Below, one piece after another: positions 1-64,000 of a stretch of DNA of 64,000 bases. Numbering within the stretch: the stretch's first letter is position 1; every line of letters begins with the position of its first letter. The position numbers and the translations under genes were made by a program. The notes beneath the pieces were generated by a model, which saw only the letters and a program-made list of their open reading frames with translations, was not told the DNA's origin and did no database searches. Source of the stretch: Flavobacterium crocinum (GTDB lineage: Bacteria > Bacteroidota > Bacteroidia > Flavobacteriales > Flavobacteriaceae). The stretch is from positions 434,001 to 498,000 of the forward strand of contig NZ_CP029255.1 of assembly GCF_003122385.1 (NCBI RefSeq), in the 5' to 3' direction.

Positions 1-903
1 AAAACTTGCAATTGCTTCGTAAAAATCTGCTTCATCAACGCCCATATTTTGGCAGATCCATTTTGCTCCGGCTAAATTATTTAAGTTATGTGCACCAAAA
101 ACTTCAATTGGCATATCTCCCTCCGGAGTTTTCAATAAAGTTACTCCATCGCTTACTGAATATTCAGGAGTTGAATACGCAATTTTTCTAATTGGATTAG
201 TTGCAGCTTCAGAAACGCGTTTTACTTCCGGATCATTTTCGTTGTAAACCAAAATACCGCCGTTAGTAATTTTTGCAATGAAAATTTCAAACTGCTCTAC
301 ATAATTTTCATACGTTGGAAAAACATTGATATGATCCCAGGCAATTCCGGAGATTAAAGCAATATTTGGTTGGTACAAATGAAACTTCGGGCGTCTGTCA
401 ATTGGAGAAGATAAATATTCATCACCTTCCAAAACTATAAAATCATTTTCTTCAGTCAAATGAACCATAGTATCAAAACCTTCCAATTGCGCACCAACCA
501 TATAATCAACAGCAATGTTATGATAATTCATTACATGCAAAATCATCGAAGTAATGGTTGTTTTTCCGTGAGAACCACCAATTACAACACGTGTTTTATT
601 TTTAGATTGTTCGTATAAAAACTCTGGATATGAATATATTTTAAGACCCAATTCCTGTGCTTTTAATAATTCTGGATTATCTGCTTTTGCATGCATTCCT
701 AAGATAATCGCATCAATATCTGCAGTAATTTTTTCTGGAAACCATCCCATTTCTGCAGGAAGAATTCCTTTTTTTTCTAATCTTGATTTTGAAGGTTCAA
801 AAATAGCATCGTCGCTTCCTGTAACCTGATATCCTTTATTATGTAATGCTAATGCAAGGTTGTGCATTGCGCTTCCGCCAATGGCGATGAAATGTGTTTT
901 CAT
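1..903 (-). CDS. mpl: Mpl/MurC-family UDP-N-acetylmuramate ligase (partial, N-terminal 301 residues)
   Basis: Read on the minus strand from ATG at 903-901 and open to the window edge, so the C-terminus is missing. The product has the N-terminal Rossmann motif (AIGGSAMHNLA, residues 7-17), the Mur ligase ATP loop GGSHGKTT (109-116) and the central EGDEYLSSPIDRRPKF block typical of Mpl-type ligases, which join UDP-MurNAc to a recycled murein tripeptide in the cytoplasm. MurC is the alternative; the EGDEY segment followed by D/R-rich residues favours Mpl, as does the GMHAKADNPEL segment. Bacteroidota genomes usually carry both. Nothing upstream links it to the divergent 1121 gene. Confidence 0.75.
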   Translation of the reverse strand, partial: MKTHFIAIGGSAMHNLALALHNKGYQVTGSDDAIFEPSKSRLEKKGILPAEMGWFPEKITADIDAIILGMHAKADNPELLKAQELGLKIYSYPEFLYEQSKNKTRVVIGGSHGKTTITSMILHVMNYHNIAVDYMVGAQLEGFDTMVHLTEENDFIVLEGDEYLSSPIDRRPKFHLYQPNIALISGIAWDHINVFPTYENYVEQFEIFIAKITNGGILVYNENDPEVKRVSEAATNPIRKIAYSTPEYSVSDGVTLLKTPEGDMPIEVFGAHNLNNLAGAKWICQNMGVDEADFYEAIASF

Positions 904-1120
904 TTAAAATGTTTAATCGTTAAACTGTTTCATCGGTTAATCGAAATAGCAAATAACTAATAAAACGCTGTAATTATTCTTCAAAAATAAGGAAATATAG
1001 AATGCTCTATTTGGTTTTGAAAATAAATTATTAATTTGTACGAAAATTATTTTTAAAAAATAATTTCTAACTATCCCAACCAATAAACGAAATAATTCAT
1101 CTAAAGATTAAAACCTTATT

Positions 1121-4100
1121 ATGAAAAATATACTTTTTGTATTCTTATTAATCTCCACAGCAATTTTTGGACAGCAAAATGATAAAAAATGGGCAAAAGT
1201 CATGTCATTTGAAAATGAGGGCAAAATCAAATCTGCAAATGAAGCTGTAGCAAATATTTACAAAAAATCAGTTTCGAAAAAAGATGAAGGACAAATGATA
1301 AAATGCTTTTTTTATCAATCTAAATACTTACAGGTTCTAGATGAAAATTCTAAAACTAAAATAGTAGAAAACCTCAAAAGAGATATTAATCGTGTTTCTA
1401 TACCTTCTAAAGCGATTTTGAATTTAGTTTATGCAAAGTACTTGCAAAATTCTGACAATTTTGACTACGGAGTAATAGCAGTTGACAGTGCAGTTGCAAT
1501 AGTTGATGAAGCTGTAGCGGTCATAGATTCTGCAGCTACTGTTGTCACCGATGATGAAATGGCAATTGATTCTGTTGAAGTTCCTCATTCGACTTATATT
1601 CCGTATGAACCAATTTCTGAAGAAGAAATTGCACAAGCCTTTGACAGAACTTTAGAAAACGAAGCTGTTTTAAAAACAACTCCATTAAGTAAATACGAAG
1701 CAATTTTTGAGTTTCCGTCTTTACAAAAATTCAAAGAAGAAACTTTATGGAATTATCTACTAAAAGAAAACATCGAATTTTATACTGAAAAAATACAATC
1801 TTGGAACATTAATATCAGTGATTTTTCAGTCTACAAAGAACAGCTTTTAGGAAACTCTAATGCATTTTTAGAATTAAATCTCGATTTTGTACAAAATCAA
1901 AACATCAAAAAAGTTCTAGAACTTTATCAAAAGTTAGAATTAGCTAATCCATCAGTAAAGAACCAATTGGAACGTGCAAAATTCTGCCAAAATTATTTAC
2001 TGAAATCACCTGAAAATTTCAGTGCTTTTCTAAACAAAATTGAAAGCGAAACTCAAGACAAAAACCTTATTCAAAATATAAAATTAGAGCAAGCTGAAAT
2101 TCTGTTAGAGCAAGCATCTAAAGAGTTGTATCCAGATAACAATATCAAAGCATTAGAGGTGTTAAATGAAATTATCAAAATTGATGAAACCACAAACGAT
2201 GCAAAAAAAGCAATTTCTAAAAAATATGATATTTTATCTAAAATTGTAACGCTGCAATTTCAAAAAAACAATTACGAAAATGAAAACACGAGAGCTTTCA
2301 TTTTTTATAAAAATGTAAATCAATTAAAAATTTCGTTTTACAAGATTGATCTTTTGAAAGTTAGTCACTTTAGTGGAATCTCAGAAATTAAACGAGATTC
2401 TTTAGCAAATTCTATAGTTCAAAAACAAAATACAATCAAAACTGAAAGCTATAATTTGATCGATAAACAAAACTATTTCAATTATTCTACAGAAGTCTTA
2501 CTGCCCAAATTACCAATAGGAAACTATTTGGTTTATTTTGAAAGTAATTCTGATTCAGAAGTTCAAAAAGCATTCGGTTATGAAATTTTCACAGTCTCAA
2601 ATATTTCAGTTCTTGCCTCTAGAAAAGATAAAATAGAAATCTATCAGGCTTTAGATCGAAAAACTGGAAAACCTTTAAACGATGTTAAGGTAGAATTTGG
2701 CAAACAAAATGGAAAAACAGATTTAAACGGAATCGTAAGATTAAAAACAGAAACCAATGACTATGATTATAATTATAGACAGGAACTCATTAAACTTATA
2801 CAGGACAACGATAGCATTTTGGTGCAAAAAAATTATCTTCGATATATACAAGACTACAAATTATCTGAAAATGAAAAACCAGAAGGAAAAATTGAATTTT
2901 ATCTGGATCGCGCCATTTACAGACCAGGTCAAACCGCTTTTTATAAAGGAATTGCCTTTCAAAAAAACAATAATAAAACGAGTGTTACTGCCAATACAAC
3001 ATTTCAGATTATTGTAAACGATAAAAATAATCAGCCAATAAAGAAGTTTGAAGCAACAACCAATGAGTACGGTTCTTTTTTTGGTGAGTTTACAATCCCT
3101 AAAACAGGATTAACTGGCAGTTATGTTATTATTGCACAAAAGCCTGAAAAATCGCCACAAACAGATCAGACTTATTGGGATCAGATATCTATAAATTATA
3201 GCAACGCTTCGTTATATTTTCGGGTTGAAGAGTACAAGCGCCCAAAATTCGAAGTGACTTTTGATAATAAAAAAGAAAGCTATCAACTTAATCAGCCTGT
3301 TAAAATAAAAGGTAACGCAAAAGCTTTTGCAGGCAGCAGCATATCTGATGCGTTGGTAAAATATACGGTATCAAGATACACTACTTATTTGAGAAACTAT
3401 TATGGACGTGAAGAAAACGAAATTTTAGCAGTTGGAGAAACAACAACTGATAACTTAGGGAAATTTATTGTCGATTTTACTGCTACACCGCCTAAAAACA
3501 ATTCAAAAGAAAATCTACCTATTTTTAATTATGAAATTTCAGCAACTGTTACCGATATCAATGGCGAAACACATTCTGCTCTCACAAACGTAAAAATTGG
3601 CTATCACGATTTGATATTGAATACACAGATTCCAAATACGGTAGAAACTAAAAACACTAACGAAATTGCTCTAATCAGTACTAATTTAAATGGAGAATTT
3701 TTGGCTGCCAAAGGTGAAGTAAAACTGTATTATCTAAGCCCGCTTTCTAACAAATTCAAAACGAGAAAATTTGAAAAACCTGAAATAGAAACAATTTCAG
3801 CAGAAGATTTCGAAAGATTATTTCCTTACGAAAAAAGTTCAGAAATCCTGACCAATAAAAATTCTCAAGAAACAGTGCTATTCTCAAGAAATGTAGATAC
3901 ACAAAAAGACAAAAAGATAACACTAGATTTTATTTCAAATTATAAATCAGGCAATTACAAAATTGTATTTTCTGCAAAAGATAGCTTTGGCAATCCTATA
4001 GAAACTACATCTAGTTTTACAATCAAACAAAGCAAAGACAAATTTAATCCGATTAAATTACTCAGTACAGAGCAACTTAACAGTGATCCTAAAAAAGATG

Positions 4101-7100
4101 GTTTTGTTCTTATAAAAATTACATCAATTATTCCAGAACTATATGTTTTAACAAATGCAAATTATCAGAATAACAACTATTTTGAAAATCTAGCACATCT
4201 TCAAAATCACGAAACAACCATTAAAATTCCGCTAAAAAAGGAATTTGAAAAACAATTGATGGTAGATCTTCAATGTGTGTTCGATAATGATAATTTTTAT
4301 GAGCAAATTATAATTCCCCTTAAAACTCAAAAACCAAAATTAGAATGGATTATTGAGAGTTTTAGAAACAAAATACAGCCTGGAACAAATGAGAATTGGT
4401 CTTTTAAACTAAATGGCTTTAATACCAAAAACGAAGCAGAAGTTCTGGCTTCTATGTACGATAGCTCTTTAGATCAGTTTTCTGTAAAAACTTGGGATCT
4501 TTTAAATTTTGAAAACTATCACGATAATGGCTCAAACTTTAAAACCGCACTAGGTTTTGATAACAGTTATGCTTCCATCGAAAATCTTAATGCTAGATTT
4601 ATACGCTTAAGTTTTAGCAATGAAAAAACCAAATTGAATTGGTTTGGTTTTAATTTTTACTCTAGCAGATATGGAGCGGCTGCCATTACAATTGCGGAAC
4701 TAAAAGATAAAAAAATTGGAAACGAAACTATAAAAGGAGACCCAAATGCAGTTCTAACTGTTGATGAACCAGTCGGAGCTGGAGCATTAAATGAAATAGT
4801 TCAGGAAGACAATGCTGTTTATAGTACATCAGCACCATATGTTAAAGTTGATAGCGTAAAATTTGTTGCTCCAAAAATTGATGCTAATTCTACAGCACTA
4901 TTTATAATTGATGGAAAACCATCAACGGAAGAAGATTTTAAAAAGCTAAAAACAGAAGAGATTCTTGAGATTTTTGTTGTTAAAGATGAGAAAGTAAAAG
5001 CATCATATGGAGAAAAAGGTAAAAATGGAGTTATTATTGTAATCACTAAAAGTGCAATGCAGGATTTAACCCAAGTAAAAGCCAGAAAAAACCTTTCTGA
5101 AACTGCTTTCTTCTTCCCTAATTTAAAAACAGATTCTAAAGGAAAAATAAGTTTCAACTTTACTTCTCCTGAAGCATTGACCGCTTGGAAATTTCGTTTA
5201 TTGGCGCATAATAAAGATGCAATTTCTGGTTATTTAGAAAAAAGCGTTATTACTCAAAAAGAGTTAATGGTTTTACCTAATTTCCCACGTTTCTTTAGAG
5301 AAAAAGATACAATTGTCATTAGTGCTAAAATTTCAAATGTTACCGCCGAAGCGAAAACCGGAATCGCAAGTTTACAGTTTTTTGATGCCACAACCATGCA
5401 GCCAATCGATGCTAAAATGCTTAATACAAAAAACATTAAAAACTTTACCATTTCAGCATACGGAAATACAACGGCAAACTGGATCATTACAATTCCTGAA
5501 GGATTACAAGGTGTTCAATATCGAATTGTGGCAAAAGCAGGAAATTTTTCGGATGGAGAAGAAAGTATTCTTCCCGTTCTGACCAATAATATGCTGGTTA
5601 CAGAAAGTATCCCAATTTGGGTTCGTGAGAGTTCAACTAAAGAATACACTTTCGAAAACTTAAAAAACAATAATTCAACTACTTTAAGGAATCATCAGTT
5701 TACTTTAGAATATACTTCAAATCCAACTTGGCTTGCAATCCAATCTTTACCCTATTTAATGGAATACGAACACGAATGTGCCGAACAGACTTTTGCGCGT
5801 TATTATGCCAATGCATTAGCTTCTGAAATCATTTCGAGTAATCCGAAGATTGAAAGTATTTTTGAAACCTGGAAAAAAAGCGGCAAACCAGATTCAAAAC
5901 TAGAAGAAAACGAAGAATTAAAATCGCTTATTCTAGCTGAAACACCTTGGCTGAATGACGCTCAATCTGAAGAGGAAAAGAAAAAGAACCTGTCCCTTTT
6001 GTTTGATTTAGAAAAAATGAAAACTTCACAGGAAAACACTTTTGAAAAATTAAAACAAAAACAAAAATCATCTGGAGGTTTTTCTTGGTTTGATGGCGGT
6101 TATGAAAACGAATATATAACCCGACATATTCTGGCTGGTTTAGGTCATCTAGAAAAACTGGGCAAAAACAATACAGCCAAAAATGATGAAATTACTAAAA
6201 CTGGAATTCCGTTTATAGATTCTAAATTTTTAGAATATTATAAAACCACAACCAAAAACCTGAAAGAGAACGAGAAATTAACTTGGTTTAATCCGTATTC
6301 TGATCTGCATTATTTGTATACGAGAAGTTTTTACTTAGAGAAATATCCGTTATCAGATACTTTGAAAAAAGCAACAAAACTATATTTAGAAACAGCTAAA
6401 AAAGATTGGCTGAATTATTCTCTGTACGAAAAAGGTTTAGCGGCTTTAACTTTGAATCGTTTTGGAGAAAAAGAAAGTGCTAAGAAAATCATCGAAAGTT
6501 TAAAAGAAACCGCATCTAACAATGAAGATTGGGGAATGTACTGGATTGCCAATAAATCTGGCTGGTATTGGTATCAGGCGCCAATTGAAACTCAGGCTTT
6601 AATAATTGAGGCTTTCGCCGAAGTGACAAACGACACCAAATCGGTTGATGCAATGAAAGTCTGGTTATTAAAAAACAAACAAACTAAAAACTGGCCCACA
6701 ACAAAATCAACAACTAAAGCCATTTATGCTTTATTAATGCAGGGAACCGACTGGCTTTCGGTAAAAGATAATACGATTATAAAATTGGGAGATGAAAAAG
6801 TCATAACCCGAAAACTCGCCGAAAACGAAAAAGAAGCTGAAACAGGTTACATCAAACTGAACTGGAAAGCAGATGAAGTGAAGAAAGAAATGGCTTCTAT
6901 CAAAATCGAAAACAAATCGAAAGTTCCAGGTTTTGGTGGTGTTTATTGGCAATACTTTGAAGATTTGGATAAAATCAAAAATAACTCTGGTGCAGTTTTG
7001 TCTGTTTCGAAAGAATTGTATTTAAAGAAAAGCACTTTAAAAGGTGACGAATTGCAAAAGATAACAGCTAAGAATTTTTTAAAAACAGGAGATTTAGTTA

Positions 7101-7408
7101 CTGTCCGTTTAATTATCACTTCGAAAGAAGATATGGAATATATTCATTTAAAAGACATGAGAGCGTCTTGTTTTGAGCCTGTAGATGTTCTTTCAGAATA
7201 TAAATACCAACTAGGATATTACATGAGTACAAAAGACGCTGCAACGCATTTCTTCTTTGATAAAATCAATAAAGGAACATATGTTTTAGAATATGATATT
7301 CGAGTAAACAACAGTGGTGAATTCTCCAACGGAATTACCACAATCCAAAGTATGTACGCTCCAGAATTTGCAAGCCATACAAAAGGAATTCGAGTGAAAG
7401 TTAATTAA
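1121..7408 (+). CDS. Alpha-2-macroglobulin family protease-trap protein with TonB-plug-like insert
   Basis: 2095 residues with an N-terminal signal peptide (cleavage near AIFGQ, residue 17-18; no lipobox). An MG2-type domain begins with LDRAIYRPGQTAFYKG (about 593-608). The thioester motif C-A-E-Q is at 1553-1556, inside the alpha-toroid (thioester) domain of about 1530-1830; the A2M central block LTAWKFRLLAHNKDA is near 1350. This architecture traps attacking proteases at the cell surface or periplasm. Unusual is residues about 1254-1310 (ALFIIDGKPS...GVIIVITKS), which resembles the plug of SusC/TonB receptors. There is no penicillin-binding-protein partner next door. The family call is firm; the biological target is unknown. 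Confidence 0.9.
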   Translation: MKNILFVFLLISTAIFGQQNDKKWAKVMSFENEGKIKSANEAVANIYKKSVSKKDEGQMIKCFFYQSKYLQVLDENSKTKIVENLKRDINRVSIPSKAILNLVYAKYLQNSDNFDYGVIAVDSAVAIVDEAVAVIDSAATVVTDDEMAIDSVEVPHSTYIPYEPISEEEIAQAFDRTLENEAVLKTTPLSKYEAIFEFPSLQKFKEETLWNYLLKENIEFYTEKIQSWNINISDFSVYKEQLLGNSNAFLELNLDFVQNQNIKKVLELYQKLELANPSVKNQLERAKFCQNYLLKSPENFSAFLNKIESETQDKNLIQNIKLEQAEILLEQASKELYPDNNIKALEVLNEIIKIDETTNDAKKAISKKYDILSKIVTLQFQKNNYENENTRAFIFYKNVNQLKISFYKIDLLKVSHFSGISEIKRDSLANSIVQKQNTIKTESYNLIDKQNYFNYSTEVLLPKLPIGNYLVYFESNSDSEVQKAFGYEIFTVSNISVLASRKDKIEIYQALDRKTGKPLNDVKVEFGKQNGKTDLNGIVRLKTETNDYDYNYRQELIKLIQDNDSILVQKNYLRYIQDYKLSENEKPEGKIEFYLDRAIYRPGQTAFYKGIAFQKNNNKTSVTANTTFQIIVNDKNNQPIKKFEATTNEYGSFFGEFTIPKTGLTGSYVIIAQKPEKSPQTDQTYWDQISINYSNASLYFRVEEYKRPKFEVTFDNKKESYQLNQPVKIKGNAKAFAGSSISDALVKYTVSRYTTYLRNYYGREENEILAVGETTTDNLGKFIVDFTATPPKNNSKENLPIFNYEISATVTDINGETHSALTNVKIGYHDLILNTQIPNTVETKNTNEIALISTNLNGEFLAAKGEVKLYYLSPLSNKFKTRKFEKPEIETISAEDFERLFPYEKSSEILTNKNSQETVLFSRNVDTQKDKKITLDFISNYKSGNYKIVFSAKDSFGNPIETTSSFTIKQSKDKFNPIKLLSTEQLNSDPKKDGFVLIKITSIIPELYVLTNANYQNNNYFENLAHLQNHETTIKIPLKKEFEKQLMVDLQCVFDNDNFYEQIIIPLKTQKPKLEWIIESFRNKIQPGTNENWSFKLNGFNTKNEAEVLASMYDSSLDQFSVKTWDLLNFENYHDNGSNFKTALGFDNSYASIENLNARFIRLSFSNEKTKLNWFGFNFYSSRYGAAAITIAELKDKKIGNETIKGDPNAVLTVDEPVGAGALNEIVQEDNAVYSTSAPYVKVDSVKFVAPKIDANSTALFIIDGKPSTEEDFKKLKTEEILEIFVVKDEKVKASYGEKGKNGVIIVITKSAMQDLTQVKARKNLSETAFFFPNLKTDSKGKISFNFTSPEALTAWKFRLLAHNKDAISGYLEKSVITQKELMVLPNFPRFFREKDTIVISAKISNVTAEAKTGIASLQFFDATTMQPIDAKMLNTKNIKNFTISAYGNTTANWIITIPEGLQGVQYRIVAKAGNFSDGEESILPVLTNNMLVTESIPIWVRESSTKEYTFENLKNNNSTTLRNHQFTLEYTSNPTWLAIQSLPYLMEYEHECAEQTFARYYANALASEIISSNPKIESIFETWKKSGKPDSKLEENEELKSLILAETPWLNDAQSEEEKKKNLSLLFDLEKMKTSQENTFEKLKQKQKSSGGFSWFDGGYENEYITRHILAGLGHLEKLGKNNTAKNDEITKTGIPFIDSKFLEYYKTTTKNLKENEKLTWFNPYSDLHYLYTRSFYLEKYPLSDTLKKATKLYLETAKKDWLNYSLYEKGLAALTLNRFGEKESAKKIIESLKETASNNEDWGMYWIANKSGWYWYQAPIETQALIIEAFAEVTNDTKSVDAMKVWLLKNKQTKNWPTTKSTTKAIYALLMQGTDWLSVKDNTIIKLGDEKVITRKLAENEKEAETGYIKLNWKADEVKKEMASIKIENKSKVPGFGGVYWQYFEDLDKIKNNSGAVLSVSKELYLKKSTLKGDELQKITAKNFLKTGDLVTVRLIITSKEDMEYIHLKDMRASCFEPVDVLSEYKYQLGYYMSTKDAATHFFFDKINKGTYVLEYDIRVNNSGEFSNGITTIQSMYAPEFASHTKGIRVKVN

Positions 7409-7456
7409 TAAAATCCCAATTTTTTAAATTTTAAATTCCAAATTCCAAGGAATAAA

Positions 7457-7488
7457 AAAACCTAACAGTTTTAATCCTGTTAGGTTTT
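7457..7488. terminator. Bidirectional intrinsic terminator between A2M and S46 peptidase genes
   Basis: Perfect 12-bp stem (aaaacctaacag, 7457-7468; ctgttaggtttt, 7477-7488) with an 8-nt loop, A-rich on the left and T-rich on the right, placed between two converging genes. It is embedded in an imperfect outer inverted repeat built from attccaaattcca-like words (7413-7450 and 7541-7580). Confidence 0.85.
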
Positions 7489-7584
7489 GAATTTTTATTT
7501 TACATCGAACTATATAATCCCAATAGTTTCCATTTTTTTGAGAATTTGGAATTTGGGATTTATAAATTGGAATTTAAAATCAGA

Positions 7585-9729
7585 TTATTTAGCAATCGTC
7601 AATTCGTCGATAATGTTTTTCGCTCCTGCGTATTTGTCGATAATCCAAAGAACGTAACGAATATCTACGTTGATTGTTCTTTGTAAATTAGAATCAAAAA
7701 TAACGTCACCAGCCATAGCTTCGATGTTTCCGTCAAAAGCAATACCGATTAATTCTCCTTTTCCATTCAAAACCGGTGAACCTGAGTTTCCTCCGGTAAT
7801 ATCGTTATCAGTTAAGAAGTTTACCGGCATGTAACCTGCTTTATCAGCATATTGTCCAAAATCTTTTTTCTTGTTCAATTCTAATAAACGAGCCGGCAAG
7901 TCAAATTCCTGATCTCCTGCTTTGTATTTTTTAACCATACTTTCCATTGTAGTATAGTTGTTGATTTTAGCATCGTTACGAGGATCTGCAGGTAAAGCGC
8001 GAACTTTTCCGTAAGTCAATCTCAAAGTAGAGTTTGCATCCGGATATTTAATCGCGTTTAATTTAGATTCTCTTAAACCTTCAACCAATTTACGGAAAGC
8101 CGTTGCAAAACCATCATCAGCTTTTGCCTGATCGTCTGTTTTAGAACGGTATTTTGTCAATAAATCATTAGAAATAATATACAATGGATCGTGTGTAATT
8201 GCTACTGGTTTCGGATCTGCTAAAAACCCTAATATTTTTTCTTTTGATGTAAAGTAACTTTGTTCCGTTGCTTTTGCTACATCAGCAGTAAAATCGCCGT
8301 TGTTAGCTGTTTTCATTTTTGCAATTTCTGGAGCAAGTCCGTATTCAGCAGCTTTAGCAGCATATAAATTCAACTGTGCAGTTAAAATATCCTTTTCTAA
8401 AGGAGCATAAAATTCTCCATAAACACTTTCAATCAATGCATTGATTTTAGGAAGCATTTCTGCTTTTTTTGCATCATTCTCTTTGTAGTAAGCAATTAAT
8501 GCATTTCCTAAATTAGCTGGTGCAGTTGCATAAGCAGAAGTACGTAAAAGCTGTGTCAAATAATTATCATGACGTGCTTTTAAGTTTGTTTCTCTGTAAT
8601 AATCGTTTATTGTTGGAATTACATTCTCGTACTTTTCTTTATTTGCAGGTTTGCTTGCCCACTCATAGAATTTATCTTCTTGTTCTGCTTTAGTGTCAAC
8701 CGTTCCTGCTTTTGTTAAAGCATCAATCATACCTTGACGGTTTTTCCAGTAGTTTGCTGTAGAAGCATATTTAGAAGCGTACTGTAAACGAACAGTTGCA
8801 TCTTTATCCATATACTTTTTCATTACATCCATTCCGGTTTTAGCACCTTCAACCCAAGCAGGATATGCATATTTAATGTTTTGCTCAATTCCTCCAGCTG
8901 GCATCCAACGGTTTGTTCTTCCCGGATAACCTAAGATCATGGCAAAATCATTTTCTTTTACCCCTTTAATACTTACAGGTAAATAATGTTTTGGTTTTAA
9001 AGGCACATTGTCTTTTGAGTAAGCAGCAGGATTTCCGTCTTTATCTGCATAAACTCTAAACATAGAGAAATCCCCAGTTTGACGAGGCCATTCCCAGTTG
9101 TCTGTATCTCCACCAAATTTACCTACACTTTCCGGTGGTGTTCCTACTAAACGAACGTCTGTGTAATCCTGGTAAACAAAGTAGTAATATTCATTTCCTT
9201 GAAAGAAAGGACGAACAGAAACGGTGTATTTTCCGTTTTCGCTGTTTTCTTTTTCGATCAAACTGATTTCCTGCTGAATCACTTTGTTTCTTTCCGTTTC
9301 CGTCATTTGATCGTTTACTTTAGATAAAATTCTTTTAGAAACATCATCCATGCGAACGAAGAAACGAACAAACAAAGATTTTGGTTTCATTTCCTGACTA
9401 CGGTCTTTAGCCCAGAAACCATCTTTTAAATAGTTTCTTTCTGCTGACGAAAGTTCAGCAATGGCACTATATCCACAGTGGTGATTTGTCAATACCAAAC
9501 CAGTATTTGAAACGATTTCGGCAGTACATCCACCATTGAATTGTACAATCGCATCTTTCAAACTGTGATTGTTGATACTGTAAATTTCTTCGGCTGTCAA
9601 TTGCAAGCCCATTTTTTCCATATCTCTATGGTTCAATCTTTCGATAAACATCAAAAACCACATTCCTTCATCGGCTCTCATAGGGAAAGTCATAAGGCAC
9701 ATGGTCAAGAATAAAATTACTTTTTTCAT
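7585..9729 (-). CDS. S46 family serine dipeptidyl-peptidase, DPP7-like
   Basis: 714 residues with a signal peptide (MKKVILFLTMCLMTFPMRA) followed by DEGMW, the usual mature N-terminus of the family. S46 enzymes release dipeptides from peptide N-termini in the periplasm, feeding amino-acid catabolism. The catalytic His lies in LTNHHCGYS (83/84), the Asp in FGGDTDNWEW, and the nucleophile in TGGNSGSPV (Ser649). The residue 18 positions after the nucleophile, which is Arg in the acid-specific DPP11 enzymes (Ser655/Arg673 in Porphyromonas), is Gly667 here (AFDGN), pointing to DPP7-like specificity for hydrophobic P1 residues. Length matches the family. Confidence 0.92.
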   Translation of the reverse strand: MKKVILFLTMCLMTFPMRADEGMWFLMFIERLNHRDMEKMGLQLTAEEIYSINNHSLKDAIVQFNGGCTAEIVSNTGLVLTNHHCGYSAIAELSSAERNYLKDGFWAKDRSQEMKPKSLFVRFFVRMDDVSKRILSKVNDQMTETERNKVIQQEISLIEKENSENGKYTVSVRPFFQGNEYYYFVYQDYTDVRLVGTPPESVGKFGGDTDNWEWPRQTGDFSMFRVYADKDGNPAAYSKDNVPLKPKHYLPVSIKGVKENDFAMILGYPGRTNRWMPAGGIEQNIKYAYPAWVEGAKTGMDVMKKYMDKDATVRLQYASKYASTANYWKNRQGMIDALTKAGTVDTKAEQEDKFYEWASKPANKEKYENVIPTINDYYRETNLKARHDNYLTQLLRTSAYATAPANLGNALIAYYKENDAKKAEMLPKINALIESVYGEFYAPLEKDILTAQLNLYAAKAAEYGLAPEIAKMKTANNGDFTADVAKATEQSYFTSKEKILGFLADPKPVAITHDPLYIISNDLLTKYRSKTDDQAKADDGFATAFRKLVEGLRESKLNAIKYPDANSTLRLTYGKVRALPADPRNDAKINNYTTMESMVKKYKAGDQEFDLPARLLELNKKKDFGQYADKAGYMPVNFLTDNDITGGNSGSPVLNGKGELIGIAFDGNIEAMAGDVIFDSNLQRTINVDIRYVLWIIDKYAGAKNIIDELTIAK

Positions 9730-9851
9730 GTTATTTTGTTTAAGTGATGCGAATATAGCTCATATTTATAATTATTCCACTCAAAACAAATCCAAAATTG
9801 CACATGTTTTCGATTTTTTAGTCTTTTATTAAGAATTTAACACAAAACTAG

Positions 9852-9958
9852 AACACGGATTAAACAGATTCGCTATCGCGAAGACGCGGATTTAAACTGA
9901 TTTTTTTAAATCCGTGTTTATCCGCGACTTTACGAAGTAAATCCGTTTCATCCGCGTT
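9852..9958. repeat. Imperfect palindromic repeat of the 'cggattaaacagatt' type
   Basis: The stretch 9730-10040 has no gene. 9852-9958 contains facing copies of words such as aacacggattaaacagatt and aatccgtttcatccgcgtt, with an inner pair ggatttaaa/aaatccgtg, so it can fold into a long interrupted hairpin. Related words occur in the elements at 18126-18321 and 37623-37752. Confidence 0.6.
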
Positions 9959-9983
9959 CTTAATTTCACTATTTATCAGAAAC

Positions 9984-10019
9984 AAAAAAAGGTATTCTGA
10001 AAAACAGAATACCTTTTTT
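9984..10019. terminator. Intrinsic terminator downstream of obg
   Basis: Stem ggtattctg (9991-9999) / cagaatacc (10005-10013) with a 5-nt loop, A7 on the left and T6 on the right. On the minus strand it lies 22 nt past the obg stop codon, with a T-run in the correct place. Confidence 0.85.
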
Positions 10020-10040
10020 AAAATTGTATAAAAATCTAAT

Positions 10041-11042
10041 TTACTCGTTAAGCATTTTCCAAAGTCTGTCTTTCAAATCAGTCAAACCTTGTTGTGCAAC
10101 AGACGAAATAAACATATAAGGAACATCTTTGAAAGTAACATCTAATTCTGCTTTCAATTCAGCTTTTAATTCGTCATCCAGCATATCGCATTTTGAAATT
10201 ACTACCAAACGCTCTTTGTCCAGCATTTCAGGGTTGTATTTTGTTAATTCATTAACCAAAATATCATATTCTGCTCTAATATCCGGTGTATCAACTGGAA
10301 CTAAGAACAGCAACGTTGAGTTACGCTCAATATGACGTAGGAAATAATGCCCTAAACCTTTTCCTTCGGCAGCTCCTTCAATAATTCCAGGAATATCAGC
10401 AATTACAAAAGACTGAAAATCTCTGTAAGCTACAATTCCTAAATTTGGTTTTAAAGTCGTAAAAGGATAATCGGCAATTTTTGGTTTTGCTGAAGTTAAT
10501 ACAGACAACAAAGTAGATTTTCCTGCATTTGGAAATCCAACTAAACCAACATCTGCCAAAACTTTAAGTTCCAGAATCACATCCATTTCTACCCCCAGTA
10601 AACCTGGCTGTGCATAACGAGGCGTTTGGTTTGTTGAACTTCTAAAATGCCAGTTTCCTAAACCTCCCTTTCCTCCTTTTGCAAGAATCTTTTTTTCGCC
10701 GTCTTCGGTGATTTCAAAAAGTGTTTCGCCAGTTTCTTTGTCTTTTACAACAGTTCCTAATGGCACTTCAATGATTTTATCTTCCCCGTCTGCACCTGTA
10801 CTTCTGTCAGAACCCCCGTCTCCACCGTGACCCGCTTTAACGTGACGTGCAAACTTTAAATGAAATAATGTCCAGAGTCCTTTATTCCCAACTAAATACA
10901 CATGTCCGCCTCGACCTCCATCTCCACCGTCGGGACCACCTTTTTCAATAAATTTCTCTCTATGTAAATGCGTAGATCCTTTCCCTCCTTTTCCGGAAGA
11001 AACATATATCTTAACGTAATCTACAAAATTTCCTTCTGTCAT
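10041..11042 (-). CDS. obg: GTPase Obg
   Basis: 333 residues. The N-terminal Obg fold (about 1-158) is glycine-rich ([25 protein letters not shown]), followed by the GTPase domain with G1 [10 protein letters not shown]2/switch [13 protein letters not shown]3 ADIPGIIEG and G4 SKCD. Obg is a ribosome-associated GTPase needed for 50S assembly and growth control. The protein ends soon after the G domain, so the C-terminal OCT domain of many Obg proteins is absent; this is usual in Bacteroidota. It precedes the terminator at 9984. Confidence 0.97.
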
Positions 11043-11044
11043 TT

Positions 11045-11085
11045 TTCTGAATTTCAGATTTTAGATTTTAGATTTTAGATTGCTC
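11045..11085. repeat. Short direct repeat array of agatttt words
   Basis: Several head-to-tail copies of an approximately 9-nt word (cagattttag) lie between the CNNM gene and obg. The same word array recurs at 24852-24885 and, inverted, at 36085-36118. Confidence 0.5.
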
Positions 11086-11121
11086 TAGCTTCTATTTCTA
11101 AATTCTATTGTATTTATTTTT

Positions 11122-12396
11122 TTATTCTTTCAATGCTCTTACAAGCACTTTATCAATCTTAACGCCGTCCATATCTATCACTTCAAGGACAAATTTCTGC
11201 CAGACTAATTTTTCTCCTTCTTTTGGAATATGAGAAAGCTCGGTCATAATCATTCCGCTTACGGTGTTTACTTCGTAATCGTTGGTTAATTCGTCTAACT
11301 CAAAATAGGTTAAGAAATCGTGTAACGAATAATGTCCGTCAACCAGCCATGAACCATCTTCTCGTTCTATAAGCTGGAATTCATCTTTGTAAAATTCTGA
11401 TGCGTCTCCAACTAAAGCTTCCAGAATATCATTCAAAGTAATCAAACCTTGAAAAACTCCATATTCATCTGAAACTAAAGCGTAATGAACTCCTGTTTTC
11501 TTGAAATTTTCTAACGCTTTGTAAGCCGTAGTCTGTTCCATTAAATAAGGCGCATCAGAAACTATTGCCGACAAATCGAAATTATCTTTTTCGATGCTGG
11601 CGAAGATATTCTTAAGTGTTACCACTCCAACAATATCATCATAATTATCATTATAAACCGGATAAACGGTATGCAGATCCTGAACTACCAATTCTTTAAT
11701 CTTGTCTTTATCTGCTTTTAACGGCAACATATCAACAGATTTTCGGTGTGTCATTAACGAACTTACTTTTCTGTCTCCGATATGAAAAACGCGCTCCACA
11801 ATATCCTGTTCAATTTCCTGAACTTCTCCAACTTCTGTTCCTTCTTTGATGATTGCTTTAATTTCTTCTTCGGTCACTTTTCCATCAGCGGTTGGTTTGA
11901 TTTGTAAAACATTCAACAAGAAATCTGTTGAAGAAGTTAACAACCAAATAAACGGCGCCGTAATGATTGAAATGACTTTCATTGGCATTGCCACCATTTT
12001 AGCAATTGCTTCAGGATAATTTAATCCGATTCGTTTTGGAAGTAGTTCTCCTAAAACCAATGAGAAGAAAGTTAAAACTACAACCACAATTCCAACTGCG
12101 ATTGAATGTGCATAAGGTTTTAAAGCTGCAAAACCTGCCACAAATAATTCAACATCGGCAGTGATTTTATCTCCGGAATAAATACCTGTTAAAATACCGA
12201 TTAAGGTAATTCCGATTTGTACTGTTGATAAAAATTTGTTTGGCGAATTGGCTAAATCGAGTGCTGTTTTAGCACTTTTATTGCCTTTTTTCGCTGCTGT
12301 TTCCAACCTGTTTTTACGGGCTGAAATCAAAGCGATTTCAGACATGGAGAAAACTCCGTTTAGTAGAATTAGAAAAAATATAATTAGTATTTCCAA
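11122..12396 (-). CDS. CNNM/CorC (HlyC) family membrane transporter-like protein
   Basis: 424 residues. Residues 1-190 form a DUF21/CNNM membrane domain with about four helices (the first, LIIFFLILLNGVFSMSEIAL, is diagnostic), then a tandem CBS pair (about 205-330; MTHRKSVDML... and VSDEYGVFQGLITLNDILEALVG) and a C-terminal CorC_HlyC domain (about 345-420). Related proteins take part in Mg2+ or Co2+ efflux; older annotations call them hemolysins. Minus strand, between adk and obg, with 79 nt to obg. The exact ion is not readable from the sequence. Confidence 0.9.
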   Translation of the reverse strand: MEILIIFFLILLNGVFSMSEIALISARKNRLETAAKKGNKSAKTALDLANSPNKFLSTVQIGITLIGILTGIYSGDKITADVELFVAGFAALKPYAHSIAVGIVVVVLTFFSLVLGELLPKRIGLNYPEAIAKMVAMPMKVISIITAPFIWLLTSSTDFLLNVLQIKPTADGKVTEEEIKAIIKEGTEVGEVQEIEQDIVERVFHIGDRKVSSLMTHRKSVDMLPLKADKDKIKELVVQDLHTVYPVYNDNYDDIVGVVTLKNIFASIEKDNFDLSAIVSDAPYLMEQTTAYKALENFKKTGVHYALVSDEYGVFQGLITLNDILEALVGDASEFYKDEFQLIEREDGSWLVDGHYSLHDFLTYFELDELTNDYEVNTVSGMIMTELSHIPKEGEKLVWQKFVLEVIDMDGVKIDKVLVRALKE

Positions 12397-12454
12397 TTGA
12401 TAGGGGATTCGTTATAAAATGGTCTAGTTAAATGCAATTTGTACTCAATTTATT

Positions 12455-12580
12455 ATAGCCCAGATGGAAGTGAAAAGCCCGGAGCTAAAAAAACTAATTT
12501 TTCCTACCAGAAAACAGCGACTGAAAGAAGCTCGTTTTATGGTTTGGAAAAATAGTTTTTTTAGCGAGGACTTGTAACGT
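12455..12580. repeat. Long hairpin element between adk and the CNNM gene
   Basis: Starts with agcccagatggaagtgaaaa and contains facing arms gctaaaaaaactaatttttc (from 12484) and gaaaaatagttttttagc (to about 12564) that pair except for one bulged base, closing a loop of about 45 nt. No open frame. The lead-in resembles a repeat that I associate with many Flavobacterium intergenic regions. Confidence 0.55.
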
Positions 12581-12597
12581 ACAGCTGGAAAAAGCTT

Positions 12598-13170
12598 CTA
12601 CAAATTATCTATAACTGACGTTAAGCGCTCTGTAATATCTTTAATTTCTCCAATACCATTTACAGCGTGAAATTTATTCTGCGCTTTATAATAGTCGATT
12701 AATGGAGCTGTTTTTTCATTGTATTCCTGATATCTCACACGAATTTTTTCTTCGTCCTGATCATCTGCTCTTCCGCTTGTTTTTCCTCTTTCTAATAGAC
12801 GTGCTACTAAAATTTCGTCATCAGCTTCTAAAGCGATTGTTGCTGTTACGCTAGAACCAATTGTTGGCAAAAATTTGTCTAAAGCTTCTGCCTGATTGAT
12901 TGTTCTTGGGTAACCGTCAAACAAAAATCCTGCTGTATCAGGGTGTTTTTTTACCTCATCAATTAACATTGCAGTTGTTACTTCGCAAGGAACTAATTCT
13001 CCATTGTCCATAAAAACTCTTGCTTTTTTTCCTAGTTCAGTATCATTTTTTAAATTGAAACGAAAAATATCTCCTGTTGAAAGGTGTGTTAAATTGTATT
13101 TTTCTTTTAAAAATTCTGCCTGAGTTCCTTTTCCTGCACCAGGCTTTCCAAATAAAACGATGTTAATCAT
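12598..13170 (-). CDS. adk: Adenylate kinase
   Basis: 190 residues. Converts ATP + AMP to 2 ADP in the cytoplasm. P-loop GKPGAGKGTQ (about 8-17), AMP-binding LSTGDIFR, FLFDGYPRT and the R-x-D/LID segment RLLERGKTSGRADD. The LID is the short form without zinc cysteines. Minus strand, 65 nt downstream of hpt, probably co-transcribed from the hpt promoter, which suits a shared purine-nucleotide role. Confidence 0.97.
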   Translation of the reverse strand: MINIVLFGKPGAGKGTQAEFLKEKYNLTHLSTGDIFRFNLKNDTELGKKARVFMDNGELVPCEVTTAMLIDEVKKHPDTAGFLFDGYPRTINQAEALDKFLPTIGSSVTATIALEADDEILVARLLERGKTSGRADDQDEEKIRVRYQEYNEKTAPLIDYYKAQNKFHAVNGIGEIKDITERLTSVIDNL

Positions 13171-13235
13171 AATTGAAATGAGTGTTGTTACTTCTGTCTT
13201 TCAGAAGTTTTAAAATGAATATTAGTTGTGTTTTG

Positions 13236-13766
13236 TTATTCTGCTAATTTGTAAACTTCGGTTAAGTTTCTTCCTAATCCATCATAGTCCAAACCATAAC
13301 CCACAATAAATTTGTTCGGAATTCTAATTCCGATGTAATCTATTTTTATGTCTTTTTTATATGCCTCCGGTTTAAAAAACAAAGTTGCAATTTTAAAATG
13401 CTTTACATTTCTTTCTTTAAACAAGTGTTTCAATTCTTCGATTGTATTTCCGGTATCGATAATATCTTCGATGATAATTACGGTTCTTCCAGACAAATCC
13501 TGATTGATTCCGATTAATTCTTTAACCGAATTTGTTGTTTCTGTTCCTTCATACGATGCCATTTTGATGAATGAAACCTCGCATGGTTTTTTATATTTTT
13601 TTAGAAAATCTGATACGACCATAAAGGCACCATTCAAAACTCCAATAAAAATTGGCGTATCATCTCCAAAATCGTCTTCTACCTGAGCCACTATTTTAGT
13701 TAAAGCAAAATCAATTTCTTTAGCCGAAATAAACGGAACAAATTGTTTATCGTGAAGTTGTATCAT
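13236..13766 (-). CDS. hpt: Hypoxanthine phosphoribosyltransferase
   Basis: 176 residues from the chosen start MIQLHDKQF. Transfers ribose-5-phosphate from PRPP to hypoxanthine or guanine for purine salvage. The PRPP motif VIIIEDIIDTGNTIEEL is clear, and the C-terminal segment YIGIRIPNKFIVGYGLDYD matches HPRTs. An upstream in-frame ATG at 13793 would add nine residues, but it overlaps the promoter -7 box at 13791-13798, so the 13766 start is preferred. adk follows on the same strand. Confidence 0.95.
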   Translation of the reverse strand: MIQLHDKQFVPFISAKEIDFALTKIVAQVEDDFGDDTPIFIGVLNGAFMVVSDFLKKYKKPCEVSFIKMASYEGTETTNSVKELIGINQDLSGRTVIIIEDIIDTGNTIEELKHLFKERNVKHFKIATLFFKPEAYKKDIKIDYIGIRIPNKFIVGYGLDYDGLGRNLTEVYKLAE

Positions 13767-13790
13767 TATTTTTCTTTTTAAAATAATGGA

Positions 13791-13798
13791 CAAAGATA
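13791..13798 (-). promoter_or_regulatory. Promoter -7 box for hpt-adk
   Basis: On the minus strand the sequence reads TATCTTTG, a perfect match to the Bacteroidota TAnnTTTG box. It overlaps the upstream candidate ATG of hpt and decides the start at 13766. No well-spaced TTG was found. Confidence 0.6.
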
Positions 13799-13954
13799 CA
13801 GAATTAGAACTTAACAGCTTATATCAAAATGGACTGTATCCGGATTATTTTTTTGGGAATGTTAAATATCAGTTAATATTTACAAACCGGTCTTTTAGGC
13901 TATTTTAAATTTCAGTAAATTGTTATGATATAATTATTTAACTCCAAAAAACCA

Positions 13955-15235
13955 ATGAAAAAATCGTTAATCCTGTTTTCAATTCCGTTATTAGCTTTAA
14001 TGACTTCCTGCAACGGACAAGTAAAAAAAGAAGAAAAAGAAGCACTTGCCAAACAGCCCGGAAATGTGGTAAAAACAGCTATAGGAGACATTACACTTCC
14101 TCCGCCCTACGCAACCGAATCCAAAACAAAGAACAGTAAAGTTATAGGATGGCCAGAAGGCAAAACGCCAAAAGCACCGGAAGGTTTTACGGTAACCAAA
14201 TTTGCTGACGGATTTAGCAATCCGCGTTGGAGTTATATTGCGCCAAACAATGATATTTTTGTTGTGGAAAGCGGAACCAGAACAAGTAAAAACCAAATTA
14301 TAGTTTTGCGTGACAAGGATAAAGACGGAAAATATGAAACTCGCGAAGTTTTTATTTCTGGTTTAAACAGACCTTTGGGAATGCTGATTCTTAAAGACTT
14401 TTTTTACATTGCCAATACCGACGGACTTTACCGTTATCCTTATAAAAATGCCCCATTAAAATTAGAAACTCAGGGAACTAAAATTGTTGAACTTCCTGCT
14501 GGCGGATACAACAATCACTGGACAAGAAGTTTACTCGCTAATCCTGAAGGAACAAAAATTTATATTGGTGTTGGTTCAGGAAGTAATGTGGGAGAAAACG
14601 GAATGGATAAAGAAATTCGTCGTGCTGCCATTTTAGAAATTAATCCTGACGGAACCGGCGAAAAAATTTATGCTGAAGGCCTTAGAAACCCAATGGGAAT
14701 GGACTGGAATCCAGCCAACAAAAAAGAACTTTGGACAGCGGTAAATGAAAGAGATGAACTTGGCGATGATTTGGTTCCGGATTATATCACGAGTGTAAAA
14801 AGAGGCGGTTTTTATGGATGGCCTTATTCGTATTTTGGAAGTATTCCTGACCCAAGATGGAAAGGGAAAGGTGAACGAAAAGATTTGATAGAAAGAGCTA
14901 TTGTTCCCGATGTTCCGGTTGGTGCACACACTGCTTCTTTAGGATTGGCTTTTTACACTAAAGATGCTTTTCCTGCTAAATATAAAAACGGAGCTTTCGT
15001 TGGTCAGCATGGTTCTTGGAACCGATCTGTAATTTCAGGTTACAAAGTTTTATTTGTTCCTTTTAAAGATGGAAAACCTTCAGGCAAACCAGAAGATTTT
15101 TTAACCGGATTTATTTCTGATAATGATAAAGCAGAAGTTTATGGACGCCCAGTTGCTGTAACGGTTATGAATGATGGATCGCTTTTGGTAAATGATGATA
15201 GCGGCAATACGATTTGGAAGGTAACAGCTAAATAA
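13955..15235 (+). CDS. Sorbosone dehydrogenase-like PQQ-type beta-propeller lipoprotein
   Basis: 426 residues. A lipoprotein signal ends at Cys19 (LLALMTSC). The body reads as a six-bladed propeller of the L-sorbosone/pyranose dehydrogenase family: GFSNPRWSYIAPNNDIFVVESGT, GLRNPMGMDWNP, NERDELGDDLVPDY, and HTASLGLAFYTKDAFP...GQHGSWNRS. Members oxidise sugars or related compounds with PQQ, sometimes with copper. It is likely anchored in the periplasm or outer membrane. There are no PQQ synthesis genes in the window, so the cofactor would be imported or this is a non-PQQ homologue. Confidence 0.85.
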   Translation: MKKSLILFSIPLLALMTSCNGQVKKEEKEALAKQPGNVVKTAIGDITLPPPYATESKTKNSKVIGWPEGKTPKAPEGFTVTKFADGFSNPRWSYIAPNNDIFVVESGTRTSKNQIIVLRDKDKDGKYETREVFISGLNRPLGMLILKDFFYIANTDGLYRYPYKNAPLKLETQGTKIVELPAGGYNNHWTRSLLANPEGTKIYIGVGSGSNVGENGMDKEIRRAAILEINPDGTGEKIYAEGLRNPMGMDWNPANKKELWTAVNERDELGDDLVPDYITSVKRGGFYGWPYSYFGSIPDPRWKGKGERKDLIERAIVPDVPVGAHTASLGLAFYTKDAFPAKYKNGAFVGQHGSWNRSVISGYKVLFVPFKDGKPSGKPEDFLTGFISDNDKAEVYGRPVAVTVMNDGSLLVNDDSGNTIWKVTAK

Positions 15236-15282
15236 AATTCCAATTTTTGAAATTCCAAATTCCAATCTTTAAAAAGATTTTA

Positions 15283-15415
15283 AACACATAGAGACATAGA
15301 TTTTTTTGCATTAAAAAGTTGATTTAAGAAAACTCGTTTTACACATAGCTACTATGTGAATTTAAATTAGTGAAACGCCTTTTTTGCCTCAATCAATGCT
15401 ATGTTTCTATGTGTT
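15283..15415. repeat. Nested inverted repeat ('cacatagagacatag' family)
   Basis: Outer arms aacacatagagacatag (15283-15299) and ctatgtttctatgtgtt (15399-15415) pair with one mismatch; an inner perfect dyad cacatagctactatgtg is at 15342-15358. Lies between two co-directional genes. Confidence 0.65.
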
Positions 15416-15448
15416 AAAATAAAACCGCACTTTTAACTCCGCCCATTT

Positions 15449-17539
15449 ATGTTTTTCCAAAAATGTTTTCTTTTTCTTTTATTTTTTTTTGTTTCTAAAA
15501 ACATTTCAGCACAAGAAAATATTGATTCTGTCAAAACTCAAAAACTAAACGAAGTTTTAATAAGTCCTCTTCATATTAATCGGGATTTGCAGAATAGTCC
15601 GGCTTCGATTGGCATTTTATCTGAAAAAGAATTACTTCGAAATAACACTACAGATATTAGCAATGTTATCAATACGATTCCGGGTGTTTTTATGCAATCG
15701 TCGAATATTACGACCACCCGAATCTCGATTCACGGAATTGGCGCGAGAACTCCGTACGGAACTAATAAAATTAGGGCATTTTACGGAACTATTCCGCTGA
15801 CATCTGGAAACAGTGAAACGGTTATTGATGATATTGATCTTCAAAACATCAATCAAGTCGAAGTCATAAAAGGTCCACTTTCGAGTATTTACGGAGCGGG
15901 TTTGGGTGGAGCGATTTTAATTTCGCCAGAAACATTTAATAAATCCAAGTATCAAACTGAAATGAGTTCTGTTTTTGGATCTTTTGGATTATTGAAAAAC
16001 AGAGTCGGTTTTAATTGGAACGAAAAAAGTGCTTCTTTCAATCTGAGTTATCATAATTTAAAAACCGACGGCTGGCGCGAAAACAGCGCTTACAATCGGG
16101 AAGGAATTACACTCGGAGGAGAATTATTCCAAAAGAAAAACAGCAAACTGACTTACTTTTCAAACTATACTTATTTGAAGGCTTTTATTCCGAGTTCAAT
16201 CAATAAGACCACTTTCGAAAACAATCCTCAAGCTGGAGCGCCGACTTGGGTTGCTTCAAAAGGTTTTAAAGAATACAAATCGACTTTGGCAGGATTAGCT
16301 TATGATTTTAAAATTAATAATCATCTCCAAAATTCAACTTCCGTTTTTATCAATTACAAAGACAGCAACGAACCGCGTCCTTTTGATATTTTGCGCCAAT
16401 ATACTTTTGCTTCGGGCTTGAGAACTCAGTTTTCAGGAGATTTTAAACTTGGAAAAATTAAAAATCAATTTATTGCGGGACTGGAATATTTCAGAGATAA
16501 TTATAGTGGAAATACTTTTCAAAACTTATATCAGCAAAATAATGGAAACGGAAGTTTGCAAGGCAATCAACTTACCGCAACCGATCAAAAAAGAGATTTT
16601 TACAACATTTTTTCTCAAATCAGGACTTTGCTTTCGGAACATTTTGAGATTCAGGCGGGTTTAAATTACAACAAAACTAAATTTGAATTGCAAAATGATT
16701 TTCCCGCTTCCGTGAATAATCCGAAGGAAAGATATAGTTATGATGGGATTTTTTCGCCACAGCTTTCTTTTCTTTATAAACCAAATGAAGTTCGAACCTT
16801 TTACTTTTCTGTAAGTCGAGGATTTTCTCTTCCTGCAACTGAAGAAACTTTAACTTCAACAGGAAACATCAATTCTGACATTAAACCCGAAACAGGTTAT
16901 AATTTTGAATTGGGCGGAAAACTGCACTTTTTCAATAGAAAACTCTACACCGAAATTGCTATTTACCGAATGGTAATTAAAGATTTATTGGTTGCCAAAA
17001 GAATCGGCGACGATCAATATGAAGGTGTAAATACCGGGAAAACTTTTCATGAAGGAATTGAGATTTCCTTAAATCACAATTGGCCAATAAATAGAATTTT
17101 CACTTTGAACTCTTATGTTGGCGCTTCCATCGGAAATTATGAATTTAAAGAATTTGTTGATAACGGGAATGATTATTCAGGAAACAAACTAACCGGAGTT
17201 CCGGCCAATACTGCAAGTGCAGGTTTTACTTTAAATACATCATCTGGATTTTATTTTTCAGCCGATTTCCAGTTTACAGATAAAATCCCAATGAACGATT
17301 CTAACGCCGATTATTCCGATTCTTATTCACTTCTGAATTTAAAAGCCGGTTATCAATTTGAAATTCTATCGGGTTTAAAAGCTCACTTTGACGCAGGAAT
17401 CAATAATGTCATGAACGAAAAATACGCTTCCATGATTTTGACCAATGCCACTGCCGTTGGAAATGCACAACCAAGATTTTACTACCCTGGATTACCAATA
17501 AATTATTACGGAATTATCTCATTAAATTATGTATTTTAG
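15449..17539 (+). CDS. TonB-dependent outer-membrane receptor
   Basis: 696 residues with a signal peptide (ending near KNISAQ). The plug (about 30-165) has LNEVLISP, SNVINTIPGVFMQSS, TRISIHGIGARTPYGTNKIRAFYGTIPLT and VEVIKGPLSSIYGAGLGGAILI. The rest is a 22-strand barrel ending in the aromatic C-terminus GIISLNYVF. No N-terminal carboxypeptidase-like or FecR-signalling domain is present, and no SusD follows, so it resembles a siderophore, haem or vitamin receptor rather than a SusC. The substrate cannot be read. It would be energised by an ExbB/ExbD/TonB system such as that at 47613-49978. Confidence 0.93.
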   Translation: MFFQKCFLFLLFFFVSKNISAQENIDSVKTQKLNEVLISPLHINRDLQNSPASIGILSEKELLRNNTTDISNVINTIPGVFMQSSNITTTRISIHGIGARTPYGTNKIRAFYGTIPLTSGNSETVIDDIDLQNINQVEVIKGPLSSIYGAGLGGAILISPETFNKSKYQTEMSSVFGSFGLLKNRVGFNWNEKSASFNLSYHNLKTDGWRENSAYNREGITLGGELFQKKNSKLTYFSNYTYLKAFIPSSINKTTFENNPQAGAPTWVASKGFKEYKSTLAGLAYDFKINNHLQNSTSVFINYKDSNEPRPFDILRQYTFASGLRTQFSGDFKLGKIKNQFIAGLEYFRDNYSGNTFQNLYQQNNGNGSLQGNQLTATDQKRDFYNIFSQIRTLLSEHFEIQAGLNYNKTKFELQNDFPASVNNPKERYSYDGIFSPQLSFLYKPNEVRTFYFSVSRGFSLPATEETLTSTGNINSDIKPETGYNFELGGKLHFFNRKLYTEIAIYRMVIKDLLVAKRIGDDQYEGVNTGKTFHEGIEISLNHNWPINRIFTLNSYVGASIGNYEFKEFVDNGNDYSGNKLTGVPANTASAGFTLNTSSGFYFSADFQFTDKIPMNDSNADYSDSYSLLNLKAGYQFEILSGLKAHFDAGINNVMNEKYASMILTNATAVGNAQPRFYYPGLPINYYGIISLNYVF

Positions 17540-17563
17540 CACAGTATTTAATTCCACAAAACA

Positions 17564-18115
17564 ATGCTTTCCGAATTGCAGAAAAAACTGGATTACGTCA
17601 ATGCTTACAGAGAAAATCGTCTCAAAACGGCAAAAGATGTTTTAGAAAACCCTTCACTTTTTAGTGAATTGGTTTCGATTTGCTTTTCGCCCCAAGACAA
17701 AAACAATCATAAAGCCTGCTGGATTTTAGAATTTGTCTCTTACGAAGAATTGCATTGGCTTCAGCCTCATCTTGATTTTTTCTGTTCAAATTTAAAAGTT
17801 TTAAAAGATGAAAGTTCGATGCGTCCTATCGCAAAAGTGACACAACTTTTGGTAAAATCGCATTACAAGAAAAACGAAAACGGGATTCAGCTTTCAGAAG
17901 AAAATCTACAAGATTGCATCGAAGCCTCTTTCGACTGGCTGATTAACGATACCAAAGTTGCCACAAAAGCGTATTCCATAAGAACCTTATATATTCTAGG
18001 AAATTATTACGACTGGATTCATCCTGAACTCAAAGTGATAATTGATAAAGATTTCGGAGACCACTCGCCCGCATACAAAGCCGTTGCCAAAGAAGTTTTG
18101 AAGAAAATAAAATAG
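17564..18115 (+). CDS. Uncharacterised HEAT-like helical protein
   Basis: 183 residues, starting 24 nt after the TonB receptor stop, so it may be co-transcribed. Mostly alpha-helical with repeated pairs of helices (ACWILEFVSYEELHWLQPHLDFFC, AKVTQLLVKSHY, CIEASFDWLINDTKVATKAYSIRTLYILG), like an ARM/HEAT repeat fold. No catalytic motif is visible. Homologues in Flavobacterium are, as I recall, sometimes labelled adenylosuccinate lyase, but nothing of the lyase signature is present. Function unknown. Confidence 0.8.
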   Translation: MLSELQKKLDYVNAYRENRLKTAKDVLENPSLFSELVSICFSPQDKNNHKACWILEFVSYEELHWLQPHLDFFCSNLKVLKDESSMRPIAKVTQLLVKSHYKKNENGIQLSEENLQDCIEASFDWLINDTKVATKAYSIRTLYILGNYYDWIHPELKVIIDKDFGDHSPAYKAVAKEVLKKIK

Positions 18116-18125
18116 TTTTTTGTTG

Positions 18126-18321
18126 GCCACAGATTAAACGGATTAGAAAGGATTTTTTTTCGCCACAACCCGAGCGATAGCGAACAGGCGAAGCAATTAC
18201 ACGAATTTTTACGAATTATTTTTTTTTAATCCAACCTAAAAAATTAGTGGAAATTCGTGTAATTCGTGGCAACCCAAAACCCACAAAAAGAAAAATCATT
18301 TTAAGCCTTCTAATCTGTGGC
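18126..18321. repeat. Nested palindromic repeat ('gccacagatt ... aattcgtgg' family)
   Basis: Outer arms gccacagattaaacg...(18126) and ccttctaatctgtggc (18306-18321) enclose an inner pair of ttacacgaatt... and ...aattcgtgtaattcgtggc. A related element sits at 29757-29838. This occupies nearly all of the 290-nt gap before purK. Confidence 0.65.
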
Positions 18322-18356
18322 AAAACCTTTATGAACCCAACAAGGAAAAAACTAAA

Positions 18357-18389
18357 TTTTGGCTAAAAAAAGATTAAAAAGTATCTTTG
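18357..18389 (+). promoter_or_regulatory. Promoter of purK
   Basis: TTTTGG at 18357-18362 (TTG at 18359-18361), 20-nt spacer, TATCTTTG at 18382-18389. This matches TTG-N17-23-TAnnTTTG exactly. Transcription would start near 18395, which rules out the in-frame ATG at 18359 and supports the ATG at 18407. Confidence 0.8.
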
Positions 18390-18406
18390 CAAAAACACAA
18401 CACAAA

Positions 18407-19558
18407 ATGAATTATTTTTCTTCTGATTTTAAATTAGGAATATTAGGTGGCGGACAATTAGGTAAAATGCTTTTGTTTGACACCAGAAAATTTGACATAC
18501 AAACTTACGTTCTGGATCCAAGCAACGAAGCGCCGAGTAAAATTGCCTGCAACAAGTTTTTTCAAGGCGATTTAATGGATTATGAAACCGTTTACAACTT
18601 CGGAAAACAAGTCGATGTTTTGACTTTTGAAATCGAATTGGTAAACCTTGAAGCTTTAACGCAATTAGAAAACGAAGGCTTAAAAGTATATCCATCTCCA
18701 AAAACTTTAAAAGGAATTCAGAATAAAGGTGTTCAAAAAGATTTTTACGCTAAAAATAATATCCCAACTGCACCATTCGAAAGATTTGAAAATTTAGAAC
18801 AACTAAAATCTAAAATCAGCGATCTGAAATTACCTTTTGTATGGAAATGCACCGAATTTGGTTATGATGGAAATGGTGTAAAAATAGTTCGCCAGGCTTC
18901 CGATTTAGATACATTGCCAAATGTAGAATGCATTGCAGAAACTATGGTTCCGTTCAAAAACGAATTGGCTGTAATTGTAGTTAGAAATCCTTCAGGAGAA
19001 ATGAAAACCTATCCAGTTGTCGAAATGGAATTTCACCCAGAAGCCAACCAAGTAGAATATGTAATCTGCCCAGCAAGAATCCATGATAAAGTAGCTGAAA
19101 AAGCCAGAGCAATTGCTTTGCAGGTTTCAGAAAACTTCAATCACGTTGGTCTTTTGGCTGTTGAAATGTTCCAAACTCAGGATGACGAAATTTTGGTTAA
19201 CGAAGTTGCTCCTCGCCCACACAATTCTGGTCATTATTCTATTGAAGCAAGTTATACTTCACAATTCGAAAATCATTTACGCGCTATTTTAGATCTTCCG
19301 TTAGGAAACACAGACAGCAAAGTTGCCGGAATTATGGTCAATTTAGTTGGTGCCGAAGGTCATTCTGGAAATGTTATTTACGAAAATATCGAAACCATTT
19401 TAGGATGGGATGGCGTTACGCCACATATCTACGGTAAAAAACAAACACGCCCGTTCAGAAAAATGGGTCACGTTACGATTGTAAATGAAGATATGGCTGA
19501 AGCACGAAGAATCGCACAGGAAGTTAAGGAAACTATTAAAGTGATCAGTGGGCAATAA
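18407..19558 (+). CDS. purK: 5-(carboxyamino)imidazole ribonucleotide synthase (PurK)
   Basis: 383 residues. ATP-grasp enzyme that makes N5-CAIR from AIR, ATP and bicarbonate in purine synthesis. N-terminal GILGGGQLGKML, central FVWKCTEFGYDGNGVKIV (ATP-grasp), LLAVEMFQTQDDEILVNEVAPRPHNSGHYSIE, and EVAPRPHNSGH is diagnostic. The start is fixed by the promoter at 18357-18389. Its partner purE lies 2.1 kb downstream on the same strand, with an ATPase/HNH pair in between. Confidence 0.96.
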   Translation: MNYFSSDFKLGILGGGQLGKMLLFDTRKFDIQTYVLDPSNEAPSKIACNKFFQGDLMDYETVYNFGKQVDVLTFEIELVNLEALTQLENEGLKVYPSPKTLKGIQNKGVQKDFYAKNNIPTAPFERFENLEQLKSKISDLKLPFVWKCTEFGYDGNGVKIVRQASDLDTLPNVECIAETMVPFKNELAVIVVRNPSGEMKTYPVVEMEFHPEANQVEYVICPARIHDKVAEKARAIALQVSENFNHVGLLAVEMFQTQDDEILVNEVAPRPHNSGHYSIEASYTSQFENHLRAILDLPLGNTDSKVAGIMVNLVGAEGHSGNVIYENIETILGWDGVTPHIYGKKQTRPFRKMGHVTIVNEDMAEARRIAQEVKETIKVISGQ

Positions 19559-19617
19559 TTTTTAGTGTTCAGTTTTCAGTCGCAGTTTTCTATTTAAAAT
19601 CACAATCGTTTTTTAAT

Positions 19618-19625
19618 TAGCTTTG
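19618..19625 (+). promoter_or_regulatory. Candidate -7 box upstream of the AAA ATPase gene
   Basis: TAGCTTTG, matching TAnnTTTG, 14 nt before the ATG at 19640. No clear TTG at -33. It suggests that the ATPase/nuclease pair has its own promoter instead of depending on purK. Confidence 0.5.
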
Positions 19626-19639
19626 TAAAAATTCAATAA

Positions 19640-20974
19640 ATGAAAATTTCAAAATTACATATCGATCAGTTTAGACATTTGGAAAATCTAGATTTTGATT
19701 TTACATATCCTGAAGATTTCCATATTGAAGAAAAAAGGGGAAAACCTTTAGATAAAATATGTTTTATTGGACAAAGTGCTACTGGTAAAACAGGATTACT
19801 AGAATTGATTTATGAGTATTCTAAAAACATTTTAGATATTGAAGTCGTAAATGGAAATAGTTTATTTAGGATTAAAAGTATTATCAGAGATAAAGGCGAA
19901 GTTGTTTTTTTAATAAAAAATGAAATTTTCCATTTAAGGAATAATGAAATCTATTTTAAAGGTCGAAGTTATAAAGATGATAACAATACCGGTGGTAGCG
20001 TGACATCTTTAATTCCACGAAAAGAAACGAACACCCCTTCTTATTTTAAAGCGAGTCTAATTTCTGACAAGAATATTGAAATATTTGAAAAAAATCCAAT
20101 CGAAATATTTGAAAAATACGCTGACCTTCCATCCATAAAGTTTGAAAATTTTGTGGAATCAAATGATTACACAAAATTATTTGATGACAATGTTAGACCA
20201 GAAATGTGGCTTTTATTACTCCAAGAGATTCTAGAATATAGAAAAAAATTAAACCAAAAACTATCTGAATTAGTGAACAAAGGTTTACTTTCAAATACTG
20301 AAAAATTAACTATAGAATATAAAAAATGGCAGAAAGAAAATCCAAATAAATTAGAATCTTTCGCAAATAAATTCAACCCGCTTTTAGAAAAGCTTAATTT
20401 AGAAGTTGATTTAGTCAATACTGAATATTCTATTCCAATCTTAAACAAAAAGACAGAAGAAACAATTCCAATTCAAAATACTAGTACTGGAACAAAAGGT
20501 TTATTATTAACTTTTTTGCCTTTATTTAAATTAGATACCAAAAATTCAATAATTTTAATTGACGAACCTGAGAGATCATTATATCCAGATATGCAAATGG
20601 AACTAATAGATCACTATAAAAACCTTGCGCCAGAAGCACAATTTATTGTCGCTACACATTCCCCTTTTATTGCAGCTTCATTTGAACCAGAAGAAAGATT
20701 TATTTTATATTTCGACAATGAAGGTAAAGTTGCTGTTCGTAGAGGTATTTCTCCTATCGGAGATGACCCAAATGATATGCTTTTTAATGATTTCGGTGTA
20801 AACTATTATAATGATGATGTACAAGAAAAGTTTAAAGAATATCTCTCGTTACTAGACAAAGTAAAATCGGAAAATAATAAAGAGTTAAAGAAAAAATATC
20901 TTTTAGAAGCTTCTAAATTAGGCAATCAGTACAATTTTATTTTAGATGAAAAAAACAAAGAAAGACTCCAATAA
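19640..20974 (+). CDS. SMC/ABC-like AAA ATPase, Septu PtuA-type
   Basis: 444 residues. Walker A is GQSATGKT (44-51); the signature-like STGTKGLLLTFLPL precedes Walker B IILIDEPE (Asp308-Glu309), D-loop SLYPDMQ and the H-switch VATHSP (His340). A coiled insertion lies between (about 180-260, helical and charged). The layout is that of AAA_21/OLD-like ATPases found in anti-phage defence pairs. It overlaps the following HNH nuclease gene by 29 nt, so the two are translationally coupled. The pair resembles PtuA/PtuB of Septu, but an unrelated ATPase-HNH pair of another defence type is possible. Its base composition looks AT-richer than purK. Confidence 0.7.
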   Translation: MKISKLHIDQFRHLENLDFDFTYPEDFHIEEKRGKPLDKICFIGQSATGKTGLLELIYEYSKNILDIEVVNGNSLFRIKSIIRDKGEVVFLIKNEIFHLRNNEIYFKGRSYKDDNNTGGSVTSLIPRKETNTPSYFKASLISDKNIEIFEKNPIEIFEKYADLPSIKFENFVESNDYTKLFDDNVRPEMWLLLLQEILEYRKKLNQKLSELVNKGLLSNTEKLTIEYKKWQKENPNKLESFANKFNPLLEKLNLEVDLVNTEYSIPILNKKTEETIPIQNTSTGTKGLLLTFLPLFKLDTKNSIILIDEPERSLYPDMQMELIDHYKNLAPEAQFIVATHSPFIAASFEPEERFILYFDNEGKVAVRRGISPIGDDPNDMLFNDFGVNYYNDDVQEKFKEYLSLLDKVKSENNKELKKKYLLEASKLGNQYNFILDEKNKERLQ

Positions 20975-21570
20975 TTCTAAAATCATAACTGATAATTTAC
21001 AATACAATTGTAAAAAGGGAGCAAATAATAGTTTATTAGGCTCTATTCTTCTAAAAGAACAAAAAAGCTTCTGTGCCTATTCAGAAGAATTTATAGATCC
21101 AATCAGCGATGCTAATGACATTGAACATTTTAACCCAGATTTAAAATGTTCCGATCAAGATTCATATTCGAATTGGTTTAAAGTTAAAAAACAAAGTTAA
21201 TTTTCGAAAAAGACAAAAAGAATTAGAATTTAAAAGAAACAACATCTCTTTTGATGATATTTTACAGCCTTGTGAAGATGATTTTGAAGAAAAACTAGTA
21301 TATATAGTTGGTGAATATCGTTTTGAAGAAAGTTCAGACATTAAAGTTAAAAACCTTATAGATTTTTTAGAATTAAATATACCCGAAAAAATTGAACAGA
21401 GACGTAATTTCATCATTAGAAAAAGAAAAGAAATAGAAAAGTTTGGAGTTTCACCAGAAGACTTTTTTTCTATACTTATTGAAGACGATATAAGACAAAT
21501 ATCATATTTACGAGCAATTCAAGAAGAATTCGGTATTGACATTTGGAACATGATTCCAGAAATAGAATAA
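20946..21570 (+). pseudogene. HNH endonuclease, PtuB-like, interrupted by a frameshift
   Basis: Reading starts at ATG 20946 and covers FCAYSEEFI...DANDIEHFNPDLK...DSYSNWFKV, a ββα-metal HNH-like core with the His of EHF and the Asn of SNWF. It hits a stop at 21198-21200. Removing one A from the A6 tract at 21186-21191 restores VKNKVNFRKRQ and continues to the stop at 21568-21570, giving a 207-residue protein ending FGIDIWNMIPEIE. The downstream piece looks like coding sequence (DDFEEKLVYIVGEYRF...NLIDFLELN) and matches what I remember of HNH relatives. Either a sequencing indel, a real pseudogene or a phase-variable switch. Confidence 0.65.
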
Positions 21571-21636
21571 TAATTTCAGGTTCTGTTATCAGTCTAAACA
21601 AAACTTGAAACTTGAAACAAAACAAACAAAAAACAC

Positions 21637-22122
21637 ATGAGCAAAGTAGCCATTATAATGGGAAGCATCTCAGACATGCCAGTTATGCAGGATGCAATAG
21701 ACATATTAAAACAATTTAATGTAGAAGTTGAAGTAGATATCGTTTCGGCACACAGAACGCCGGAAAAATTATTCGATTTCAGCAAAAATGCACATACTCG
21801 CGGGATTTCGGTAATTATTGCCGGAGCGGGCGGTGCAGCACATTTACCTGGAATGGTGGCTTCAATGTCTCCGCTTCCTGTAATTGGGGTTCCAGTAAAA
21901 TCAAGCAATTCGATCGATGGTTGGGATTCTGTATTATCAATTCTACAAATGCCAGGTGGCGTTCCTGTTGCAACGGTAGCTTTAAACGGAGCAAAAAATG
22001 CCGGAATTTTAGCCGCACAAATCATCGGAAGCCACGATAAAAAAGTTTTAGATACTATTATTTCTTATAAAGAAGAATTAAAAGCTGCGGTTAATAAAGC
22101 GGCTGAAGGTTTAAAAAAGTAA
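21637..22122 (+). CDS. purE: N5-carboxyaminoimidazole ribonucleotide mutase (PurE, class I)
   Basis: 161 residues. Converts N5-CAIR to CAIR after PurK. Contains GSISDMPVMQDA, the catalytic-site SAHRTPEK, GAGGAAHLPGMVASMSPLPVIGVP and MPGGVPVATVALNGAKNAGILAAQI. The small single-domain form goes with the PurK-dependent (class I) pathway. The 66 nt upstream show no clear promoter. Separation from purK by the ATPase-HNH pair looks like an insertion into an older purK-purE pair. Confidence 0.97.
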   Translation: MSKVAIIMGSISDMPVMQDAIDILKQFNVEVEVDIVSAHRTPEKLFDFSKNAHTRGISVIIAGAGGAAHLPGMVASMSPLPVIGVPVKSSNSIDGWDSVLSILQMPGGVPVATVALNGAKNAGILAAQIIGSHDKKVLDTIISYKEELKAAVNKAAEGLKK

Positions 22123-22125
22123 TTT

Positions 22126-22181
22126 CACAGAGATACACAAAGAAGACACAGAGACACGCAAATTTTTTGTGTATCTCTGTG
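22126..22181. repeat. Hairpin repeat ('cacagagatacac' family) after purE
   Basis: Perfect 13-bp arms cacagagatacac (22126-22138) and gtgtatctctgtg (22169-22181), starting 4 nt after the purE stop codon. It could also act as a transcript-end structure, but lacks a T-run. Confidence 0.65.
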
Positions 22182-22251
22182 TTTTACTTTACGAAATAAT
22201 CTGCATCGGAATTATTAACTAATCATTATAAAAATTTCTAAAAGAAAAACT

Positions 22252-22259
22252 TAACTTTG
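22252..22259 (+). promoter_or_regulatory. Candidate -7 box for the toxin-antitoxin pair
   Basis: TAACTTTG, matching TAnnTTTG, 13 nt before the antitoxin ATG. No convincing TTG upstream. Confidence 0.5.
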
Positions 22260-22272
22260 GAAAAAAGCAAAA

Positions 22273-22500
22273 ATGAACATTCAAACTTCTAAAATAGAGC
22301 TCGCTAAAATTGTTTTAGACATTGATAATCCTGATTTAATTCAGGAAATTGTAGAGTTCATTCAATCTAAAGAAAGCCTTTCTGAAAAATTAAAAAACAA
22401 TATAAATGAGGCTATTTATTCTTTAGACAATAATGAAGGAATTTCTCATGATGCTGTTATGGAAGAAACCAAAAATCGTTATTCAAAATATTTTAAGTAA
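22273..22500 (+). CDS. Antitoxin of a type II toxin-antitoxin pair
   Basis: 75 residues, acidic and helical (IVEFIQSKES..., AVMEETKNRYSKYFK), with the C-terminal VMEETKNRY segment common in Bacteroidota antitoxins paired with RelE/ParE toxins. It neutralises the toxin and probably represses its own operon. The stop TAA shares its last A with the toxin ATG (22500). No recognisable DNA-binding motif is evident, so its fold is uncertain. Confidence 0.75.
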   Translation: MNIQTSKIELAKIVLDIDNPDLIQEIVEFIQSKESLSEKLKNNINEAIYSLDNNEGISHDAVMEETKNRYSKYFK

Positions 22501-22787
22501 TGAATGTAATTTGGGCTCCACAAGCTAAACAAGACTTTTGGAACAACATCGATTATTTGGAAGCAGAATGGTCGGAAAAAGTTGCTCAAAATTTCATTGA
22601 AAAAGTAAATACCACAATTGCACTTTTAAAAAATGACAATGTTTTATTTCTCAAAACAAATTATAAAAATGTTTATAAAATTGTCATTACCAAACACATT
22701 TCACTTTACTACCGTATCGAAAACACTAATTTAGAATTACTCCGTTTTTGGAATACTTTTCAAGATTCGAAGAAATTCAAATTATGA
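22500..22787 (+). CDS. RelE/ParE superfamily toxin
   Basis: 95 residues, overlapping the antitoxin stop by one base. Characteristic segments: APQAKQDFWNNIDYLEAEWSEKVAQNFIEKV, KNVYKIVITKHISLYYRI and LLRFWNTFQDSKKF. This fits ParE-like toxins that act on gyrase or, as in RelE, cut mRNA at the ribosome; which one is not clear from sequence. Together with the ATPase/HNH pair it forms an accessory block between purK and the M3 peptidase gene. Confidence 0.82.
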   Translation: MNVIWAPQAKQDFWNNIDYLEAEWSEKVAQNFIEKVNTTIALLKNDNVLFLKTNYKNVYKIVITKHISLYYRIENTNLELLRFWNTFQDSKKFKL

Positions 22788-22823
22788 TTTCCTAATTTTA
22801 TATTTTTAAACAGCATAAATAAT

Positions 22824-24851
22824 ATGAGCGTCTTAACCCAATATTTCAATACCAAACATAACACAGCACCTTTTTCGCAAATTAAAATCGAAGATTACGT
22901 TCCTGCTTTCAATGAAGGAATTGCTTTGGCTAAAGCCGAAATTGATGCAATTGTAAATAATCCGGATGCACCTACTTTTGAAAATACCATTGTAGCAATG
23001 GATTTTTCAGGTGATATTTTAGATCGTCTTTCCAGTATTTTTTTCAATTTGAATTCGGCTGAAACGAATGACGAAATGCAGAAAATTGCTCAGGAAGTTT
23101 CACCTTTACTTTCAGAATTTGGAAATGACATTCGTTTGAATGCGGATTTATTTGCGAGAGTAAAAACGGTTTACGATCAAAAAGAAAGTTTAAATCTGAA
23201 TCCGGAACAAACAACTTTATTAGATAAGAAATACAAAAGCTTTTCAAGAAACGGAGCCAATTTACCAGAAGAAAAGAAAAACCAATTAAGAGAAATCGAC
23301 AAAGAATTATCGAAATTGAGTTTGCAGTTTGGCGAAAATGTTTTGGCAGAAACCAACAATTTCGAACTGCATTTAACGGATGAGAAAGATTTAGCCGGAT
23401 TGCCAGAAGGAACAATCGAAGCGGCAAGATTATTAGCCAAAAATCAGGAAAAAGACGGCTGGATTTTCACTTTAGATTATCCAAGTTATGTTCCGTTTTT
23501 GACTTATGCTGATAATCGCGAATTGCGTAAAAAAATGGCAATTGCTTTTGGAGCAAAAGGTTTCCAAAAGAATGAGTTCAACAATGAAGAAAACGTTCTG
23601 AAAATTGCCAAACTTCGTCATGAAAGAGCGAATTTATTAGGTTACAAAACACACGCTCATTTTGTTTTGGAAGAAAGAATGGCCGAAAGTCCGGAGAAAG
23701 TTTTCTCTTTCTTAAATGATTTATTAGCAAAAGCAAAACCAGCGGCACAAAAAGAATTTGCTGAGTTAGCTGCTTTCGCAAAAGAATTGGACGGAATCGA
23801 GCAATTAGAAAAATGGGACGGCGCTTATTATTCTGAAAAATTAAAACAACAACTTTTTAATTTAGATGATGAAAAGCTTAAACCATATTTTCAATTAGAA
23901 AAAGTTTTAGATGGCGCTTTTACCGTTGCCAAAAAATTATACGGCTTAACTTTTACAGAAGTTTTTGACATCGATAAATACCACGAAGAAGTTACTACTT
24001 ATGAAGTTCGCGATGCTAAAAATGATTTAGTTTCGGTTTTCTACGCTGATTTCTTCCCAAGAAAAGGAAAAAGAAACGGCGCCTGGATGACTTCATTCAA
24101 ATCGCAATATGTGAAAGACGGCGTAAATGAAAGACCACATATTTCAAACGTTTGCAACTTTACAAAACCGACCGAAACAAAACCTTCGTTATTGACTTTT
24201 AATGAAGTAACAACTTTATTCCATGAATTTGGGCACGGGTTGCACGGAATGCTGGCAAACACAGTTTATCCAAGTTTATCCGGAACTTCTGTTTATTGGG
24301 ATTTCGTAGAATTACCAAGTCAGATTATGGAAAACTGGTGTTACGAGCCGGAAGCTTTGGCTTTGTTTGCGAATCACTACGAAACGGGAGAAATCATTCC
24401 GATTGAGTATGTTCAGAAAATTAAAGAAAGTGCCAGTTTTCAAGAAGGTTTGGCAACGTTGCGTCAGTTAAGTTTCGGACTTTTAGATATGGCTTGGCAC
24501 GGACAAGATCCAACTGCTATTACCGATTTAAAAACTTTCGAAACAGAACAATTTGCGAGCACACAATTATATCCTGATGTAAAAGAAAATGCAATGAGTA
24601 CAGCGTTTTCTCATATTTTCCAAGGCGGATATTCTTCTGGATATTACAGTTACAAATGGGCTGAAGTTCTGGATGCTGATGCTTTTGAATATTTCCAAGA
24701 AAATGGAATCTTCAATGAAGAAATTGCGAAGAAATTCAAAGATAATGTGCTTTCAAAAGGAGGAACAGAACATCCGATGACTTTATACAAACGTTTTAGA
24801 GGACAAGAACCTAAACCTGAAGCTTTATTGAAAAGAGCAGGTCTTTTATAA
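22824..24851 (+). CDS. M3 family zinc metallopeptidase (peptidyl-dipeptidase Dcp-like)
   Basis: 675 residues, no signal peptide. The zinc motif HEFGH (His467, Glu468, His471) lies in TTLFHEFGHGLHG, with the third ligand in ELPSQIMEN downstream. N-terminal half is helical as in thermolysin-like M3 enzymes. These cleave dipeptides or small oligopeptides in the cytoplasm. Length and motifs match bacterial Dcp/oligopeptidase A. A terminator follows at 24914. Confidence 0.95.
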   Translation: MSVLTQYFNTKHNTAPFSQIKIEDYVPAFNEGIALAKAEIDAIVNNPDAPTFENTIVAMDFSGDILDRLSSIFFNLNSAETNDEMQKIAQEVSPLLSEFGNDIRLNADLFARVKTVYDQKESLNLNPEQTTLLDKKYKSFSRNGANLPEEKKNQLREIDKELSKLSLQFGENVLAETNNFELHLTDEKDLAGLPEGTIEAARLLAKNQEKDGWIFTLDYPSYVPFLTYADNRELRKKMAIAFGAKGFQKNEFNNEENVLKIAKLRHERANLLGYKTHAHFVLEERMAESPEKVFSFLNDLLAKAKPAAQKEFAELAAFAKELDGIEQLEKWDGAYYSEKLKQQLFNLDDEKLKPYFQLEKVLDGAFTVAKKLYGLTFTEVFDIDKYHEEVTTYEVRDAKNDLVSVFYADFFPRKGKRNGAWMTSFKSQYVKDGVNERPHISNVCNFTKPTETKPSLLTFNEVTTLFHEFGHGLHGMLANTVYPSLSGTSVYWDFVELPSQIMENWCYEPEALALFANHYETGEIIPIEYVQKIKESASFQEGLATLRQLSFGLLDMAWHGQDPTAITDLKTFETEQFASTQLYPDVKENAMSTAFSHIFQGGYSSGYYSYKWAEVLDADAFEYFQENGIFNEEIAKKFKDNVLSKGGTEHPMTLYKRFRGQEPKPEALLKRAGLL

Positions 24852-24913
24852 TCTTAGATTTCTGATTTTAGATTTTAGATTATTTAATCTTTGTCTATAG
24901 TAAATTTTATATT

Positions 24914-24943
24914 AAACCGAAGTATTTCAACTTCGGTTTTTTT
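24914..24943 (+). terminator. Intrinsic terminator after the M3 peptidase gene
   Basis: Stem aaaccgaagt (24914-24923) / acttcggttt (24930-24939) with a 6-nt loop, followed by T-rich sequence to 24943. Confidence 0.8.
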
Positions 24944-25013
24944 ATTTGATTTTACTTAGAAATAAATTTAGTTATCTTCGTATTTTTAAATCTTAATCTT
25001 ACAAATACAAGCC

Positions 25014-25673
25014 GTGAAAAAATATTTCAAAATAGCACTTTATCTTGCAATAATTGGGTTAATTGCAATTGTTTCTGTTAATTATTACGTAAAAAATTCT
25101 ACCAAAAAATACATTCACTATTCAATTAAAAAATTTCCTAAGAATGATGTCGGAATTATTTTTGGCGCAGGAATTAACGGAAATCAGCCAAGCAAATATT
25201 TAAAAGATCGCCTGGATGCCGGAATTATGCTTTGGAAAGCAAAACGCATCAATAAAATTTTACTTTCCGGAGATAATGGACGTGATGAATATGACGAACT
25301 AACGGTGATGAAAAATTATTGTTATAATCACGGCGTTGACACCACCAAAATTTTTATTGATTATGCAGGTTTCGATACGTATTCGACAATGTATCGTGCG
25401 AAACATATTTTTAAGATTAAGAAAGCAACTTTAATTTCGCAAGAATATCATTTAAATCGAGCTATTTTCATCGGAAATAAATTGGGAGTAAAATCAGTTG
25501 GGTATTCAGCTAATCAAGGAGAATATTTGGGTTATAAATATGTAACTTTTAGAGAATACGGTTCTGTTTTTAAATCCTTTTTTGATGTTTTACGAAATCG
25601 AGAACCTCGTTTTTTAGGAGGAGAAATTAATATTAATGGAGAATCGAATTATTCTAAAGAAGATAAACGATAA
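25014..25673 (+). CDS. SanA/ElyC/YdcF-like envelope protein
   Basis: 219 residues, starting at GTG (25014), with one N-terminal membrane segment (IALYLAIIGLIAIVSVNYYV). The DUF218 domain shows VGIIFGAGINGNQPSKYLKDRLDAG, ILLSGDNGRDEYDELTVMKNYC and STMYRAKHIF...ATLISQEYHLNRAIFI. SanA-type proteins affect envelope barrier function; the biochemical role is unknown. A TATCTTCG box at 24973-24980 may serve as promoter. Confidence 0.88.
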   Translation: MKKYFKIALYLAIIGLIAIVSVNYYVKNSTKKYIHYSIKKFPKNDVGIIFGAGINGNQPSKYLKDRLDAGIMLWKAKRINKILLSGDNGRDEYDELTVMKNYCYNHGVDTTKIFIDYAGFDTYSTMYRAKHIFKIKKATLISQEYHLNRAIFIGNKLGVKSVGYSANQGEYLGYKYVTFREYGSVFKSFFDVLRNREPRFLGGEININGESNYSKEDKR

Positions 25674-25692
25674 AACTATTGAAGAACATTTC

Positions 25693-25757
25693 GCTCCGCT
25701 GGAGCTCTGTGATAGTTGAAAACCGAATTTGCTATAGATATTCTGCTCCGCTGGAGC
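25693..25757. repeat. Two copies of the palindrome gctccgctggagc
   Basis: Copies at 25693-25705 and 25745-25757, separated by 39 nt with a weaker inner dyad. They lie just before a terminator between converging genes. Confidence 0.6.
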
Positions 25758-25760
25758 AAT

Positions 25761-25798
25761 AAAAAAGGACTGATTCACTTTTGAGACAGTCCTTTTTT
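25761..25798. terminator. Bidirectional terminator between sanA-like and antiporter genes
   Basis: Perfect stem aaaaaaggactg (25761-25772) / cagtcctttttt (25787-25798), loop 14 nt, in the gap between converging genes. Confidence 0.85.
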
Positions 25799-25848
25799 AA
25801 GTTCTAAAAACAAAATCTTTACTCTTGCTTCTTGCTTCTATTCCCTCT

Positions 25849-27111
25849 CTACTCTTTCTCCAAAACTCTATTAGCTAATTTCCCAACCGTCAAGCCTTGA
25901 ACTACGATAGAAAATAAAACCACAATATAAGTTACTTCCAACAAGAGATTTTTGTATTCGCTTTCCGGCATAGAAAGTACTAACGCAATAGAAACTCCAC
26001 CACGAATTCCGCCCCAAACTAAAACCATTAACGAACCTTTGTTGTAAGCCGATTTAATTCCGAAAAACTTAAAAATGTCGAAGAATTTCCAAGGTAAAAC
26101 TATAGAGGTTAATCTTGAAAAAAGAACTATAAAAATTGCTACAAAACCTGTCAGTAATTGTTTATTCAAATCTGGAAGTAATAACAATTCGAAACCAATA
26201 AATAAGAACAAAACAGCATTTAAAATCTCATCAATAAGTTCCCAGAATTTACCTAAATAATCTTTGGTCACTTCACTCATTGCTACTTTCTTACCATAAT
26301 TTCCAATAATTAATCCGGCAACAACCATCGCAAGCGGACTAGAAACGTGTAAAGCCTGAGCCACTAAAAATCCTCCTGTAACAATAGAAAGCGTGATTAA
26401 AACCGAAACTTTATAATCATCGATCTTTTTCATCACTTTTGAAGCTGTAAATCCGAAAACCGCTCCTAATAAAAGTCCGCCGATTCCTTCCTTAATAAAC
26501 AACCATGATATTGAACCAAAAGTAGCCTCAAATGTTGGATCGGTTGCCATTTTTAGAACAACGGCAAACATTACTACTGCTACTCCATCATTAAATAATG
26601 ATTCTCCAACAATTTTAGTTTCGATTCTTTTTGGGACTTTAGCTTCTTTCAGAACTCCTAAAACCACAATTGGGTCAGTAGGAGAAATTAAGGTTCCAAA
26701 AACTAAGCAAAATATATAAGGAATATTGATTCCTAAAAGCGGTGCAATATAATAGAGTAAAACCGAAATAATTAAAGCTGATAAAACGACACTTACCGTC
26801 GAATAAATCATGATGGACACTTTTTGTTCTTTCAAATCAAACATGTTTACATGCAACGCTCCTGCGAATAAAAGAAAATTCAACATAGCTCCCATTAAAA
26901 TTTCGTTGAAATCAAATTGTTTTATCAGATCAAAAAAATGCTTGGTTGTTGAAGGAAAATAAGAGTCTCCCAAAAGACGAATTCCGACTGAAACCAACAT
27001 CGCAATAATCATAATTCCGATGGTTCCCGGAAGTTTTAAAAATCTTAAATTTAAATAGGCGAAGAAAGATGCCAATACAATTAGCACCGAAAAAGTGTAG
27101 TATAATTCCAT
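25849..27111 (-). CDS. CPA1-type Na+/H+ antiporter
   Basis: 420 residues with about twelve membrane segments. GTLISPTDPIVVLGVLKE contains the TDP motif and VGESLFNDGVAVVMFAVVL the ND motif, both characteristic of NhaP/CPA1 exchangers. GGIRGGVSIALVLSMP is the conserved later segment. It would exchange Na+ (or K+) for H+ across the inner membrane. There is no C-terminal TrkA-C extension. Ion preference is not readable. Confidence 0.93.
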   Translation of the reverse strand: MELYYTFSVLIVLASFFAYLNLRFLKLPGTIGIMIIAMLVSVGIRLLGDSYFPSTTKHFFDLIKQFDFNEILMGAMLNFLLFAGALHVNMFDLKEQKVSIMIYSTVSVVLSALIISVLLYYIAPLLGINIPYIFCLVFGTLISPTDPIVVLGVLKEAKVPKRIETKIVGESLFNDGVAVVMFAVVLKMATDPTFEATFGSISWLFIKEGIGGLLLGAVFGFTASKVMKKIDDYKVSVLITLSIVTGGFLVAQALHVSSPLAMVVAGLIIGNYGKKVAMSEVTKDYLGKFWELIDEILNAVLFLFIGFELLLLPDLNKQLLTGFVAIFIVLFSRLTSIVLPWKFFDIFKFFGIKSAYNKGSLMVLVWGGIRGGVSIALVLSMPESEYKNLLLEVTYIVVLFSIVVQGLTVGKLANRVLEKE

Positions 27112-27214
27112 AAAATGTGATTTTTACAAAAATAGCTGTATCATTATTTAATCAAAAATTTCAAGGTTTGAATTAACATAACTTTATAATTTGTTAAATA
27201 AGTTTCAATTATTT

Positions 27215-27245
27215 TTGAAAGTTTAAAAACTTTTACTTACATTTG
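27215..27245 (+). promoter_or_regulatory. gbsR promoter with overlapping operator dyad
   Basis: TTG (27215-27217), 20-nt spacer, TACATTTG (27238-27245). The ATG at 27250 is 5 nt after the box, so the mRNA is nearly leaderless. The spacer carries GAAAGTTT (27217-27224) facing AAACTTTT (27227-27234), a likely autoregulatory site. Confidence 0.7.
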
Positions 27246-27249
27246 ACTC

Positions 27250-27753
27250 ATGGAATTCAAAGAAGCAAAAAATAAGTTTGTACAAACCTGGGGAGCATTA
27301 GGTTCTCAGTGGGGAATTAATAAAACGATGGCACAGATCCACGCTTTATTAATGGTCTCAAACGAACCTGTTTCTATGGAAGACATTATGGAAGAATTAC
27401 AGATTTCCCGCGGAAATGCAAGTATGAACCTAAGAGGTTTAATGGATTGGGGAATTGTTTACAAAGAATTTAAAGCAGGTGAAAGAAAAGAGTTTTTCAC
27501 AGCAGAAAAAGATCTGGACGAATTAGCAGTTAAAATTTCCAGAGAAAGAAGCAAAAGAGAAATTAAACCTACTCTTAAGATCTTAAAAGAAGTTTCGACA
27601 ATTGAAGCTAATAATTCGGCAGAAGAAAAACACTTTGTAGACCAAACTTCCAAATTGTATGATTTCGTTTTAAAAGCAGATAATATGCTGGACAAAATGA
27701 CTGAGTTTAATGATAACTGGCTTGGAAAATTGTTTATGAAAATGATGAAGTAA
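27250..27753 (+). CDS. GbsR/MarR-family transcriptional regulator
   Basis: 167 residues. Winged-helix core at about 25-95 (AQIHALLMVSNEPVSMEDIMEELQISRGNASMNLRGLMDWGIVYKEF), the GbsR signature, with a C-terminal helical dimerisation part. GbsR proteins in Bacillus control glycine-betaine synthesis genes; ligand and targets here are unknown. It heads a set of five co-directional genes to 31358. The same 8-mer GAAAGTTT occurs in its own promoter and again before the next gene. Confidence 0.9.
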   Translation: MEFKEAKNKFVQTWGALGSQWGINKTMAQIHALLMVSNEPVSMEDIMEELQISRGNASMNLRGLMDWGIVYKEFKAGERKEFFTAEKDLDELAVKISRERSKREIKPTLKILKEVSTIEANNSAEEKHFVDQTSKLYDFVLKADNMLDKMTEFNDNWLGKLFMKMMK

Positions 27754-27779
27754 ATCTTCAGATTAAAAAAATTTAAACT

Positions 27780-27805
27780 AAACTTTCATTTTTTTCTGAA
27801 AGTTT
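27780..27805 (+). promoter_or_regulatory. Second GAAAGTTT dyad (candidate GbsR site or hairpin)
   Basis: AAACTTTC (27780-27787), 10 nt, GAAAGTTT (27798-27805): the same half-sites as in the gbsR promoter, but arranged to face outward. It lies 17 nt before the ATG of the next gene. It could equally act as an RNA hairpin. Confidence 0.45.
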
Positions 27806-27821
27806 AAAACAATCAATAACT

Positions 27822-28169
27822 ATGAAAGCAATAAATTATCTTAATTACTTTTTTGTTGGAACACTGATTATATTGATTGTATTCGGATTATTGAGTAATG
27901 AGAGCAGTGGAAATATTACTGGAAGCGGGTTTCTGTTTTTAATATTAACCGGCTTATTTCAAGTGATTTTCGGTATAAAAATGCTTATAGACGAACCGAA
28001 AGATAAAAACCTCCAATATTACATAAAAGGAGTTTGTTTCTTTTTTGTCTTATCGTTTATAAATGGCTTCATTTTAAATTATCAGATTCTATATTTTATC
28101 CTGTTTGCAATTCCAATTATACTGGCAATTTTCTTTTCTATAATAACCTATAAAAAAGCACACCAATGA
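27822..28169 (+). CDS. Small four-helix membrane protein of unknown function
   Basis: 115 residues, about four membrane segments (YFFVGTLIILIVFGLL, GSGFLFLILTGLFQVIFGI, YIKGVCFFFVLSFINGFIL, LYFILFAIPIILAIFFSII). No motif recognised. It overlaps the next gene by 4 nt (ATGA), so translation is coupled. Part of the gbsR-headed cluster. Confidence 0.75.
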   Translation: MKAINYLNYFFVGTLIILIVFGLLSNESSGNITGSGFLFLILTGLFQVIFGIKMLIDEPKDKNLQYYIKGVCFFFVLSFINGFILNYQILYFILFAIPIILAIFFSIITYKKAHQ

Positions 28170-28906
28170 ACTTCTTAAAAGCAGAATGGAAAAATTTAGC
28201 ACTTTTCAATTATGAAGTTGAAGCTAAACTATTAGAAAAATATCTTCCAGCAGGAACTGAGATTGATATTTGGAACAACAAATGTTATGTCAGTCTGGTT
28301 GGATTTATGTTTAAAAACACCAAAGTTTTAGGATTGAAAGTTCCGTTTCATGTTGACTTTGAAGAAGTGAATTTGAGATTTTATGTAAAACGTTTTGAAA
28401 ATGGCGAATGGAAACGCGGAGTGGTTTTCATCAAAGAAATTGTTCCTAAAAAGGCGATTACTTTTATCGCAAACACTTTGTATCAGGAACATTATGAAAC
28501 TCAGAAAATGAGACATGAAATTCATGAAAATGAAGAGCGTAATACTTTCATTTATCAATGGAAAAATGATAAAGAATGGAATACGATGGAATTACAAACT
28601 AAAAATATTCCAATAGAAATTGAAGTTGATTCTGAAGCTGGATTCATCACAGAACATTATTTCGGATATACCAAAATCGATGAAGAAACCACTTTTGAAT
28701 ATGAAGTGACACATCCAAGATGGGAACAATTGGAAGTTTTAAATCATCGAATCGATATTGATTTCGAGAAAAATTACGGGAGTGATTTTAGATTTCTTCA
28801 AACTCAAAAACCAACTTCTGTTTTTCTGGCTAAAGGATCAAAAATTACAGTGAAGAATAAAAGAAAAATTGAACTGATTCCGATTCAAGAGGAATTATAC
28901 GCATAA
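28166..28906 (+). CDS. DUF2071/YqjF-like protein
   Basis: 246 residues. Opening LEKYLPAGTEIDIWNNKCYVSLVGFMFKNTKVLGLKVP...VNLRFYVK matches the YqjF/DUF2071 family (acetoacetate-decarboxylase-like fold; role unknown). It starts inside the preceding gene (4-nt overlap), and the DCC gene follows 27 nt later. Most of these families travel together in Flavobacterium, as far as I recall. Confidence 0.88.
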   Translation: MNFLKAEWKNLALFNYEVEAKLLEKYLPAGTEIDIWNNKCYVSLVGFMFKNTKVLGLKVPFHVDFEEVNLRFYVKRFENGEWKRGVVFIKEIVPKKAITFIANTLYQEHYETQKMRHEIHENEERNTFIYQWKNDKEWNTMELQTKNIPIEIEVDSEAGFITEHYFGYTKIDEETTFEYEVTHPRWEQLEVLNHRIDIDFEKNYGSDFRFLQTQKPTSVFLAKGSKITVKNKRKIELIPIQEELYA

Positions 28907-28933
28907 AACTATTCATCTTTAAAACCAAAAATC

Positions 28934-29752
28934 ATGAAAACGTTAGAAAACCAAACCTTACTTTATGATGAAGATTGTCCGCTTTGCAGTTTGTACACGA
29001 CTGGATTTGTAAAAAGTGGCATGCTTGATGAAAACGGAAGAAAATCGTATTGCCAATTATCTGAAGAAGAGCAAAGTTTTGTGGATTTAAAACGTGCTCC
29101 AAACGAAATTGCTTTGGTTGATAATAAAACCAAAACCGTTACATATGGAGTAGATAGTTTAATAAAAGTCATTGGTTTTTCATTTCCTTTAATTGAAAAA
29201 ATCGCAACGCTTAAACCTATTCATTTTATCCTGAAAAAAATATACTCTTTCGTTTCTTATAACCGAAAAGTAATTATTCCGGGAAATGTAAAAGTAGAAA
29301 ACAAATTACAATGCACGCCCGATTTCAATTACAAATACCGATTACTTTTTATCGGATTTGCATTAACCATAACAACTTTAATTCTTTTTGGTTATTCTAA
29401 TTTGATTCCGAGTTTACCAAAAAGCAGTATCACGAGAGAAATTATTCTGGCATTTGGACAAATTGTTTTTCAAAGTTTATTCCTTTTAAAATTTGACAAA
29501 CAAACAATCCTGAATTACGCAGGAAATATAATGACCGTTTCTTTGATGGGAAGTTTAATTTTAAGTCCAATGTTGATTGTAAGCAGATTTGTTTCTCTTC
29601 CAGAAATAATTGTTTTGGGTTGGTTTGGAGTAACGGTTTTAATCATGTTTTTGGAACATTTTAGAAGAGTGAAAATTTTAAAACTTCCTTTTTACTTATC
29701 TTACACTTGGATTCTTTATCGAATTCTTGCTTTGATTTTAATTATAAATTAA
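28934..29752 (+). CDS. DCC-family thiol-disulfide oxidoreductase-like protein fused to membrane segment
   Basis: 272 residues. The N-terminus has the DCC signature LLYDEDCPLCSLY (about 10-22), the family's putative redox CxxC-like pair. The C-terminal half (about 135-270) carries about four membrane segments (LLFIGFALTITTLILFGYS, VSLMGSLILSPMLIV, VLGWFGVTVLIMFL), which is unusual for a stand-alone DCC protein. Membrane attachment suggests a role in redox or electron transfer at the inner membrane, but this is inference. Confidence 0.85.
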   Translation: MKTLENQTLLYDEDCPLCSLYTTGFVKSGMLDENGRKSYCQLSEEEQSFVDLKRAPNEIALVDNKTKTVTYGVDSLIKVIGFSFPLIEKIATLKPIHFILKKIYSFVSYNRKVIIPGNVKVENKLQCTPDFNYKYRLLFIGFALTITTLILFGYSNLIPSLPKSSITREIILAFGQIVFQSLFLLKFDKQTILNYAGNIMTVSLMGSLILSPMLIVSRFVSLPEIIVLGWFGVTVLIMFLEHFRRVKILKLPFYLSYTWILYRILALILIIN

Positions 29753-29756
29753 AGTT

Positions 29757-29838
29757 GCCACGAATTACACTAATTTCCACTAATTTTTTCTAGCGTTTTG
29801 CTAAATAGGAATTCGTGAAAATTCGTGGAATTCGTGGC
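29757..29838. repeat. 'gccacgaatt' palindromic repeat inside the cluster
   Basis: Facing arms gccacgaattacactaattt (29757) and ...attcgtggaattcgtggc (to 29838), in the gap between two co-directional genes. Related to the element at 18126-18321. Confidence 0.65.
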
Positions 29839-29853
29839 AAAAAAAACACAATC

Positions 29854-30762
29854 ATGAACAAACTCGTAATAGCATCTGGAACCGGTTTTCTCGGACAAAT
29901 TTTAGTCAATCATTTCAAAAATAAATTTGAAAAAATTGTAATCCTAACTCGCGGAAAATCTCAGACAATTGACGGAATAAAATATGTAAACTGGAACGCC
30001 AGAACTTTTACCGGTTGGGAAAAGGAATTAGAAAATGCAACAGTTTTAATTAATCTTGCCGGAAAATCTGTCGATTGCCGTTACACGAAAGAGAATAAAA
30101 AAGAAATTCTTTGGTCAAGAATTGACAGTACAAAAATCCTGAATAAAGCAGTTTTGAATTGTAAAAATCCACCACAACATTGGCTGAATTCCTCAACGGC
30201 AACTATTTATCGTTTTTCTTTAGACAAACAAATGGATGAAATTGATGGCGAAATCGGAAATGATTTTTCTATAAATGTGGCGCTTTCCTGGGAAAAAGCA
30301 TTCTTTAAAACCGAAACTCCAAAGACAATGAAAACGGCTTTACGAACTTCTATTGTTTTAGGAAAAAATGGAGGCGCTTTTATTCCTTTAAAAACTTTGG
30401 CAAAAATTGGTTTTGGAGGAAAACAAGGAAAAGGGAATCAGTTTGTAAGTTGGATTCATGAGGACGATTTTGCAAGTGCAGTTGATTTTATTATTCAGAA
30501 GGAAATGACCGGTGTGATCAATATTGTTTCTCCTACTCCAATTCGAAATGCCGTTTTTATGCAGAAACTGAGAAAAATCGTTGGTTTTCCTTTTGGAATT
30601 CCGATGACTAAATTCTTTCTGGAAATTGGATCTTTCTTTATTCGAACAGAAACAGAATTGGTTTTAAAAAGTCGAAATGTTATTCCGAAACGACTTTTGG
30701 AAAATGGGTTTCGATTTAAGTTTGGGGATATTGATGAGGCTTTTGAAAATTTATTGCACTAA
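29854..30762 (+). CDS. TIGR01777-type NAD-dependent epimerase/dehydratase
   Basis: 302 residues. Nucleotide-binding ASGTGFLGQILVN at the N-terminus, LINLAGKSVDCRY, WSRIDSTKIL and the C-terminal DUF1731-like end (SPTPIRNAVFMQKLRKIVGFP...LLENGFRFKF). Family members include cell-division-inhibitor SulA-type annotations, but the reaction is unknown. An ATG at 29815 would add 13 residues from the repeat region and is rejected; 29854 begins with the conserved Rossmann strand. Confidence 0.9.
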   Translation: MNKLVIASGTGFLGQILVNHFKNKFEKIVILTRGKSQTIDGIKYVNWNARTFTGWEKELENATVLINLAGKSVDCRYTKENKKEILWSRIDSTKILNKAVLNCKNPPQHWLNSSTATIYRFSLDKQMDEIDGEIGNDFSINVALSWEKAFFKTETPKTMKTALRTSIVLGKNGGAFIPLKTLAKIGFGGKQGKGNQFVSWIHEDDFASAVDFIIQKEMTGVINIVSPTPIRNAVFMQKLRKIVGFPFGIPMTKFFLEIGSFFIRTETELVLKSRNVIPKRLLENGFRFKFGDIDEAFENLLH

Positions 30763-30778
30763 AACCACACGCATTTTT

Positions 30779-30876
30779 GTCATCCCGAGGAACGAGGGAT
30801 CACACTAGAGAATCGACAAAGATTGACGATTTTGATTGTGGAGTTTCTAGTGTGATTTCTCCTTCGTCGAAATGAC
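30779..30876. repeat. Long inverted repeat ('gtcat...cacactaga')
   Basis: Arms of about 31 nt at 30779-30809 and 30846-30876 share outer gtcat and inner tcacactaga exactly; the middle of the left arm (cccgaggaacgaggga) differs from the right (tttctccttcgtcgaa, complement). The right arm is shared with the element at 48609-48706. Confidence 0.7.
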
Positions 30877-30902
30877 AAAACAACGCACAAAACAAGAAAA
30901 TC

Positions 30903-31358
30903 ATGACAACAATAAACCTCACAACCAAAATTAAAGCACCAAAACAAATTGTTTTCAATGCTTCAAGAAACATCGATATTCATCAGCAATCGGCAAGTCC
31001 TTCAAAAGAAAAAGCAATTGCAGGCGTAACATCTGGTTTAATAAATTTGAATGAAACGGTAACTTGGCGTGGTAAACATTTCGGTTTCTATATCACACAC
31101 AAAAGCCGAATTCCCGTAATGAATCTCTACGATTATTTTGTGGATGAAATGGAAAAAGGAAAATTCAAAACCTTTAAACATGAACATTTTTTTGAAGAAG
31201 AAAATGGTTTTACAATTATGAAAGATAAATTACAATATGAAACTCCATTTGGGATTTTCGGAGAACTTTTTGATATTTTGTTTTTGAAAAGACATTTGAC
31301 CCATTTTCTTTTGGAAAGGAATAAGGTTTTAAAAGAAGTTTCAGAAAACAATAATTGA
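30903..31358 (+). CDS. SRPBCC/START-like ligand-binding protein
   Basis: 151 residues with the SRPBCC pattern: N-terminal INLTTKIKAPKQIVFNASRNIDIHQQSA, GVTSGLINLNETVTWRGKHFG, KFKTFKHEHFFEE and a C-terminal amphipathic helix (LTHFLLERNKVLKEVSE). It probably binds a hydrophobic ligand. It follows the TIGR01777 gene, with which such proteins are often paired, and ends the cluster. Confidence 0.85.
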   Translation: MTTINLTTKIKAPKQIVFNASRNIDIHQQSASPSKEKAIAGVTSGLINLNETVTWRGKHFGFYITHKSRIPVMNLYDYFVDEMEKGKFKTFKHEHFFEEENGFTIMKDKLQYETPFGIFGELFDILFLKRHLTHFLLERNKVLKEVSENNN

Positions 31359-31414
31359 TTGGATTTTATTTCACGCAGATTCTACAGATTTTAGCAGATT
31401 TAGCAGATAAAAAA

Positions 31415-31560
31415 ACAAATTCAGTTGCCTCCAGTTTTAACTGGAGGTGAATTAAGGATTAAATATTGTTGGCTTTAGCCGAACTTTGTCATTGGCTAAA
31501 GTCTTTATTGGAGGCATTTTTTAACCTCCAGCTAAAGCTGGAGGCAATTCATAAAACAAT
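31415..31560. repeat. REP-like palindrome block A, copy 1
   Basis: Starts acaaattcagttgcctccag. Contains the palindromes cctccagttttaactggagg and cctccagctaaagctggagg and a middle ggctttagcc/ggctaaag pair. A second copy begins at 31681. The whole 31359-32112 gap is repeats and has no gene. Confidence 0.7.
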
Positions 31561-31594
31561 TAGATGAAAATTCTTCGTTCCAAATTCCAAACAT

Positions 31595-31670
31595 AGCCTG
31601 CGGTTTCAACCGCAGGAAGCGTTGTGAAAAGAAAAAGTCTCAATGGTTAAAACCATTGGCCATATTTATC
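31595..31670. repeat. REP-like palindrome block B, copy 1
   Basis: Contains cctgcggtttcaaccgcagg (hairpin) and caatggttaaaaccattg (hairpin). The second, diverged copy is at 31861-31935. Confidence 0.6.
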
Positions 31671-31680
31671 CAAATAAACA

Positions 31681-31830
31681 ACAAATTCAGTTGCCTCCAG
31701 TTTTAACTGGAGGTGAATTAAGGATTAAATACTATTGGCTTTAGCCAAACTTTATCATTTGGCTAAAATCCTTATTGGAGATATTTTTTAACCTCCAGCT
31801 GAAGCTGGAGGTTAAAAAATAAATTCAATT
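31681..31830. repeat. REP-like palindrome block A, copy 2
   Basis: Repeats block A after a 266-nt shift, with scattered substitutions; the palindrome cctccagctgaagctggagg here carries a matched change relative to copy 1. Confidence 0.7.
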
Positions 31831-31860
31831 AAAATTTATTTTTCAAATTCTGATTTTAAA

Positions 31861-31935
31861 CATAGCCCGCGGTTTCAACCTTGGGAAACGTGTACGAATC
31901 CGTCTCAGTGGTTGAAACCATTGGCAATATTCTTA
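31861..31935. repeat. REP-like palindrome block B, copy 2
   Basis: Diverged copy of block B (catagcccgcggtttcaacc... and gtggttgaaaccattgg). Its first hairpin is weaker than in copy 1. Confidence 0.55.
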
Positions 31936-31989
31936 ATATGTTAGTTCTCTCTATATATATTGAAAACGAATCTTCTCGTTTTACGTTTT

Positions 31990-32102
31990 GCGTGAGGGAT
32001 AGGAGCTGTCCGCCGCGGCGGAGCGGATAGCCCGACCCCGATTTGATAAGTGGGCGAATAACTGTAAAGCATTTTGCCCACTTATCAAATCGGGGGCACG
32101 TC
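31990..32102 (-). repeat. Compound palindromic element, copy 1
   Basis: Conserved flank gcgtgagggataggagct, palindrome tccgccgcggcgga, gcggatagcccgac, then perfect 20-bp arms (32036-32055 / 32076-32095; ccccgatttgataagtgggc) and the closing ggcacg. Ends 10 nt past the stop of the minus-strand UbiA-like gene. Orientation is given relative to the copy at 36126. Confidence 0.75.
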
Positions 32103-32112
32103 CAGAATATTT

Positions 32113-32925
32113 TTAAAGAAAAACTATCATCAGCCACCAAAATATTGGTACACTTTCGACCCAAAAGGAAGTGTAATATTTAGAGCGATTTGGATTGGCA
32201 AAAAAGATAAATAACATCAGCATGACAACCATGATCAGATTTATAATCGCATCGTGATAATTGAATGTTGATATAAAAACTTCTAAAAACCAAAACGGAA
32301 TCAACAATAGAAATCCTAAAAGTTTGGTTTTCTTAATGCCAATTGTCTGCGGAACGGTTTGTAAATGCGGATCATCGTTGGCTAAATCGATGATTTCGAA
32401 AACTAAAATCAGCACAAAAACTAAAACAAAACGCTGAATGCATTTGATAAAGAAATCTGTCGTAAACGGAATTTCGGCATTTATTAAAGGTAAAACCAAA
32501 GTGGCACCAACCCAGCAAAGTGCTACAATATAAATTTTTACGCCCGCCCAATTTCGGGCATTTCTTCGGTTTGGAAAAAATGGTAAAGTATAAAGTGCAG
32601 TAATCAGAAAAATTACGACAGAGATAATTTGGGTAATCCGCTTTAAATGGAAAAAATAATAGCCAACCAAAATTACCGAAATGAAACTCAAAACAGCAAT
32701 AATTTTTAATTGTGTACCAATTGGATTTTTCTTTACGCGAACCAATGCGTCATATTTTACGAAATTATATCCTACAATTGTTCCAAAAAAAACGAATAGT
32801 GCCATTGGCTCATCGTATTGAATATGAAACACATGAAACGTTATTCGGACTAAAGCATAACACGACAAAGCCACGTGAATACTGCTGTTTAAATAAAAAT
32901 TGAACATTTGTTTTAGAAGTTTCAT
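32113..32925 (-). CDS. UbiA-superfamily-like prenyltransferase homologue
   Basis: 270 residues from MKLLKQMFNFYLNSS, about eight membrane segments. The Asp-rich segment FEIIDLANDDPHLQTVPQTIG near the middle recalls the second DxxxD motif of UbiA prenyltransferases, while the first motif (YNFVKYDALVRV) is degenerate, so catalysis is uncertain. An ATG at 32958 would add 11 residues with little family resemblance. Inner-membrane protein; product unknown. Confidence 0.75.
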   Translation of the reverse strand: MKLLKQMFNFYLNSSIHVALSCYALVRITFHVFHIQYDEPMALFVFFGTIVGYNFVKYDALVRVKKNPIGTQLKIIAVLSFISVILVGYYFFHLKRITQIISVVIFLITALYTLPFFPNRRNARNWAGVKIYIVALCWVGATLVLPLINAEIPFTTDFFIKCIQRFVLVFVLILVFEIIDLANDDPHLQTVPQTIGIKKTKLLGFLLLIPFWFLEVFISTFNYHDAIINLIMVVMLMLFIFFANPNRSKYYTSFWVESVPIFWWLMIVFL

Positions 32926-33022
32926 ATCCCGAAATCTAATCAATTGGTAACAAATCAACTCTTTAGTTATAAAATTGATAAAAAATGAAGTTAAAAATAC
33001 CCATTAAATTATTAATAATACT

Positions 33023-33123
33023 TAATTTTGCGCCACAAAAAAACAACACATTTACTATAAAATGTAATAAACCTTGTGTAGCATGAGATTACGTCAAATA
33101 AAACACCCGGCAAATTACTTTTG
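33023..33123 (+). promoter_or_regulatory. Two candidate -7 boxes upstream of gcvP
   Basis: TAATTTTG at 33023-33030 and TACTTTTG at 33116-33123 both match TAnnTTTG. Neither has a well-spaced TTG. The leader between them shows no glycine-riboswitch pattern that I can recognise. Confidence 0.35.
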
Positions 33124-33149
33124 ATCTTTAAAAAAATAGACTGCTACAA

Positions 33150-35999
33150 ATGAAAACAGATGCTTTTGCTTTAAGACACATTGGTCCAAGAGAAACAGAT
33201 CTTCAACACATGTTACAAACCATTGGTGTTGACTCGATTGAACAACTTGTTTATGAAACCCTTCCGGACGATATTCGTTTAAAAGCGCCGTTGAATTTAG
33301 AACCTGCTATGACAGAATTCGAATTTGCAAATCATATTCGCGACTTAGGAAAGAAAAACAAAACATTTAAATCATACATTGGTTTGGGTTATCACCCAAC
33401 TATCGTTCCGGCTCCAATTCAGAGAAATATCTTCGAAAACCCGGGATGGTATACTGCTTACACGCCTTACCAGGCAGAAATTGCTCAAGGTCGTTTGGAA
33501 GCAATTTTAAATTTCCAGACTACTGTTATCGAATTAACAGGAATGGAAATTGCAAATGCTTCTTTATTGGATGAAGGAACTGCTGCTGCAGAAGCTATGG
33601 CGTTATTATTTGACGTTCGTACGAGAGATCAAAAGAAAAACAATACACACAAATTCTTCGTTTCTGAAGAAATTTTACCTCAGACTTTATCGGTTTTACA
33701 AACGCGTTCGACTCCAATCGGAATTGAATTAGTGGTTGGAAACCACGAAACATTTGATTTTTCAAATGAGTTTTTTGGAGCTATTTTACAATACCCGGGA
33801 AAATATGGTCAAGTAAACGATTACAGTACTTTTGTTGCTAAAGCAAAAGAAAACGAAATCAAAGTTGCCTTTGCTGCTGATATTTTATCACTTGCAGCTT
33901 TAACTTCTCCGGGAGAAATGGGCGCTGCAGTAGTTGTTGGAACAACTCAGCGTTTTGGTGTGCCAATGGGGTACGGTGGACCTCACGCAGCTTACTTTGC
34001 CACTAAAGATGAATACAAACGTTCAATGCCAGGTCGTATCATTGGAGTTTCTGTTGACACAAACGGAAACCGCGCTTTACGTATGGCTTTAGGAACTCGT
34101 GAACAACACATTAAACGTGAAAAAGCAACTTCAAATATTTGTACTGCTCAGGTTTTACTAGCAGTTATGGCTGGAATGTATGCAGTTTACCACGGACCAA
34201 AAGGATTAAAATACATTGCAAACAAAGTTCACGCCTCTGCAGTTACCACTGCTGAAGCTTTAAATAAATTAGGAGTTTACCAAACCAACACGGCTTACTT
34301 TGATACGATTTTAGTAAAAGCTGATGCTCAAAAAGTAAAAGCTGTTGCGGAGAATAACAAAGTAAACTTCTTCTACCCTGATGCTGATTCGGTTTCAATT
34401 TCATTAAACGAAACAACGTCTGTTGCAGACATCAACCAAATCGTTGCGATTTTTGCTGAAGCGTTAGGAAAAGAAACTGTTACGGTTTCTGAATTAACTG
34501 CTGCAAGTCAATTACCGGCTTCATTAGAAAGAACTTCTTCTTTCTTGACTCATGATGTTTTCAACAATCATCATTCAGAAAGCCAGTTGATGCGTTACAT
34601 CAAAAAATTAGAGCGTAAAGATTTATCATTGAATCATTCGATGATTTCGTTAGGTTCTTGTACGATGAAATTAAACGCAGCTTCTGAAATGCTGCCTCTT
34701 TCAATGCCAAACTGGAACAGTATTCACCCGTTTGCACCAGTTGACCAAGTTGAAGGCTACCTAACAATGCTTAAAAAATTAGAGCAACAATTAAATGTAA
34801 TTACTGGATTTGCCGGAACAACTTTACAGCCAAACTCAGGTGCTCAAGGAGAATATGCTGGATTAATGGCTATTCGTGCTTACCATATGTCAAGAAACGA
34901 AGGTCACCGTAATGTATGTTTGATTCCTTCATCGGCTCACGGAACAAACCCTGCTTCTGCCGCGATGGCCGGAATGAAAATCATTGTTACGAAAACTACT
35001 CCGGAAGGAAATATTGACGTAGAAGATTTAAGAGAAAAAGCGATTGAACACAAAGATGATTTATCTTGTTTAATGGTTACTTATCCTTCTACTCACGGAG
35101 TTTTTGAATCTTCGATTATTGAAATCACAAAATTAATCCACGATAATGGCGGATTAGTATATATGGATGGTGCAAACATGAACGCGCAAGTTGGATTAAC
35201 AAATCCTGCTACAATTGGTGCTGACGTTTGTCACTTAAACTTACACAAAACATTTGCTATTCCTCACGGTGGCGGTGGACCTGGTGTTGGACCAATTTGT
35301 GTGAACGAAAAATTAGTTCCGTTCTTGCCAACAAACCCAATCTTAAATGTGGGTGGTGAGCAAGCAATTACTGCTATTTCATCTGCACCTTACGGATCTG
35401 CTTTGGTTTGTTTGATTTCTTACGGTTATATCACTATGATGGGAGCTGAAGGATTAAAAAGCGCTACTGAGCATGCAATCTTAAATGCCAACTATATGAA
35501 AGCACGTTTCGAAGGTCACTACCCAATTCTTTATACTGGAGAATGTGGAAGAGCAGCTCACGAAATGATCTTAGATTGTCGTGCATTCAAAGAAAACGGA
35601 ATCGAAGTTGGTGATATCGCAAAACGTTTAATGGATTACGGTTTCCACGCTCCTACGGTTTCTTTCCCAGTTGCTGGAACTTTAATGATTGAACCAACTG
35701 AATCTGAAGATTTAGCGGAGTTAGATCGTTTCTGTGATGCACTTATCTCAATCAGAAAAGAAATAGAAGCGGCTACTGCTGATGACAAAAACAACGTATT
35801 GAAAAATGCACCGCACACATTAGCAATGTTAACTTCTGACACTTGGGATTTCCCTTATTCAAGAGAAAAAGCGGCTTATCCATTAGATTACATCGCTGAC
35901 AATAAATTCTGGCCATCTGTTCGTCGTGTTGATGATGCTTATGGTGACAGAAACTTAGTTTGTAGCTGTGCTCCAATCGAAGCTTACATGGAAAGCTAA
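33150..35999 (+). CDS. gcvP: Glycine dehydrogenase (decarboxylating), single-chain GcvP
   Basis: 949 residues, the fused alpha/beta form of the glycine-cleavage P protein. Decarboxylates glycine with PLP and passes the aminomethyl group to GcvH lipoamide. N-terminal FALRHIGPRETD, SYIGLGYHPTIVPAPIQRNI, and the PLP site DVCHLNLHKTFAIPHGGGGPG with Lys700. gcvT and gcvH are not in this window. It is followed by a strong terminator at 36023. Confidence 0.98.
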   Translation: MKTDAFALRHIGPRETDLQHMLQTIGVDSIEQLVYETLPDDIRLKAPLNLEPAMTEFEFANHIRDLGKKNKTFKSYIGLGYHPTIVPAPIQRNIFENPGWYTAYTPYQAEIAQGRLEAILNFQTTVIELTGMEIANASLLDEGTAAAEAMALLFDVRTRDQKKNNTHKFFVSEEILPQTLSVLQTRSTPIGIELVVGNHETFDFSNEFFGAILQYPGKYGQVNDYSTFVAKAKENEIKVAFAADILSLAALTSPGEMGAAVVVGTTQRFGVPMGYGGPHAAYFATKDEYKRSMPGRIIGVSVDTNGNRALRMALGTREQHIKREKATSNICTAQVLLAVMAGMYAVYHGPKGLKYIANKVHASAVTTAEALNKLGVYQTNTAYFDTILVKADAQKVKAVAENNKVNFFYPDADSVSISLNETTSVADINQIVAIFAEALGKETVTVSELTAASQLPASLERTSSFLTHDVFNNHHSESQLMRYIKKLERKDLSLNHSMISLGSCTMKLNAASEMLPLSMPNWNSIHPFAPVDQVEGYLTMLKKLEQQLNVITGFAGTTLQPNSGAQGEYAGLMAIRAYHMSRNEGHRNVCLIPSSAHGTNPASAAMAGMKIIVTKTTPEGNIDVEDLREKAIEHKDDLSCLMVTYPSTHGVFESSIIEITKLIHDNGGLVYMDGANMNAQVGLTNPATIGADVCHLNLHKTFAIPHGGGGPGVGPICVNEKLVPFLPTNPILNVGGEQAITAISSAPYGSALVCLISYGYITMMGAEGLKSATEHAILNANYMKARFEGHYPILYTGECGRAAHEMILDCRAFKENGIEVGDIAKRLMDYGFHAPTVSFPVAGTLMIEPTESEDLAELDRFCDALISIRKEIEAATADDKNNVLKNAPHTLAMLTSDTWDFPYSREKAAYPLDYIADNKFWPSVRRVDDAYGDRNLVCSCAPIEAYMES

Positions 36000-36022
36000 A
36001 ATTTAGTTTTCTTAACATATTT

Positions 36023-36057
36023 AAAACCCGACAGATTTTAAAAGCCTGTCGGGTTTT
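36023..36057 (+). terminator. Intrinsic terminator after gcvP
   Basis: Perfect 12-bp stem aaaacccgacag (36023-36034) / ctgtcgggtttt (36046-36057), followed by gttttttt. Confidence 0.88.
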
Positions 36058-36125
36058 GTTTTTTTCAGGTTATGTTGAAACTTGAAACAAATCTAAAATC
36101 TAAACTCAGAAATCTAAAATTAATT

Positions 36126-36242
36126 AGGGCGTGCCACCATCCCGATAAATGGGCAACTTCACTTTACGCATATTCGCCCATTTACCGGGATGCTGTCGGG
36201 CTATCCATGCTACTTCGGTAGCTTATTCCTATCCCTCACGCG
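36126..36242 (+). repeat. Compound palindromic element, copy 2 (opposite orientation)
   Basis: Starts ggcgtgccac, arms catcccgataaatgggc (36138-36154) / gcccatttaccgggatg (36176-36192), then ctgtcgggctatcc, hairpin gctacttcggtagc with a TTCG loop, and ctatccctcacgc. Same layout as 31990-32102 in reverse, but both stems have different sequences. Confidence 0.75.
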
Positions 36243-36529
36243 GTCAAGTTCTAAAAGAAAGAATAGTCTTTAAAAAAACTTAACTTTCTATTCCTGTTTT
36301 GTTAAATTAATTCAACAAAGCAAAAAAACTATACACAAAATTTGGTCATCAATCTGGCTTCAATCGTTTGAAATCTCGGTAATTCGAAAAATTCATTAAA
36401 AAATAAGCAATATATCTTTGAAAAAATCGTTATTCCTTAATTATATGCATGCATAGTAAATTTTATGATAGTTATCATTTTTTTATTTATACTTTAGCAT
36501 GATATTTATCGGATAATTAAAGGGAAATA
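36243..36529. other. AT-rich gap upstream of the KAS III gene
   Basis: No gene. A TATCTTTG (36413-36420) matches the promoter box but lacks a spaced TTG and is 110 nt from the ATG. A second weak box (tatactttag, 36487) is closer. Confidence 0.4.
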
Positions 36530-37588
36530 ATGAAAATAAAAATTATTGGTATTGGGAGCTATATTCCTAATCAAGAAGTAAAAAACACAGATTTTGACAA
36601 ACATGTTTTTTTAAATGAGGATGGAACTCCTTTTGGTTATCCGAACGAAGTTGTTATTAAAAAATTCAAGGGCATTACCGGAATCGAAAACCGTCGTTAT
36701 GCTGAAAAAGATCAAACTGCATCTGACTTAGCATTTTTTGCAGCACAAAAAGCAATCGCTAATGCAAATATCGATGCTGAAACTTTAGATTATATTATCA
36801 TCGCACATAACTTTGGCGATGTAAAAACCGGAACTACACAATCTGATATTTTACCGAGTTTGGCAACACGTGTTAAAAATAAATTAGGAATCAAAAATCC
36901 TAAATGTGTGGCTTACGATATTATTTTTGGATGTCCGGGATGGATTGAGGGGGTTTTACAAGCGAATGCTTTCATCAAATCCGGAATGGCAAAAAGAGTA
37001 ATGGTAATTGGAGCCGAAACTTTGTCAAGAGTAGTAGACGATCACGACCGCGATTCGATGATTTATTCTGATGGTGCGGGAGCTTCAATCTTGGAAGCTT
37101 CAACTGATGAAGCTGGATTATTAGCTTACGAAAGCGCTACTTTCGCAACGGACGAAGCTGGTTTTCTTTTCTTTGGAAAATCATACAACAAAGATTTAGA
37201 TCCGGATACGAAATACATTAAAATGTACGGACGTAAAATCTACGAATTCGCTTTAAGCAATGTTCCGTGCGCCATGAAAAGCTGTCTGGACAATAGCGGA
37301 ATTGCAATTGATGAAGTTAAAAAAATCCTTATTCATCAGGCAAACGAAAAAATGGATGAAGCAATTATCGAACGTTTCTACAAATTATACGGACAAACTC
37401 CTCCTAAAGACATCATGCCAATGAGCATTCACGATTTAGGGAACAGCAGTGTTGCAACTGTTCCAACTTTATATGATTTAATTTTGCAAGGAAAAGTGGA
37501 AGGTCACGAAATCAATAAAGGCGATGTTCTTATTTTTGCTTCAGTTGGAGCCGGAATGAATATTAATGCTTTTGTTTACCGATATTAA
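36530..37588 (+). CDS. 3-oxoacyl-ACP synthase III-like (KAS III/thiolase superfamily)
   Basis: 352 residues. Catalytic triad visible: Cys135 in IIFGCPGWIEG, His269 in LIHQANEKMDEA and Asn305 in HDLGNSSVATVP, as in FabH. DDHDRDSMIYSDGAGASI is also typical. It condenses a short acyl-CoA with malonyl-ACP, or makes a related product. The insert HVFLNEDGTPFGYPNEVVIKKFKGITGI is typical of the paralogous FabH-like group, so it may act in a specialised lipid rather than bulk fatty-acid initiation. Followed by a methyltransferase gene after a repeat. Confidence 0.9.
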   Translation: MKIKIIGIGSYIPNQEVKNTDFDKHVFLNEDGTPFGYPNEVVIKKFKGITGIENRRYAEKDQTASDLAFFAAQKAIANANIDAETLDYIIIAHNFGDVKTGTTQSDILPSLATRVKNKLGIKNPKCVAYDIIFGCPGWIEGVLQANAFIKSGMAKRVMVIGAETLSRVVDDHDRDSMIYSDGAGASILEASTDEAGLLAYESATFATDEAGFLFFGKSYNKDLDPDTKYIKMYGRKIYEFALSNVPCAMKSCLDNSGIAIDEVKKILIHQANEKMDEAIIERFYKLYGQTPPKDIMPMSIHDLGNSSVATVPTLYDLILQGKVEGHEINKGDVLIFASVGAGMNINAFVYRY

Positions 37589-37622
37589 ATAAAGCTTTAT
37601 AAGTTTTTAAGCGAAATAATCT

Positions 37623-37752
37623 CGCAAAGACGCGAAGTCGCAAAGTTTCTTTTTTTGCCACAGATTGGAAGGATTAAAATGATTTTTAAAAATCTGCTTA
37701 AATCCGCATAATCTGCGTGAAATTAAAAACTTTACGACTTCGCGTCTTTGCG
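37623..37752. repeat. Nested palindrome ('cgcaaagacgcgaag' family)
   Basis: Perfect or near-perfect 26-nt outer arms (37623-37648 and 37727-37752; core cgcaaagacgcgaagtcgca), inner arms around cagattggaaggatt and aatccgcataatctg. The 278-nt gap to the next gene is otherwise empty apart from a promoter box at 37819. Confidence 0.75.
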
Positions 37753-37818
37753 TGAAATTCATTTAAAACTTACCACCGCAACTGAATACTAAAAACTGAA
37801 CACTGAATACTTTTTTAG

Positions 37819-37826
37819 TATATTTG
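37819..37826 (+). promoter_or_regulatory. -7 box upstream of the methyltransferase gene
   Basis: TATATTTG, perfect TAnnTTTG, about 41 nt before the ATG at 37867; the -33 element is weak. Confidence 0.55.
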
Positions 37827-37866
37827 CGACCTAATTAACAATTCATGAACGAGAGATTCGTTCGCA

Positions 37867-38397
37867 ATGACTATGTACGAAAAAACGTTTCCGAATAAAA
37901 GATTCAGACTTACCTTAGAATTTTTACAAAAACACGTTAGCACATCTGAAACCATTTTTGATTTTGGTGTTCCAAATCCGTTCTCCAAAATAATGGAGGA
38001 AAACGGTTATACTGTAAAAAACACTAAAGGCGAAGATTTAGATAACGATCATACTGCTTTACAGACAGAAGACTATACTGTATTTACAGCATTTGAAATT
38101 TTCGAACATTTATTAAATCCGTACACCATTTTACAAAACGTAAAATGTGACAAATTGCTAATTTCAATTCCGTTACGTTTATGGTTTTCACCGGCATATC
38201 GTTCTAAAACCGATATGTGGGACAGACATTACCATGAATTTGAAGACTGGCAATTGGACTGGCTTTTAGAAAAAACGGGATGGAAAATCACAGATCGTCT
38301 TCAATTTACCCATCCGGTAAAAAAACTTGGACTTAGACCATTATTAAGATATTTCACTCCGAGATATTATATTGTTGTTGCGGAAAAAATTAAATAA
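37867..38397 (+). CDS. Class I SAM-dependent methyltransferase-like protein
   Basis: 176 residues. Motif I is IFDFGVPNPFSKIMEENGY (Rossmann start, though GxGxG is reduced), with YTVFTAFEIFEHLLNPYTIL and DKLLISIPLRLW as later SAM-fold strands. A downstream Met (37873) is an alternative start. Substrate unknown; adjacent to a GT2 glycosyltransferase, which suggests an envelope-glycan or lipid step. Confidence 0.8.
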   Translation: MTMYEKTFPNKRFRLTLEFLQKHVSTSETIFDFGVPNPFSKIMEENGYTVKNTKGEDLDNDHTALQTEDYTVFTAFEIFEHLLNPYTILQNVKCDKLLISIPLRLWFSPAYRSKTDMWDRHYHEFEDWQLDWLLEKTGWKITDRLQFTHPVKKLGLRPLLRYFTPRYYIVVAEKIK

Positions 38398-38408
38398 ATT
38401 CCAATACT

Positions 38409-38457
38409 AAAATTCCAAATTCCAATTGAACTCGCTTTAATTGGAATTTGGAATTTT
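38409..38457. repeat. Perfect hairpin of attccaaattcca words
   Basis: 19-bp perfect arms aaaattccaaattccaatt (38409-38427) and aattggaatttggaatttt (38439-38457), loop 11 nt. Similar word arrays flank 7409-7580, 15237-15265 and 40925-40995. Confidence 0.7.
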
Positions 38458-38486
38458 AAAAAGTTGGGATTTTAAATTGAAAATTT

Positions 38487-39335
38487 ATGAAATATTACAT
38501 CGTCATTCCGGCACACAACGAAGAGAGTTTAATTGGCTTAACCTTACAATCTTTGGTTACGCAAACCGTTTTGCCTTCAAAAGTTGTGGTTGTCAATGAT
38601 AATTCAACTGATAAAACGGAAGAAGTTGTTTTAGGATTCGCAAAAGAAAATCCATACATCTCTGTTGTAAACAAAACTTCAGATGCGATTCATTTACCGG
38701 GCAGCAAAGTGATTCAGGCATTTCAGAAAGGTTTTGAAACTCTGGATTCGGATTACGATATTATTGTAAAGATTGATGGTGATTTAATTTTTCCTCCAAA
38801 CTATTTCGAAACCATAATCAAACATTTTGAATCGGATTCAAAAATCGGAATGGTGGGCGGATTCTGTTATATTGATAAAAACGGCGAATGGGTTTTAGAA
38901 AATCTAACCGATAAAGATCATATTCGCGGAGCGCTAAAAGCCTACAGAAAAGAAACATTTCAGCAAATTGGTGGTTTAAAACCTGCTATGGGCTGGGATA
39001 CTGTCGATGAATTATTGTGTAAATATTATGACTGGAAAATAGTAACAGATCAGTCTTTACATGTAAAACATCTAAAACCAACTGGTGCCAATTACAACAA
39101 AACAGCCCGCTACAAACAAGGCGAAGCTTTTTATACTTTAGGATATGGTTTTTGGATCACTGCGATTGCTTCGGCAAAACTGGCCATGATGAAGAAAAAA
39201 CCATTTCTATTTTTGGATTACATCAAAGGATTTATGAAAGCAAAAAGCGCCAAAACTCCTTTATTAGTAACTCCGGAACAAGCTAAGTTTATTAGGAATT
39301 ATCGTTTACAAAAAATGAAACAAAAGTTAATTTGA
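38487..39335 (+). CDS. GT2-family glycosyltransferase
   Basis: 282 residues. GT-A fold start YYIVIPAHNEESLIGLTLQSL, then VVVVNDNSTDKTEEVV and the DxD-type KIDGDLIFPPNYF. GALKAYRKETFQQIGGLKPAMGWDTVDELLCKYY covers the acceptor side (the ED-like DE in WDTVDE). No membrane segments. Likely acts on a surface glycan or glycolipid; acceptor unknown. Confidence 0.9.
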   Translation: MKYYIVIPAHNEESLIGLTLQSLVTQTVLPSKVVVVNDNSTDKTEEVVLGFAKENPYISVVNKTSDAIHLPGSKVIQAFQKGFETLDSDYDIIVKIDGDLIFPPNYFETIIKHFESDSKIGMVGGFCYIDKNGEWVLENLTDKDHIRGALKAYRKETFQQIGGLKPAMGWDTVDELLCKYYDWKIVTDQSLHVKHLKPTGANYNKTARYKQGEAFYTLGYGFWITAIASAKLAMMKKKPFLFLDYIKGFMKAKSAKTPLLVTPEQAKFIRNYRLQKMKQKLI

Positions 39336-39414
39336 TTGCCAAAACAGTCGAAAAAAGGGAACTCATTACCCATAACTCATAACTTCTTTTTAACTTAGCC
39401 AATATTTAAAAATT

Positions 39415-40161
39415 ATGATGCTAATTCGTTATTTATCCCAAATAGGGAAATATTTTTTAATGCTGAAAGAAATTTTCAATAAACAGACCAAATGGTCTGT
39501 TATGAAAAATCTAATCTTTAAGGAAATCAATGACCTTATTATTGACTCTCTTGGAATTGTTTGCTTCATTTCTTTTTTCATTGGAGGAGTTGTTGCCATT
39601 CAAACGGCCTTAAACTTAACTAATCCATTAATCCCGAAATATTTAATTGGTTTTGCCACTCGTCAATCTGTTATTTTGGAGTTTGCTCCTACTTTTATCT
39701 CGGTAATTATGGCCGGAAAAATGGGTTCTTATATTACTTCAAGTATCGGAACGATGCGTGTTACAGAACAAATTGATGCTTTAGAGGTTATGGGTGTTAA
39801 TTCATTAAACTATCTTGTTTTTCCTAAAATTATAGCTTTACTAATGTATCCTTTTGTAATTGGAATCAGTATGTTTTTAGGAATTTTTGGCGGATGGATG
39901 GCTTGCGCTTATGGAGGATTTTCAACCGGAGCAGATTTTATTATGGGAGCTCAGAAAGATTTCATACCCTTTCATATTACATATGCCTTTATCAAAACTT
40001 TAATCTTTGCTATGTTATTGGCAACAATTCCATCTTTTCATGGCTACTACATGAAAGGCGGCGCATTAGAGGTTGGTAAAGCAAGTACCATATCGTTTGT
40101 ATGGACATCTGTTACTATTATCCTTCTAAATTATATATTAACTCAATTATTATTAGGATAA
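39415..40161 (+). CDS. mlaE: MlaE-type ABC transporter permease
   Basis: 248 residues, about five membrane segments (LGIVCFISFFIGGVVAIQTAL, LLMYPFVIGISMFLGIFGGW, FIKTLIFAMLLATIPSFHGYY). The signature PTFISVIMAGKMGSYITSSIGTMRVTEQIDALEVMG is typical of MlaE/Ttg2B phospholipid-transport permeases. The stop TAA shares its last A with the ATPase ATG (40161), so the two are coupled. An MlaD partner is not in the window. Proposed to move phospholipids across the periplasm to keep outer-membrane asymmetry. Confidence 0.92.
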   Translation: MMLIRYLSQIGKYFLMLKEIFNKQTKWSVMKNLIFKEINDLIIDSLGIVCFISFFIGGVVAIQTALNLTNPLIPKYLIGFATRQSVILEFAPTFISVIMAGKMGSYITSSIGTMRVTEQIDALEVMGVNSLNYLVFPKIIALLMYPFVIGISMFLGIFGGWMACAYGGFSTGADFIMGAQKDFIPFHITYAFIKTLIFAMLLATIPSFHGYYMKGGALEVGKASTISFVWTSVTIILLNYILTQLLLG

Positions 40162-40928
40162 TGATAGAAGTAAAAAACATAGAAAAATCATTTGGCGACA
40201 GCAAAGTTTTAAAAGGCGTCTCGACGGTATTTGAAACTGGAAAAACCAACTTGATTATTGGACAAAGTGGATCTGGAAAAACAGTTTTATTAAAAACCTT
40301 GTTAGGAATCCACACCCCTGACTCAGGAACAATTGAATTTGACGGAAGAGTTTATTCTGACTTAGATAAAGATGAAAAACGCGAATTAAGAACTGAAATC
40401 GGAATGGTATTTCAGGGCTCAGCATTATTTGACTCGATGACAGTTGAAGAAAACGTAGCTTTCCCATTAAGAATGTTCACCAATAATACTAAGGCACAAA
40501 TTAAAGAACGTGTTGATTTTGTTTTAGAAAGAGTTAATCTGGTAGATGCTCATAAAAAATTGCCATCAGAGATTTCAGGAGGTATGCAGAAACGTGTGGC
40601 TATTGCACGTGCGATTGTAAACAATCCGAAGTATTTATTTTGTGATGAACCAAACTCTGGCCTGGATCCAAATACTTCAACATTGATTGACAACCTGATT
40701 CAGGAAATCACAAAAGAATATAACATCACAACCGTAATCAATACCCACGATATGAACTCTGTAATGGAAATCGGTGAAAATATTGTTTTCTTAAAAAAAG
40801 GAGTAAAAGCCTGGCAAGGAACTAAGGAAGAAATCTTTGTAACCGACAACAAAGACATTGTTAAATTCGTATACTCTTCTAATCTGTTTAAAAAAGTTAG
40901 AGAAGCTTATTTGAAAGACATAAAATAA
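40161..40928 (+). CDS. mlaF: MlaF-type ABC transporter ATPase
   Basis: 255 residues. Walker A GQSGSGKT, Q-loop GMVFQGSALFDSM, signature ISGGMQKRVAIARA and Walker B YLFCDEPNSGLDP, the NSGLDP D-loop being typical of MlaF. Starts MIEVKNIEKSFGD; a farther upstream ATG lies inside mlaE and is rejected. Energises MlaE. Confidence 0.93.
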   Translation: MIEVKNIEKSFGDSKVLKGVSTVFETGKTNLIIGQSGSGKTVLLKTLLGIHTPDSGTIEFDGRVYSDLDKDEKRELRTEIGMVFQGSALFDSMTVEENVAFPLRMFTNNTKAQIKERVDFVLERVNLVDAHKKLPSEISGGMQKRVAIARAIVNNPKYLFCDEPNSGLDPNTSTLIDNLIQEITKEYNITTVINTHDMNSVMEIGENIVFLKKGVKAWQGTKEEIFVTDNKDIVKFVYSSNLFKKVREAYLKDIK

Positions 40929-40966
40929 TTAAAAATTCCAATTCTTTGGAAACCCCAAATACAAAA

Positions 40967-41000
40967 TCCCAAATTCCAAACTATTTTAGAATGGAATTTG
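40967..41000. terminator. Hairpin between mlaF and SprT-like genes
   Basis: Arms aaaatcccaaattcca (40967) and tggaatttgggatttt (to about 41007) in the convergent gap, built from the attccaa word family and T-rich on the right; likely ends both transcripts. Confidence 0.65.
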
Positions 41001-41009
41001 GGATTTTAT

Positions 41010-41612
41010 TTATTGAACATTAATTAACTCTACTTCAGCATTTGGATTAAACAGATAGGTTTTTCCGGAACTAATTTCTATACACTCAAAACGTTTTGTT
41101 CTAACCGCTAATTTTTTAAAAACCTTACCATTTTTGATTCTAAACACACTTCCGTAAGGTATTTCGAAAACATAATTTTTATCGCTTTCTTTATCGTATT
41201 GTTTTAAAGCGAGAGATAAAGTTGTATCCGTATCACTACTTGCCGAGGGATTCTTAAAATGTCTCGCCAATAAAGGCAGAATATGTCCCGGAAATATTTC
41301 CGGTCTGATAAATGGAACCATCAAACGCTGAAAAGTAAATTTCCATTCATTTCCATGCGGTTTTATGTTTCTTCCAAATTTTTCGAAAGCAACCAAATGC
41401 GCAATTTCATGAATCAATGTGATTAAAAATCGGTATTTATTCAAACTGGCATTAACCGTAATTTCGTGTTTTCCACTTGGTCCGCGTCTATAATCTCCGT
41501 GACGGGTTTGACGCTCGTTTACGATTTTCAAATGCACCTGATTGGCCACTATCAAATCGAAAACGGGTTTTACCGCATGTTCCGGAATATATTTAGCTAA
41601 AGTATCGCTCAA
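41010..41612 (-). CDS. SprT-like domain protein
   Basis: 200 residues. Zinc-protease motif ITLIHEIAHLVAFEKFGRNIKPHGNEWK (HEIAH, with a downstream H) as in SprT/Spartan-type proteins. The N-terminal QTRHGDYRRGPSGKHEITVN is typical of the bacterial branch. Function is not established; eukaryotic relatives act on DNA-protein crosslinks. Minus strand. Confidence 0.88.
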   Translation of the reverse strand: MSDTLAKYIPEHAVKPVFDLIVANQVHLKIVNERQTRHGDYRRGPSGKHEITVNASLNKYRFLITLIHEIAHLVAFEKFGRNIKPHGNEWKFTFQRLMVPFIRPEIFPGHILPLLARHFKNPSASSDTDTTLSLALKQYDKESDKNYVFEIPYGSVFRIKNGKVFKKLAVRTKRFECIEISSGKTYLFNPNAEVELINVQ

Positions 41613-41694
41613 GTTAGGTTAGATGTTATTTGTTAAATGTTAGAAGTTTTCTTCTGTTTTTGGAATTTGGTATTTCAAAATTGAATTTTAGAAA

Positions 41695-42372
41695 TTACGG
41701 ATTCGTTGACGAAACTTCTAATACTTTTCCGTTAAAATATTTATTTCCGTTAAGAGTAAAATCATAAATATAAGTTGCCATTCCTTCGGCTGAAATTGGC
41801 GCTTGATAACCAGGGAAAGCTTCGTTCAGCATTTCAGTCTGAACAGAACCTAAAGCCAGAACATTAAACGAAATACCTTGTTCCTTATATTCTTCGGCTA
41901 ATAATTCAGTCAACGTAATTACAGCGCCTTTGCTTGAACTGTAAGCGGCTAATCCTGCAAATTTCAAACTTCCTCTCACTCCGCCAATGGAACTGATTGT
42001 TACAACATGGCTTCCTTTTTGTAAATACGGAAGACAGATTCTAGTCAGATTTGCAACTGCAAAAACATTTACTTTGTAAATACTTTCAAAATCGGCCTGG
42101 GTTGTTTCTGCAAAAGGTTTTAAAAGTAATGCTCCGGCATTATGAACTACAGCATCTACTTTTTTCCATGTTGAAGAAAGAAAATTTTCTACTTGCTGTA
42201 AAGCCGTTTCATCTGCCAAATCAATAGACAGACAAGTTACATTTTGATGTTCTAAAAGTGTCTTAGGTATTTTTCTTGAAATGGCTAAAACCTGATTTCC
42301 TGCATTAGCAAACTGCAATGCTAATTCATAACCAATTCCTCTACTCGTTCCGGTAACAATAATATTTTTCAT
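41695..42372 (-). CDS. Short-chain dehydrogenase/reductase
   Basis: 225 residues. NAD(P) motif TGTSRGIGYELALQF, N-A-G at VVHNAGALLL, catalytic S-Y-K in VVTISSIGG...AAYSSSKGAV. Cytoplasmic oxidoreductase; substrate unknown. The protein is slightly short for the family. Confidence 0.92.
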   Translation of the reverse strand: MKNIIVTGTSRGIGYELALQFANAGNQVLAISRKIPKTLLEHQNVTCLSIDLADETALQQVENFLSSTWKKVDAVVHNAGALLLKPFAETTQADFESIYKVNVFAVANLTRICLPYLQKGSHVVTISSIGGVRGSLKFAGLAAYSSSKGAVITLTELLAEEYKEQGISFNVLALGSVQTEMLNEAFPGYQAPISAEGMATYIYDFTLNGNKYFNGKVLEVSSTNP

Positions 42373-42407
42373 GGAGCAAAAATAATCAAATGCTGTAAAA
42401 CAGCCTC

Positions 42408-43379
42408 TTATTTATTCATGGTTATTTCCTGTGTTGGAGAAGTTGTAATTTTAGTAACCGCTGGCAATAATTCCTGAGTAAAAGCCGTAATATGTGGAAT
42501 ATCCATCAGCTTAAATTCATCTGAAACATGATGATAGAAATCAAAATTTTCAAAATCAAAAGTACTTATAGACTGGCATGGTTTTTTGAAAACATCATAG
42601 AATGAGTAATTATCCGATCTGTAGAATAATTGATATTCTGCTTCTTTTGGTAAAAATCCTATTGTATTTTTTCCTGTGTATTCATTTATTTTAGCAGCCA
42701 TATTCGATTTATCAAAACCTGTAATATAAGCCAGATAGTCTCTTTTCATTGGCACACCAATCATTTCGATATTTAATTGCGTGTATAAATTAAAGTTTTG
42801 ATCTTTCAATTTCTGAACTAAACTTTTAGAACCTAACAACCCTTTTTCTTCTCCGGCAAAAAACACAATTAAAATACTGCGTTTGTTTGATTTGGTTTCG
42901 CTGAAATATTTCCCCATTGCAGCAACAGAAGTCACGCCTGAAGCATCATCATTAGCTCCATTATTAATTTTATCAGCCTGTTCTTTTTTCTCTATCCCAA
43001 TATGATCGTAATGTGCGCTTAACACAACAAATTCTTTTTTCAATTCCGGATCTGTTCCTTCAATTACTCCGACTATATTAAAAGCGGGACTTTTAAAATT
43101 AGTCAGTGTATCACGATACGTTTTAAAATAAGGTTTGATATTATTCTTTTTTAGAAAATCTTCCAGAAACACTGCTGCTTTTTCAATTCCTTTAGTTCCA
43201 GTTTCACGCCCTTCCATTTCGTCCGAAGAAAGGTATTTTAAGAAATCTGAAATCTCGGTTTCTTTTACTTTATAAGTGACTTCAATTGGTTTTGAATTTG
43301 TCTCTTTTTCAGGAATGGTCGAAGTACCCGATTTACAGGCAAAGAAGATAAAAGGAAGCAAAAAGTATAGCTTTTTCAT
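42408..43379 (-). CDS. M28-family zinc aminopeptidase, lipoprotein
   Basis: 323 residues. Signal ends at a lipobox Cys (LLPFIFFACKS). Metal ligands in LSAHYDHIGI, NNGANDDASGV, FFAGEEKGLLGS and a terminal YHHVSDEF. Periplasmic or surface-anchored peptidase. The fourth ligand region reads LNIEMIGV, with Glu where many have Asp. No PA insert, so it is a short M28. Confidence 0.92.
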   Translation of the reverse strand: MKKLYFLLPFIFFACKSGTSTIPEKETNSKPIEVTYKVKETEISDFLKYLSSDEMEGRETGTKGIEKAAVFLEDFLKKNNIKPYFKTYRDTLTNFKSPAFNIVGVIEGTDPELKKEFVVLSAHYDHIGIEKKEQADKINNGANDDASGVTSVAAMGKYFSETKSNKRSILIVFFAGEEKGLLGSKSLVQKLKDQNFNLYTQLNIEMIGVPMKRDYLAYITGFDKSNMAAKINEYTGKNTIGFLPKEAEYQLFYRSDNYSFYDVFKKPCQSISTFDFENFDFYHHVSDEFKLMDIPHITAFTQELLPAVTKITTSPTQEITMNK

Positions 43380-43454
43380 AATAGTGGGTTTTGAATTAGA
43401 ACAAAAATTGTCTTAAAAGTATAAACTTATGAAAAGTAATAGAATATTCATAAA

Positions 43455-43488
43455 AAAACCCTTCCAAACTAAAAGTTGAAAGGGTTTT
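43455..43488 (-). terminator. Terminator downstream of the acyl-CoA dehydrogenase gene
   Basis: Stem of about 13 bp with one mismatch (43455-43467 / 43476-43488; core aaaaccctt/aagggtttt), with the T-run on the minus-strand exit side. Confidence 0.82.
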
Positions 43489-43509
43489 CAAATCTATTGC
43501 AACCTAATT

Positions 43510-44652
43510 TTATCCAGCGATAACAGCTCTTGAAATTACGATTTTCTGAATTTCAGAAGTTCCTTCGTAAATCTGGGTAATTTTTGCATCGCGCATTAAA
43601 CGCTCTACATGGTATTCTTTTACATAACCATTTCCTCCGTGAATCTGAACAGCTTCTACAGAAGTATCCATTGCAACCTGCGAAGCAAATAATTTTGCCA
43701 TTGCACCGCTCACATCGTAGTTTTTATGCTGATCTTTATCCCAAGCTGCTTTCATGCATAAATGACGTGCTGCTTCAATATTTACAGCCATATCTGCCAA
43801 TTTAAAAGCAATTGCCTGATGATTGCAGATTTCTGTTCCAAATGCTTTACGTTCTTTAGAATATTTCAAAGCTAATTCGTAAGCTCCTGAAGCAATACCT
43901 AATGCCTGAGAAGCAATACCAATTCTTCCACCGGCTAATGTTTTCATAGCAAATTTAAATCCGAAACCGTCTTCACCGATTCTGTTTTCTTTAGGAACTT
44001 TTACATCAGTAAACATTAAAGAATGTGTATCAGAACCGCGGATTCCCATTTTTTGCTCTTTTGGCCCAACAGCAAAACCCGGCATATCTTTGGTCATAAT
44101 CAAAGCATTGATTCCTTTGTGCTTTAATTCCGGATGTGTTTGCGCAATTACTAAATATACAGACGCAGTGTTTCCGTTTGTAATCCAGTTTTTAGTTCCA
44201 TTTACCAAATAGTGATCTCCCATATCAACCGCAGTTGTTTTTTGAGAAGTTGCATCACTTCCGGCTTCCGGCTCACTTAAACAGAAAGCGCCATGAATTT
44301 CTCCCGAAGCCAAACCTGGTAAATATTTTTGTTTTTGTTCTTCAGTCCCATATTCTTGAAGTCCCCAGCAAACTAATGAATTGTTTACAGACATTACCAC
44401 CGAAGCCGAAGCATCAATTTTAGAAATTTCTTCCATTGCAATCACATAAGAAATCGCATCAAGACCACTTCCACCGTATTTAGGATCCACCATCATTCCC
44501 ATAAATCCGAGTTCGCCCATTTTTTTGACTTGCTCTGTTGGAAAAATTTGTTTTTCATCACGTTCAATAACTCCCGGCAATAGTTCATTTTGAGCAAAAT
44601 CTCTTGCTGCCTGCTGAATCATTAAATGTTCTTCGGTAAGATTAAAATCCAT
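43510..44652 (-). CDS. Acyl-CoA dehydrogenase
   Basis: 380 residues from MDFNLTEEHLMIQQAAR. FAD enzyme that introduces a 2,3-double bond into acyl-CoA. Visible: GCFLSEPEAGSD-type segment AFCLSEPEAGSDATSQ, WITNGNTASVYLV, RLMRDAKITQIYEGTSEIQ with the catalytic Glu363. An ATG at 44799 adds 49 residues of atypical sequence, and the promoter at 44764-44794 would start transcription inside them; the 44652 start is preferred. Short- or medium-chain type likely. Confidence 0.94.
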   Translation of the reverse strand: MDFNLTEEHLMIQQAARDFAQNELLPGVIERDEKQIFPTEQVKKMGELGFMGMMVDPKYGGSGLDAISYVIAMEEISKIDASASVVMSVNNSLVCWGLQEYGTEEQKQKYLPGLASGEIHGAFCLSEPEAGSDATSQKTTAVDMGDHYLVNGTKNWITNGNTASVYLVIAQTHPELKHKGINALIMTKDMPGFAVGPKEQKMGIRGSDTHSLMFTDVKVPKENRIGEDGFGFKFAMKTLAGGRIGIASQALGIASGAYELALKYSKERKAFGTEICNHQAIAFKLADMAVNIEAARHLCMKAAWDKDQHKNYDVSGAMAKLFASQVAMDTSVEAVQIHGGNGYVKEYHVERLMRDAKITQIYEGTSEIQKIVISRAVIAG

Positions 44653-44763
44653 AGTAGTATACTTTAAATGTTTTTTCAACCAAATTTCAAACAGAACTTT
44701 TAGTTGATGGTTTTTTATGTTTTTGTTTTTTTTAGCACCCAAACTTTTCAGTTCAAAGGCTTC

Positions 44764-44794
44764 CAAAGATACTTTTTTAAAGTGTAATTTACAA
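44764..44794 (-). promoter_or_regulatory. Promoter of the acyl-CoA dehydrogenase gene
   Basis: On the minus strand: TTG (44794-44792), 20-nt spacer, TATCTTTG (44771-44764). Full match to the Bacteroidota consensus; gives a 5' UTR of about 105 nt to ATG 44652. Confidence 0.75.
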
Positions 44795-44799
44795 TGCAT

Positions 44800-45143
44800 G
44801 CATACAAAATTAATAGATCAGCAAAGATAACGATAACGTTTTCGTAATTATTTATCTTTTTATTCAAATGAACATTAATCTCGCAACAAATCTTTTAAAA
44901 TTCTGGATGGTATTTTCTCAAAAAAATATTCAAAAAACTAAAAATATTGATCAATTTTTCAAAAGCAAAAGTTAAACAATTCTTAAATCGAGTAAAACTA
45001 CGTAAAACAACTCCTACTAATTTGATTATTAATATTATAGAGAAATTAAATGTAAATTTTACAGAAAAAAAACATCTTAAATTTGAACCAAATATTAAGA
45101 AATTAACATTATTTTTGACCAAAAAATAAAAAATTGACAGAAC
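44800..45143. other. AT-rich intergenic region between divergent genes
   Basis: No gene supported. A second minus TATCTTTG lies at 44829-44822 and a plus TATTTTTG at 45110-45117, the latter possibly serving the chalcone-isomerase-like gene with poor -33 spacing. Confidence 0.45.
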
Positions 45144-45719
45144 ATGAAAAAGATTTTACTATTATTTACTCTCCTTTTAATCCTCCCTTTTTATACCGTT
45201 TCAGCACAAACTCAAATTGAAGTAAATGGCGTAACTGTTCCAAGAAAAATAGAATTTCAAGGCAAACCTTTACAACTAAATGGCGCTGGCGGAAGATCCA
45301 AAATGTGGTTGGAAGTTTATGTTCAGGCATTGTATTTATCGCAATTAACTCAGGATCCACAATTCATTATTGACAGTGATACAGAAATGGCAGTTAGAAT
45401 TGAAATTACTTCTTCTATGGTTTCTTCTAACAAATTGACAAAAGCCATGAATACCGGTTTTGAAAAATCGGCCGGGGAAAATTTGGAACAATTACGTCCA
45501 AGAATTGAGCAGCTAAAAAGTTTCTTAAGCGATCCTATTACAGAAAAAGATGTCTTTATTTTAGCTTATAATCCTTTAGATCAAAATGTTTATGTTTCTA
45601 AAAATGAAGTACTAAAAGGCAAAATTGCAGGATTTGATTTCAAAAAAGCATTATTCGGAATCTGGCTCTCTGACAAACCAGTTGACGAAACTTTGAAAAA
45701 ACACTTATTAGGACAATAG
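45144..45719 (+). CDS. Chalcone isomerase-like secreted protein
   Basis: 191 residues with a signal peptide ending VSAQ. IEVNGVTVPRKIEFQGKPLQLNGAGGRSKMWLEVYVQALYLSQL is the bacterial chalcone-isomerase-like (CHI-like) family start; DKPVDETLKKHLLG is the typical end. Plant enzymes isomerise flavonoids; the bacterial members are probably not flavonoid isomerases. Periplasmic; role unknown. Followed by a terminator. Confidence 0.88.
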   Translation: MKKILLLFTLLLILPFYTVSAQTQIEVNGVTVPRKIEFQGKPLQLNGAGGRSKMWLEVYVQALYLSQLTQDPQFIIDSDTEMAVRIEITSSMVSSNKLTKAMNTGFEKSAGENLEQLRPRIEQLKSFLSDPITEKDVFILAYNPLDQNVYVSKNEVLKGKIAGFDFKKALFGIWLSDKPVDETLKKHLLGQ

Positions 45720-45742
45720 TTCTTAATTTTTTAAATATTCAG

Positions 45743-45775
45743 AAAGCCGAAAACCAAATAGTTTTCGGCTTTTTC
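45743..45775 (+). terminator. Intrinsic terminator after the chalcone isomerase-like gene
   Basis: Perfect stem aaagccgaaaac (45743-45754) / gttttcggcttt (45761-45772), loop caaata, followed by ttctttttg. Confidence 0.87.
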
Positions 45776-45861
45776 TTTTTGTTTACTAAATTTGATGCGG
45801 AATACATTATTCGCATTATTCTATTTTATACATTTACGCAAAATAAACATATCACAACAAA

Positions 45862-47088
45862 ATGAAAGATTTATTACAACAATTTGAAAACAAAGCACCT
45901 GAAATTGTTTTCAATTGGAAAGATTCAGAAACAGAAGCCGAAGGGTGGACTGTCATTAATTCACTTCACGGAGGAGCTGCAGGTGGAGGAACAAGAATGA
46001 GAAAAGGCTTAGACATGAATGAGGTTTTGTCTTTAGCAAAAACTATGGAAGTTAAATTTTCTGTTTCGGGCCCTGCCATTGGCGGAGCTAAATCTGGAAT
46101 AAATTTTGACCCGAACGATCCGCGCAAAAAAGGAGTTTTACAACGTTGGTACAAAGCGGTTTCTCCTTTATTAAAAAGTTACTACGGAACTGGAGGAGAT
46201 TTAAATGTTGATGAGATTCACGAGGTAATCCCAATGACAGAAGAGTGTGGTGTCTGGCACCCTCAGGAAGGTGTTTTCAACGGACATTTCCGTCCAACTG
46301 AAGCCGATAAAATCAATAGAATTGGACAATTGCGTCAAGGTGTAATTAAGGTAATCGAAAACCCAAAATTCTCTCCGGACGTTACCAGAAAATATACGGT
46401 TGCAGACATGATTACCGGTTTTGGTGTTGCCGAAGCTGTTCGTCATTTCTACTCAACTTACGGTGGAGAAATAAAAGGAAAAAAGGCAATCGTACAAGGT
46501 TTTGGAAACGTGGGTTCTGCTGCTGCTTTTTACTTAGCCGAAATGGGCGCAAAAGTAATCGGAATTATTGACCGTGACGGAGGTTTAATTAAAGAAGATG
46601 GTTTTTCGTTTGAAGAAATCAGAACGTTGTTTTTAAACAAAGACGGAAATAAATTAGTAGCCGGCAATATGATTCCGTTTGAAGAAATCAATTCTAAAAT
46701 CTGGACAATCGGTGCTGAAATTTTCACACCTTGCGCTGCTTCAAGATTGGTTACTCAAAACCAAATCGACAGCTTAATCGCAAATGGTTTAGAAGTAATT
46801 TCTTGTGGAGCGAATGTTCCTTTTGCTGATAAAGAAATTTTCTTTGGTTCTATTATGGAAGAAGTAGACCGCAAAGTAAGTTTGATTCCAGATTTCATTT
46901 CAAACTGCGGAATGGCGAGAGTTTTTGCTTATTTCATGGAGAAAAAAGTTCAAATGACTGACGAAGCTATATTTAACGATACTTCAGAAACTATAAAAAA
47001 TGCAATTGTAAAAGCTCACGCTTTGAATTCAGCTAAAACAAATATTAGTGCAACTGCTTTTGAAATTGCATTGAAACAGTTAGTGTAA
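45862..47088 (+). CDS. Glu/Leu/Phe/Val-type amino acid dehydrogenase
   Basis: 408 residues. NSLHGGAAGGGTRMRKGLD and GPAIGGAKSGINFDP contain the substrate site and catalytic Lys; the NAD-binding fold is KGKKAIVQGFGNVGSAAAFYLAEMGAKVIGIID. Catalyses reversible oxidative deamination of an amino acid. The pattern is closer to leucine/valine-type than to classic glutamate dehydrogenases, but substrate cannot be assigned. Own terminator at 47110. Confidence 0.9.
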   Translation: MKDLLQQFENKAPEIVFNWKDSETEAEGWTVINSLHGGAAGGGTRMRKGLDMNEVLSLAKTMEVKFSVSGPAIGGAKSGINFDPNDPRKKGVLQRWYKAVSPLLKSYYGTGGDLNVDEIHEVIPMTEECGVWHPQEGVFNGHFRPTEADKINRIGQLRQGVIKVIENPKFSPDVTRKYTVADMITGFGVAEAVRHFYSTYGGEIKGKKAIVQGFGNVGSAAAFYLAEMGAKVIGIIDRDGGLIKEDGFSFEEIRTLFLNKDGNKLVAGNMIPFEEINSKIWTIGAEIFTPCAASRLVTQNQIDSLIANGLEVISCGANVPFADKEIFFGSIMEEVDRKVSLIPDFISNCGMARVFAYFMEKKVQMTDEAIFNDTSETIKNAIVKAHALNSAKTNISATAFEIALKQLV

Positions 47089-47109
47089 TTTTTTTTATAC
47101 TTTAGTATA

Positions 47110-47142
47110 AGCGAGCTGAATTATATTTGGCTCGCTTTTTTT
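47110..47142 (+). terminator. Intrinsic terminator after the amino acid dehydrogenase gene
   Basis: Stem agcgagc (47110-47116) / gctcgct (47130-47136) followed by a T7 run. Confidence 0.75.
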
Positions 47143-47153
47143 GTGTCGTAGAT

Positions 47154-47340
47154 TTTTTTAACGCAAAGCGCGCTAAGACATTTTAATTTGGAGCGTAAGC
47201 AATATCTAAATATTAAGTTCGCAAAGCTTTGTGCAAGTAATTCTTTGTAAACTTTTAATCTCAAAGATTTATTCAAAGTTTAAGGCAAATAAAACTTTGC
47301 GTTTCTTTCCGCAAACCTTAGCGTGCTTTGCGGTAAACAA
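47154..47340. repeat. Tandem hairpin repeat, unit 1 ('aacgcaaagcgcgctaag')
   Basis: Outer arms cgcaaagcgcgctaag (47162) and cttagcgtgctttgcg (to about 47332), one mismatch. Repeated at 47347-47530 with an offset of about 194 nt. Intergenic, no gene. Confidence 0.75.
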
Positions 47341-47346
47341 CAAGCA

Positions 47347-47530
47347 TTTTTTTAACGCAAAGCACACTAAGATATTTTAATTGGGACGCAAGCAATATCT
47401 AAATATTAAGTTCGCAAAGCTTTATATACATGAAGCTTTGCGAACTTTTAATCTTAGGATTTACTCAAAGTTATACTAAATAAAACTTTGCGTTTCTTTG
47501 CGCAAACCTTAGCGTACTTTGCGGTATAAT
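47347..47530. repeat. Tandem hairpin repeat, unit 2
   Basis: Diverged copy of unit 1 in direct orientation, keeping outer arms (cgcaaagcacactaag / cttagcgtactttgcg) and a shared inner caatatctaaatattaagtt segment. Confidence 0.75.
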
Positions 47531-47612
47531 TACATCAGACACTTTCATTCTAAACAATTTTTACTACTTTTAAACGTTTTTAAAATAATACATTTCAAAA
47601 TTTGTAATCATA

Positions 47613-48518
47613 ATGAGTCTCACTATTTCTTCAGATAAAAAGAAATCACTCTTACTCACAACTGCTATATATGCAGCAATAATCGCATTGCTTTTTTTTA
47701 TACGCTTTTGGCCTCCTTATAACCCGGAAAATAATGTAGCACTTGCTGATGGCGGCGGAGGTGGCGGTGGCGTGACTGTAAATTTTGGAGACAGTGATTT
47801 AGGTTCCGGAGCGAATTATAAAAGTGAAGTGCTGGATGTAAAAAACAATGTAAAACAAGTTGCTGCAAAAGCGGCGCCTGAAGAGGCCACAATAACTCAG
47901 GAAAATTCTACTGCTGATGAAACAGACGTTGTAATTCCGACAAAAGAAAAACCAAAGAAACCTGTTCCTGTTACAAAACCGGAACCGAAACCTGTGCCTG
48001 AAAAACCAAAAGTTTCAAATTCTACCAACGATGCTTTATCTAGTATCTTAAAAGGTTCAAACAAAGGGGGCGACGGAGACGATAAAGTAGCTGGAAATAA
48101 AGGAAAATCTAACGGAAATTTAAACTCTAATGGTTATTACGGATCTGGAGGCTCTGGCGGAGGAACCGGAGGCGGCAACGGAACTGGAAATGGTATTGGA
48201 ACCGGAAGCGGTTATGGAGCCGGAAGCGGCGGAGGTTCTGGCGGAGGATCGGGATATACTCTAAATGGCCGCAAAGCACTATCGAAACCTGCTCCTAAAT
48301 ATACTTGTAATGAAGAAGGTAAAGTTGTTGTAGAAGTTACGGTTGACCAAAATGGTAAAACAATAAGCGCAACTCCTGGAGTAAAAGGAACAACAAATAC
48401 AGCAAGCTGTTTATTAGAGCAAGCTAAAATAGCAGCGTTAAACACCAAATGGTCTGCCGATGCTAATGCTGCAGCTAAACAAGTTGGGAGAATTATTTAT
48501 AATTTTAGTTTGGATTAA
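47613..48518 (+). CDS. tonB: TonB-like energy transducer with Gly-rich linker
   Basis: 301 residues. One N-terminal membrane anchor (SLLLTTAIYAAIIALLFFI), a Lys/Pro-rich stretch (EKPKKPVPVTKPEPKPVPEKPK, about 110-131), a long Gly/Ser run (about 165-210) and a C-terminal TonB-like domain (KVVVEVTVDQNGKTISATPG...GRIIYNFSLD). It couples the ExbB/ExbD motor to outer-membrane receptors. It is convergent with exbD/exbB (48887-49978) and separated from them by repeats. Confidence 0.85.
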   Translation: MSLTISSDKKKSLLLTTAIYAAIIALLFFIRFWPPYNPENNVALADGGGGGGGVTVNFGDSDLGSGANYKSEVLDVKNNVKQVAAKAAPEEATITQENSTADETDVVIPTKEKPKKPVPVTKPEPKPVPEKPKVSNSTNDALSSILKGSNKGGDGDDKVAGNKGKSNGNLNSNGYYGSGGSGGGTGGGNGTGNGIGTGSGYGAGSGGGSGGGSGYTLNGRKALSKPAPKYTCNEEGKVVVEVTVDQNGKTISATPGVKGTTNTASCLLEQAKIAALNTKWSADANAAAKQVGRIIYNFSLD

Positions 48519-48561
48519 AACACGAATTGCACAGATTTTCACGAATCTGCTATATTATAGA

Positions 48562-48592
48562 AAAAGGCTTTTAGAAATTCTGAAAGCCTTTT
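48562..48592 (+). terminator. Terminator after tonB
   Basis: Stem aaaaggcttt (48562-48571) / aaagcctttt (48583-48592) followed by gtttttct. 44 nt past the tonB stop. Confidence 0.75.
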
Positions 48593-48608
48593 GTTTTTCT
48601 TCTATTTT

Positions 48609-48706
48609 GTCATTTCGACGAAGGAGAAATCTTCGTAAGTAACTCCGTAACGATAATCCAATTTTTGTAGAGCTACTCGTGGAGATTTCTCCTTCGTCGA
48701 AATGAC
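48609..48706. repeat. Perfect 23-bp inverted repeat ('gtcatttcgacgaaggag')
   Basis: Left arm 48609-48631 and right arm 48684-48706 are exact reverse complements; core gtcatttcgacgaaggagaa. The right arm is shared with 30846-30876. Confidence 0.8.
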
Positions 48707-48762
48707 ATACTTTATGGTTACTTTTCTTTCAATCTATACTCTTTCTTCTATACTCTCTTTCC

Positions 48763-48876
48763 GCGTGAGGGATAGGAGCTATCCGCCGCGGCGGAGCGGA
48801 TAGCCCGACCGCAATAAAAAAATGGGCGAATCAACGTTATGCTGATTGGCCCATTTTTTTATTGTGGTCACGCCCT
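48763..48876 (-). repeat. Compound palindromic element, copy 3
   Basis: Same orientation as 31990-32102: gcgtgagggataggagct, ccgccgcggcgg, gcggatagcccgac, variable 20-bp arms (48808-48827 / 48849-48868; one wobble), conserved apical tgggcgaat..., closing ggtcacgccc. Lies 10 nt before the exbD stop, between converging genes. Confidence 0.75.
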
Positions 48877-48886
48877 AATGATAAAT

Positions 48887-49282
48887 CTACTTTGGACTAG
48901 TTGCAATTACAAACTTTAAATTATTTCGTACTCCTATCTGTAAAACATCTACTAAATCCTGAACTTGTAAATTGAACGGAATTCGCACGACAACAGTCTG
49001 CGTTTTATCTGTTCCTAACTTGCTCATTAAAGTAGTTTCCAGTTCTTCAAAAGGAACTTCTTGTTTATCGATATAAAATTGCTTGTCTTCTGTAACCGAC
49101 AAACTGATTAACTGCTTGTTTGTTTTTTCGTTCGATTTCGCTTTTGGAAGCGTCATCTTAATCACATTCGGATTTGCCAGTGTTGAGATAATTAAGAAAA
49201 ACAACAACAGGAAAAACATAATGTCGCTCAAAGATGAAGTCGCTACTTCGGCGTGAAATCTTCTTTTTCTTTTAATAGACAT
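48887..49282 (-). CDS. exbD: Biopolymer transport protein ExbD
   Basis: 131 residues. One membrane helix with the conserved Asp in SLSDIMFFLLLFFLII, then a periplasmic domain. Forms the proton-driven motor with ExbB. Starts 3 nt after the exbB stop, so co-translated. Confidence 0.93.
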   Translation of the reverse strand: MSIKRKRRFHAEVATSSLSDIMFFLLLFFLIISTLANPNVIKMTLPKAKSNEKTNKQLISLSVTEDKQFYIDKQEVPFEELETTLMSKLGTDKTQTVVVRIPFNLQVQDLVDVLQIGVRNNLKFVIATSPK

Positions 49283-49285
49283 ACC

Positions 49286-49978
49286 TTATGCTCTTTGAAT
49301 TATGTTGACAAATTCTAAAATCTGTTTCTGAATTTTTAAAGCGAAATCATCGATTTTTCCGTTTAATAAGTGGTAAGCCGAATAGGCAATAATTCCCACG
49401 ATTAACCCAGAACCTGAACTGATCATTTTTTCGTATAAACCTCCGGAAATGTTTCCGATACTAATGTTTTCGGTAACCGAAATACTGTAGAAAATTTTAA
49501 TAACCCCAGAAATTGTTCCGATGAAACCAAGAGTTGGTGCAATACCTGCAATAAGTCCAAGGTGGCCTAAACGTCTTTCCATTTCTCCAATTTCGATATC
49601 GGCAGCACGATCCATGTTCGATTCGATTTCAGCGATTGGTCTTCCAATTACCAGAACACCTTCTTTTAAAATATTAGCTGCTGCTGTATCACTTCTTTCT
49701 ACAATGGTTCTTGCTAATTCAATATTTCCAGAATTTAATTTATCTCCAACATCCTGCATCAAACGAGTGTCAATTTTGGATGCTCGGCTGATGTACATAT
49801 AACGTTCAAAGATCACATAAATGGTATAAAACAATAAAATCGCAATCGGAATTAAGAAAACTCCCCCTTTCATTATGAATCCAAACATTGATATTTCCTG
49901 TTCCGGCGCGATCTTTTCGATCACTACATTTGAAGCATTTGCGATTGTATCTGTTTGTAATTGAATAAAACTAAACAT
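49286..49978 (-). CDS. exbB: ExbB/TolQ/MotA-family proton channel protein
   Basis: 230 residues. Helices at about 30-55 (GFIMKGGVFLIPIAILLFYTIYVIFER) and two C-terminal (LGLIAGIAPTLGFIGTISGVIKIFY; IVGIIAYSAYHLL) with the usual MotA/TolQ pattern. Works with ExbD to energise TonB. The upstream gap is shared with divergent folC and holds minus TATCTTTA near 50040. Confidence 0.93.
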   Translation of the reverse strand: MFSFIQLQTDTIANASNVVIEKIAPEQEISMFGFIMKGGVFLIPIAILLFYTIYVIFERYMYISRASKIDTRLMQDVGDKLNSGNIELARTIVERSDTAAANILKEGVLVIGRPIAEIESNMDRAADIEIGEMERRLGHLGLIAGIAPTLGFIGTISGVIKIFYSISVTENISIGNISGGLYEKMISSGSGLIVGIIAYSAYHLLNGKIDDFALKIQKQILEFVNIIQRA

Positions 49979-50109
49979 ATATTAATTCTGGTTTTTAATA
50001 ATTAATTCTAAAAAATATTTGAAATTTGCAATAAAGATAATTTTCGCTGTTATATTAAACTACAAAAATCGAAATTTATTTCAATCGACAACCATTTTAT
50101 CCAAAATAA

Positions 50110-51336
50110 ATGAACTATCAAGAGACTACCAATTGGATGTTTAATCAGCTTCCAATGTACCAATTACAGGGAGCTTCAGCTTATAAAGAAGATTTAACCA
50201 ACATTAAATTATTAGCGGAGCATCTTGGCAATCCTCAAAAGCAATTGAGATGCATTCATGTGGCTGGTACCAACGGAAAAGGCTCTACTTCTCATATGTT
50301 ATCTTCTGTTTTACAAGAGGCAGGTTACAAAGTCGGATTGTACACTTCTCCGCACTTAAAAGACTTTAGAGAAAGAATTAAAATAAACGGTCAGGAAATT
50401 TCTGAAGAGTTTGTCATTGAATTCATTGCCAAACACAAATCGTTTTTTGAAGCCAATGACATGAGTTTCTTCGAAATGACGGTTGGTTTAGCTTTTGATT
50501 ATTTTGCTTCCGAGAAAACAGACATTGCGATTATTGAAGTTGGTCTGGGCGGAAGATTGGATGCTACTAATATTATTACGCCTTTGGTTTCGGTAATTAC
50601 TAATATTGGATTAGATCATACGCAGTTTTTAGGAAATACTCTGGAAGCGATTGCAGGCGAAAAAGCCGGAATTATTAAACCAAATGTTCCTGTTGTAATT
50701 GGCGAATATACAGTTGAAACCAAACCTGTATTTTTGGCTAAAGCCGAAGAAAATAACGCTCCGATTTATTTGGCTTCCGATTTAATTGATCAGATTTATT
50801 TGTCGGATTTGATTGGAGATTATCAGTTTCACAATAAAAAAACGGTTCAGCAGACGATTTCTATTCTGAATAATGAAACCGATTTTAAAATTTCTGAAGA
50901 ACAATTAAAAGAAGGTTTATTGCATGTTGTAAAAAACACGGGGTTGCAAGGAAGATGGCAACAATTGGGAGAAAACCCGAAAATAATCTGCGACACGGCG
51001 CACAACAAACACGGATTATCGGTTGTAATGAATCAGTTAAAAAAGGAGAAATACGAAAAACTGCATATTGTTTTGGGTGTTGTGAATGATAAAGATTTGG
51101 ATTCGATTTTACCTTTGTTTCCAAAAGAAGCGCATTATTATTTCTGTCATCCGAATTCGTCCCGAGCTTTGCCTGCCGAAACGTTACAAAATGCGTCTCA
51201 AAATTTTGGTTTGATTGGAGAAAAATACGATTCTGTTGCAATCGCTTTCGCGGAAGCCAAGAAAAATGCCTCGGAAAGTGATTTTATTTATGTTGGAGGA
51301 AGCACTTTTGTGGTTGCCGAATTGCCTTTGAACTAA
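50110..51336 (+). CDS. folC: Dihydrofolate synthase / folylpolyglutamate synthase (FolC)
   Basis: 408 residues. P-loop VAGTNGKGSTSHML, FRERIKINGQEIS, IEVGLGGRLDATNII and TNIGLDHTQFLGNTLEAIAGEKAGIIK are diagnostic of FolC. Adds glutamate to folates using ATP. Divergent from exbB; C-terminal Mur-ligase-like domain complete. Confidence 0.95.
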   Translation: MNYQETTNWMFNQLPMYQLQGASAYKEDLTNIKLLAEHLGNPQKQLRCIHVAGTNGKGSTSHMLSSVLQEAGYKVGLYTSPHLKDFRERIKINGQEISEEFVIEFIAKHKSFFEANDMSFFEMTVGLAFDYFASEKTDIAIIEVGLGGRLDATNIITPLVSVITNIGLDHTQFLGNTLEAIAGEKAGIIKPNVPVVIGEYTVETKPVFLAKAEENNAPIYLASDLIDQIYLSDLIGDYQFHNKKTVQQTISILNNETDFKISEEQLKEGLLHVVKNTGLQGRWQQLGENPKIICDTAHNKHGLSVVMNQLKKEKYEKLHIVLGVVNDKDLDSILPLFPKEAHYYFCHPNSSRALPAETLQNASQNFGLIGEKYDSVAIAFAEAKKNASESDFIYVGGSTFVVAELPLN

Positions 51337-51447
51337 AATATACTTTTGATATAGAAAAAAAATCAAAAAAACCGATTTAATAACAAATTCATAAACAAGG
51401 AGATATAAATTATTTTTAAAAAAGTTTTATTTTTTATTCGAATTTCT

Positions 51448-51477
51448 TTGCAGAACTCAAAAACTAGCGTATATTTG
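51448..51477 (+). promoter_or_regulatory. Promoter of tRNA-Val
   Basis: TTG (51448-51450), 19-nt spacer, TATATTTG (51470-51477): full consensus match. Transcription would start near 51484, about 30 nt before the tRNA. Confidence 0.8.
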
Positions 51478-51514
51478 CACTCGCAATCACAAACGATAGC
51501 AACCTAGTAAAATA

Positions 51515-51592
51515 GGGCGATTAGCTCAGCTGGTTCAGAGCACCTCGTTTACACCGAGGGGGTCGGGGGTTCGAACCCCTCATCGCCCACCA
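51515..51592 (+). tRNA. tRNA-Val (anticodon TAC), CCA encoded
   Basis: Acceptor gggcgat (51515-51521) pairs with atcgccc (51582-51588). Anticodon arm cctcg-tttacac-cgagg gives anticodon TAC. T arm cgggg/ccccg-type with gttcgaa. Encoded CCA at 51590-51592. Confidence 0.96.
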
Positions 51593-51625
51593 AAAAACTC
51601 CTTAAGAAATTAAGGAGTTTTTTTT
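51592..51625 (+). terminator. Terminator after tRNA-Val
   Basis: Stem aaaaaactccttaa (51592-51605) / ttaaggagtttttt (51610-51623), starting at the last base of CCA, with extra Ts. Confidence 0.85.
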
Positions 51626-51655
51626 TGCCTTCTCCCAAAAAAACATTCAAAAAAT

Positions 51656-52219
51656 ATGATAGAAAATGTTACAATTCCAGATATATTAAAAGAAGCAGTT
51701 GGAGCAGAAAAAATTGTTTTTCTCATAAAAGCAAAAAAAGACCAACCAATAAGAAATTGTCTGCATGTAATTGGTTTTGGGCTCTTTTGGATTTTAGTAA
51801 TATCCTTAATATTTTCAGCTTTCGATTGGGATTTTTTCTCTGGAGACTATACAATTTCAGTCAAAGAAATTCCAGATCTTTTATATTTTAGTTTGTTTTT
51901 ATTTCCGGGAATTATCTGTTTTTTACTTGGCGTTTTTGGACTATTTAAATCTGGCGGTTATTTTATTGGTACTGAAAACAAATTAGTCTGCTATCGCTGG
52001 GGTAAAATGCAAACTTACCCTTGGGAAGAATTTACCAATGAAATTGAAGTTTTTGGAAATAAAAATCATGGCAATATAATATTCAAATTAAAAACCGGAG
52101 TTTACATTACACGTAATCACAGAAAAGTATTGTCAAACACTAAAATAAATATCGGAGACATTCTTTATGCATTCGAGATTGTGAATTATTGCCGTACTAT
52201 GATAAATCAGAAACAATAA
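51656..52219 (+). CDS. Uncharacterised membrane protein
   Basis: 187 residues with two membrane helices (FGLFWILVISLIFSAF, FSLFLFPGIICFLLGVFGLF) and a C-terminal soluble domain resembling PH-like regions (NKLVCYRWGKMQTYPWEEFTNEIEVF...). Family not recognised. 31 nt past the tRNA terminator; no clear promoter seen. Confidence 0.75.
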   Translation: MIENVTIPDILKEAVGAEKIVFLIKAKKDQPIRNCLHVIGFGLFWILVISLIFSAFDWDFFSGDYTISVKEIPDLLYFSLFLFPGIICFLLGVFGLFKSGGYFIGTENKLVCYRWGKMQTYPWEEFTNEIEVFGNKNHGNIIFKLKTGVYITRNHRKVLSNTKINIGDILYAFEIVNYCRTMINQKQ

Positions 52220-52244
52220 TATTCTACATCAAAAATTTAAAATT

Positions 52245-52667
52245 ATGAAGGAACTGATCGGATTTAATGTTAGAGTTTATGCCTTTTGTATAAATGACAA
52301 TAAAATTTTGGCACTGCATGAAAAATATGCAGGAACACCAATATGCAAATTGCCAGGAGGTGGTCTTGAATTTGGAGAAGGAACAATTGAATGTCTTCAT
52401 CGAGAATTTGAAGAAGAATTAAACTTAAAAATTGAAATCCTAGATCATCATTATACTCAGGAAAGCTTTATAGAATCCCGAATTAAAGACAACAAACAGA
52501 TTCTCAATATTTATTATACTGTCAAAATACTTAATATTGAAGATTTACATGTTCAAATTCCAGGGTTAGAAAAACTGGAATGGATTAACATTAATTCAGA
52601 AAACAATCCTTTTGTTTTACAAGCTGATATAATTGCATTAGAGAAATTGAAAAAGAAATTCTTGTAA
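52245..52667 (+). CDS. NUDIX hydrolase
   Basis: 140 residues. Nudix box in LPGGGLEFGEGTIECLHREFEEELNL fits GX5EX7REUXEEXGU apart from N in place of the last G. Such enzymes cleave nucleoside diphosphate-linked compounds; substrate unknown. 25 nt downstream of the preceding gene, so possibly co-transcribed. Terminator at 52712. Confidence 0.9.
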   Translation: MKELIGFNVRVYAFCINDNKILALHEKYAGTPICKLPGGGLEFGEGTIECLHREFEEELNLKIEILDHHYTQESFIESRIKDNKQILNIYYTVKILNIEDLHVQIPGLEKLEWININSENNPFVLQADIIALEKLKKKFL

Positions 52668-52711
52668 GTGATTTACAAACTCTTTTTATTAACAAATTTA
52701 AATTAGCATAA

Positions 52712-52745
52712 AAAAACTCCATTATTTCTAATGGAGTTTTTCTTT
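52712..52745. terminator. Bidirectional terminator
   Basis: Stem aaaaactccat (52712-52722) / atggagttttt (52731-52741), between converging genes. Confidence 0.8.
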
Positions 52746-53453
52746 TTATTTATTCAGCTCTTTTTCAATTTCTTTAATAAGTTCAACTGCGAGAGGTTTT
52801 GTATTTTCTTTATAAACTCTTATATTATTCTTACCTAGTTTGACAAGATATGCAAGTGTCTTTTTATATTTTGGATCTGAATATAGTTTTTGTTCTGGCT
52901 TATCTGCATTTTCTATTTCTTTATCAAAACACTTAAACAAAAACTCAGTGTACATTTTATCAACTTCGTTTGCTGCCGGTACATATATTTGGTAATAGTT
53001 CAAGATTTTCTGTTTTAATTTTTCGTCTTCAATATAGCCAAGCTTACCACTTGACTTAAAACCTTCATAATTACCCACAGTCAATGTTTGCCCATGTGAA
53101 TAAATTGGAAAATCAACTTTACTTTTTGCGTTATAAATACTATCAAGCTGCGAAGTCGTTAATGCTAAAATTTTTTCATAGTCTACATTTGTCTTTTGAT
53201 AGGCTTCAACTTCATTATCGATACTTTTTAGATCATTTTGTAGATCATTCTTTAAATTGGCAAGAAACACAGCTACTTCTTTTTGTTGGTGTCTATGCTC
53301 ACTCCAACCGTGCAGCCATATTGAAAGCGTTACAGCAAAAACAATTATGAATATTTCTATTATGATTTCTTTTACTTTCTCTCCCAATGTGTGTTCTGAA
53401 TTTTTCACCGTTTTGTAAATTTTGTTTGAATGTTTGGTTATTTCTTCTTGCAT
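52746..53453 (-). CDS. DUF6090-like single-pass membrane protein
   Basis: 235 residues. N-terminal helix EKVKEIIIEIFIIVFAVTLSIWLHGWSEHRHQQKEVAVFLANLKNDLQNDLKSID with the EH-HQQKE signature that I associate with Bacteroidota DUF6090 proteins, then a helical, likely periplasmic domain. No catalytic motif. Function unknown. Family assignment is from memory of the N-terminal pattern. Confidence 0.7.
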   Translation of the reverse strand: MQEEITKHSNKIYKTVKNSEHTLGEKVKEIIIEIFIIVFAVTLSIWLHGWSEHRHQQKEVAVFLANLKNDLQNDLKSIDNEVEAYQKTNVDYEKILALTTSQLDSIYNAKSKVDFPIYSHGQTLTVGNYEGFKSSGKLGYIEDEKLKQKILNYYQIYVPAANEVDKMYTEFLFKCFDKEIENADKPEQKLYSDPKYKKTLAYLVKLGKNNIRVYKENTKPLAVELIKEIEKELNK

Positions 53454-53622
53454 AATTTATTCTTGTAGTTCCTGATTATTATTTGTTGTTTATATAGTAC
53501 CTTATAGATTTCAATGTGTTCATTTTTTTTTCTTCAGAATACAACTTTTATTCAAAAGCGAATATAAGACTATTTGCACAACCTCCTATTAATTTTCTAA
53601 AGAACTCGGTAAAAAACACAAA

Positions 53623-53650
53623 AAAACTCCTTAATTCCTTAGGGAGTTTT
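53623..53650 (-). terminator. Probable terminator after merR
   Basis: Imperfect hairpin aaaactcc.../...ggagtttt (53623-53650), minus-strand T-run; converges toward 53454. Confidence 0.5.
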
Positions 53651-53671
53651 ACACATTTTAGACTTTAAAAA

Positions 53672-54031
53672 TCACTCATTATTTTGTATTTTCTCACATA
53701 CTTTTTCAAGAAGTCTCTTGGTTTGCTTAAAATACTTCATTTTATCATCAATCTCTTTTATTTTAGCCTGAAAAAGCTCCAGTGTTTCGGGTTTCGAATC
53801 GGTGGTTTCGAACCAGCTGGTCAATATTTTTTTTATTTCTGCTAAACTAAAACCCACTTCCCTGGCTTCTATGATAATCTCTAAACGCTCAATCGTATTA
53901 GTGTTGTAATGTTTGTAGTTATTAGATTTCACCTTTTCATCGGTCAATCCCTTGATCATTCCTAAATTCTCATAATATCTGATCGTATGAATTGATAATC
54001 CCGTTTTTTTTGATAATTCGTTTATAAGCAT
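53672..54031 (-). CDS. MerR-family transcriptional regulator
   Basis: 119 residues. N-terminal HTH INELSKKTGLSIHTIRYYENLGMIKGL, then the wing and a coiled-coil (IIEAREVGFSLAEIKKIL..., IKEIDDKMKYFKQTKRLLEKV). No C-terminal Cys pair typical of metal sensors, so the inducer is not evident. Divergent from the 54197 serine hydrolase gene, with an ATAGA/TCTAT dyad in the shared promoter region. Confidence 0.92.
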   Translation of the reverse strand: MLINELSKKTGLSIHTIRYYENLGMIKGLTDEKVKSNNYKHYNTNTIERLEIIIEAREVGFSLAEIKKILTSWFETTDSKPETLELFQAKIKEIDDKMKYFKQTKRLLEKVCEKIQNNE

Positions 54032-54060
54032 GGCACTATTTTTTTTATACTAAAACAATA

Positions 54061-54087
54061 AAGCATAGAGCAAAGTCTATACTTTTG
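54061..54087 (+). promoter_or_regulatory. MerR-type operator and -7 box
   Basis: Dyad ATAGA (54065-54069), 6 nt, TCTAT (54076-54080) inside the gap between divergent merR and serine-hydrolase genes, extended by aag/ctt. TACTTTTG (54080-54087) matches TAnnTTTG for the plus gene. Placement of a dyad next to the core promoter is what MerR regulators use. Confidence 0.55.
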
Positions 54088-54196
54088 CGTTTCAAATATA
54101 CAATTATTTTGCTTTTAAAGTTTTTTTAAACACAAGAAAATAAGACCTCAAACTATTTCTAATGAAGTTTTAGTTATTTTTATTAAAATTTCCAAA

Positions 54197-55213
54197 ATGA
54201 ACATCATCATCAAAAAAATCAAAATTGTAGTTTTTACTATTGCATTCACAACCTGTAATTATTCTTATGCCCAGACAAATAAAATAGAAACTGAACTGGA
54301 TGTTTTATTCCAGAAAGCACTTCAAGCCAAAACTTTTAACGGAAATGTTTTAGTCGCCAAAAAAGGAAAGATACTTTATGAAAAGGCTTTCGGTCAGGCC
54401 GATGCAAGCAACACCATTCCATTAAATAAAGAGTATCGTTTTCATATTGGTTCAATCGCTAAAGAATTTAATGCTGTCGGAATTATGATGCTAAAAGAGC
54501 AGGGAAAATTAAAATTGGACGATTCGGTTTCTAAATTTCTCCCTGAACTTCCGTCCTGGGCCAATAAAATCAAGATTATCAATTTGCTTCAATACACCAG
54601 CGGACTTCCTCAAATAAAATGGAATGAAGTCAATCAGGATTCAGACAATATGGCTTTTCTGCAAAAGACTTCAGCTTTAGAATTCGAACCAGGAACTCAA
54701 TACGATTACAACAATAATAATGTGTTTTTGCAAAGACGTATTATTGAAAAAATCACAAATATGAGTTTCAATTCTTTTGTGATCAAGAAAATCTTGAAAC
54801 CTATCGGAATTAAAAATGCCGTTGTAGATCCTGGCGAAAACGAATCTCTTTTCGCAAAATCTTTTAACAAAGAAGGAAAACCAGATATTCTGAAATACAA
54901 CATTTCAGGCTGGACAGCTTTAAATTTAAAGGATTTCTACAAATGGTCGGAAGCTGTTAATTCGTTTAAGATTATTAATCAGCAATCGACACGCGAACTT
55001 TTTGAACCTTTTTCTAAGGACAATCAAACCGGTCTTGGTGGTGGTACTATCGAAAACGGAAAAGTAACCAGTCATATACATGATGGCGCGGCTTTTAATT
55101 ATCAGGCTTTATTAATCAGCAATCTTAACTTCACGATTATTTTAATGACTAATAACAAGCAAAACAACCTGGAAGAACTTAGCAATTCAGTAGAAGCTAT
55201 ACTTAATAAATAA
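54197..55213 (+). CDS. Serine hydrolase, class C beta-lactamase/penicillin-binding fold
   Basis: 338 residues with a signal peptide (ending SYAQ). SxxK is S86-I-A-K89 in HIGSIAKEF, YxN is Y171-N-N173 and the third motif is HDG in IHDGAAFNY. Acts in the periplasm; could be an esterase, D-aminopeptidase or peptidase rather than a beta-lactamase, which is not decidable. Divergent from merR, its likely regulator. Confidence 0.9.
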   Translation: MNIIIKKIKIVVFTIAFTTCNYSYAQTNKIETELDVLFQKALQAKTFNGNVLVAKKGKILYEKAFGQADASNTIPLNKEYRFHIGSIAKEFNAVGIMMLKEQGKLKLDDSVSKFLPELPSWANKIKIINLLQYTSGLPQIKWNEVNQDSDNMAFLQKTSALEFEPGTQYDYNNNNVFLQRRIIEKITNMSFNSFVIKKILKPIGIKNAVVDPGENESLFAKSFNKEGKPDILKYNISGWTALNLKDFYKWSEAVNSFKIINQQSTRELFEPFSKDNQTGLGGGTIENGKVTSHIHDGAAFNYQALLISNLNFTIILMTNNKQNNLEELSNSVEAILNK

Positions 55214-55238
55214 ACGTTACTTTCTTAATACTAAAAAA

Positions 55239-55260
55239 GCTCCATTATTTCTAATGGAGC
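55239..55260 (-). terminator. Terminator of the 55284 gene
   Basis: Stem gctccatta (55239-55247) / taatggagc (55252-55260) with A6 at its left, i.e. a T-run on the minus strand. Confidence 0.7.
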
Positions 55261-55283
55261 TCATAAAAAATTATAAAAAGACT

Positions 55284-56339
55284 TTATTTCAATTTCGTCA
55301 AGGCTTTAGAATTCTTCAACAGAAACACATATTGAAAATAATCAGTCACAAAAGCATCTTTCAAAGGAACAATGTTTTCTCCAAATACCCTGGACTTTAC
55401 AGTAATCAAATTTTGCGAATTGAAATAAGGCGAGTTTTTTGAATTCAGTTTAAAAAGAGTTACAGCATTTGGCTTACTTACTTCTTTTAAATCATTGATT
55501 CCTTTTACAAGCATAAATGGACCATCGGCATTTAACCAGTCTACTTTTTCGTCTTCCGGAGTTGGAAACTGAGGATTTTTAGGAAGATACATCTCACTGT
55601 CAATTGTATAACTTACAAAACTGGTTACTTTAAAACCGGAATCTTTTAATCCTGCCGCAAAAGTTGCTCTGCCAGATTCGGTTTTCTTTTGCAGTGTATG
55701 AAAATATCCAAAAAGACCATAGAATTTTTCATTTTCAAGATGCCTTTTCTTAATCGTATTTTTAAGATTACTTACCATTGCTTCATCTCTTGAACCTTTA
55801 GATTCATCATCAAAATTTTTATCAATTCCGATTACGGTAATTTTTAAAGAATCAGCCAAATTCTGGTTGTAATCATAAACAGCACTCCATTTATCTAATA
55901 ATTCCTGACTTGATTGCTGTGGAATTCTTTTCTTAATTGATCCCACAACTTCTTTCAAAATTGTTTTATTTTTTTGTTTTTCTAATAAAAAACTATTTAA
56001 ATTCTTAGCCGTCAAACTATCCATTTCGGCAATATAATACTTGATCCCTAATTTTTTATTGAAGAAAAAAAGCATTTCTTTATCTATAGTCTGATTGTCT
56101 GCATAACCATGAATTTCTCCCAATAAGAATACTTGTGATTTGTAAAAATCGGCATCAAACAATTTTTCATCAATTGAGGATTTTATCTCAACATTATTTT
56201 TGGACAAATAACTAATGTTTTCGTCTTTTTTGGATTCCAAAAACAATTTACTGCTGACATACAAATACGCAATTAAAATTAAAATAATACTCAAAAAGGT
56301 AATGCATGTAATTTTAAGAATTTTTAAAAATTTCTTCAT
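55284..56339 (-). CDS. Membrane-anchored GEIHG protein (TraB/ChaN/erythromycin esterase-like)
   Basis: 351 residues. N-terminal helix (IYITFLSIILILIAYLYV-like), then FLLGEIHGYADNQTIDKEMLFFF, the GEIHG motif found in TraB/PrgY, ChaN and erythromycin-esterase relatives; FYIAEMDSLTAK and VIGIDKNFDDESKGSRDEAM also fit a degenerate esterase-like layout. No family is certain. May bind haem or hydrolyse an ester. Terminator lies to its left. Confidence 0.65.
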   Translation of the reverse strand: MKKFLKILKITCITFLSIILILIAYLYVSSKLFLESKKDENISYLSKNNVEIKSSIDEKLFDADFYKSQVFLLGEIHGYADNQTIDKEMLFFFNKKLGIKYYIAEMDSLTAKNLNSFLLEKQKNKTILKEVVGSIKKRIPQQSSQELLDKWSAVYDYNQNLADSLKITVIGIDKNFDDESKGSRDEAMVSNLKNTIKKRHLENEKFYGLFGYFHTLQKKTESGRATFAAGLKDSGFKVTSFVSYTIDSEMYLPKNPQFPTPEDEKVDWLNADGPFMLVKGINDLKEVSKPNAVTLFKLNSKNSPYFNSQNLITVKSRVFGENIVPLKDAFVTDYFQYVFLLKNSKALTKLK

Positions 56340-56472
56340 GGTTATGGTTGTTTTGATTTTGATGTAAAAGTATTCCCAATAAAAAAAGAAATCAATTTTT
56401 ATTTACTGAATTGTATTTTTCAAAGGACGAGCTGTACTGATTGTATATTTTAGTTAAAAAATCAAACTATAA

Positions 56473-56502
56473 AAAAACTCCATCATGATAATGGAGTTTT
56501 TT
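56473..56502 (-). terminator. Terminator after the acyltransferase gene
   Basis: Stem aaaaactccat (56473-56483) / atggagtttttt (56491-56502), in the convergent gap with T-run on both sides. Confidence 0.7.
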
Positions 56503-57595
56503 GTTTAGAAAGCTTTTCCTTTCGTTTACTATTTAAATAATTCCTTACTGGAACATCATAAAATATCATAACTAAATAAGCGAATCCAACCAGCAAAACA
56601 ACTGCAATTGGTACAATAAAAGCTAACTGCGATGTGTCTGGTTTATAATTAGTATAATAATTTCCAAACATCCATAAAACCGCATAATGCGTCATATACA
56701 ACGGATAAGAAATGTTTCCAGAAAACAGACAGATTTTTTCTAATCCAGGTTTTAAGACTGCGCCTGCTCCCAATGAAATTAGCAATGGAAAATAAAACAA
56801 AACGACTAAGGGCTCTGTCATCCAATTCCATTCTGAAAACGGCATTATAAAAGCCAATAACAATAATCCGCTTAAGCTAATAAAACCTAATTTACTTTTT
56901 ATAATTAAATTAAAACGGTAGATTAGTAATCCCGCTAAAAAAGAATAGGATATTCTCGCACAGCCATCCCAAAAAGTCGGCCCGCTCCAGCCTCCTAATA
57001 AATTACCGGAATTGTATGCCACAAAACAAATTGCAAAAGCGGCTATAATAGTCAGCACAAAAAGAAAGTTTTTTCGAATTCTGTAAAGTATAACAGCATA
57101 AACTATATTGGCAATATATTCCCAAAACAATGACCATGCCGGCGCATTAAAACTAAATAGATTAAAACCTCGGTCTGCAATTACAGGAAATGGTATTAAA
57201 AACAGGGAGCAAATAAAAGTCAAAACAATTTTACCTGCACTATACAATTCAAGATGACCTCCAAACGGATCAAATAAAAAGGCTAATAATCCTAAAATAG
57301 ATCCTGCAATAACTAAAGGATGAAGTCGAATAATCCTGGCTACAAAAAAATTCCAAATTCCCATTTTTGCAATACGATCGTCATAAGCATATCCAATTAC
57401 AAAACCGGAAAGACAAAAGAAAAAATCAACAGCTAAAAAACCATGACCAATAAAATTTTTACTCGGATCTGTAAAAATCCATTCCATAAAATGAAAAACA
57501 ACAACGGCAAAGGCTGCAACGCCACGAAGTCCATCTAAAATTTCAAAATGTTGTTTGGTCTGCAGCACTGACGAAGGTATTTTATTCGTTTCCAT
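56483..57595 (-). CDS. Acyltransferase-3 family membrane protein
   Basis: 370 residues with about ten membrane segments. Start region HFEILDGLRGVAAFAVVVFHFMEW is diagnostic of acyltransferase 3 (catalytic H). VIGYAYDDRIAKMGIWNFFVARIIRLHPLVI and GCARISYSFLAGLLIYR follow the family. O-acylation of surface glycan or lipid is likely; acceptor unknown. The stop codon overlaps the left hairpin arm. Confidence 0.92.
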   Translation of the reverse strand: METNKIPSSVLQTKQHFEILDGLRGVAAFAVVVFHFMEWIFTDPSKNFIGHGFLAVDFFFCLSGFVIGYAYDDRIAKMGIWNFFVARIIRLHPLVIAGSILGLLAFLFDPFGGHLELYSAGKIVLTFICSLFLIPFPVIADRGFNLFSFNAPAWSLFWEYIANIVYAVILYRIRKNFLFVLTIIAAFAICFVAYNSGNLLGGWSGPTFWDGCARISYSFLAGLLIYRFNLIIKSKLGFISLSGLLLLAFIMPFSEWNWMTEPLVVLFYFPLLISLGAGAVLKPGLEKICLFSGNISYPLYMTHYAVLWMFGNYYTNYKPDTSQLAFIVPIAVVLLVGFAYLVMIFYDVPVRNYLNSKRKEKLSKQKTPLS

Positions 57596-57793
57596 TAAGT
57601 TGAATGTGGTTTAGTTTTAGTTAATCATTTGGAGCGGTCGCAAGTTTACAAATAAATATTCAAATCAAAATGAGATATAGAGCATTTTAAATTCTAATAA
57701 TACTTAAAAGTTAGAATTTTCACATTTAAATAACTTTTTAAACTTTTTCATTCAACCTCTTTTCCCTAAGTTTGCTCAAATACAAAAACAAAT
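57596..57793. promoter_or_regulatory. Promoter region of the eamA leader
   Basis: AT-rich gap with no gene on either strand. TAAGTTTG (57767-57774) matches TAnnTTTG; no clear TTG at -33. Transcription would begin near 57781, 13 nt before the leader ATG. Confidence 0.5.
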
Positions 57794-57826
57794 ATGAGCT
57801 TAAAAGGTTGTCTTCCTCCTCCTTGA
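57794..57826 (+). CDS. Leader peptide MSLKGCLPPP
   Basis: Ten codons (ATG AGC TTA AAA GGT TGT CTT CCT CCT CCT, then TGA) in the 5' leader of the EamA transporter gene. Three prolines before the stop are a classic stalling sequence in bacteria. The codons for GCL can pair with the RNA just before the transporter start. Too short for automatic gene finders. Expression is inferred, not shown. Confidence 0.6.
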   Translation: MSLKGCLPPP

Positions 57827-57833
57827 AATTAAT

Positions 57834-57951
57834 AATACTTCTTTAGTATTGACACTAGACTGAAATTTATCAGTCTATTATTCCGTGTCTTTATCTCAAA
57901 TAAAAAATTATTAATATTCAAAAATAAATCCTCAAAAGGGATAGACAACTT
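57834..57951 (+). promoter_or_regulatory. Structured leader RNA of eamA
   Basis: Small hairpin aatact/agtatt (57834-57850), then a two-part stem gacac/gtgtc (57851-57889) enclosing tagactga/tcagtcta (57856-57877). Downstream gacaactt (57944-57951) can pair with aaggttgtc (57804-57812) of the leader peptide, and aaggg (57936-57940) with tcctt (57820-57824). This would hide the area just before the ATG at 57955. No poly-T terminator, so a translational rather than transcriptional switch is suggested. Confidence 0.5.
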
Positions 57952-57954
57952 CTT

Positions 57955-58845
57955 ATGAAAAAATCATATTTGATACTGCACACCGCAGTGTTACTAGCTG
58001 GTTTTACCGGCGTTTTCGGAAAACTTATTGCGCTTAATGAACTAACATTGGTTTGGTACCGAGTGTTATTTGCTTCAATAATCTTATTTTTTATTCTAAA
58101 ATCATATAAGCTAAAAGGACTTCAATCTTTTTCAGAAATAGCAAAAATTTCCAAAGCAGGAATACTCATTACCATTCACTGGATTTTTTTCTATGCCAGC
58201 ATTAAATATTCTAACATTTCAATTGGCGTAGTCTGTTATTGTTTAACAAGTTTCTTTACAGCCATTTTTGAACCGATTATAAATAAAAAGAAATTTAATT
58301 TAGTTCAGGGACTGCTAAGCTTATTTACGCTTTTAGGGATTAGTCTGATTTTCCATTTTGATTCATCCTATCAACTCGGAATCCTACTTGGAGTAATTTC
58401 TTCCGCATTTGCTGCTTTGTACACGATTTATAATGAGAAATTAGTTCAGTTTTACGACAGTAAATTGATTAACTTTTATCAAATGCTTGGCGGAACTATT
58501 GTTTTAGGATTGACACTGCCAATTTACTTTTATTATTTTCCGGAAGAATCTTTTATTCCGAGTTTAAAAGATACTTTCTATTTGTTTGTTTTAGCTTCTT
58601 GTTGTACTGTAGCTTTATATGTGATGTTTGCAGAATCGCTCAAAAAAATCCCGGCATTTACTGTAAACTTAACTTTTAACTTAGAACCTATTTATGCAAT
58701 TATATTAGCTTTTCTATTTTTTGATGAAGGAAAATCGATTAATTTTTCATTTTATATTGGGATAAGTTTAATTATGACTTCAATTCTATTGCAATCATTA
58801 ATTTCGATTAAGAAAAGAAACGTAGTCGAGGAGCCAATTTCTTAG
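57955..58845 (+). CDS. EamA/DMT-superfamily transporter
   Basis: 296 residues, ten membrane segments in two EamA repeats (VLLAGFTGVFGKLI, LGVISSAFAALYTIYNEKL..., LNFNLEPIYAIILAFLFFDEG-like end). The second-repeat signature NLEPIYAIILAFLFFDEG is typical. Exports small metabolites or drugs; substrate unknown. It has a long 5' leader (about 170 nt) with a stalling-type leader peptide, rare for a housekeeping exporter. A terminator follows at 58861. Confidence 0.9.
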   Translation: MKKSYLILHTAVLLAGFTGVFGKLIALNELTLVWYRVLFASIILFFILKSYKLKGLQSFSEIAKISKAGILITIHWIFFYASIKYSNISIGVVCYCLTSFFTAIFEPIINKKKFNLVQGLLSLFTLLGISLIFHFDSSYQLGILLGVISSAFAALYTIYNEKLVQFYDSKLINFYQMLGGTIVLGLTLPIYFYYFPEESFIPSLKDTFYLFVLASCCTVALYVMFAESLKKIPAFTVNLTFNLEPIYAIILAFLFFDEGKSINFSFYIGISLIMTSILLQSLISIKKRNVVEEPIS

Positions 58846-58860
58846 ACTATAAAAACAGAA

Positions 58861-58892
58861 AAAACTCCTTTAAATTCAAAGGAGTTTTTTTT
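58861..58892 (+). terminator. Terminator after eamA
   Basis: Stem aaaactccttt (58861-58871) / aaaggagtttt (58878-58888) followed by Ts to 58892. Confidence 0.85.
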
Positions 58893-58907
58893 ATGTTTTG
58901 GCTGAAG

Positions 58908-59501
58908 CTAATCGTTTAAACCTTTACCTGCTAAAATTTGCGGAATATTTTTTTCCACTCTTGCTTCCCTTGTCTTAGATTGTTTTGGCTGAGAAAAATG
59001 AAGCAAATAAGCTCTCTGTCTTCCGGGAGTTAAATCATAAAAAGCTTTTTTCAAATCATGATTTTCATTCAGTTTAACTTGGAACTCCTCTGCTATTTCA
59101 AATTCAGAAACCTTTTTCAATTCTACTTTTAAACCTGCTTTTTCAATTTCAGCGGCTTCATAAATATATCTTTTTAAAGAATCTTTTACATTTAAGATAT
59201 CATCAACACAAGTAAAACGAACCTGGCGCGCTGCCTGAACATTTTCCGTCTGCTGAATTAAAATGTTATCTGCATCTTTCATCAATGCGCCCTTAAAAAA
59301 CAAAAAAGCGCAATATTCTTTAAAAGCATGAATCAAAACAATATTCGCTTTATCGAAAGTATAACATGGACTTCCCCATTTTAATTCTTCATTAAGATAA
59401 CAATCTAAAGCAATGCTTCGCAACAACTCTAGTTCCACCTGCCATTTTTCTTCTTTTTCGAAATAAAAATCAACTTTAGGATTTGCACTATACTCTGTCA
59501 T
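58908..59501 (-). CDS. YdeI/OmpD-associated family protein
   Basis: 197 residues. The N-terminal half matches DUF1801 (LRSIALDCYLNEELKWGSPCYTFDKANIVLIHAFKEYCAFLFFKGALM) and the C-terminal half YdeI (FQVKLNENHDLKKAFYDLTPGRQRAYLLHFSQPKQSKTREARVEKNIPQIL). Function in cationic-peptide stress has been proposed for relatives. Cytoplasmic; single gene. Confidence 0.9.
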   Translation of the reverse strand: MTEYSANPKVDFYFEKEEKWQVELELLRSIALDCYLNEELKWGSPCYTFDKANIVLIHAFKEYCAFLFFKGALMKDADNILIQQTENVQAARQVRFTCVDDILNVKDSLKRYIYEAAEIEKAGLKVELKKVSEFEIAEEFQVKLNENHDLKKAFYDLTPGRQRAYLLHFSQPKQSKTREARVEKNIPQILAGKGLND

Positions 59502-59575
59502 AAAATGGTCAATTAAAATAATTAAATAAAATTAGTAAAATTGGAAATCATACAACAGGCTCATTAAAATTAAAA

Positions 59576-60349
59576 TCACTCTCGATAGCCTTTTATAATA
59601 CCGCGTTTTGATTGGCGTACAAAATCTAAAACTTTATCGCGTTCTATAGTCTGCTCAAATTCATTTTCTATTAACTGCACAGCAAATTTTGTGTTTCTTT
59701 TTTCCTGAAACAAAATTCTATAAATCGCTTTAATTTCTTCCAGTTTCTTAGAATTAAATCCTCTTCTCTTTAATCCAACCAAATTCAACCCTAAATACTG
59801 TAAAGGATCGTTCGCAGCCATAATGTAAGGAGGAACATCTTTTACAACTCGACTTAAACCGCTAATCATGGTATGTTCTCCAATAATCGAAAATTGATGC
59901 ACAGCTGTCAACCCGCTAATATTTGACCAGTCACCAACTTCTACCTCGCCAGCCATTCCAACACTAAAACCAATAACGCAATTATTCCCAATTATACAAT
60001 CGTGTCCAATATGAGCATTAGACATTATTAAATTAGAATTTCCGATGAGCGTTTTCATTTTGGAAATTGTTCCTTTATTAATCGTGACAAACTCCCGAAT
60101 TATATTATCATTCCCAATTTCTAACAAGGTATATTCATTCCGATATTTTAAATCCTGAGGAATTCCACCTAATATTGAATTGGAATGAATCTGGCAGTTT
60201 GCTCCAATTCTTGTACCGCTTAATATGGTAACATTATTCCCAATACATGTGTTGTCACCAATTACAACATCATCTTCAATAGTCGTAAAATTTCCGAGAG
60301 TAATATTAACTCCCAAAGAAGCGTTCGTATGAACAAAAGTGTTTTTCAA
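59576..60349 (-). CDS. LpxA-type UDP-N-acetylglucosamine acyltransferase
   Basis: 257 residues. Left-handed beta-helix hexapeptides throughout; IMSNAHIGHDCIIGNNC holds the two conserved His of LpxA (second is the catalytic base), and GLTAVHQFSIIGEHTMISGLS plus VGLKRRGF are the classic LpxA C-terminal signature. It acylates UDP-GlcNAc as the first step of lipid A. Flavobacteria generally have lpxA next to the lpxC-fabZ fusion; here it stands alone beside a Crp-type gene, so it may be a paralogue. Confidence 0.85.
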   Translation of the reverse strand: MKNTFVHTNASLGVNITLGNFTTIEDDVVIGDNTCIGNNVTILSGTRIGANCQIHSNSILGGIPQDLKYRNEYTLLEIGNDNIIREFVTINKGTISKMKTLIGNSNLIMSNAHIGHDCIIGNNCVIGFSVGMAGEVEVGDWSNISGLTAVHQFSIIGEHTMISGLSRVVKDVPPYIMAANDPLQYLGLNLVGLKRRGFNSKKLEEIKAIYRILFQEKRNTKFAVQLIENEFEQTIERDKVLDFVRQSKRGIIKGYRE

Positions 60350-60415
60350 TTTTTGAACTTTTTAAAATAGTCTACAAAAATCAAAAAAAGAGAAAGAATA
60401 TTTTTTGATGTAATA

Positions 60416-60979
60416 TCAAGAAATTGAAGCCCGAATTCTGCTCAAAGTTTCCTGACTAACACCAATAAGAGAAGCAATATATTTTAATTTGGCCTTAATA
60501 ATAATTTGAGGAAAAAATTCTAAAAGAAATTCATACTTCTGTTGAGCAGTCATAATCCGAAACAAATGATGAAATTCATTAATTTTAGAAAGATAAAGTC
60601 GTAACTGGTTCATATGAAACTTTAAAAAGAGTGGATATTGCAATAAGATCTGTTCATCTGAATAAGAAAGTGAATAAAGTATCGAATTTTCACAAGTCTG
60701 AAAAGTTTCAAATGAAGGTTTCTGCTCAAAGAAACTACTCATAGAGGTTACAAACTGATTATCGGTATAAATCCATTTGGTAACTTCTATTCCATCTTCA
60801 AAACAAAATCTTCGAACAGTCCCCGATTGAATGAAATATACTTTATCACATATTTTTCCCCCTTGAATTACTATTTCATCCTTCTTAAATTTTTCAAGAA
60901 CAAAATACTTTCTCACGGCAAGTTCTGTTTCTAAATCTAATTCCTGAAAACTATTTATAATCCGAATTAATTCATCCAT
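60416..60979 (-). CDS. Crp/Fnr-family transcriptional regulator
   Basis: 187 residues. Cyclic-nucleotide-binding-like domain (FKKDEIVIQGGKICDKVYFIQSGTVRRFCFEDGIEVTKWI) and C-terminal HTH (AKLKYIASLIGVSQETLSRIRASIS). The phosphate-binding cassette is degenerate, so cAMP binding is doubtful. Minus strand, 66 nt upstream of the LpxA-type gene; possibly one transcript. Confidence 0.88.
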   Translation of the reverse strand: MDELIRIINSFQELDLETELAVRKYFVLEKFKKDEIVIQGGKICDKVYFIQSGTVRRFCFEDGIEVTKWIYTDNQFVTSMSSFFEQKPSFETFQTCENSILYSLSYSDEQILLQYPLFLKFHMNQLRLYLSKINEFHHLFRIMTAQQKYEFLLEFFPQIIIKAKLKYIASLIGVSQETLSRIRASIS

Positions 60980-61181
60980 ACTTTGAATTGTTTTTACTGA
61001 GAATCAAATTTAAAATTTTAATTACAAAGCAAATTAGAAAAACAATAAACAAAAAAATCAAACTGAACTTTATAAATCATTTTAAAAGCTTTTAAAGCGA
61101 AATTATTACCCAAGAAGAATAGAATAACAAATTGACAAAAAAACAAAATATTAAGCTTAAAACATTTCTAAAAATAATCAT
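60980..61181. other. Intergenic region, no feature seen
   Basis: AT-rich stretch between the Crp-type gene and the repeat at 61182. I see no gene, terminator or promoter that I can support. Confidence 0.5.
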
Positions 61182-61267
61182 GGCGTTTCCCTCCGGGCCG
61201 GGCTGTCCGCTGTATCTTTTGCTTTTTAAAGAAAAAAGCAAAAGGATGCCGCTCCCATCCCTAACGC
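61182..61267 (+). repeat. Compound palindromic element, copy 4 (variant)
   Basis: ggcgtttccctccgggccgg, ggctgtccgc, then hairpin cttttgcttttt/aaaaaagcaaaag, gatgccgctcccatcc, ctaacgc. Same conserved flanks as copies 1-3 with a different insert and no apical tgggcgaat segment. An open frame spanning it (61132-61350) is not a gene. Confidence 0.65.
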
Positions 61268-61330
61268 AATCGTACTTTAAGAACGATTTTAGGCTTCTTT
61301 ATAAAAAACCAAAAGTGCTGCAAAACAAAA

Positions 61331-61358
61331 AATCCTCATCAAATACATGATGAGGATT
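61331..61358 (-). terminator. rRNA operon terminator
   Basis: Stem aatcctcatca (61331-61341) / tgatgaggatt (61348-61358), perfect 11 bp, with A-run at its left giving Ts on the minus strand, about 10 nt past the 5S end. Confidence 0.85.
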
Positions 61359-61367
61359 CTTAAAAGA

Positions 61368-61474
61368 AAGGCGACGACATACTCTCCCACAAAACTGCAG
61401 TACCATCTGCGCAGGCGGGCTTAACTTCTCTGTTCGGGATGGGAAGAGGTGAGCCCCGCCGCAATAACCACCTT
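61368..61474 (-). rRNA. rrf: 5S ribosomal RNA
   Basis: Minus-strand sequence reads ggtggttattgcggcggggc at its start and contains the conserved cccatcccgaacagagaagt, ending gtcgtcgcc. Ends estimated by pairing of the terminal stem; within a few nt. Confidence 0.92.
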
Positions 61475-61663
61475 AAGGTTGTTGGTTATTGGTTTGTTGT
61501 TTATAGTTTCTCGTTTTAAACGCTTGACTCATAACATATAACCTTTAACCTTCCGCGGTGCGGACAATATTTTAACATACTGAGATAAAGAAACAAATAA
61601 GTTTTATTAAGTTTAAGAAAGTTTCCTCCCTCCCTGGTCTGGGACCAGAGAGGGAAAAGTTCG
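61475..61663 (-). other. 23S-5S spacer
   Basis: No tRNA in the spacer. A 13-bp stem tccctccctggtc (61627-61639) / gaccagagaggga (61643-61655), one mismatch and a tgg loop, lies just beyond the 23S 3' end and may be a processing signal. Confidence 0.6.

Positions 61664-64000
<2,337 letters not shown>

Follow-up and report, generated by a model that had tools for sequence, protein, structure and literature searches.

A short leader frame precedes an EamA exporter gene

The window, that is the whole 64-kb stretch of DNA that was analysed, carries on its forward strand a gene for an EamA-family exporter and, upstream of it, a short open reading frame encoding the peptide MSLKGCLPPP. At the level of genes and transcript boundaries the locus comprises the following features:

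57767-57774, + strand: probable -7 element TAAGTTTG in the promoter of the leader-EamA transcript (position of TAnnTTTG and shuffles)
57794-57826, + strand: leader ORF MSLKGCLPPP-stop, 33 nt (relatives and synonymous change)
57955-58845, + strand: EamA-family exporter, 296 aa (Pfam PF00892, 110 bits)
58857-58892, + strand: terminator-like hairpin with T-run after EamA (terminator-like matches within 57650-58900)

The first-pass annotation had read the short frame as a leader peptide lying about 130 nt before an exporter gene. Its coordinates and reading proved correct, and 128 nt separate the stop of the leader from the EamA ATG at 57955. A likely transcription start had also been placed 13 nt before the frame, with a sequence at 57767, and the box TAAGTTTG is indeed found at that position, 27 nt 5' of the leader ATG. 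The motif TAnnTTTG, which we take to be the Bacteroidota -7 consensus, likewise lies, for 45 of 58 unique leader regions, between 20 and 45 nt 5' of the leader ATG (53/58 for the looser TAnnTTT[ACG]), and at this distance in 2.4% of mononucleotide shuffles. Here and below, 58 refers to the unique leader-to-ATG stretches used after duplicates had been marked, since the named-genome loci and the genus draw described below overlap. Judged from the promoter box, the leader mRNA probably starts shortly 5' of the leader.

The EamA protein matches NCBIfam TIGR00950 at 69.5 bits, below the cut-off of 230.2, and a sequence search for relatives of solved structure returned none at E 0.01. Both terminator-like matches within 57650-58900 lie after EamA at 58857-58892 and none falls between leader and gene, so that the leader appears to form a single self-contained unit with EamA; for the same reason, a transcription attenuator with an intrinsic terminator was rejected. 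The closest named relatives of EamA are from Flavobacterium species, with up to 97% identity. Carriage of the unit by plasmids or phages was likewise discarded, with a single plasmid relative at 49% identity (E limit 1e-40) and no relatives in phages (E limit 1e-20). None of the 16 largest neighbour-gene clusters listed spans clades; clusters are shared within a close Flavobacterium group (at most 20 loci), among five Sphingobacterium loci, or in pairs. At four loci (L022, L038, L041, L042) the EamA reading is short, at L094 the EamA match lacks its first part, and L042 in addition has a stop at leader codon 3, which may reflect either decay of the unit or sequencing error.

The leader marks one subfamily of EamA genes

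The leader follows a common plan, namely M, four residues, usually C, then L-[P/S]-P-P, with the frame mostly ending at codon 10 or 12. Among EamA relatives taken at one genome per species (45 loci from named genomes), the pattern ATG-four codons-x-L-[PS]-P-P is present in 38, one of which (L042) has an early stop, at codon 3; if the frame must also stay open and end no more than six codons later, the count is 36/45, or 37/46 including the window. The leader of L023 runs to 18 codons. Seven loci are without leader (L032, L033, L035, L037, L040, L043 and L046, the last with only 35 nt of upstream DNA covered), five of them, L032, L033, L035, L037 and L040, at 64-68% identity. In a draw of 398 genomes from the genus, the EamA gene is found in 36 at E 1e-70 or better and the leader in 32 of these; the misses are L094, with its incomplete EamA match, L145 (49% identity), and L095 and L105, which are contig ends with only 17 and 103 nt of DNA 5' of the gene. 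Of 395 genomes drawn from the phylum, 34 have an EamA relative at E 1e-50, and 30 of these were read as loci: the leader is present in the own genome, in G372 (85% identity) and in G380 (66%), and absent in the other 27, all at 49% identity or less. In a class draw (395 genomes), L146 is the only other match at E 1e-90; its upstream sequence is as in L035, without leader. Flavobacterium, Chryseobacterium, Pedobacter, Sphingobacterium, Cellulophaga and Terrimonas are among the genera named in the record titles. One EamA subfamily, from about 62% identity upwards, is thus characterised by the leader, with some members lacking it. On a tree with outgroups, the presence of the leader needs five changes, one of them forced by well-supported branches, and a single origin with later losses is possible.

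In the 64-kb window the leader pattern, with its ATG start, has a single occurrence. It turns up in 1 of 9200 mononucleotide-shuffled upstream sequences, and the 45 related loci, leaving aside their 400-nt upstream stretch, yield none in 393 kb searched over the two strands, or about 197 kb of DNA. With a leader model, the own genome gives a single copy scoring 40.8 bits and a next match of 13.5 bits. On an ungapped leader-consensus score, the 72 leader loci (duplicates included) reach at least 19/29 and 35 non-leader loci at most 17; the 99th percentile of shuffles is 18 and their maximum 19. Among 38 non-leader loci, two (L113, L127) have a short ORF with PP that is unlike the leader, and in six of the eight non-leader loci at 60% identity or more that were read, one ORF, MCKACLSWVS of L037, loosely resembles it. 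The observation of a MSLKGCLPPP leader is thus confirmed as real and not due to chance, and the idea survived a comparison in which absence of conservation at homologous loci would have counted against it.

We also considered the leader in front of genes other than EamA. The leader model matches at E 0.1 or better in 86 of the 395 genomes of the phylum draw, with at most 16 candidates scored per genome. Both strands of 29 matching loci from other genomes (L052-L080) were followed up, and the leader-ORF pattern is present in two, L052 (G372) and L053 (G380); 25 of the other 27 were inspected and have no leader-like ORF. The own genome thus has one copy and the 29 loci have two, and copies before other genes may exist among the remaining matches.

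Peptide residues are conserved while third bases change

The frame ends at codon 12 in 46 and at codon 10 in 10 of the 58 unique leaders, and codon 8 is Ser in 15. The CLPPP-stop originally singled out is therefore one allele, carried by these 10, and L-[P/S]-P-P is a likelier core than 'PPP before a stop'. A stall at the stop codon, i.e. during termination, is weakened as a candidate by the two end positions. All 58 leaders have P or S at codon 8 and P at codons 9 and 10, residues that were demanded by the search pattern; since the pattern covered residues 7-10, their invariance is conditional, while third bases were free. Against circularity can be set these free third bases and the low consensus scores of the non-leader loci. 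By parsimony on the EamA-protein tree (54 leader rows), codon 9 changed 0, 0 and 16 times and codon 10 changed 0, 0 and 10 times at bases one, two and three, respectively, that is 26 third-base changes versus none at the first two bases, conditioned on the pattern. Codon 8 toggles between Pro and Ser nine times. This is a quick tree with long branches, and the trees omit L022, L038, L041 and L042 with their short EamA readings.

Outside the core, codon 4 is K in 42/58, codon 5 is G or S in 51/58 and codon 6 is C in 54/58, and four different Arg codons are found at codon 3. Codon 6 is TGT in all 54 leaders with Cys, and codon 7 is CTT in 55 of 58 for Leu, for which the same EamA genes use CTT in 19% and TTA in 34% of cases. 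Codons 6 and 7 are thereby held at the level of bases, as pairing in the helix P1 described below would demand. The cysteine is replaced by Ser in L036 and L108 and by Leu in L109 and L142; these 4/58 weaken cysteine sensing as a candidate.

Seven of the 58 unique stretches (L002, L003, L005, L007, L012, L082, L085) carry the core MHVAGCLSPPEN in place of MS[FL]KGCLPPP between closely similar flanks. They are scattered on the EamA tree, where this core needs six changes, at least two of them forced by well-supported branches. Comparison of the window with L003 shows agreement in 103/113 and 123/128 columns of the flanks and in 18/30 positions of the leader, and comparison of L003 with L005 agreement in 86/116 and 108/131 columns of the flanks and in 29/30 leader positions. 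A leader core swapped between close relatives, either through local exchange or as an old shared polymorphism, would explain these patterns.

Predicted pairing between leader codons and the EamA start

Folding of the stretch between the leader and the EamA start codon predicts the following elements, to which the putative stall site is added:

57805-57813, + strand: helix P1, 5' strand, within leader codons 4-7, pairing with the EamA start region (predicted; leader nt 12-20, extended by 57801-57803)
57815-57823, + strand: codons 8-10 (Pro-Pro-Pro), putative stall site (P site, Pro9; A site, Pro10) (residue pattern, published XP(P) pauses)
57823-57836, + strand: helix P2, 5' strand, leader end and A/T-rich stretch (predicted)
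57842-57900, + strand: central stem-loop(s) P3 in the leader-EamA interval (predicted)
57907-57921, + strand: helix P2, 3' strand (predicted)
57928-57942, + strand: small hairpin P4 (ATCCTCAAAAGGGAT), abutting P1 (predicted)
57943-57951, + strand: helix P1, 3' strand AGACAACTT, EamA ribosome-entry stretch, -12 to -4 (predicted)

The leader-to-gene stretch of the window folds with a z of -5.5, and the median over the 58 stretches is -3.8. Leader nt 10-24 and the 22 nt directly 5' of the EamA ATG are expected to share about 10 pairs (median), as compared to 0.76 in dinucleotide shuffles; at least five P1 pairs are expected in 54/58 and fewer in 4/58, including L045 (0.1), L142 (0.0) and L109 (2.6). 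Minimum free energy structures contain at least five P1 pairs in 55/58 and at least five P2 pairs in 57/58, and a local hairpin of at least four pairs at the position of P4 in 35/58, with letters that differ between lineages. RNAalifold yielded zero consensus pairs for a cross-phylum alignment of 33 sequences, after which per-sequence folding, cognate-swap and masking tests were used. In 39 sequences, duplexes between leader and start region reach -15.9 kcal/mol for cognate and -13.7 kcal/mol for non-cognate partners and -7.7 kcal/mol with a shuffled start. For 15 lineages less than 80% identical in EamA, a set that omits L042 and EamA readings below 250 aa, the cognate duplex is at -14.4 versus -11.6 (sd 0.64) kcal/mol when permuted, and 0 of 20000 permutations are as low; in five of them (L028, L036, L039, L045, L108) the cognate duplex is no better than the swapped one. 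These calculations suggest that the leader and the EamA start sides have changed together. In the clade of L045, L109 and L142 the leader is kept, reading MYTQGLLSPPRF in L109 and L142, and little or no pairing to the EamA start is expected; control may differ here from that of the other leaders.

A ribosome footprint of leader nt 12-41, corresponding to codon 9 in the P site, was then masked. The mean unpaired probability of the start region (-18 to +3) rises from 0.23 to 0.47, by more than 0.2 in 39/58 and by 0.2 or less in 19/58, and stays at 0.23 when a mask is placed past the stop or, with the same size, 45 nt further on. A footprint over the leader start codon also opens the EamA start (0.52, with a rise above 0.2 in 45/58).

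Searched against Rfam, the leader region matches no family at the gathering cut-off and gives one chance match of 13.6 bits against a cut-off of 106. Elsewhere in the window, the Flavo-1 RNA (RF01705) has two matches, at 12453-12595 (+ strand, 42.2 bits) and at 61192-61270 (- strand, 58.6 bits), the latter near a 5S rRNA gene.

The leader is a probable translation attenuator

Conservation of the peptide, its synonymous changes, the position, the promoter box and a predicted structure that hides the exporter start speak strongly for the original reading as a leader peptide. We consider it likely that the leader is a translation attenuator for EamA, whatever the inducer: a conserved short ORF lies upstream, and by computation the start-hiding structure and a ribosome on the leader rule each other out. 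Structure of the mRNA close to the start codon tunes initiation in F. johnsoniae, in a phylum without Shine-Dalgarno sequences (PMC6847099); for that reason, hiding of positions -12 to -2 should matter. At rest, ribosomes would complete the short leader and depart, whereupon leader codons 4-7 are predicted, with comparative support, to pair with a stretch some 2-12 nt ahead of the EamA start codon and to hide it. When translation is perturbed, a ribosome would stall with its P site occupied by Pro9 and its A site by Pro10, cover approximately leader nt 12-41 and, as the computed accessibility suggests, free the EamA start, so that the exporter would be made. The short nascent chain of nine residues resembles that of drug-dependent leaders.

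The position of the putative stall follows from published pausing motifs. Inverse toeprinting with E. coli ribosomes ranked the strongest XP(P) pauses as DP(P) > GP(P) > SP(P) > AP(P) > PP(P), relieved by EF-P, and erythromycin adds XP(X) (PMC6238534). Whether codon 8 is Ser or Pro, an XP(P) of that list would result when Pro9 occupies the P site and Pro10 the A site, and the stalled ribosome would then sit over P1. In PMC4176338, LPPP and CPPP are described as weak stallers in E. coli, which weakens a constitutive PPP stall and favours an inducer over a constant stall. Counting against the attenuator, the L-[PS]-P-P motif alone, EF-P-relieved and weak in E. coli, may fail to stall. Stalling and its induction by an antibiotic are, like the substrate of the exporter, what we infer from this arrangement. 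If the attenuator is right, we judge the chances about even that the inducer is a small molecule that acts at the peptidyl-transferase centre or in the tunnel and is expelled by EamA, with a ribosome-targeting compound as our leading guess.

A different inducer would leave the attenuator in place. The leader could be a general sensor that stalls when XP(P) bond formation is slow, as with low EF-P activity or uncharged Pro-tRNA, EamA being part of a stress response. This would fit the EF-P relief of SP(P) and PP(P) (PMC6238534) and the rescue of PPP stalls by EF-P (PMC4176338), as well as the opening of the EamA start by a footprint over the leader start codon, for which compare toiL with tetracycline as proposed in PMC12121999. 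However, the weakness of LPPP and CPPP (PMC4176338) argues against it. Conservation, moreover, extends beyond the prolines to K4, G/S5 and C6, and an exporter this patchy (36/398 genus genomes) would be an odd target for a core stress signal. Overall we hold a general sensor to be rather unlikely; given an attenuator, general translation or EF-P stress receives a minor though real share of our expectation, as a matter of judgement.

The exported substrate itself, e.g. an amino acid or amine, might also act on the ribosome-leader complex to cause arrest, in the manner of Trp and TnaC. Amino acids and related metabolites are among the exports of EamA-type transporters, and the unit lies beside different genes in different clades, as would fit a self-contained feedback; the match to TIGR00950 is, as stated, below threshold. 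Only about nine residues would occupy the tunnel, however, and the metabolite-sensing arrest peptides known to us are longer than that. We regard this reading as improbable, and an exported metabolite as inducer of an attenuator is, in our judgement, slightly less expected than general stress.

That the leader region is a structured 5' RNA element, riboswitch-like or a thermosensor, with an incidental ORF would account for the strong folding and for the frozen nucleotides of codons 6 and 7. It is very unlikely, as codons 9 and 10 show the pattern-conditioned excess of third-base changes, codon 3 uses four Arg codons, differing leader cores keep frame, length and L-[PS]-P-P, and no Rfam family is reached at cut-off. 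We give hardly any credence to the peptide itself being the product, a small signal or toxic peptide exported by EamA, as its conserved sequence adjoining an exporter might suggest, in view of the predicted pairing of leader codons with the exporter start, an N-terminal half that varies or is swapped, and EamA proteins not being known to us as peptide exporters.

The translation attenuator thus remains our preferred reading. More speculatively, and with clear doubt, the leaders might constitute an undescribed family of XP(P)-type arrest leaders over several Bacteroidota families, operating without Shine-Dalgarno sequences, in which a 30-nt sensor core is swappable and possibly tunes the same exporter to different inducers. 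The core swaps between similar loci would let one test directly if an exchange of nascent-peptide sensors alters inducer specificity. The leader would also be a natural reporter for finding compounds expelled by this EamA subfamily.

Comparison with known leader systems

Most work on translation attenuation concerns bacteria that have Shine-Dalgarno sites; if true, the present locus would be a compact, conserved case in Bacteroidota, whose short core predicts the stall codon to the residue. A search for peptide strings, EamA leader peptides and Bacteroidetes or Flavobacterium leaders, limited to a set of open-access papers, returned no description of this leader.

The CutF/CruR copper leaders share with it an upstream ORF that contains Cys and has a proline-rich end, followed by a start site within a stem-loop (PMC9973294). 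CutF is an exported protein with CxxxC, whereas the EamA leader mostly has 10-12 codons and one conserved Cys, itself replaced in 4/58. A CutF-type copper leader was rejected on this single, replaceable Cys and on peptides of 10-12 codons except in L023 (18) and L042 (early stop). The RAPP-like arrest peptides and the NSP- and NAP-stop uORFs of Bacteroidota likewise have proline-based C-terminal motifs in upstream ORFs, but these precede genes for protein-localization machinery and differ in sequence (PMC10987492). With L-[PS]-P-P before EamA, the leader was not assigned to the RAPP/RGPP arrest peptides.

Erm-type drug-inducible attenuation at ErmCL, ErmBL and MsrD similarly involves a short leader, a stall near codon 9-10 and a downstream start that is hidden at rest. 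ErmBL stalls at its tenth codon, and the stall on the EamA leader is a presumed one. The EamA leader is unlike the Erm type in preceding a Bacteroidota exporter without Shine-Dalgarno sequence, in its peptide and in the direct pairing of leader codons with the start region, and its inducer is a putative one. By analogy, the EamA leader may work like a drug-inducible leader, and it is a candidate for the antibiotic-inducible class.

We know of no L-[PS]-P-P core in toiL, the uORF of toiL-topAI in E. coli. There, as proposed here, a short leader is predicted to pair with the downstream ribosome-binding site, which a stalled ribosome frees; several ribosome-targeting drugs induce toiL-topAI (PMC12121999). 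In contrast to the EamA leader, toiL controls a toxin-antitoxin operon through a Shine-Dalgarno site and with Rho-dependent termination, in another phylum. Of the mechanisms compared, that of toiL-topAI comes nearest to the one proposed for the MSLKGCLPPP leader.
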